Below are positions 1 to 21,733 of a stretch of 21,733 nucleotides of DNA, one piece after another (the stretch's first letter is position 1; each line of letters opens with the position of its first letter). The position numbers and the translations under genes were made by a program. Location: positions 1 through 21,733 of the IMG/VR virus record IMGVR_UViG_3300025141_000899, one strand, 5' to 3'. The DNA is from a virus. A model generated the notes under the pieces. The model was not told where the DNA came from. It saw only the letters and a list, made by a program, of their open reading frames with translations, and ran no database searches.

Positions 1-792
1 CAAGAAGAAGCAAAAGATTATGCAGATTTCTTAAAAAAAGAATTCAATAAGTGGGAAAAAGAAATAATGAGTTTTATTGATGACACGCTCTCCGATGAAT
101 TTCTGTCAAAATCCAATCCTAAACTCCGCATTGAGAAGACATTCGGAGAGTTCTTAATGCGGTTAATGAATACAATACATACTGCAGGATTCTTTGAATC
201 ATTAAAAGCGGTTGTAACTGCGACACTCAAACAAGGAACAGAAGCAGCAGAAAAAGAATTAAAAGTTGATATTGGTGTTGGGATTAATTTTGAGAAAAAG
301 GCAGAAGCATTAACACAAAGACAACTTGATGGATTTAGTATTGAAGGCAAACGATGGAATGGAATTAAAGGAGTTGCCAAAGATGTACAAGATAAAATCA
401 GAGAAAAAGTTGCTAAAGGAATCACCGACCAATCCTCGCTAAAGGAAATCAAAAATGAAGTTAAAGATATTATGGTTCAACAAAAGGGCGGAAAGAGAGT
501 GACTGGTGAAGTTACTGAGGGGAGATCGATGAAAATAGCAAGAACAGAGAGCAATCGTTTCGTGAACCAAGGAAAACTTGCCGCGTACAAAGATAGTGGA
601 TTAAAAGGAAAAAAGAAATGGAATGCTTTTGAAGATAATAGGACAAGTAAGATATGTCTCAAGTTAGATGAGGACACTGTTGAGTTAGATGATAACTTTA
701 AAGCATCAGTTAATGGTAAATATTTTGAATTCGATACTCCACCAGCTCACCCAAATTGTAGGTCCATAATCCAATTTGTTCAGGAAGATTAA
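1..792 (+). CDS. Minor head protein, Mu gpF / SPP1 gp7 family (5' partial)
   Basis: The frame is open from the first base, so the start lies upstream; ATG at 67 is the first internal methionine. The C-terminal ~90 residues carry the Phage_Mu_F / SPP1 gp7 head-morphogenesis signature: an ARTESNRFVNQG helix, then WNAFEDNRTSKIC..LD, and near the end PPAHPNCRS. The two cysteines and the PPAHPNCR segment are the family's hallmark residues. These proteins sit inside the prohead in a few copies near the portal and act in assembly or DNA ejection. The visible N-terminal part is charged and helical and could be the tail of a longer protein or of a portal fusion. It is followed by a promoter and the prohead protease, the expected head-gene order. 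Family assignment is firm; the true start and any fusion are unseen. Confidence 0.88.
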   Translation, partial: QEEAKDYADFLKKEFNKWEKEIMSFIDDTLSDEFLSKSNPKLRIEKTFGEFLMRLMNTIHTAGFFESLKAVVTATLKQGTEAAEKELKVDIGVGINFEKKAEALTQRQLDGFSIEGKRWNGIKGVAKDVQDKIREKVAKGITDQSSLKEIKNEVKDIMVQQKGGKRVTGEVTEGRSMKIARTESNRFVNQGKLAAYKDSGLKGKKKWNAFEDNRTSKICLKLDEDTVELDDNFKASVNGKYFEFDTPPAHPNCRSIIQFVQED

Positions 793-809
793 ATATTATT
801 TAAATACTT
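792..809 (+). promoter_or_regulatory. Archaeal-type promoter (TATA box) for the capsid operon
   Basis: The 18-mer AATATTATTTAAATACTT contains a perfect TATA box TTTAAATA at 799-806 preceded by an A-rich BRE-like stretch. The same 18 bases recur at 12981-12998 in the only other clear promoter-like gap. With the box centred about 26 bases before initiation, transcription would start near 828, only about 6 bases before the ATG at 834, giving a nearly leaderless message. A GAGG at 821-824 could serve as ribosome binding site on read-through transcripts from upstream. Inferred from sequence only. Confidence 0.68.
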
Positions 810-833
810 TAATAGCATTAGAGGTTATATAAG

Positions 834-1910
834 ATGGAAAAAAAGATTAAGATGTGGATGCCAGTAACCAAAACTGCTGGTGGAGAATTTCTAGGAATCC
901 TTTCTGATAATAGCTTGGACAGAGATGAAGAATTTATGACCAAAGAATTATTGGAAGATTGGGCTAGAGAAAGAAGTCCATTGCCAATGTTGGCTAACCA
1001 TGAGAATAAAATGGAGAAATTCATTGGTGGTTGGAAGAATAAAAAGTTAATTAGTAAAGGTAAAAAACATGCTTTAACCGCTAACCCGTTCTTTTTTAGT
1101 AAAGAAGCGAACCCATTAGCGAGTCAGATTAAGAAACAAGTGGAGGAAGCACTTGAGAACGGTATGGGTGTAGGGATTAGTATTGGAGCAATTCCAAATG
1201 AAACTATTGAAAAAGAAATTGATGGTGAAACAAGAACTGGATTCTTGAAAGCCGAGATTGTTGAAGCAACAATCGTTCCCATTCAAAGCAATCGTAACGC
1301 TAGTTTTTCAGCTGTTGCGAAAGAGTTTGATATTAAAGGTGGTCCTGGAAGTGGTCCAAGACGTGGTGGTGGAAGTTCAAAAAACGACATCGATAGTTGG
1401 GACGATTTACCAAAAGATGAATATAATGAAGCACAAGACAAATTAACTAATTCCGAACAAGATGATTATATGAGTAGTAGAAGAAATGGTTTAAGCCATT
1501 CTGCTGCTATGAGAGAATTAGGAAAACAAGTTAATACGGAGGTTAAAAAAATGGCAGACGAACCAGTCGCAGATGCTCCTGCAGAAGAACAACCTAAGGA
1601 AGAAGTAGCTCCTGTAAAGGAAGCTCCAAAGGAAGAAGCAAAACCCGAAGCTGAAGAGAAACCAGCCGAAGAGGAAGCTAAACCTGAAGAAGAACCAAAA
1701 GCAGAAGCTGAAGAATCTAAAAAGGATGACCTTCAAGCAGAAGTAGATGCTGCAAAAGCTACTATTATTAAGCTAGAAAAGCAGTTAAAGGAAATTAAGG
1801 AAAAGAGTGTTTTGAAAGCAGAAGTTGAAAAACCTAACGCTGTAGAAACTAAACAAGTTGATGATTCCGATTTTACAATCGAGAAACAATTAGCTATGAA
1901 GTACAAATAG
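834..1910 (+). CDS. Prohead protease (HK97/S78-like) with fused C-terminal scaffold
   Basis: 358 aa. Residues 1-165 are a prohead maturation protease: histidine in MLANHE (H56), followed by IGGW, nucleophile serine in GVGISIGA (S116), then the EIVEATIVPIQSNRNA strand, matching EVSLVP..AN in HK97-type proteases. The protease trims scaffold and capsid N-termini inside the prohead. Residues 168-180 are GGPGSGPRRGGG, a glycine motif I associate with phage head proteins, heading a ~70-residue segment. From residue 240 the protein becomes an E/K/P/A-rich, disordered then coiled-coil scaffold ending in a basic helix (EKQLAMKYK). That part has its own ribosome binding site and start (see 1551-1910), so the gene probably makes a protease-scaffold fusion and a free scaffold. 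Start at 834 has GAGG 9 bases upstream and lies just past the TATA box. The capsid gene follows after 13 bases. Confidence 0.85.
   Translation: MEKKIKMWMPVTKTAGGEFLGILSDNSLDRDEEFMTKELLEDWARERSPLPMLANHENKMEKFIGGWKNKKLISKGKKHALTANPFFFSKEANPLASQIKKQVEEALENGMGVGISIGAIPNETIEKEIDGETRTGFLKAEIVEATIVPIQSNRNASFSAVAKEFDIKGGPGSGPRRGGGSSKNDIDSWDDLPKDEYNEAQDKLTNSEQDDYMSSRRNGLSHSAAMRELGKQVNTEVKKMADEPVADAPAEEQPKEEVAPVKEAPKEEAKPEAEEKPAEEEAKPEEEPKAEAEESKKDDLQAEVDAAKATIIKLEKQLKEIKEKSVLKAEVEKPNAVETKQVDDSDFTIEKQLAMKYK
1538..1542 (+). promoter_or_regulatory. Internal Shine-Dalgarno for the nested scaffold
   Basis: GGAGG lies inside the protease reading frame, 8 bases before the in-frame ATG at 1551 (GGAGGTTAAAAAAATGGC). 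Strength, spacing and the A-rich spacer match those of neighbouring genes such as the capsid gene (AGGAGGACAAATAAAATGG). The codons it uses (ACG GAG GTT) are not needed for a conserved motif, so a regulatory role is plausible. Confidence 0.65.
1551..1910 (+). CDS. Nested scaffolding protein, in-frame internal start
   Basis: 119 aa, the C-terminal part of the protease gene read from an internal ATG. The start coincides with a composition boundary: upstream is the Gly-motif segment, downstream a highly acidic E/K/P/A-rich stretch (about residues 1-60), a coiled coil (about 61-90) and a short C-terminal basic helix, the typical layout of a capsid scaffold with a capsid-binding tail. Lambda gpC/Nu3 is the known precedent: Nu3 is made from an internal start in C and is the major scaffold. 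Here the product would be needed in large amounts to assemble the HK97-fold shell and then be digested by the protease. No separate scaffold gene is present between protease and capsid, which supports this. Separate translation is inferred, not proven. Confidence 0.65.
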   Translation: MADEPVADAPAEEQPKEEVAPVKEAPKEEAKPEAEEKPAEEEAKPEEEPKAEAEESKKDDLQAEVDAAKATIIKLEKQLKEIKEKSVLKAEVEKPNAVETKQVDDSDFTIEKQLAMKYK

Positions 1911-1923
1911 GAGGACAAATAAA

Positions 1924-2979
1924 ATGGCATTTGGAGCAATGGATATGAGTAATGCAGAAGCTAGTGCTGTTTTTGATAACCAATTCGGAAAAGCTGGAAT
2001 TGGCGAAGAACAAACTTACTATCCTGGATTAAGAGCAGGAAAAGAAGCTTGTGACAAATCATTAACAAGTATTGGTAAAGCATTACAAAAAAGTATGTTA
2101 ACTAAAGCACCTTCAGTACCTTCCACAATCGGAGGAACATATACTGGATATAGCATGTTACCACCTTTTGTTGACCCGTCAATCGTTGACAGGACAGTGA
2201 GAGAAACACCTTTGGTAAGATTATTACCAAGAAAGGCAATTAGAGGAAGGAGTTATGTATATAACATTATATCTGCTAAAGCAGGAGCTGCTTTCTTACT
2301 TGAAGACGCATCTTTAAGTGAACAAGTTGATACAAGAAGTACTGGAACTGCAAGTATGAGTTATTTATACGCTGTAGGAAGAGTAACTGGTCAAGCAACC
2401 GCTGGACAAACAATCATCAACTTAATGGCAGAAGATTTAAGAGTAAAAACAGCAAGTATGAATGAAGCTTTAGAGAATGAAATTATCAATGGAAATACTA
2501 CAACAGACCCTGCAGGATTCCAAGGATTAATTCAAACAATCAGTACAAACACTACTGATAACTCTAGCACAAGACCTACTCTGGCACAAGTTAGAGAAGA
2601 CTTAGCAACTTCATTTAATGCTAATGGTTTGATTGATTTGGCAGTAACAGATGCAGATACTTTTAATTATTTGAAAGGTTTGTTAATGGACTTCCAAAGA
2701 AATGTTGAAAGACCTAGTGCTCAAATGGACTTCGGTATTCCAGACGCATTTATGTTTGACGGAGTATTGTTCATTAAAGATAGGTATATGCCAACAACAG
2801 CCAACAGTAAAAGAATATTATTCCTTGATACAAGGTATGTATTCTTAGCAGTATTGCAAGATTACACTTTCGAAGAATTAGCTAAAACCAATGATAGTCA
2901 GAAGTATATGATTAAGTGGTATGGTACAATGGTTGTTAATTTCGAAGCAAGTATGGTAATGCGATACGGACTGGTATAA
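1924..2979 (+). CDS. Major capsid protein, HK97 fold
   Basis: 351 aa. Position directly after protease/scaffold and the sequence pattern both identify the HK97-fold capsid protein. Residues 1-75 are polar and helical and could be the cleaved delta domain. PPFVDPSIVDRTVRETPLVR (80-99) leads into the E-loop region (100-150). The long spine helix (about 160-188) ends in ALENEIINGNTTTDPAGFQG, the counterpart of the E..ll.G.GtgqP.Gil motif. C-terminal strands (FMFDGVLFIKDRYMP, 276-290; TMVVNFEASMVMRYG, 335-349) form the P-domain and A-domain core. AGGAGG at 1910-1915 lies 8 bases before ATG. It is the shell subunit, expected at hundreds of copies. The delta-domain cleavage site was not determined. 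Confidence 0.9.
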   Translation: MAFGAMDMSNAEASAVFDNQFGKAGIGEEQTYYPGLRAGKEACDKSLTSIGKALQKSMLTKAPSVPSTIGGTYTGYSMLPPFVDPSIVDRTVRETPLVRLLPRKAIRGRSYVYNIISAKAGAAFLLEDASLSEQVDTRSTGTASMSYLYAVGRVTGQATAGQTIINLMAEDLRVKTASMNEALENEIINGNTTTDPAGFQGLIQTISTNTTDNSSTRPTLAQVREDLATSFNANGLIDLAVTDADTFNYLKGLLMDFQRNVERPSAQMDFGIPDAFMFDGVLFIKDRYMPTTANSKRILFLDTRYVFLAVLQDYTFEELAKTNDSQKYMIKWYGTMVVNFEASMVMRYGLV

Positions 2980-2994
2980 GGAGGAAAATAAAAA

Positions 2995-3312
2995 ATGGCA
3001 GCAGGAAGTATTTTGAAAGCGTGGGAAGAAGTTCCTAACGCAGAACTAAAAAGGGTTATGTTCATTTGTCCGAACACAACTGATGCGACTAACACAATTG
3101 CTATCACATTATCATCTTATGGTATTGCAGCAACTGGTTTGTTATCTGTTTCAAGTTGGGTACACACAACCGATGGAAGTGTAATCACAACCGAAGCAAA
3201 TACAAGTGCAGTAAGTGCAGGTGTTTTAACTGTGACAATCGCAGCAGGAACTGATAACGATACTCGAATAATTGAGATTGTTGGAAGAGCTGACCCAGGA
3301 GCATTCGCTTAA
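2995..3312 (+). CDS. Small head accessory protein (possible capsid decoration)
   Basis: 105 aa, strong GGAGG 10 bases before ATG. No family recognised by eye. The sequence alternates short hydrophobic and Thr/Ser-rich segments (NTIAITLSSYG, AGVLTVTIAAGTD, TRIIEIVGRADPG), consistent with an all-beta fold, and it has no signal peptide or membrane segment. It lies 15 bases after the major capsid gene and just before a T-tract terminator, so it is probably made from the same transcript at similar levels. A capsid decoration or cement protein is the most likely role by position and size; a head-fibre base is the alternative. Confidence 0.5.
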   Translation: MAAGSILKAWEEVPNAELKRVMFICPNTTDATNTIAITLSSYGIAATGLLSVSSWVHTTDGSVITTEANTSAVSAGVLTVTIAAGTDNDTRIIEIVGRADPGAFA

Positions 3313-3330
3313 TTGTGAATGCTAATTATT

Positions 3331-3344
3331 TATTTTTTTTTTAA
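3331..3344 (+). terminator. Poly-T terminator after capsid operon
   Basis: A run of ten T (3333-3342) in TATTTTTTTTTTAATT, 20 bases past a stop codon, with no GC-rich hairpin in front. This is the usual form of an archaeal intrinsic terminator. Very similar tracts follow 3825 and 14949. Confidence 0.6.
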
Positions 3345-3396
3345 TTAAACAAAACATTTACCACGTTTTAATTTATCGTGATGGAGGAAATATAAA

Positions 3397-3825
3397 ATGG
3401 CATTTGGAATAAGTCAATTAGAAAATAGGTTATGGGAGTTCAAAGCAGGACTCGTAGAAACCGCACAAACAGTAACACCAGCAGCAGATTCTGGTTCAGG
3501 TAGTGCAATCACCGCAGGAAGAACAAGTATTACAGTTGCAGCAGTAACAAACGATGCAAATGATTGGATTATCTTACCATCTTTAGCAGATGTACCTAAC
3601 GGGCATAAAATTACAATTCTTTGTGATGCAGGAACCAATTTTGAGTTAAGGACACCAGCAACAAGTGCAGAAGAAATCAATTCAGAAGATTGTGATGGTA
3701 CAAAAGAATATCTTATGACTGACACAGAAGTTGTTACAGTAATTAAGGTAAATGATACTATTGGTTGGATGGCATATGCACATAGTCAAATAGGTGCAGC
3801 AGTTGCAGCGGTAGTACCAGATTGA
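3397..3825 (+). CDS. Small beta-rich virion protein (decoration or head-fibre type)
   Basis: 142 aa. ATGGAGGAAATATAAAATGG supplies a GGAGG ribosome site. The first four residues and their DNA (ATGGCATTTGGA) match the capsid gene start. Residues about 55-135 form a beta domain of the fibre/head-trimer type: WIILPSLADVPNGHKITIL, Glu/Thr-rich strands, then a final VVTVIKVNDTIGWMAYAHSQ. The pattern (..LP......G..i.i......, closing with G.W) also occurs in the tail-region protein at 19311. The gene is flanked by T-tracts on both sides (3333-3342 and 3837-3845), so it behaves as its own expression unit. A structural protein on the head surface is likely; exact function unknown. Confidence 0.5.
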   Translation: MAFGISQLENRLWEFKAGLVETAQTVTPAADSGSGSAITAGRTSITVAAVTNDANDWIILPSLADVPNGHKITILCDAGTNFELRTPATSAEEINSEDCDGTKEYLMTDTEVVTVIKVNDTIGWMAYAHSQIGAAVAAVVPD

Positions 3826-3948
3826 ATCTATAAATATTTTTTTTTATTTAAAGAGTATTTATAGACGTGTATAAATATTATAACATTATAGTGGCTGCGA
3901 GGGATACTCAATACCAGCAGATGATAATACCAACTTAGGAGGAATAAA
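3826..3948 (+). promoter_or_regulatory. Intergenic control region: T-tract terminator plus TATA-like promoter
   Basis: The gap holds a nine-T tract (3837-3845) right after the stop, flanked by a perfect 9-base inverted repeat (CTATAAATA at 3828-3836, TATTTATAG at 3856-3864). TATAAATATT occurs twice (3829-3838 and 3870-3879). The second copy sits in GTATAAATATTATAAC and is a good TATA candidate, placing a start near 3900 and a leader of about 48 bases before ATG 3949. AGGAGG at 3938-3943 precedes that ATG. A 15-codon open stretch begins with GTG 3891, but nothing marks it as a gene. Confidence 0.5.
3837..3845 (+). terminator. Poly-T terminator
   Basis: Nine consecutive T, 12 bases past the stop codon at 3825, inside the loop of the 9-base AT inverted repeat 3828-3864. 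Similar to the tracts at 3333-3342 and 14958-14966. Confidence 0.55.
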
Positions 3949-5205
3949 ATGGCTTTAAATGATAGGAAGTTTTCAAGCTTAGTAGAACATAATAAAACTG
4001 CTGCTGAAAATGAAATTACTCTAGGTTATGGACAAGTTGGAGCAGGACAGTATAACAGTTCAGCACCAACCCTAGCTAATGGAGATTATGGTTTTTTACA
4101 ATTAAACAGTGAAGGTAAGTTAATGGTTGATACCGAACTTACTGTTACAGGAGTTACAATTGACAATATTTATACTTATTCTACTGACCAATTAGTTTCT
4201 GGTGCAGGATATGGATTGATTGACGCTAGTGGTCATGTTCAAGTTGATGTTTTAACTATGCCAGGAAGTTTAACTGGTTATGCAGAAGATACAGCTCACA
4301 CAACTGGTGATATTGGTTTAATGCCTTTAACTGTTAGACAAGATACACCAAGTGCTTTAGCTGGAACAGATGGAGATTATCAACCATTGTCAACAAATGA
4401 TGCAGGAGCATTATATATTGAAAGTATTAATGTAGCCCAACACGATGTAGCAGCTTCTAATTTTGGAAATCAAGTAATGTTAGAAGCCAAAGATTATGAT
4501 GGAAGTGCTTTATCAAATACAGTTCAAGAAGGAGATGCAATAAGACCAGCAGCAAGTTTAGCTGGAATTCAGTATAATATGCTCACTGATTCAACAGGTG
4601 GTTCAACACCAATAGTTGGACACGACTCTGTAATTAATGCAGCTAGTGGAGGAACTGCTGGAGTAATGACTATGTTAGATGCTCGAAGTTCTCAAATAAC
4701 TGCAGTAGCGAGTGGTGACGCAGCGAGACCAACAGCAAACCTATATGGTGAACAAGTAATCGCAGGTTACACTTGGTCAACTCAATCGTTAAGAACTGAA
4801 GAGATTGACCCAATTCCTGAGAAGTTTGTAAGTGAAACTTTAGCAAATGTAACAAATGCAACAGATGGAACATTCAACTACTATTTTGACATGAATGGAT
4901 TTAGGTACTTCACCTTACAAATAGCATTAACACAAGATGCAGGAGCAGGAGCAGGAGATGTTTATTGTTATGCTACTGTTCAAGATGATGGAACTGCACC
5001 AGGAAGTTGCACTTATCAAGATGTAACTAATGCTTTGTTTGGAGTATCCAGTGTTCACACACAAAACGCAGCAACTCAAGTACTGACTGCTAGTGATATG
5101 TGGGTAGCAGATACACCAAATGGATTTAAGTATGTGAATGTAAAAGTAATAACAACAACTGGGAACACTTCAGATTGGACTATTTATTTGAAGAAGTTTT
5201 ATTAG
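3949..5205 (+). CDS. Repeat-containing virion structural protein (head-fibre/tail-fibre type)
   Basis: 418 aa, started by AGGAGGAATAAAATGG. The N-terminal two thirds carry degenerate repeats: NGDYGFLQLNSEGKLMV (44-60) matches DGDYQPLSTNDAGALYI (141-157), and EGDAIRPAASLAG (194-206) matches SGDAARPTANLYG (255-267). The G-D-Y-x-P/F-L...G-x-L motif is common in uncultured phage structural genes, where it is usually left as hypothetical or fibre-like. Residues about 300-418 form a separate beta domain (FNYYFDMNGFRYFTLQIAL; WTIYLKKFY at the end), resembling a jelly-roll or binding domain. No catalytic motif, signal peptide or membrane helix. Located in the accessory block between capsid and connector genes, so attachment to the capsid surface is as likely as to the tail. 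Confidence 0.55.
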   Translation: MALNDRKFSSLVEHNKTAAENEITLGYGQVGAGQYNSSAPTLANGDYGFLQLNSEGKLMVDTELTVTGVTIDNIYTYSTDQLVSGAGYGLIDASGHVQVDVLTMPGSLTGYAEDTAHTTGDIGLMPLTVRQDTPSALAGTDGDYQPLSTNDAGALYIESINVAQHDVAASNFGNQVMLEAKDYDGSALSNTVQEGDAIRPAASLAGIQYNMLTDSTGGSTPIVGHDSVINAASGGTAGVMTMLDARSSQITAVASGDAARPTANLYGEQVIAGYTWSTQSLRTEEIDPIPEKFVSETLANVTNATDGTFNYYFDMNGFRYFTLQIALTQDAGAGAGDVYCYATVQDDGTAPGSCTYQDVTNALFGVSSVHTQNAATQVLTASDMWVADTPNGFKYVNVKVITTTGNTSDWTIYLKKFY

Positions 5206-5216
5206 GAGGATAAAAA

Positions 5217-6110
5217 ATGAAAAGAAGCTCAAGAGTTTTCGGAACACCCGTTTACTTAAATGGTAGTCCTTCAATGAGTCTTAATGGAGATAACAACATT
5301 GAGGTAGTTGATGGTAATGGTTCGTCGGTAGAATGTGTAGCTTTCAACGTAGAAAATACTTCTGTTAATAGAGTTGAAATTAACGCTACAGCAACAGGGA
5401 ATTCACCTGGAATTGAAGTAACTGGGACTGATGCAGATATTAACATTTTGTTATCACCAAAAGGAACTGGTGTTACGGAAATGACAACTGATTTGAAGAT
5501 TGCAGGAACAGACATCTTAGATACTAACGATAATGAATTGATTGGAATAAGTGCAACTGGTTCAGCGGTGAATAATATTCAGATTGCAAATGCGGCAACC
5601 GGGAATGCTCCTATAATATCGACTGTCGGTGGAGATGCAGATGTTGACATTGAAATTAGTCCTAAAGGGACAGGTGTTACAATTATTAATTCAGATACAG
5701 CAGTTGAAGGAGTTTTTTTATTAGACCCAGCTCAGAGTTATGGTGGTGGACCACTGATTGATAGCGGTGCAAGACAGACTGTAAATGATACTCCAACTCC
5801 AGTATGGACTTCGTTTGCCATTGAAGTTGGAGATGTTGTTAGCATTACTGCTGATGTGGTAGCAGTTGAAACAGATGAGACAAATCGGGCAGTTTACAAG
5901 ATTCATGGATTGTTTTATAGGAATACAGCAGGGAATGTGACTCAACAAGGAGCAACAGTAAGTCTTAACACGATTGAAACAGATGCTACTTGGGCATGTG
6001 ATTTTGCATTGGACATAGGAGCTCAAACTATTGAAGTTCAAGTGACTGGAGCAGCTGCAACGATTAATTGGAAATGTGCAATAGATGTCACTATTACAAA
6101 AAAAGCATGA
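5217..6110 (+). CDS. Virion fibre-like protein with tandem beta repeats
   Basis: 297 aa, TAGGAGGATAAAAAATG start. Two clear tandem repeats of about 41 residues lie at 49-89 and 117-157. Each runs VN.(I/V)(Q/E)I..ATGN.P.I...G.DAD(I/V)(N/D)I..SPKGTGVT, the beta-helix or fibre repeat found in many phage structural proteins (the pKGtG signature). The C-terminal ~130 residues form a different beta domain, beginning ARQTVNDTPTPVWTSFAIE (184-202) and ending INWKCAIDVTITKKA, which looks like a jelly-roll tip or binding domain. The layout, a short head segment, repeated shaft and globular C-terminal tip, is that of a small trimeric fibre. It is followed after 9 bases by the first LamG gene. Target unknown. 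Confidence 0.55.
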   Translation: MKRSSRVFGTPVYLNGSPSMSLNGDNNIEVVDGNGSSVECVAFNVENTSVNRVEINATATGNSPGIEVTGTDADINILLSPKGTGVTEMTTDLKIAGTDILDTNDNELIGISATGSAVNNIQIANAATGNAPIISTVGGDADVDIEISPKGTGVTIINSDTAVEGVFLLDPAQSYGGGPLIDSGARQTVNDTPTPVWTSFAIEVGDVVSITADVVAVETDETNRAVYKIHGLFYRNTAGNVTQQGATVSLNTIETDATWACDFALDIGAQTIEVQVTGAAATINWKCAIDVTITKKA

Positions 6111-6119
6111 GGTTAAAAG

Positions 6120-6956
6120 ATGGTAATGGGATTTAAAGATGGAGAATTGATTGGAGCTACCAATATCCCTACTCCGACTGATAGTAGTGTGACTGGAAAT
6201 GATGGAGATACTGTGTTGTTGGTCATTGGAGACGAAACTCACGAGAGTACAACTTTTAATGACTTAAGTGCAAGTAATCATACCGTAACAGGGAATGGTA
6301 ATGTTAAACATATGAGGACATTAAGACACGGAAATGTTAGTTCAATGTATTTTGACGAGGTTGAAGATTACTTAACTATTCCTAACCACGCAGATTTTAA
6401 TTTGGGAACAGGAGATTATACAGTTGAAGCTTGGATTTATTACACAGATGTTCCTTCTTCTTCTGAGGTTTATCGGATTATGGCACAAGGAGAACTAGAA
6501 GACCATAATGGCGATTGGTGTTTTGGATTTGGACATACTGCTGTATGGGGAACAGGAGTAAGAATGAACTTAGCTATTAGGTCAGGTGGCTCAACTACTG
6601 ATTATGTTACTCCAGATTTAGTCGTTCCAACTTTCGTTAAAGATTCTTGGCACCATTTAGCAATTAGTAGGGCGAGTGGAACTTTAAAGTTTTTTTACAA
6701 TGGTGCAGAAGTTCATTCTGTATCTGATTCGTTAAGTATGACAAGTAGTAATTCAAGTGAGATAATGGTTGGTGCAAGAACTTGGGATGCAGGAACCCGT
6801 ATTGAAGAATTGCAAGGGTTTATGGATGAGATAAGAGTTAGTAAAGTTGCAAGATATACTGCTGATTTCACACCCGTTATGAGACATAATGATTATGCAA
6901 TTGAAAGCACTGTTGGTGGAAACACATATCAAATTGAAGGAAAATTAAAATTTTAG
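6120..6956 (+). CDS. LamG / concanavalin A-like lectin-domain virion protein
   Basis: 278 aa. GAGG at 6109-6112 overlaps the preceding stop and sets the start. Residues about 75-250 match LamG-type concanavalin A-like lectin/glucanase domains: SMYFDEVEDYLTIP (75-88), DYTVEAWIYY (99-108), WHHLAISRASGTLKFFYNG (177-195) and LQGFMDEIRVSKVARYTADF (231-250). The DEIRVSKVARYT ending is especially diagnostic. Such domains bind glycans on cell surfaces. The N-terminal 70 residues (MVMGFKDGEL...) are unlike the domain and may attach the protein to the virion; the same ten-codon beginning reappears as a remnant at 6967. First of three LamG genes; likely displayed on head or tail for host glycan contact. 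No hydrolase active-site motif recognised. Confidence 0.75.
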   Translation: MVMGFKDGELIGATNIPTPTDSSVTGNDGDTVLLVIGDETHESTTFNDLSASNHTVTGNGNVKHMRTLRHGNVSSMYFDEVEDYLTIPNHADFNLGTGDYTVEAWIYYTDVPSSSEVYRIMAQGELEDHNGDWCFGFGHTAVWGTGVRMNLAIRSGGSTTDYVTPDLVVPTFVKDSWHHLAISRASGTLKFFYNGAEVHSVSDSLSMTSSNSSEIMVGARTWDAGTRIEELQGFMDEIRVSKVARYTADFTPVMRHNDYAIESTVGGNTYQIEGKLKF

Positions 6957-6999
6957 GAGTTGAAAAATGGTAACAGGATTTAAGGATGGAGGACAATAA
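6957..6999 (+). pseudogene. Ten-codon remnant repeating the start of the upstream LamG gene
   Basis: ATG 6967 opens a ten-codon frame, MVTGFKDGGQ, ending at TAA 6997-6999. It copies the start of the gene at 6120 (MVMGFKDGEL) in protein and DNA (GGATTTAAGGATGGAG against GGATTTAAAGATGGAG). It has its own AGGAG (6955-6959), 7 bases before ATG, and its last codons contain the GGAGG used by the next gene. It could be the stub of a deleted paralogue or a translated leader peptide. Confidence 0.55.
6988..6992 (+). promoter_or_regulatory. Shine-Dalgarno deciding start 7001
   Basis: GGAGG lies 8 bases before ATG 7001, the same spacing as at the capsid gene. An upstream in-frame ATG at 6986 overlaps this GGAGG and has no ribosome site of its own, so 7001 is preferred. 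Confidence 0.7.
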
Positions 7000-7000
7000 A

Positions 7001-7261
7001 ATGGCAGACGTAATTGATGAAGCTTTGTCCGATAAGAAATTATCAGACTTGCAAAGTGCTAAACTTAAAAGTGCAGCAGTTAAAGCATTAACTAAAGCTG
7101 ATGTGGAAAAAGCAATTCCATTATTAAAAGAAGTGGCGAAGAATAATGGTCATTCGGCTATTGCTCACAAACTTGGATTAACACAACAACAAGTGGCTAA
7201 GATTCATAAAAAGATGATGGCTAAAGTGAACGAACTAACACCGAGAGAAGCAATTGAATAA
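7001..7261 (+). CDS. Small helix-turn-helix protein
   Basis: 86 aa, all-helical by pattern. Residues about 50-72 (GHSAIAHKLGLTQQQVAKIHK) fit a helix-turn-helix of the sigma-70 region 4 / transposase-HTH style: a small residue in helix 1, G at the turn (L-G-L-T), then recognition helix QQQVAKIHK. The first 45 residues form two amphipathic helices (SDLQSAKLKSAAVKALTKAD) that could dimerise. It has no second domain. Such a protein is unexpected among fibre genes: it may regulate late transcription, or the fold may have been reused in a structural role. A strong ribosome site suggests real expression. Only one base separates its stop from the next ATG at 7263, so the two are translationally coupled. 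Confidence 0.5.
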   Translation: MADVIDEALSDKKLSDLQSAKLKSAAVKALTKADVEKAIPLLKEVAKNNGHSAIAHKLGLTQQQVAKIHKKMMAKVNELTPREAIE

Positions 7262-7262
7262 A

Positions 7263-8531
7263 ATGAGCTTACTAACTAAGAACAGTACACCAGCTGAAAG
7301 AGGAAGAGGCTGTTTATTTGTGGAACAATTAATTGATGCAAATAGTGTTGCCGCTAATGGTGCAGCAATAACTGGAACTCCAACTTTCAGTAATGGACTA
7401 GTCTTAACTGGAAGTGAATGTTTATTGTATAATTACGCTCCTTGGGGTGATGTGGGTGATTATAGTGTTAATATTGATATAACCCATATTTCTGGAAGAG
7501 GGTCGGCTCAAGTAATAGCACATTGGGGAACTGGAATTAATGACGAAGCAGGATATATAAAAATTGATGCTGATGATACAATTAGAATGGGTGCGAATAA
7601 TGCTCACCAACCATTTACTGGAACAGGAATTCCGTTAAGCAGTGGTCGTCATACAATTACTGTACGCTTTAATGGTGCTTCAGCCAGAAGTGTGTTTTTG
7701 GATGGAGTTCAATTAAGTGGTGGAAGTAGTGGAGGAGGAGCAGGAGTAACTGATACTGCAATTGCTATTGGTTCGGAAATTGGTGGAACTAATAAATATA
7801 TTGGAACAATCCATAGTGTTAAAATGTTTAGTGAAATGTTAACATTACAAGAGCATACCGATATTTATAATGGAGAGGTTTATTCTTATCGTAATGAATC
7901 AATTATGGATTTACCGATGGATTTTGCTAATAATGACCCAACTAATGGATTAGTTAAAGATGTAAGTGGAAATGGAAACGATGCAACAATGCCAGGTGGA
8001 ACTTCTGACCCAGTTAAGAATACACACATTAATGGTTATGAATTTGATGGTACGAATGATTATTTAATTTTACCCAACCTTGGATTCTCAGCAGGGAGTG
8101 AATATACTGTGTCTATTATGAGTAGGTTAGATAGGTTATTGGGAAGTGACACTTGGATAAATTTTGGGTATAATTCTCCAGAATCTGATGGATGGGTAAT
8201 TCAAGAATCAGCAGGGACTTATAGGGTTTATAATGCAGGAAATAATGCAGTTGTTGCAAATGTTCCAACTCAATTAGGCCAATGGCTTCATTGGGTAGTA
8301 ACTCACGATGGTACAGATTTAAAGGTATATTTAAATGGAGAATATAGAAATACACTTGCTGCGTTTAGTTATGATTACACTACAACATATTATCTTGGGA
8401 TTGAAGCAGCTACACCATTTAAACCATATCAAGGCTCATTAGCTTCTTGTAAAGTATGGAATTCTGAATTAACACCATTACAAATCCAAGACTTATACAA
8501 TAACGAACTAAAAAGGGTGAATAACAAATGA
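7263..8531 (+). CDS. Double LamG / concanavalin A-like lectin virion protein
   Basis: 422 aa from ATG 7263; an in-frame TTG at 7254 inside the previous gene is less likely. Two LamG-type lectin domains lie in tandem. Domain 1 covers about residues 35-205 (GRHTITVRFNGASARSVFLD 128-147, NKYIGTIHSVKMFSEMLT 177-194). Domain 2 covers about 215-415 and has the full set of signatures: KDVSGNGNDAT (232-242), YEFDGTNDYL (259-268), WLHWVVTHDGTDLKVYLNG (341-359) and YQGSLASCKVWNSELTPLQI (389-408). A Gly/Ser loop (152-161) interrupts domain 1. No signal peptide or membrane helix, so it is a virion component rather than a secreted enzyme. It overlaps the next LamG gene by ATGA, so the two are co-translated. 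Confidence 0.75.
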   Translation: MSLLTKNSTPAERGRGCLFVEQLIDANSVAANGAAITGTPTFSNGLVLTGSECLLYNYAPWGDVGDYSVNIDITHISGRGSAQVIAHWGTGINDEAGYIKIDADDTIRMGANNAHQPFTGTGIPLSSGRHTITVRFNGASARSVFLDGVQLSGGSSGGGAGVTDTAIAIGSEIGGTNKYIGTIHSVKMFSEMLTLQEHTDIYNGEVYSYRNESIMDLPMDFANNDPTNGLVKDVSGNGNDATMPGGTSDPVKNTHINGYEFDGTNDYLILPNLGFSAGSEYTVSIMSRLDRLLGSDTWINFGYNSPESDGWVIQESAGTYRVYNAGNNAVVANVPTQLGQWLHWVVTHDGTDLKVYLNGEYRNTLAAFSYDYTTTYYLGIEAATPFKPYQGSLASCKVWNSELTPLQIQDLYNNELKRVNNK

Positions 8532-10510
8532 GCATAATCCAACAATTAAAAACTGAAGGCGTATTAAAACTTTATATGGATTTTAGAAGTGGGACTTATA
8601 GCGATTGGAGTGGTAATGATAATCATGGAACTCCAACTGATGTTTATCTGGATAAAGCAGGAGTAAGGTTTGTAAACCCAGCTGCAGCTGGTACTAATTT
8701 AGTAAGCGTTCCAAACACGTCTGATTTTAATTTTGGAACTTCAACTGATTTTAGTATTTATATTTGGATTAAATCGGTTGACGATTTATCTGCTAGGAAT
8801 TTAAGATTGTTTTCAAACAGTGACCTTACTGGTGGTTGTTTTGCAGATATTCAAAATAATTTGGTTAGAATATTTTTTGAAGCAGGAGCATCATATACAT
8901 TAGCATTTGACAGTTCAGTAGAAACAACAATTCCTGCCCATTTATGTTGGACTTTTGATAGAGATGGAAGTGGACTTGGATATTATAATGGTGGATTGGT
9001 TGCAACTACAGCAACTAACCCTGGAGATATAAATGAAGATTTAGATACAAGTAATCCTTTACAAATTGGAAAGGTTCTAACTCAAACAGCCAATATGTTT
9101 GATGGGGACTGGAAATCATTTATAATTGTTAATAGAGTTTTAACCGCCACTGAAGTAAGTCAGATTAAAGCAGAATTAGAAAATACATCTTGGCCAACTA
9201 AATCGAAAGGTTCAAGAGGAAGTGATTACTTGATAGAACAAGACACTTCATTAGTTGGTGCTTATGATATGAAACCAACCGCTGGTGTTGTAGTTGATGA
9301 AAGTGGGAATAATAATGATATGAGCATTATTGGTGATGGATTTCATACTAGAACTCCTTTTGGAAATGGGATTGATTTCTTAACAGCAAATGGGAATTAT
9401 CTTAACAAAGCATCATTTAACAATTTACCTTCAACAGCAATAACTGTTTCAGCTTGGACTAAAACTCACGCCAATGTTGATTGGAATGATATTGTTCAAA
9501 CAGATAATTGGGATACTTCAGCAGGAACTTGGATATTATACACCAATTCTCTTGGAAGAGCAGACTTTGGAATTGCAGAAGCAGGTTCAGTTCAAAATTT
9601 AGCACAATCAGCAACTGGAAGAATTGTGGCAGGATTTTGGAATCACATAGTTGGAACTTATGATGGAACTACTGTTAAAGTTTATGTTGATGGAGTTATC
9701 GGACCAACAACTGCAACAGTTACTCAGGCACTAGATACTACTGAAAATATTTCTATCGCACAAGATTGTCAACAAATAATCTCAAATGTTAAAATCTACA
9801 ACGAGGCTAAAGACCAAGCTTGGGTTACTAAAGAATATGAAAACGGGGCTAAAACAGTTAGTTATAAAACTGATTGGTTCTCTTTAGAAATTGATGGTAT
9901 TACTGCTGGACAAATAGGTGGAACTGATTTTAATGTTAAAAGTGGAACGTGGGATATTGAACATGATGAACCATTTAAAACTTTAGTTTGTGCAAGTTCA
10001 GGATATTGTACTGTACCACCAAGTGGATTTAATAGTAGTCCAACGGAAGCAGCTTATGGTACTTGGGAATTTACATTAAAGAAAGTTAATGGGTCTGGTG
10101 GATTCGTGTTTATGTTTTCAGCTAGTGATGACGATGATTGGAATGCTGGAACTCAAAATGGATATACACTTCATATTGACAGTAATGAAAGAGTTAGGCT
10201 TAGGAAAGTAACCAATGGGTCAGCTTCGGATTTGTTTTATACAGATGTTAGTTATATAGACTTAAACACTTTTTACACTTACAGAATAACGAGAACTAAT
10301 TTAGGGGAATGGACTGCTTACATTAAAGGAGGAGCTTATGTTGACTGGACTTTAATAACACCTTCCGTTGGAACAAACCCCGCAACAGAAAATACATTTA
10401 CAACTGCCAATTATATTGTCTTTTCAGGAACAACTAATAATGTACTTGTATTGGGAGAGTTAGGAGGAGATAACGCAATTGTGAAAAGGGTTGGAGTTTA
10501 TAATGATTGA
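8528..10510 (+). CDS. Large virion protein with three concanavalin-like domains
   Basis: 660 aa; start ATG 8528 overlaps the preceding stop (ATGA). Three jelly-roll domains are visible. Domain 1, about 10-215: DWSGNDNHGTPT (26-37), DFNFGTSTDFSIYIWIKS (66-83), VNRVLTATEVSQIKAEL (201-217). Domain 2, about 240-435: DESGNNNDMSI (257-267), AITVSAWTKT (304-313), WNHIVGTYDGTTVKVYVDG (371-389), ISNVKIYNEA (418-427). Domain 3, about 445-658, is a divergent concanavalin/DUF1080-like fold: GTWDIEHDEPFKTLV, GTWEFTLKKVNGSGGFVFMF, TFYTYRITRTNLGEWTAYIKG. The first two would bind glycans; domain 3 resembles families found in glycan-binding and glycan-hydrolysing proteins, but no catalytic residues are evident. 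It is the largest member of the lectin cluster and overlaps the next gene by 8 bases. Confidence 0.72.
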   Translation: MSIIQQLKTEGVLKLYMDFRSGTYSDWSGNDNHGTPTDVYLDKAGVRFVNPAAAGTNLVSVPNTSDFNFGTSTDFSIYIWIKSVDDLSARNLRLFSNSDLTGGCFADIQNNLVRIFFEAGASYTLAFDSSVETTIPAHLCWTFDRDGSGLGYYNGGLVATTATNPGDINEDLDTSNPLQIGKVLTQTANMFDGDWKSFIIVNRVLTATEVSQIKAELENTSWPTKSKGSRGSDYLIEQDTSLVGAYDMKPTAGVVVDESGNNNDMSIIGDGFHTRTPFGNGIDFLTANGNYLNKASFNNLPSTAITVSAWTKTHANVDWNDIVQTDNWDTSAGTWILYTNSLGRADFGIAEAGSVQNLAQSATGRIVAGFWNHIVGTYDGTTVKVYVDGVIGPTTATVTQALDTTENISIAQDCQQIISNVKIYNEAKDQAWVTKEYENGAKTVSYKTDWFSLEIDGITAGQIGGTDFNVKSGTWDIEHDEPFKTLVCASSGYCTVPPSGFNSSPTEAAYGTWEFTLKKVNGSGGFVFMFSASDDDDWNAGTQNGYTLHIDSNERVRLRKVTNGSASDLFYTDVSYIDLNTFYTYRITRTNLGEWTAYIKGGAYVDWTLITPSVGTNPATENTFTTANYIVFSGTTNNVLVLGELGGDNAIVKRVGVYND

Positions 10511-10724
10511 AATGCATGAGAGAATGGCCACTATGGAAAATGAAGTGAAGAATTTGAAAGACTCCAATGATAAATCACATAAGGCAATGATGACAAAGCT
10601 TGATACGTTTATTGATACTTGTGATGATAGGTACGCACCTAAATGGATGATGACTATACTTTCATACCTTGCAGGAATAGTTGCAGTTGTAATTTCTGCA
10701 GGAGTAATAAAATATTTATGGTGA
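10503..10724 (+). CDS. Coiled-coil, single-membrane-anchor protein (XhlA / holin-like)
   Basis: 73 aa from ATG 10503, which lies 8 bases inside the end of the upstream gene; GGAG at 10492-10495 precedes it. Residues 1-45 are a heptad-rich coiled coil (MIEMHERMATMENEVKNLKD), then DDRYAPKW, then a single hydrophobic helix (MMTILSYLAGIVAVVISAGVIKYLW) to the C-terminus. The pattern coiled coil, (K/R)YAPKW, one C-terminal membrane span matches haemolysin XhlA-like and related small phage membrane proteins often grouped with holins. In an archaeal virus it could take part in lysis or membrane passage. Its position between lectin and connector genes, not beside a lysin, is odd. A virion-associated membrane protein is the alternative. 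Confidence 0.55.
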   Translation: MIEMHERMATMENEVKNLKDSNDKSHKAMMTKLDTFIDTCDDRYAPKWMMTILSYLAGIVAVVISAGVIKYLW

Positions 10725-10728
10725 TAAA

Positions 10729-12048
10729 ATGGCATATGCAACAAATTTAAATTTTGTAAGATGGAGTGGACTAGGCATAAGAATAGTAGATGAAAATGTA
10801 GGCACTGGAGATAATTCAGAAACTGACTTTGATTTAGATAAAACAAACATTATCACAGGTGGTTATGTTTTAAGTTACGCAGCTTCAGGCTCAAATACAT
10901 TCACCGCTTTAACTGAAACCACCCACTACACTTTAGATAAAGAAAGCGGAAGAATAGTTTTAGAAGCTGCAGGAGTAACTGCTTTAGGAACTAATGTTTT
11001 ATACGCTACTTATTGGTACACTGATAATTTTAATGATGATGTTATTACTGATTACTTAACTGTTGCAGATGATGAAATTGATAAATTAACTGGTCGTAAA
11101 TGGGATTCTCCTACAAGTATAACGGAATATCGAAACGGAAGGAGGAGCTTGGGATATCCAACTACAGATAGACCTTATCAAGCAGATTGGGATGCTCCAG
11201 ACTTTATTGTTTTAAATAATTGGCCAGTAACTAAGATAGACTTTGTTCATTATCTTAATTTACCTGAATCCGTAGCTAGTTTTTTCAACTATGATGATAC
11301 AGGAAGCACATATACAGATTATACTGATGAAGTAAACACAAGTACAGAAGCTCCATTTACTATGTTCGCAGCCGTACCTGCAACAAGCGATGCAGTTTAT
11401 ATTGGAAGTGATAGTATTTTCTTAGGAGTAGATGTTAATCTTTCAACATTAGGAACTGGAAGTCCAGCCATAGATTGGGAGTATTATAACGGAACGGCTT
11501 GGACAGATTTAACTGAAACCGATGTAGATTCGGGAGCTAGTACATTTACTGCCAATGGGAAGTTTACATTTAGTTATCCTTTTGGATGGTCTAAGACTAC
11601 AGTAAACAGCGAGAATTATTATTGGATAAGAGGAGTAGTTGCAACTGGATATACTATAGCTCCTATTTGTGCAACTCTATCCATAAGTGATAATGTTAAT
11701 GTTACTTTAGAACCTAGACAAATTTTATTCAAAGATAGTGGAGAACTTAATTTTGTAAATACCGAAGTTCCAAATGGTACATTAAATTTGAGAATTGATT
11801 ATAGTTACGGAATGACTACAACACCAAATTATATTATAGAGTTAGCGGTTTTGATGGCTAGTGTAAAAGCTTATGTCAATCTGTCAGGAGGTTCTTATGA
11901 CGATGCTACAAGCTATTCTTTGGGTAGTAAGTCGGTTTCTATTGGTGAAGCTTACGTCAATATCCGAGAAGTTATTTCACAATTCAAGAAAAGAATCCAA
12001 GAAATAATGGATATGATTGGAAAACGGGTGGATATAAGAGCAATATAA
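10729..12048 (+). CDS. Head-tail adaptor (connector) protein with inserted beta domains
   Basis: 439 aa. A helical HK97 gp6 / SPP1 gp15-like core appears split: residues about 100-125 (NDDVITDYLTVADDEIDKLTG) and the C-terminal helices 365-430 (PNYIIELAVLMASVKAYVNL, then EAYVNIREVISQFKKRIQEI). Between and before these are two beta modules. One at about 20-98 has the pattern GTGDNSETDFDL...YTLDKESGRIVLEAA..LGTNVLYATYWY. The other at about 215-320 holds DAVYIGSDSIFLGVDVNL, WEYYNGTAWTDL (250-261) and YYWIRGVVATG (297-307). The stopper and neck genes come next, which fixes its place as first connector ring under the portal. Core assignment rests on helix pattern plus gene order. Ribosome site is weak (GGTG). 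Confidence 0.6.
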   Translation: MAYATNLNFVRWSGLGIRIVDENVGTGDNSETDFDLDKTNIITGGYVLSYAASGSNTFTALTETTHYTLDKESGRIVLEAAGVTALGTNVLYATYWYTDNFNDDVITDYLTVADDEIDKLTGRKWDSPTSITEYRNGRRSLGYPTTDRPYQADWDAPDFIVLNNWPVTKIDFVHYLNLPESVASFFNYDDTGSTYTDYTDEVNTSTEAPFTMFAAVPATSDAVYIGSDSIFLGVDVNLSTLGTGSPAIDWEYYNGTAWTDLTETDVDSGASTFTANGKFTFSYPFGWSKTTVNSENYYWIRGVVATGYTIAPICATLSISDNVNVTLEPRQILFKDSGELNFVNTEVPNGTLNLRIDYSYGMTTTPNYIIELAVLMASVKAYVNLSGGSYDDATSYSLGSKSVSIGEAYVNIREVISQFKKRIQEIMDMIGKRVDIRAI

Positions 12049-12049
12049 A

Positions 12050-12463
12050 ATGGTTAAAACAGCAATAACTTCAGTACATGCAAAGGTAAATCGTGCTTTA
12101 ACTAAAGTTATGATTGATGAAGTTTTTGGTAGAAGTTTAACTCTTCAAGTTGTTACTAGAACTGTTGATAATTGGGGTCAGTTAAGTGCTAGAGCTACTG
12201 CAAACACTACATTCACTGGTGATTTACAATTCGGTCTTGATTTAGACCAGCGATATATTGAGACTGGTGTTGTTGAAGTTGGTGATGGAGTTTTGTATAT
12301 TCATCCGACTGAATTAAGTACGTTGCCACAACCACAAGACAGACTAATTGATGGAAATAGCGAATGGGAAATTGTTAGTCAGATTGAAAGTCCTGAACTT
12401 GGTGGAACAGTTTGTCATTATAGTTATAGGTGTAAGAGAAGAATTGAAGCCAGTGATGTATAA
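12050..12463 (+). CDS. Head closure / stopper protein
   Basis: 137 aa, starting one base after the adaptor stop. The central and C-terminal part fits the head-closure (head-tail joining) family: WGQLSARATANTTFTGDLQF, VVEVGDGVLYIHP (74-86), LPQPQDRLIDGNSEWEIVSQ (92-111), and a final strand HYSYRCKRRIEA. The GDG.LYI.P...L.P.D.l...g..weI pattern is typical of the small beta-barrel that binds the adaptor ring and plugs the DNA channel (SPP1 gp16 and HK97 gp7-like roles). Gene order, between adaptor and gp10-like neck protein, agrees. Its stop overlaps the next small gene by TAATG-type coupling. Confidence 0.65.
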   Translation: MVKTAITSVHAKVNRALTKVMIDEVFGRSLTLQVVTRTVDNWGQLSARATANTTFTGDLQFGLDLDQRYIETGVVEVGDGVLYIHPTELSTLPQPQDRLIDGNSEWEIVSQIESPELGGTVCHYSYRCKRRIEASDV

Positions 12464-12594
12464 TGATTTACTTATCTATGGACAGATGGGGTAAACTTTG
12501 TAAATTATGCGGAGCTTTAATGATAGGACTTAAATGTCCTGAATGTGATAAATATGATACTAAACCACGAAGGTCAAAGGTACGAGATAACTAA
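12463..12594 (+). CDS. 43-aa zinc-ribbon miniprotein
   Basis: ATG 12463 overlaps the stop of the stopper gene by one base (TAATG) and the frame runs to TAA 12592-12594. The product has two CxxC pairs, CKLC (13-16) and CPEC (25-28), separated by eight residues, then a basic tail (KPRRSKVRDN). This is a rubredoxin-like knuckle or zinc ribbon. The spacing and tail are characteristic of zinc-binding rather than chance. It overlaps the gp10-like gene by 41 bases, in another frame. Small zinc ribbons are frequent in archaeal and phage genomes and may bind nucleic acid or stabilise a complex; its place within the connector genes suggests a structural or assembly role. No function assigned. Confidence 0.6.
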   Translation: MIYLSMDRWGKLCKLCGALMIGLKCPECDKYDTKPRRSKVRDN

Positions 12595-12982
12595 TTGGAA
12601 AGAGTTCCAAAAGAAGTTATTATTAGCTGTTGGTTTTCAAGTGGAAGCTGAAATTAACAATCAAATTAATAGTATGCGGTTGGTTGATACAGGCACTTTT
12701 AAAAGTAGAACAAAAGCAGAAGTTGTTAACGGAGAACTGATAATTACAAATTCTGCACCTTATGCTAAGTATTTAGAGTATGGAACACTTGAATACTTTA
12801 GGAAATTTGGGAAAGAAAGTTTTCCTACAACACCAGACCCTAAGAAAAAAGATATGAGACCAATTCAAAGAAAGGCTTTTCCTAGAGGAATGCAACCTTT
12901 CGCACCATTTAGAAGAGTGCTTTACAACCAAAATAAGATGGCTGAACTGATAACTAAAGCGGTTAAAGGTGCGAGTCGATAA
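12554..12982 (+). CDS. Neck / tail-completion protein, HK97 gp10-like
   Basis: 142 aa from ATG 12554 (an in-frame GTG at 12545 is an alternative; neither has a strong ribosome site, so coupling with the upstream miniprotein is likely). The HK97 gp10-like signature is clear: RLVDTGTFKSRTKAEV (42-57), APYAKYLEYGT (68-78), and C-terminal QPFAPFRRVLYNQ (114-126), equivalent to VDTG.L..S....V...a.YA.y.E.GT...... QPF..PA. Residues 81-113 are a lysine/proline-rich insertion. The family acts at the neck between head-closure protein and tail terminator. The following promoter marks the end of this unit. Confidence 0.82.
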   Translation: MILNHEGQRYEITNWKEFQKKLLLAVGFQVEAEINNQINSMRLVDTGTFKSRTKAEVVNGELIITNSAPYAKYLEYGTLEYFRKFGKESFPTTPDPKKKDMRPIQRKAFPRGMQPFAPFRRVLYNQNKMAELITKAVKGASR

Positions 12983-12998
12983 TATTATTTAAATACTT
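12981..12998 (+). promoter_or_regulatory. Archaeal-type promoter (TATA box) for the tail-tube operon
   Basis: Identical 18-mer to 792-809, again starting within the stop codon of the previous gene. TATA box TTTAAATA lies at 12988-12995, giving a predicted start near 13018. Between it and the ATG at 13046 lies a seven-codon frame (ATG 13026, MDNGASR) that ends by ATGA overlap with that start, and GGAG at 13034-13037 provides a ribosome site. Identity of the two boxes implies use by the same late transcription machinery. Confidence 0.68.
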
Positions 12999-13045
12999 CA
13001 ACAGTTTAACAATTATCTATCCAAGATGGATAATGGAGCGTCAAG

Positions 13046-13795
13046 ATGACAAAAGCTAAAATTGAGCCAGATAGAATAATTACGAACTTCTTACGAAACA
13101 ATTTAACAGACCCTAATGGTTCAAGAAGCGGTCAATGGATTTATCCTGATTTTCCAAGAGTTCAAGGACTTGGAGATAATTCATTTCCTCGTATTGGAAT
13201 CACACTTCTTTCTGAAAGCAGCGAATATATGGGAATCAATGATGATGCTCAATTTGAAACAATCATAGTTCAAATAGATGTGTTTGCAAAAAAAGGAAAT
13301 GGTCAATCAGTAACAATAAGTGACGAAGCCATAGGAACAGTTAGTTCCAGTTTTAATTCTAATCGTTTAACTTATGAATATGTTCCAAGCTCGGTTACTA
13401 ATATTAAGCATAATGCAGTTAGTTATGGAACTGTAACAAAACAAAACACTAACACAGATTTTAGTACACCAGCAGGAATGAGTGGTGACGTGATTGAATG
13501 GGCAGAAAGCACAGGCGACTTAAACTTAAATGCAACCGATGTAACTGCAGATGATGGTGAAGCAATAACTAGCACTTCAGTTATTTATTTGGAAGGTAAG
13601 AAAATGTGTCAGTATCTTGCAAGAGAGATTGTAAAGGCATTCAGAGGAAGTTGGAGGACGGATACTACTCTTAATGGTTTATTCTATCCTATAAAGGTGA
13701 ACAATTTTCCTCAACCGTTAGACGAGGAATTAGGAGTATTTAGACAAACTCTGGAATATCAATTTAGAGCATTCAATGCTGGAGAGGGATTATAA
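13046..13795 (+). CDS. Tail terminator (tail completion) protein with inserted domain
   Basis: 249 aa. The two ends fit the tail-terminator fold: a helix DRIITNFLRNNL (9-20), strand FPRIGITLLSESSEYMGI (47-64), strand FETIIVQIDVFAKK (70-83), helix KKMCQYLAREIVKAFRG (185-201), and final strands FRQTLEYQFRAFN (232-244). The pattern VxIDVFAKK followed by a helix is usual for this family. The middle, about 84-180, is an extra beta-rich insertion (YEYVPSSVTNIKHNAVSYG; then Asp/Thr-rich), making the protein nearly twice the common ~130 aa size. Position between gp10-like and tail-tube genes agrees. It caps the tail tube and joins it to the neck. First gene after the 12981 promoter. Confidence 0.65.
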   Translation: MTKAKIEPDRIITNFLRNNLTDPNGSRSGQWIYPDFPRVQGLGDNSFPRIGITLLSESSEYMGINDDAQFETIIVQIDVFAKKGNGQSVTISDEAIGTVSSSFNSNRLTYEYVPSSVTNIKHNAVSYGTVTKQNTNTDFSTPAGMSGDVIEWAESTGDLNLNATDVTADDGEAITSTSVIYLEGKKMCQYLAREIVKAFRGSWRTDTTLNGLFYPIKVNNFPQPLDEELGVFRQTLEYQFRAFNAGEGL

Positions 13796-13796
13796 A

Positions 13797-13934
13797 ATGG
13801 TTAAAAAATATGTTAAAATAAAAGGAATGACTCCTGCCTTAGTTGAAGAATCAGAGATTCCCAACCTAATGGAGAAAAAAGTAAAGAAGAAAAAATCCAA
13901 GAAGGAGGATAAAAAAGAAAATGGCAACGATTGA
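13797..13934 (+). CDS. 45-aa lysine-rich miniprotein overlapping tail tube
   Basis: ATG 13797 lies one base after the terminator stop (TAAAATGG) and the frame runs to TGA 13932-13934, overlapping the tail-tube start by 14 bases. Residues 1-25 (MVKKYVKIKGMTPALVEESE) may form a short strand and helix; residues 26-42 are almost wholly Lys with Ser/Glu/Asp. The AAGGAGG at 13901-13907 that serves the tail tube is inside this frame, so translation through it could tune tube synthesis. Similar position-specific small basic proteins occur in other tailed viruses, but I do not recognise this one. Function unknown; a tube-assembly or coupling role is inferred from place only. Confidence 0.45.
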   Translation: MVKKYVKIKGMTPALVEESEIPNLMEKKVKKKKSKKEDKKENGND

Positions 13935-14949
13935 ATATTACAAAGGATTTGATACTTACGTTATTTATGGAGAAGAGTCAGTTTATGGAACAGCAGTAGC
14001 TCCAAGTACAACTAACTTTCCAGGTAGAATCCAAAACTTCACATTATCAATGGCTAACAATAGTTTTAGAAGTCAAGGATTAGGTGATGGAAGAAATGCA
14101 ACAGGTGTTTATTTAGGGCCTTTTGATGTTAGTGGAAGTATGGATTTTCAAATAAGTGACCCAACATTTTTACAATACGCTATCGGAACAAGAAGTGGAG
14201 GAGGAACTTTAGCAGACCCTTACGAATTACAAGAAGCAGAGAACATTGGTTTTGATGCAGCAAACATTCCAAGTCTTACTTTAGAAGTTGGAAGTGAAGG
14301 AGATACAGTTGATGATGAAATAACTGTTAGTGGTGTTGTACTTAATGGATTAACAATAACAGCAACTCAAGGAGAAATAATCACTGCGAATACAGATTGG
14401 GTTGGTCAAACAGTTCTTACAAGTGCTACTTTACAATCAGTTAGTGCTCAAACAGCTAAACCTTGGTTGTTCCACGATGCAACAGTAACAGTGGGAAGTG
14501 ACACATTGCAATGCACAAGTTTCTCAATGACCATTACGAATAACTTAACTCCTTATAGAAATTTGGGAAGTAGATTAATTGCTCAACCAAGTACTGGATT
14601 AAGACAATATGATTTCACAGTAACTGTAAGAAAGAAAACAGATAATACTGCAAGCACTTTAAGTGGAATTGAATTAAGAGAATTATTCTTTGGAGCAGCA
14701 TCAGCAACAGCACCAGCATCTGGAATTTCAAATGCAAGTAGCACAGTTAGTCTTGATATTAATGAAGGAACTGGAGCAAGTGGTGAACGAGTTATGAACA
14801 TTGACTTGGCTAGTGCATCATTTGATAGTTGGAGTGAACCAGTAGAGTTAGATGGGGGAGTAATTGAAGTAACAGTGACTGGAATAGCATTAAGTGGATT
14901 AGCTGATGGGGGAGTAAATGTTCCAATTAGATGGTACACAATATCATAA
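13921..14949 (+). CDS. Major tail tube protein
   Basis: 342 aa, AAGGAGG 13 bases before ATG. The N-terminus is typical of phage tail-tube proteins: YVIYGEESVYGTAVAP (13-28), GRIQNFTLSMANNSFRSQGL (35-54), a conserved DGRNATG turn, then DVSGSMDFQISDPTFLQYAI (69-88). Later strands are SFSMTITNNLTPYRNLGSR (199-217) and LRQYDFTVTVRKKTD. Residues about 100-170 and 265-330 form additional beta modules, so the tube may be decorated outside. It assembles in hexameric rings around the tape measure. Its own T-tract terminator follows directly, as expected for a gene whose product is needed in bulk compared with chaperone and tape measure. Gene order (terminator, tube, G/GT, tape measure) is diagnostic. 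Confidence 0.82.
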   Translation: MATIEYYKGFDTYVIYGEESVYGTAVAPSTTNFPGRIQNFTLSMANNSFRSQGLGDGRNATGVYLGPFDVSGSMDFQISDPTFLQYAIGTRSGGGTLADPYELQEAENIGFDAANIPSLTLEVGSEGDTVDDEITVSGVVLNGLTITATQGEIITANTDWVGQTVLTSATLQSVSAQTAKPWLFHDATVTVGSDTLQCTSFSMTITNNLTPYRNLGSRLIAQPSTGLRQYDFTVTVRKKTDNTASTLSGIELRELFFGAASATAPASGISNASSTVSLDINEGTGASGERVMNIDLASASFDSWSEPVELDGGVIEVTVTGIALSGLADGGVNVPIRWYTIS

Positions 14950-14954
14950 ATTTA

Positions 14955-14968
14955 TTATTTTTTTTTAA
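14955..14968 (+). terminator. Poly-T terminator after the tail tube gene
   Basis: Nine T at 14958-14966 in TTATTATTTTTTTTTAATTA, just past the stop codon and with no GC hairpin. Nearly the same sequence follows the capsid operon. No clear TATA box lies between it and 15002, so the downstream tail genes would depend on partial read-through. Confidence 0.55.
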
Positions 14969-15001
14969 TTACAAACGACAAGATGTCAGGAGGAATCCAA
15001 G

Positions 15002-15328
15002 ATGGATGAAAATAAAATAAAGTTGAGTTGCGGAGAAGTAACTCTGAAGAAACCAAAAGCAAAACATTTCTCCCACGCTATGGAAGAAGCAGAAATTAGC
15101 AATGGAGAATTAAAAATGACTAAGATGTTTAATATCTTATTGCCTTTTTGTATTGGACAACACCCTTGGGGTATGACACCAATCAGAAAAGCTATTGAAG
15201 AATTAAGTGTTGAAGATTATGTTTTGTTATTTAATCAGATGAAAACTTTGATTAATATAAGCGGTGATGCCTCGGGAAAATCAGAGCCGCTGTCAACCGA
15301 AACAGACTCCCTGAAGAGCAGTGGCTAA
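15002..15328 (+). CDS. Tail assembly chaperone G-like protein
   Basis: 108 aa, CAGGAGGAATCCAAGATGG start. N-terminal strands (NKIKLSCGEVTLKKPKAKH) then helices (HFSHAMEEAEISN; MTKMFNILLPFCIG; PIRKAIEELSVEDYVLLFNQ) match the pattern of tail assembly chaperones placed between tube and tape measure. The last 15 residues after the slip site (SEPLSTETDSLKSSG) are a low-complexity tail, as in other G proteins. A perfect -1 slippery heptamer lies in phase at 15274-15280 and extends the product into an overlapping frame (see 15280-15498). G and GT coat the tape measure and recruit tube subunits; neither is expected in the finished virion. Confidence 0.78.
   Translation: MDENKIKLSCGEVTLKKPKAKHFSHAMEEAEISNGELKMTKMFNILLPFCIGQHPWGMTPIRKAIEELSVEDYVLLFNQMKTLINISGDASGKSEPLSTETDSLKSSG
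15274..15280 (+). other. -1 ribosomal frameshift site GGGAAAA (G/GT)
   Basis: In the G frame the bases read G GGA AAA, the X XXY YYZ form required for tandem -1 slippage. Lambda uses G GGA AAG at the equivalent place. After slippage the next codon is ATC at 15280, and the new frame stays open for 72 codons. The surrounding bases (15261-15300) are richer in G and C than the rest of the window; GCGG (15261-15264) and CCGC (15287-15290) could pair around the site. A stimulatory structure was not established. Confidence 0.82.
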
Positions 15329-15498
15329 GAAAAAAATTTATCTACTACTTTTTCGTAGACAAGGGAATAACTCCTGAACAAGTTGATGAAATGAGGCAAG
15401 AGGATGTAGATGCCGTCTTGCTTATCAATCAATATACTGCGGAAAAGCAGGAAAGAGAACAAAAAAGGCAACAATCAAAATGGTCGAACCAACAATAA
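15280..15498 (+). CDS. T part of the GT frameshift fusion (tail assembly chaperone)
   Basis: Read in the -1 frame after 15280 this encodes 72 residues, joined to the first 93 of G to give a 165-aa GT. The T part begins IRAAVNRNRLPEEQWLRKKF, then IYYFFVDKGITPEQVDEMRQ and a helix EDVDAVLLINQ, ending in a charged tail (EKQEREQKRQQ). It has no start codon or ribosome site near its beginning, and it ends 18 bases inside the tape measure gene, exactly the lambda G/GT/H arrangement. In lambda the T domain recruits tube protein while G coats the tape measure. Coding character and layout make the assignment firm, although frameshift efficiency is unknown. Confidence 0.8.
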   Translation: MRAAVNRNRLPEEQWLRKKFIYYFFVDKGITPEQVDEMRQEDVDAVLLINQYTAEKQEREQKRQQSKWSNQQ

Positions 15499-16748
15499 AA
15501 GCAAAATTAGTACTGGATTCAAGTGGAATGAAAGGAGTAGCCGCTGGAGTAGGCGGTGGAACAGGAGGCGGTGGTGGAAGACAACAATCTGCTGCTGAAG
15601 GTATCAGAGGAGTTTTACATGGATTGGATTTTCCAATAGTTGGAGATGTTGGTGCTTTACTAGCAGGAGGAGTTTTACTTCTTGAAAAGATTGCACAAAT
15701 AATGAAAGCTGGTTTTGATTTCTTAACCAAATCAAGTCCTATCCTAGCAAGTTCTATTAATATTTTAAAGAAAAGTTTTGAAGTATTATTAAGACCTATT
15801 GGAGATGCTATTGGATTATTTATTAAACCTTTTGCTATTGCAATGTTAAGATTTGCAATTCCTATTTATAAAAAGTGGAGAGAGTTCCTTAGTTCTGATA
15901 AATCACAAGAAGGATTAGGACAAATCAATGAAGGAGCTAGTCAACTTGGTACTGGAATAATCACATTAGATTTTGATATGGTCAAAGAGGGATTTAAAAA
16001 TATAGTTGGTGGAATGAAAAATTTAGCAGTTAGTTTCTTTGAATTTAGCGGAAGTGAATTAGTTAATTTTTGGGGAAAATTTAAAATCTTTATTTCTGAT
16101 GCTTGGTCTTTCTTTAAAGATGTTTTCGAGAAAGTTACAGACTGGTTAGGTGAAAAGGTGGATGCTGGGTTTAGATTAGCTTGGAATTTATTTTGGGATT
16201 TCTTACGAAAAATAACTCCTGAAAGTTGGAATGAAGCACTAAGTGGAATACAAGAAGCATTGTCGGCAGCGTGGGAAAGATTCACTGAGGTTATAAGAAA
16301 ATACCCAAAGTGGATGATAGTTCTTGCTCCAATGGTAATAGCTTTGGAAGGATTATTTGCAGCGATGGATTTTCAAGGAATGATGGATAATTTAAAAGCT
16401 AAGTTTGAAGAAACTTTTCCTACATTAGCAGCAGTTATTGCTTCAGTAGAAAAAGGAGGATTATTTACTGCGATATGGGATGGTCTTAAAAAGGTCGGAG
16501 AATATGTTGCTGGGGCTTTTTTAAATTTTTTCAAGGTAATGTTTACAGCAGCTCAAATAATATTTACAAGTGGTGATAAAAAAGAAGGTCTTCCTGGTGC
16601 ATTATCTGAAACAGATAAAGCGTTGACATTAAGTACTGCGGGGGTTGGGTTATTGACTACTGCTTTATTTGGAATACCTACTGCAATTACTACAGTCCAT
16701 ACAATTATAACTAAGTATGAAACTGAAGGAGATGATGGGGGGGATTAA
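15480..16748 (+). CDS. Tape measure protein (short)
   Basis: 422 aa, starting 18 bases before the T frame ends. Helical throughout after a Gly-rich linker (about 22-33, GVGGGTGGGGGR). Hydrophobic helices lie at about 53-79 (IVGDVGALLAGGVLLLEKIA), 102-130 (VLLRPIGDAIGLFIKPFAIA), 279-297 (MIVLAPMVIALEGLFAAMDF) and 384-410 (LSTAGVGLLTTALFGIPTAI); between them are Trp/Phe-rich amphipathic helices (FWGKFKIFISDAWSFFKDVF). Such hydrophobic stretches are usual for tape measures that insert in the host membrane during DNA entry. At about 0.15 nm per residue the tail would be near 60 nm, short for a siphovirus. No lysozyme or peptidase domain is present. It ends in an acidic EGDDGGD tail written with a run of seven G. 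Confidence 0.78.
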   Translation: MVEPTIKAKLVLDSSGMKGVAAGVGGGTGGGGGRQQSAAEGIRGVLHGLDFPIVGDVGALLAGGVLLLEKIAQIMKAGFDFLTKSSPILASSINILKKSFEVLLRPIGDAIGLFIKPFAIAMLRFAIPIYKKWREFLSSDKSQEGLGQINEGASQLGTGIITLDFDMVKEGFKNIVGGMKNLAVSFFEFSGSELVNFWGKFKIFISDAWSFFKDVFEKVTDWLGEKVDAGFRLAWNLFWDFLRKITPESWNEALSGIQEALSAAWERFTEVIRKYPKWMIVLAPMVIALEGLFAAMDFQGMMDNLKAKFEETFPTLAAVIASVEKGGLFTAIWDGLKKVGEYVAGAFLNFFKVMFTAAQIIFTSGDKKEGLPGALSETDKALTLSTAGVGLLTTALFGIPTAITTVHTIITKYETEGDDGGD

Positions 16749-16750
16749 AA

Positions 16751-16927
16751 ATGGTTAAAGAAGCAGTTCAAAGATTAAAAGAAATGAAGGAAGAATTTGA
16801 AAATCTTGATAGGACATTCACTACAACAAGACAAATTAAAGTAAATGTTCAAAAAATAAAAGAGGAAATAACTGAAGACCTCAAAAGAGAATTACAAGGT
16901 CGTAGCAGTTATGGAATAGGAATATAA
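16751..16927 (+). CDS. 58-aa coiled-coil miniprotein after the tape measure
   Basis: ATG 16751 lies two bases after the tape-measure stop, and the frame ends at TAA 16925-16927, one base before the next ATG. The product is charged and helical with heptad spacing (VQRLKEMKEEFENLDRTF, VNVQKIKEEITEDLKREL) and ends GRSSYGIGI. No family recognised. The gap-free placement between tape measure and distal tail genes, and intact coding character, argue for a real gene. It could cap the tape measure C-terminus or bind the hub; this is inference from position. Confidence 0.5.
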   Translation: MVKEAVQRLKEMKEEFENLDRTFTTTRQIKVNVQKIKEEITEDLKRELQGRSSYGIGI

Positions 16928-16928
16928 A

Positions 16929-17291
16929 ATGGCAACACCAACCTTAGCTACTTACGAACTGGACAATGTTACTAACATCTCTTATACTAAAGATGCTAAC
17001 ATAATTCCATTACCTTTTCCAGGAGGAGATAGTTCTGCGACTGAAACTTGGGATTTATTAGGAGTTACAAAAGTAATAACTATTACTGGAACTTATATTG
17101 GAACAACTGCAAATGTTAAGACAGATATTGATTTATTGGCAGCACTAATTGATGGTGACCAAAGTGCAAGTGTAAGTTTAGTAACCGATGAATTAGGCAC
17201 TATCTCAGTTAAAATAAGTTCCTTTGATGTAGCGTGGGACACCTTGAATAATAAAGCAAGATATACAATTAAAATGATAGAAGGAGCATAA
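16929..17291 (+). CDS. Distal tail / baseplate protein (Dit-position)
   Basis: 120 aa, preceded by GGAATAGGAATATAAAATGG. Beta pattern: ATYELDNVTNISYTKDANII, WDLLGVTKVITITGTYIGTT (41-60), then a helix VKTDIDLLAALIDGDQ (63-78), then SVSLVTDELGTISVKISSFD and a final strand RYTIKMIEG. The ITITGT....TV...I..L..LIDG....S..L......I.V.I..F...WD pattern is seen in small tail proteins of uncultured siphoviruses lying between tape measure and hub. The position is that of the distal tail protein (Dit), the ring on which the baseplate hub sits. Its stop overlaps the hub start (TAATG), so translation is coupled. Dit homology itself was not shown. Confidence 0.55.
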   Translation: MATPTLATYELDNVTNISYTKDANIIPLPFPGGDSSATETWDLLGVTKVITITGTYIGTTANVKTDIDLLAALIDGDQSASVSLVTDELGTISVKISSFDVAWDTLNNKARYTIKMIEGA

Positions 17292-19309
17292 TGGTACGAA
17301 TAAACACTTATGTAACAATCAATGGAGTGAATGTAACAGCTCGTGTTATTAAGTGGAAATTTGTAGATACATTTGGTAATGAAATACCAGATGCAACTTT
17401 AACTGTTTCTAAAAATGTAGTTCTTGACTTAACTGTAGAGAATGGTCAAGAAGTAGTTATTCAAAGAGGAACGACCACTGGTCAAGAAAATAATGTATTT
17501 AAAGGTAATGTGGACACATTAGTTAAAAGTGGTGGAACTTATATTATTAAATGTAAAGATAAACTTATTCAATTAGTTAAGGCAGATGTGAATACTTCTT
17601 TTGATAAAGATATTGACACGGAAGCAGGGGTTGGTTCTGCAATAGCCAATACATTAATCACCAGTTCCAGTTATGGGAATATGAGTACCAACTCTGGAGC
17701 TACAGTTCAAAGTACAGGAACATCAATTTTAATTCAGAAATTTGTTTGTAGAAAAACAGATGTATTTGAAAGAGTTAAAACGATTGCAGAAATATTTGAT
17801 TACCAGATTTATTATAATTATGATGATGATTATGTTTATTTTGAACCAACAGGTTATCAGACCAACTCTAACGCACTAACTGTTGGAAGTAACGTAACAA
17901 ACCTGCCTAATTGGGAATTTGACAATACACAATTAATAAATCAGTTAAGAGTGGAAGGTGCAGAGTCAGTTGTTGAAACTACTGAAACCCAACAACTAGC
18001 TGCGGCAGGTGTTGGAAGTTATAACGTGACAGATTTTACTTTAGCAAATAGTCCGTTTTCAGTTAAGGTTTTTGTTGATGCAGCTAATCCCCCAACAACA
18101 TTAAAAGTTGGTGGAACTGTGGATGCAACAAGCAGTTATGATTATAGTGTGGATGAACAGAATAAAAAGATTATTTGGAATGGTGCTCCAACAGTTGGAC
18201 ATTATGCTCAGATAAAATATTCTTATCCAAGTCCAATTCCAGTGCTTGTAAAAAAACAATCAAGTATGACCAGTTATGGATTAAGTGCAACCACAAAACA
18301 CTTCTCTGATATTCGAACTGTTGAAGATGCAATCAATCGAGGTAATATTTTTTTAGATACTTATGCAGAACCTTTTGTTAGAACTAAACTTCACGTTCCA
18401 GCAATCACTAATGATTACAGAGCAGGAGAATCAGTTAGTGTTGTGGATGGAATTAATAATGAAAATAGAACTTTAACAATTAATAAAATAGTAAAAACTT
18501 TTCCTCATAAGTTTGATGTGATTCACGTTGGAAATAAAGAATATGCTATGGCTGAATATAACAGGTTTACTCTTGATAGGATTAAAAGGTTAGAAGAAGA
18601 ACTAAGTAAGAATGATGATATTTTGATTCAAATATTTGATCAATCTAGAAGCTTTAAACCTAGAAGAAGGTATTTTCAAGTTCAAAAACAAAGCGTAGCT
18701 GGAGATACTTTAATTTGGGGAAACAATACTTATGGTATTTGGAATAGTTTTAAATGGGGAAATACTGCTCAAGCAAGTTTTGTTTTATCAAGTTCAAGTT
18801 ATGGTATTTTAGGAACTTCACAATTAGGGAGTCAAGCAAGTTCTCCAGTAACAATAAAATTAGTTCAAGGAGCAATGACTTACGAAGAATATTGTTATGA
18901 TACCGACTTTCACGATGCAGTTAATTCAACGGCTACGTTTAGCACAGTAACCAAAGACATAATTTTCGAATCAAATGAAATATGGTATTCGGATGTTATT
19001 GATTTAGGAACTACGCTTAGTTGGGTAACAGTAGATTTAGGAGATACTATTGGAACTTTGGTTATAGAAGTAAGTTCAGATAATAAAGATACTTGGCAAA
19101 CTGTCACAGAAGGAATAAGAACTGTGGTTACAACTTCTGACGGATTAGGAACATACGTTAGAATAACCGCAACTGATGGAGATTCGATTTTATTTGGAAC
19201 TGGAGGAATAGGTTTCCCGATAGTTTTCGGAGCAGGATACATAACGAATACTGAAGATTCAAATGGAGTAAACACAGCTCCAGCAATCAAAATCTTAATG
19301 GAGGAATAA
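17291..19309 (+). CDS. Baseplate hub / tail tip protein (gp27-gp44/Tal-like)
   Basis: 672 aa. Residues 1-95 form the first hub barrel (VTINGVNVTARVIKWKFVDT, EVVIQRG). About 96-230 is the second (VFERVKTIAEIFDYQIYYNY 158-177, VYFEPTGYQ, then NWEFDNTQLINQLRVEGAES 207-226). NQLRVEG is a motif often seen in gp27/gp44-like hubs. A beta insertion lies at about 238-313, and the ring core resumes at 335-425 (TVEDAINRGNIFLDTYAEPF, then AGESVSVVDGINNENRTLTI). A short coiled coil follows (RFTLDRIKRLEEELSKND, 425-442). The C-terminal 200 residues are beta-rich with WGNNTYGIWNSFKWGN (476-491) and a discoidin-like strand set (SDVIDLGTTLSWVTVDLG, 567-584). No peptidase motif is seen. It forms the trimeric tip of the tail and carries the fibres that follow. 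Confidence 0.7.
   Translation: MVRINTYVTINGVNVTARVIKWKFVDTFGNEIPDATLTVSKNVVLDLTVENGQEVVIQRGTTTGQENNVFKGNVDTLVKSGGTYIIKCKDKLIQLVKADVNTSFDKDIDTEAGVGSAIANTLITSSSYGNMSTNSGATVQSTGTSILIQKFVCRKTDVFERVKTIAEIFDYQIYYNYDDDYVYFEPTGYQTNSNALTVGSNVTNLPNWEFDNTQLINQLRVEGAESVVETTETQQLAAAGVGSYNVTDFTLANSPFSVKVFVDAANPPTTLKVGGTVDATSSYDYSVDEQNKKIIWNGAPTVGHYAQIKYSYPSPIPVLVKKQSSMTSYGLSATTKHFSDIRTVEDAINRGNIFLDTYAEPFVRTKLHVPAITNDYRAGESVSVVDGINNENRTLTINKIVKTFPHKFDVIHVGNKEYAMAEYNRFTLDRIKRLEEELSKNDDILIQIFDQSRSFKPRRRYFQVQKQSVAGDTLIWGNNTYGIWNSFKWGNTAQASFVLSSSSYGILGTSQLGSQASSPVTIKLVQGAMTYEEYCYDTDFHDAVNSTATFSTVTKDIIFESNEIWYSDVIDLGTTLSWVTVDLGDTIGTLVIEVSSDNKDTWQTVTEGIRTVVTTSDGLGTYVRITATDGDSILFGTGGIGFPIVFGAGYITNTEDSNGVNTAPAIKILMEE
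18002..18229 (+). repeat. Beta insertion in hub resembling a module of the adaptor
   Basis: Hub residues 238-313 show the same pattern as adaptor residues 20-98 (10786-11025): G.G....TDF.L, a hydrophobic pair of strands, then Y.(L/V)D...(K/R)I......A...G....I.Y.Y. Protein-level similarity by eye; no DNA repeat. See the finding. Confidence 0.4.
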
Positions 19310-19310
19310 A

Positions 19311-19766
19311 ATGACTTGGTATGAAACTCAAAGTGCAGCGACTGCGATTACTTTCGCAGAATGGAATAATATGGTTACTTGGGGTGAGAAGAATTCACCG
19401 ACACATCCTTCTGGAGCAACTGGAGATTATGTTTTATCACAATCCTCTGCAACAGTCACGTTGGATAGTACAAATCACATTGTTCTTTGTGATACTACAG
19501 GGAACGCAATAGGAATTACTTTACCTGCTGTTTCAGCGAATATTGGACAGAGATATATTGTTGTCTTTAAAACTGATGGCGGAAACAATGTAACAATTAG
19601 TTGTGCTGGTTCAGATACTTATATTGGAGCAGGAAACCCAGCTGGTGGTACAGCTGTGGTATTGGTAGATGCAGACGACTATTGTGAAATTGTTGCAATA
19701 GCTTCAAGTACGACTAATTATTGGTTAATACTAGGGCTTGGTGGAACAAATGCAGGAATCCCATAG
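19311..19766 (+). CDS. Short tail fibre/tip protein with trimer-type beta domain
   Basis: 151 aa, GGAGGAATAAAATGAC start one base after the hub gene. A short N-terminal helix (ATAITFAEWNNMVTWGEK) is followed by a beta domain at about 48-145: HIVLCDTTGNAIGITLPAVS (56-75), GQRYIVVFKTDGGNNVTISC (79-98), GSDTYIGAG, VVLVDADDYCEIVAI, then NYWLILGLGG. The order (IVLCD..G....ITLP.a...G..Y.i....g.N.VTI....SDT..G....v.L....y..i......W) is the common small domain of phage tail fibres and spikes. Likely a short fibre or hub-attached adhesin. A related arrangement appears in the head-region gene at 3397. Confidence 0.58.
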   Translation: MTWYETQSAATAITFAEWNNMVTWGEKNSPTHPSGATGDYVLSQSSATVTLDSTNHIVLCDTTGNAIGITLPAVSANIGQRYIVVFKTDGGNNVTISCAGSDTYIGAGNPAGGTAVVLVDADDYCEIVAIASSTTNYWLILGLGGTNAGIP

Positions 19767-19778
19767 AGGTAATATAAA

Positions 19779-20693
19779 ATGGCTAATGGTTCAATAATTA
19801 CAGATAGCGGAAAGAAAATAATATTAAATAGGAGTTACAAGGCAAGTCCAGATTATACAGTTCCTACTAAATTTAAGTTAGGGATAAGTAATGGAACTCC
19901 TAATGTTGGTGATACGGATTTGGATGATACAATTCCAATCACTAATGGAACTGTTAATGATGATGGTGATAATACTTTAACTGGAAGTAGTGGTGGTAAT
20001 AACACTACAGATAATACTACAACTTACAAAATTGGTGGGGGGGTTAGTGATGATACTTCTCAGAATTTAATTGCTAATGTTAGTAATGCTACTAAAATTT
20101 GGACTATTTCAAACCTTGCAGCTAATGGAACTAATGTTACTTCTACTTTGTTTGGAGGGGTTTGGATTTATATTAAAGACGCAACAGCTTATGCTAAGTT
20201 TTTAAGTGCAGGAACAGCATTAACATTAAAGTTAGGCTCTGACTCAAGTAATTATTATTCAATAACCAGAACAAAAGCACAATTAGCAGTTGGTTGGAAC
20301 TGGGTAGCAGACCACGATACAGCAGTTAGTTCTTGGACAGAAACAGGAACAGTCGCTGGAAACGTGGACACCTACATAATCGAAATAGTAACCAACAACG
20401 CAACTGATACTTTTGTTGCAGGAGATGTACTTTGTGATTTGTTAAGAACTTGGAGCGTGGCAAACACCACTAAAACATTTGAAACAAGTTATCCTAGTTT
20501 AGACGAAACTAATCACGAAGTTGAAATAAGATGTGCGATTAGTTCTGTTCAAGCTAATGGATTCGACCTTGACGGGTTTTGTTTAGTTAATACGGATGGA
20601 ACAGTTTTGATGCATTCAGAAGACACGTTTACTGACGAGAGTAAGAGTGACACTGACCAATTCACATTCATTGTAAAAGATAGGTTGATATAA
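19779..20693 (+). CDS. Tail fibre-type virion protein, unknown family
   Basis: 304 aa, AGAGGTAATATAAAATGG start. Begins MANGSIITDSGKKIILNRSY, a stretch shared in style with fibre proteins that describe a property of the host-facing fibre base (PTKFKLGISNGTPN follows). Residues about 55-110 are Asp/Asn/Thr/Gly-rich; 110-220 hold beta strands with Trp (VWIYIKDATAYAKFLSAGTA, WNWVADHD, then YIIEIVTNNATDTFVAGDVL); the C-terminal third ends EVEIRCAISSVQANGFDLDG and FTFIVKDRLI. The gene contains a seven-G tract at 20037-20043. No family recognised with certainty. Located between two tail-tip genes, so a fibre or adhesin is most likely. Confidence 0.5.
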   Translation: MANGSIITDSGKKIILNRSYKASPDYTVPTKFKLGISNGTPNVGDTDLDDTIPITNGTVNDDGDNTLTGSSGGNNTTDNTTTYKIGGGVSDDTSQNLIANVSNATKIWTISNLAANGTNVTSTLFGGVWIYIKDATAYAKFLSAGTALTLKLGSDSSNYYSITRTKAQLAVGWNWVADHDTAVSSWTETGTVAGNVDTYIIEIVTNNATDTFVAGDVLCDLLRTWSVANTTKTFETSYPSLDETNHEVEIRCAISSVQANGFDLDGFCLVNTDGTVLMHSEDTFTDESKSDTDQFTFIVKDRLI

Positions 20694-20695
20694 AA

Positions 20696-20986
20696 ATGTC
20701 CACACTAGAAGAAAGAAACAAAAAATTTTATACTGAAAAAGGACTTGCCTCCATGAAACAACGAATGAAATCTTTCGTTGAATTATACAACGGGAATGGA
20801 GAAAAGTTCGGAAAAGTTCACATGATGTTTGGCTTTGGAAATTTTATGATAAAAGATCATGCTGAGTGTAAATCTAGAATAATTGAACTAGCAGAACTAA
20901 CTGGCACACAAGTCAGTGGAACTATTGAGGAGGAAAAAATGACAGATGGCACAATTAATAAAAAAGAAAGGTTAGAGGTAATTTAA
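20696..20986 (+). CDS. 96-aa hypothetical protein between fibre genes
   Basis: 96 aa, starting two bases after the previous stop. N-terminal half is basic and helical (LEERNKKFYTEKGLASMKQR), followed by a glycine/aromatic middle (KVHMMFGFGNFMIKDHAECK) and an acidic helix and tail. One cysteine and one histidine, no zinc motif; no membrane segment. I do not recognise it. By position it may be a fibre assembly chaperone or fibre connector. GAGGAGG at 20927-20933 before an in-frame ATG (20939) is explained by the codons of EEEK and would give only 15 residues. Confidence 0.45.
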   Translation: MSTLEERNKKFYTEKGLASMKQRMKSFVELYNGNGEKFGKVHMMFGFGNFMIKDHAECKSRIIELAELTGTQVSGTIEEEKMTDGTINKKERLEVI

Positions 20987-20987
20987 A

Positions 20988-21733
20988 ATGGCATATCCAA
21001 GTTTTACAGTAACAAATGATTTTACAAATGGTACTTTAGCAGATGCTGATGAAGTTAATGCTAACTTTGCAGATATTGAAACATTTGCTGATGGAGCAAG
21101 TGCGGTAGGTGTTCCTGCAACTATTGGAATATCTCCAATAGGAAGCATTGTAGCATGGGCAAAAACATTATTAGAAAAAAGCAGTACTGGTTCACAAACC
21201 AACACTTCAACTTCTGCAACACAACTAATTGATAGTGCAGCAGATTTTGTGAGCGATGGAATAACTGCAGGAATGATTGTTCACAATGAAGATGATAACG
21301 AGTTTGCAATAGTAGAAACAGTTGTTGACTTAAACACTTTAACTATAGTTAGTGATTTGAATGCAGGAACAGCAGATGTTGATACTTTTAGTTTAGCAAC
21401 AGGAATTAATTATGCTATTTATGCAACTCCTGAACTACCTGATAATTGGCTTGAATGTAATGGTCAAAGCGTAAGTGATTCTGACTCTCCTTTTAATGGG
21501 ACAACTTTACCGAATATGAATGGTACAGGTGATAGTACTAAAGGATTTATTAGAGGAGTTATTGGTGCAACCGATTTAACTGTAACTGATCCAACACATA
21601 CCCATAACGTAACTGTTCCTTCTGAGTTTAACCATACAGGAACAGGAAGTTCAGCTTATGTTGGACAAGACGGGACATTCTCAACAACAACATCAAGAGC
21701 AATCCCTCCATACGTTGAAATGGTATGGATAAT
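20988..21733 (+). CDS. Tail-collar fibre protein (3' partial)
   Basis: The frame starts one base after the previous stop and remains open to the window edge: 248 residues seen. The N-terminus (FTVTNDFTNGTLADADEVNA) is the common fibre start with ..NG...DA..VNANF.... Phage tail-collar (PF07484) motifs follow: PIGSIVAWA (50-58), TPELPDNWLECNGQSVS (147-163), FNGTTLPNMNG (169-179), STKGFIRG (183-190), THTHNVTV (203-210), and AIPPYVEMVWI at the edge. The HTH repeat resembles metal-binding HxH pairs of T4 gp12-type fibres. An extra ~80-residue domain (about 63-140) splits the collar. Fibre tip for host binding; the end of the gene is outside the window. Confidence 0.8.
   Translation, partial: MAYPSFTVTNDFTNGTLADADEVNANFADIETFADGASAVGVPATIGISPIGSIVAWAKTLLEKSSTGSQTNTSTSATQLIDSAADFVSDGITAGMIVHNEDDNEFAIVETVVDLNTLTIVSDLNAGTADVDTFSLATGINYAIYATPELPDNWLECNGQSVSDSDSPFNGTTLPNMNGTGDSTKGFIRGVIGATDLTVTDPTHTHNVTVPSEFNHTGTGSSAYVGQDGTFSTTTSRAIPPYVEMVWI

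Follow-up and report, generated by a model that had tools for sequence, protein, structure and literature searches.

The 21,733-base IMG/VR virus record IMGVR_UViG_3300025141_000899 (positions 1 to 21,733; this whole stretch is referred to as the window) carries an overlapping pair of reading frames between its tail tube and tape measure genes, as in the lambda-type G/GT arrangement. The locus raises two questions: whether the second frame, T, is expressed by -1 frameshifting from the first, G, and whether the virus infects an archaeon. The structural half of a tailed virus was encoded in the window, in the order Mu F-like head protein, prohead protease (weak match), SU10-type major capsid protein (MCP) and head-tail connectors, followed by the tail tube, G, the overlapping T frame and a short tape measure protein. 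LamG/concanavalin-type adhesin-like proteins, recognised by eye, were encoded between the capsid and connector genes (6120-6956, 7254-8531 and 8528-10510), and Laminin_G_3 matches were present in relatives. The features of the G/T region were as follows.

13921..14949, + strand: tail tube protein, the gene 5′ of G (Pfam Phage_tube_2, 4e-18; PHROG 290 minor tail protein, 2e-22)
14988..14993, + strand: AGGAGG, Shine-Dalgarno motif of gene G by sequence, 8 nt ahead of the ATG at 15002
15002..15328, + strand: gene G, likely tail assembly chaperone of 108 aa, predicted product of normal translation (position between tube and tape measure; fold match)
15263..15267, + strand: GGTGA, Shine-Dalgarno-like, candidate stimulator on sequence grounds only, 6 nt 5′ of the heptamer
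15274..15280, + strand: putative slippery heptamer G GGA AAA, in phase; heptamers of relatives fall in the same column
15280..15498, + strand: T domain in the -1 frame, 72 codons plus stop (open frame; pN/pS; helical model)
15285..15293, + strand: 5′ arm of the predicted stem, AGCCGCUGU, downstream of the heptamer (folding; pairs counted)
15318..15326, + strand: 3′ arm of the predicted stem, GCAGUGGCU; its last base is the first of the G stop codon (all 9 pairs intact in 3 sequences)
15480..16748, + strand: tape measure protein of 422 aa, its gene beginning within T (PHROG 1535 tape measure, 1.5e-8)

As the original prediction had stated, GGGAAAA at 15274-15280 was found in phase with the ORF 15002-15328 (codons GGA, 15275-15277, and AAA, 15278-15280). 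The motif was not rare: three copies were counted in the window against 4.9 expected from shuffles, and its frequency, being below expectation, was dropped as an argument. Some in-phase X_XXY_YYZ heptamer within the 61-nt overlap was expected with a chance of 0.16 by codon shuffling, so that the heptamer of the window by itself is only suggestive. Relatives were therefore collected for comparison.

The -1 frame was open from 15280 for 72 codons (IRAAVNRNRLPEEQ...SKWSNQQ), with the TAA ending at 15498, as predicted. It did end inside the tape measure gene; the overlap, given previously as 18 bases, was 19 nt when the stop codon was counted (ATG at 15480). The first ATG, GTG or TTG of the T frame in the window was its codon 37, and T is thus predicted to be made only as the C terminus of a GT fusion. 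In comparisons of the window with two close relatives (G007 and G010), pN/pS was 0.28-0.33 for gene G and 0.07-0.15 for the T frame in the stretch that is read only as T. The other two frames of that stretch gave values of 1.0 to 3.4, with one value undefined for want of any synonymous change, and in the T frame the changes among the three sequences clustered at the third codon position (17, 20 and 15). By this substitution pattern both frames are selected at the protein level, and T is a real coding frame under purifying selection. The AlphaFold model of T was all-helical (pLDDT 88). A search of T against phage records gave no match, and a Pfam hit to ECSIT_C (E 0.0015), below the cut-off of that family, was rejected as a chance similarity of helices. 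A frame of this kind escapes ordinary ORF calling, and its recognition helps annotation.

Relatives were gathered by means of the capsid protein (37 loci), the T frame and the tail tube. The G and tail tube proteins of the window, each used as a single query against IMG/VR, returned no relatives, and capsid and alignment queries were needed. In every tube-to-tape-measure interval that was read, a G-like ORF was followed by an overlapping T frame; the order tube, G, T, tape measure held in all relatives examined and also in HHTV-2 and HCTV-2. T lay in the -1 register in 14 cases, the isolate HHTV-2 among them. An in-phase X_XXY_YYZ heptamer was present within the overlap in 11 of these, against 1.86 expected (P = 5e-9, a value that ignores relatedness: three of the sequences, those of the window, G007 and G010, are close, and the remaining relatives differ in their heptamer). 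On these comparative data, rather than on the window alone, the presence of the heptamer exceeds chance. The heptamers were GGGAAAA (three cases), AAAAAAA within A runs (five), AAAAAAG (two) and AAAAAAC (one). When the conceptual fusions were aligned blind to the site, the junction fell in column 158, near the end of G, in 12 of the 14, despite the differing heptamers, and in most fusions it was followed by I/V/L-(R/K)-x-x-(I/V).

Departures from this pattern were also found. Among the relatives with T in the -1 register, G006 had GGGGGAA followed by a stop codon and L021 had GTG GGG TAG, neither a canonical heptamer; the HHTV-2 junction, GAG GAA AAC TGA, was likewise without one. Four distinct relatives, in five records (G014, G011, G009 with the near-duplicate G016, and G015), had the overlap in the +1/-2 register, and no motif that accounts for this register was found in them. 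As judged from these sequences, a canonical heptamer is frequent among family members and not universal, because G006, L021 and the four +1/-2 relatives depart from it. The original prediction had named relatives with an intact T frame and no slippery site as evidence against it; such relatives did occur, at these edges of the family. Four relatives with a +1/-2 G/T overlap and no obvious slip motif can be inspected at L068 4348-4898, L063 5301-5811 (- strand), L061 7909-8405 and L069 10746-11223 (- strand); their T-like sequences still resembled those of the family.

Downstream of the heptamer, a 9-bp stem was predicted to start 4 nt past the site, with AGCCGCUGU paired to GCAGUGGCU. In the window, the fold had an energy of -13.5 to -14.6 kcal mol−1 (z -2.7 to -2.9), and folding from just past the site gave z values of -2.0 to -3.0 in the window, G007 and G010. 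All nine pairs were intact in these three close sequences, with one compensatory change (A-U for G-C) and two changes on one side only. Covariation in the stem was no better than in column shuffles, 162 of 500 of which scored as high, in a comparison of three sequences over a stretch that codes in two frames. Folding of 15255-15340, which had been proposed as a check, did not reveal the stem (z -0.1), since it merges into the background when the upstream bases are included; folding from 15281 gave z -2.9. Taken alone, the predicted stem is therefore moderate evidence, given the three sequences, the double coding, the covariation at shuffle level and the loss of signal with upstream bases. In G013, which has A AAA AAC, an unrelated and stronger 12-bp stem was predicted at similar spacing (z -4.5), and this speaks for a stem with a function in some members of the family; no strong stem was found in several relatives with A runs. 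Upstream of the site, the counterpart of GGTGA in G007 and G010 was G-rich and not identical in sequence.

Assignment of G was based on its position and on structure. Its AlphaFold model (pLDDT 81) had a disordered tail past residue 87, which is the slip region. Of the solved structures, 2ob9, the tail assembly chaperone of HK97, and YqbN came nearest (prob 0.97, E 0.06-0.12); the top match, 2ob9, was weak (prob 0.97, E 0.06, TM 0.50, 17% identity). Matches among viral models included several tail assembly chaperones, those of HHTV-2 and HCTV-1 among them. No significant match of the window G was obtained in Pfam or PHROG, and only weak matches to TAC_5 and TAC_7, two families of tail assembly chaperones, were seen for the G proteins of relatives. 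Profiles of G and T gave no significant match to the G and T of Saparoviridae, and homology at the sequence level is not claimed. A G/GT role is likely from gene position and the modelled fold; for the predicted tail chaperone, conservation, selection and gene position agree with a fold match that is weak but consistent.

Gene G and the T frame that overlaps it are very probably a G/GT tail assembly chaperone pair joined by -1 frameshifting, in a tailed virus whose host is most probably an archaeon. From the in-phase site, the open and selected T frame without a start of its own, the shared junction and the conserved stem we infer that slippage occurs, at a rate at which most ribosomes would read G through to the UAA at 15326-15328. 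A minority, held up by the 9-bp stem that begins 4 nt past G GGA AAA, would slip back by one base, with tRNA-Gly and tRNA-Lys re-pairing with GGG and AAA; these ribosomes would then read T to 15498, giving a GT fusion of 165 aa. By analogy with lambda, G would coat the tape measure protein, and tail tube subunits would be recruited by the T part.

Two other origins of T were weighed. T might be a small gene in its own right, with translation beginning at a start codon in T or re-initiating past the G stop codon, in which case no frameshift would be involved. HHTV-2 is annotated as two genes, and a possible T start was present at codon 4-9 both there and in L111; most relatives had no T start before codon 15, though, the first start codon in the window lies inside the conserved domain, and the conserved I/V-R-x-x-I/V motif stands directly past the junction, 5′ of any start. 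A separate T gene is accordingly very improbable. It is just as hard to credit that the change of frame is made by RNA polymerase slipping on an A run. Runs of 7-10 A, enough for transcriptional slippage, occur at the site in several relatives, but there are only four A in the window, G007 and G010, the GGG part is retained there where relatives have A runs, and a stem stands at the spacing of a ribosomal site in these three and in G013. Ribosomal -1 frameshifting is thus preferred, and what has still to be weighed is whether the virus that uses it is bacterial, contrary to the archaeal assignment.

The terminase, PrimPol and other replication genes lie beyond the window; G001, whose capsid protein is 97% identical, was the relative used to read them. 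Several matches point towards bacteria: Thermus phages came next after the best match of the large terminase (TerL) among phage records, TerL relatives in GTDB genomes were distant (22-35% identity) and mostly on bacterial MAG contigs, and the best named match of the tail tube was a Rossellomorea phage. Strong GGAGG Shine-Dalgarno motifs were also present; such motifs are used by archaea too. Against this, the MCP of the window matched only HHTV-2 among 50,697 phage records (25% identity), the best named match of the G001 TerL was HGTV-1 (3e-54), the 875-aa PrimPol-like protein of G001 matched only fuselloviruses of Sulfolobales, and an ERCC4 nuclease was present. The hallmark genes thus lay nearest to archaeal viruses. 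TTTAWATA was found 35 times 5′ of genes against 9.3 expected (z 8.8), with no signal from sigma-70 elements (z -1.4), and the same scan of three Lactococcus phages as a control gave the reverse (TATA z -0.4, sigma-70 z 4.2). A similar count of TTTAWATA came from the opposite strand (32), so composition or divergent promoters may account for some of this enrichment. A bacterial virus is, on balance, rather unlikely, and an archaeal host is probable from the nearest named relatives and the TATA boxes. The archaeal assignment made originally is in this way supported by indirect evidence (MCP, TerL, PrimPol, ERCC4 and TATA enrichment), and a direct link to a host was not found: the capsid alignment gave no match and no provirus among GTDB contigs, and 394 genomes of one phylum yielded one distant MCP and no provirus or host genome. 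That phylum search also led to a haloarchaeal provirus-like region, which was set aside as too distant to be informative. Two TATA boxes in the window are listed below.

799..806, + strand: TATA box TTTAAATA 5′ of the protease gene
12988..12995, + strand: TATA box TTTAAATA 5′ of the gene at 13046, where the run of tail genes begins

These lie in near-identical promoter-like stretches, ATTATTTAAATACTTNAAYAG, at 791-812 and 12980-13001, 5′ of 834 and 13046. Two further observations were made in relatives. Genes of preQ0/queuosine type (QueC, GTP cyclohydrolase I, PTPS and QueF-like) were present among the pooled ORFs of relatives (L054, L064-L067 and L069-L075), which suggests modified viral DNA. 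The large terminase of several relatives was split into two ORFs exactly between the ATPase and nuclease domains, at L076 7340-7420 (- strand), L072 11447-11634 (- strand), L064 3543-3873 (+ strand) and L067 5176-5825 (+ strand); it was whole in G001 and L054. The ATPase part ended in ..EML.EI* and the nuclease part restarted at a new ATG near LGADLAR. The halves adjoined in L076, and a small ORF stood between them in others, by eye HNH-like in L064 and methyltransferase-like in L067.

Taken across the relatives, the data allow a more tentative reading, which is possible and rather doubtful: that within one archaeal virus family the place of the G/T switch in the protein has stayed constant while the recoding signal was rebuilt, as GGGAAAA with a stem, as A runs, as AAAAAAC with a different 12-bp stem and as GGG beside a stop codon (L021), four distinct relatives having switched to the +1/-2 register, for which they show no known motif. 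Were this so, recoding signals, and even the direction of the shift, would have been exchanged on archaeal ribosomes under a constant demand on the protein. To our knowledge, very few cases of -1 frameshifting have been shown experimentally in archaea, and the archaeal-virus examples known to us so far are haloarchaeal and predicted from sequence. Broad, uncultivated, AT-rich and probably archaeal viruses with varied heptamers and stems at one position would offer a natural panel for the study of slippage by archaeal ribosomes.

The novelty implied by the original prediction is not supported, the mechanism being known already in archaeal viruses. According to the literature, -1 G/GT frameshifting in HVTV-1 and HCTV-1, HCTV-2 and HCTV-5 was reported in 2013 and has since been reviewed (PMC5009743; PMC8211752), and a G/GT heptamer G GGA AAT was reported for Hardycor1 in 2021 (PMC7911831). 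What is new here is the probable use of the known mechanism in a broad, uncultivated, AT-rich virus lineage. A close relation of the window to Saparoviridae (HHTV-2 and HCTV-2) was not found at that MCP identity and with those G and T profiles. HCTV-2 (Saparoviridae; genes 40/41) nevertheless shares with the window the order from MCP through tail tube and G/GT to tape measure, the -1 overlap and an in-phase heptamer (PMC5009743). The tail chaperone of its record is deposited as a joined CDS, in which AAAAAAC was read here in phase with LRKAV directly past the junction; T of the window begins IRAAV. HCTV-2 differs in its heptamer, A_AAA_AAC, in a stop codon directly past it, and in the size of G (158 aa; 108 in the window) and of T (about 163 aa; 72 in the window). 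The +1 arrangement of HF1-group viruses, which lacks a conventional slippery sequence (PMC7230728), parallels the +1/-2 relatives of the window. Hardycor1, an archaeal tailed virus, also has a GGGAAA-type heptamer close to where G ends and 5′ of the tape measure gene (PMC7911831); it is a haloarchaeal isolate, and the likeness rests on its description rather than on a comparison of sequences. HK97 gp13 (2ob9), as noted above, has the solved fold nearest to the G model, a weak match (E 0.06). In lambda, G is likewise followed by a -1 T ahead of the tape measure gene, with a G GGA AAN heptamer and an inferred low-level product (PMC5009743); its host is a bacterium, the stem after the site is a feature of the window, and the likeness is one of layout rather than of compared sequence.
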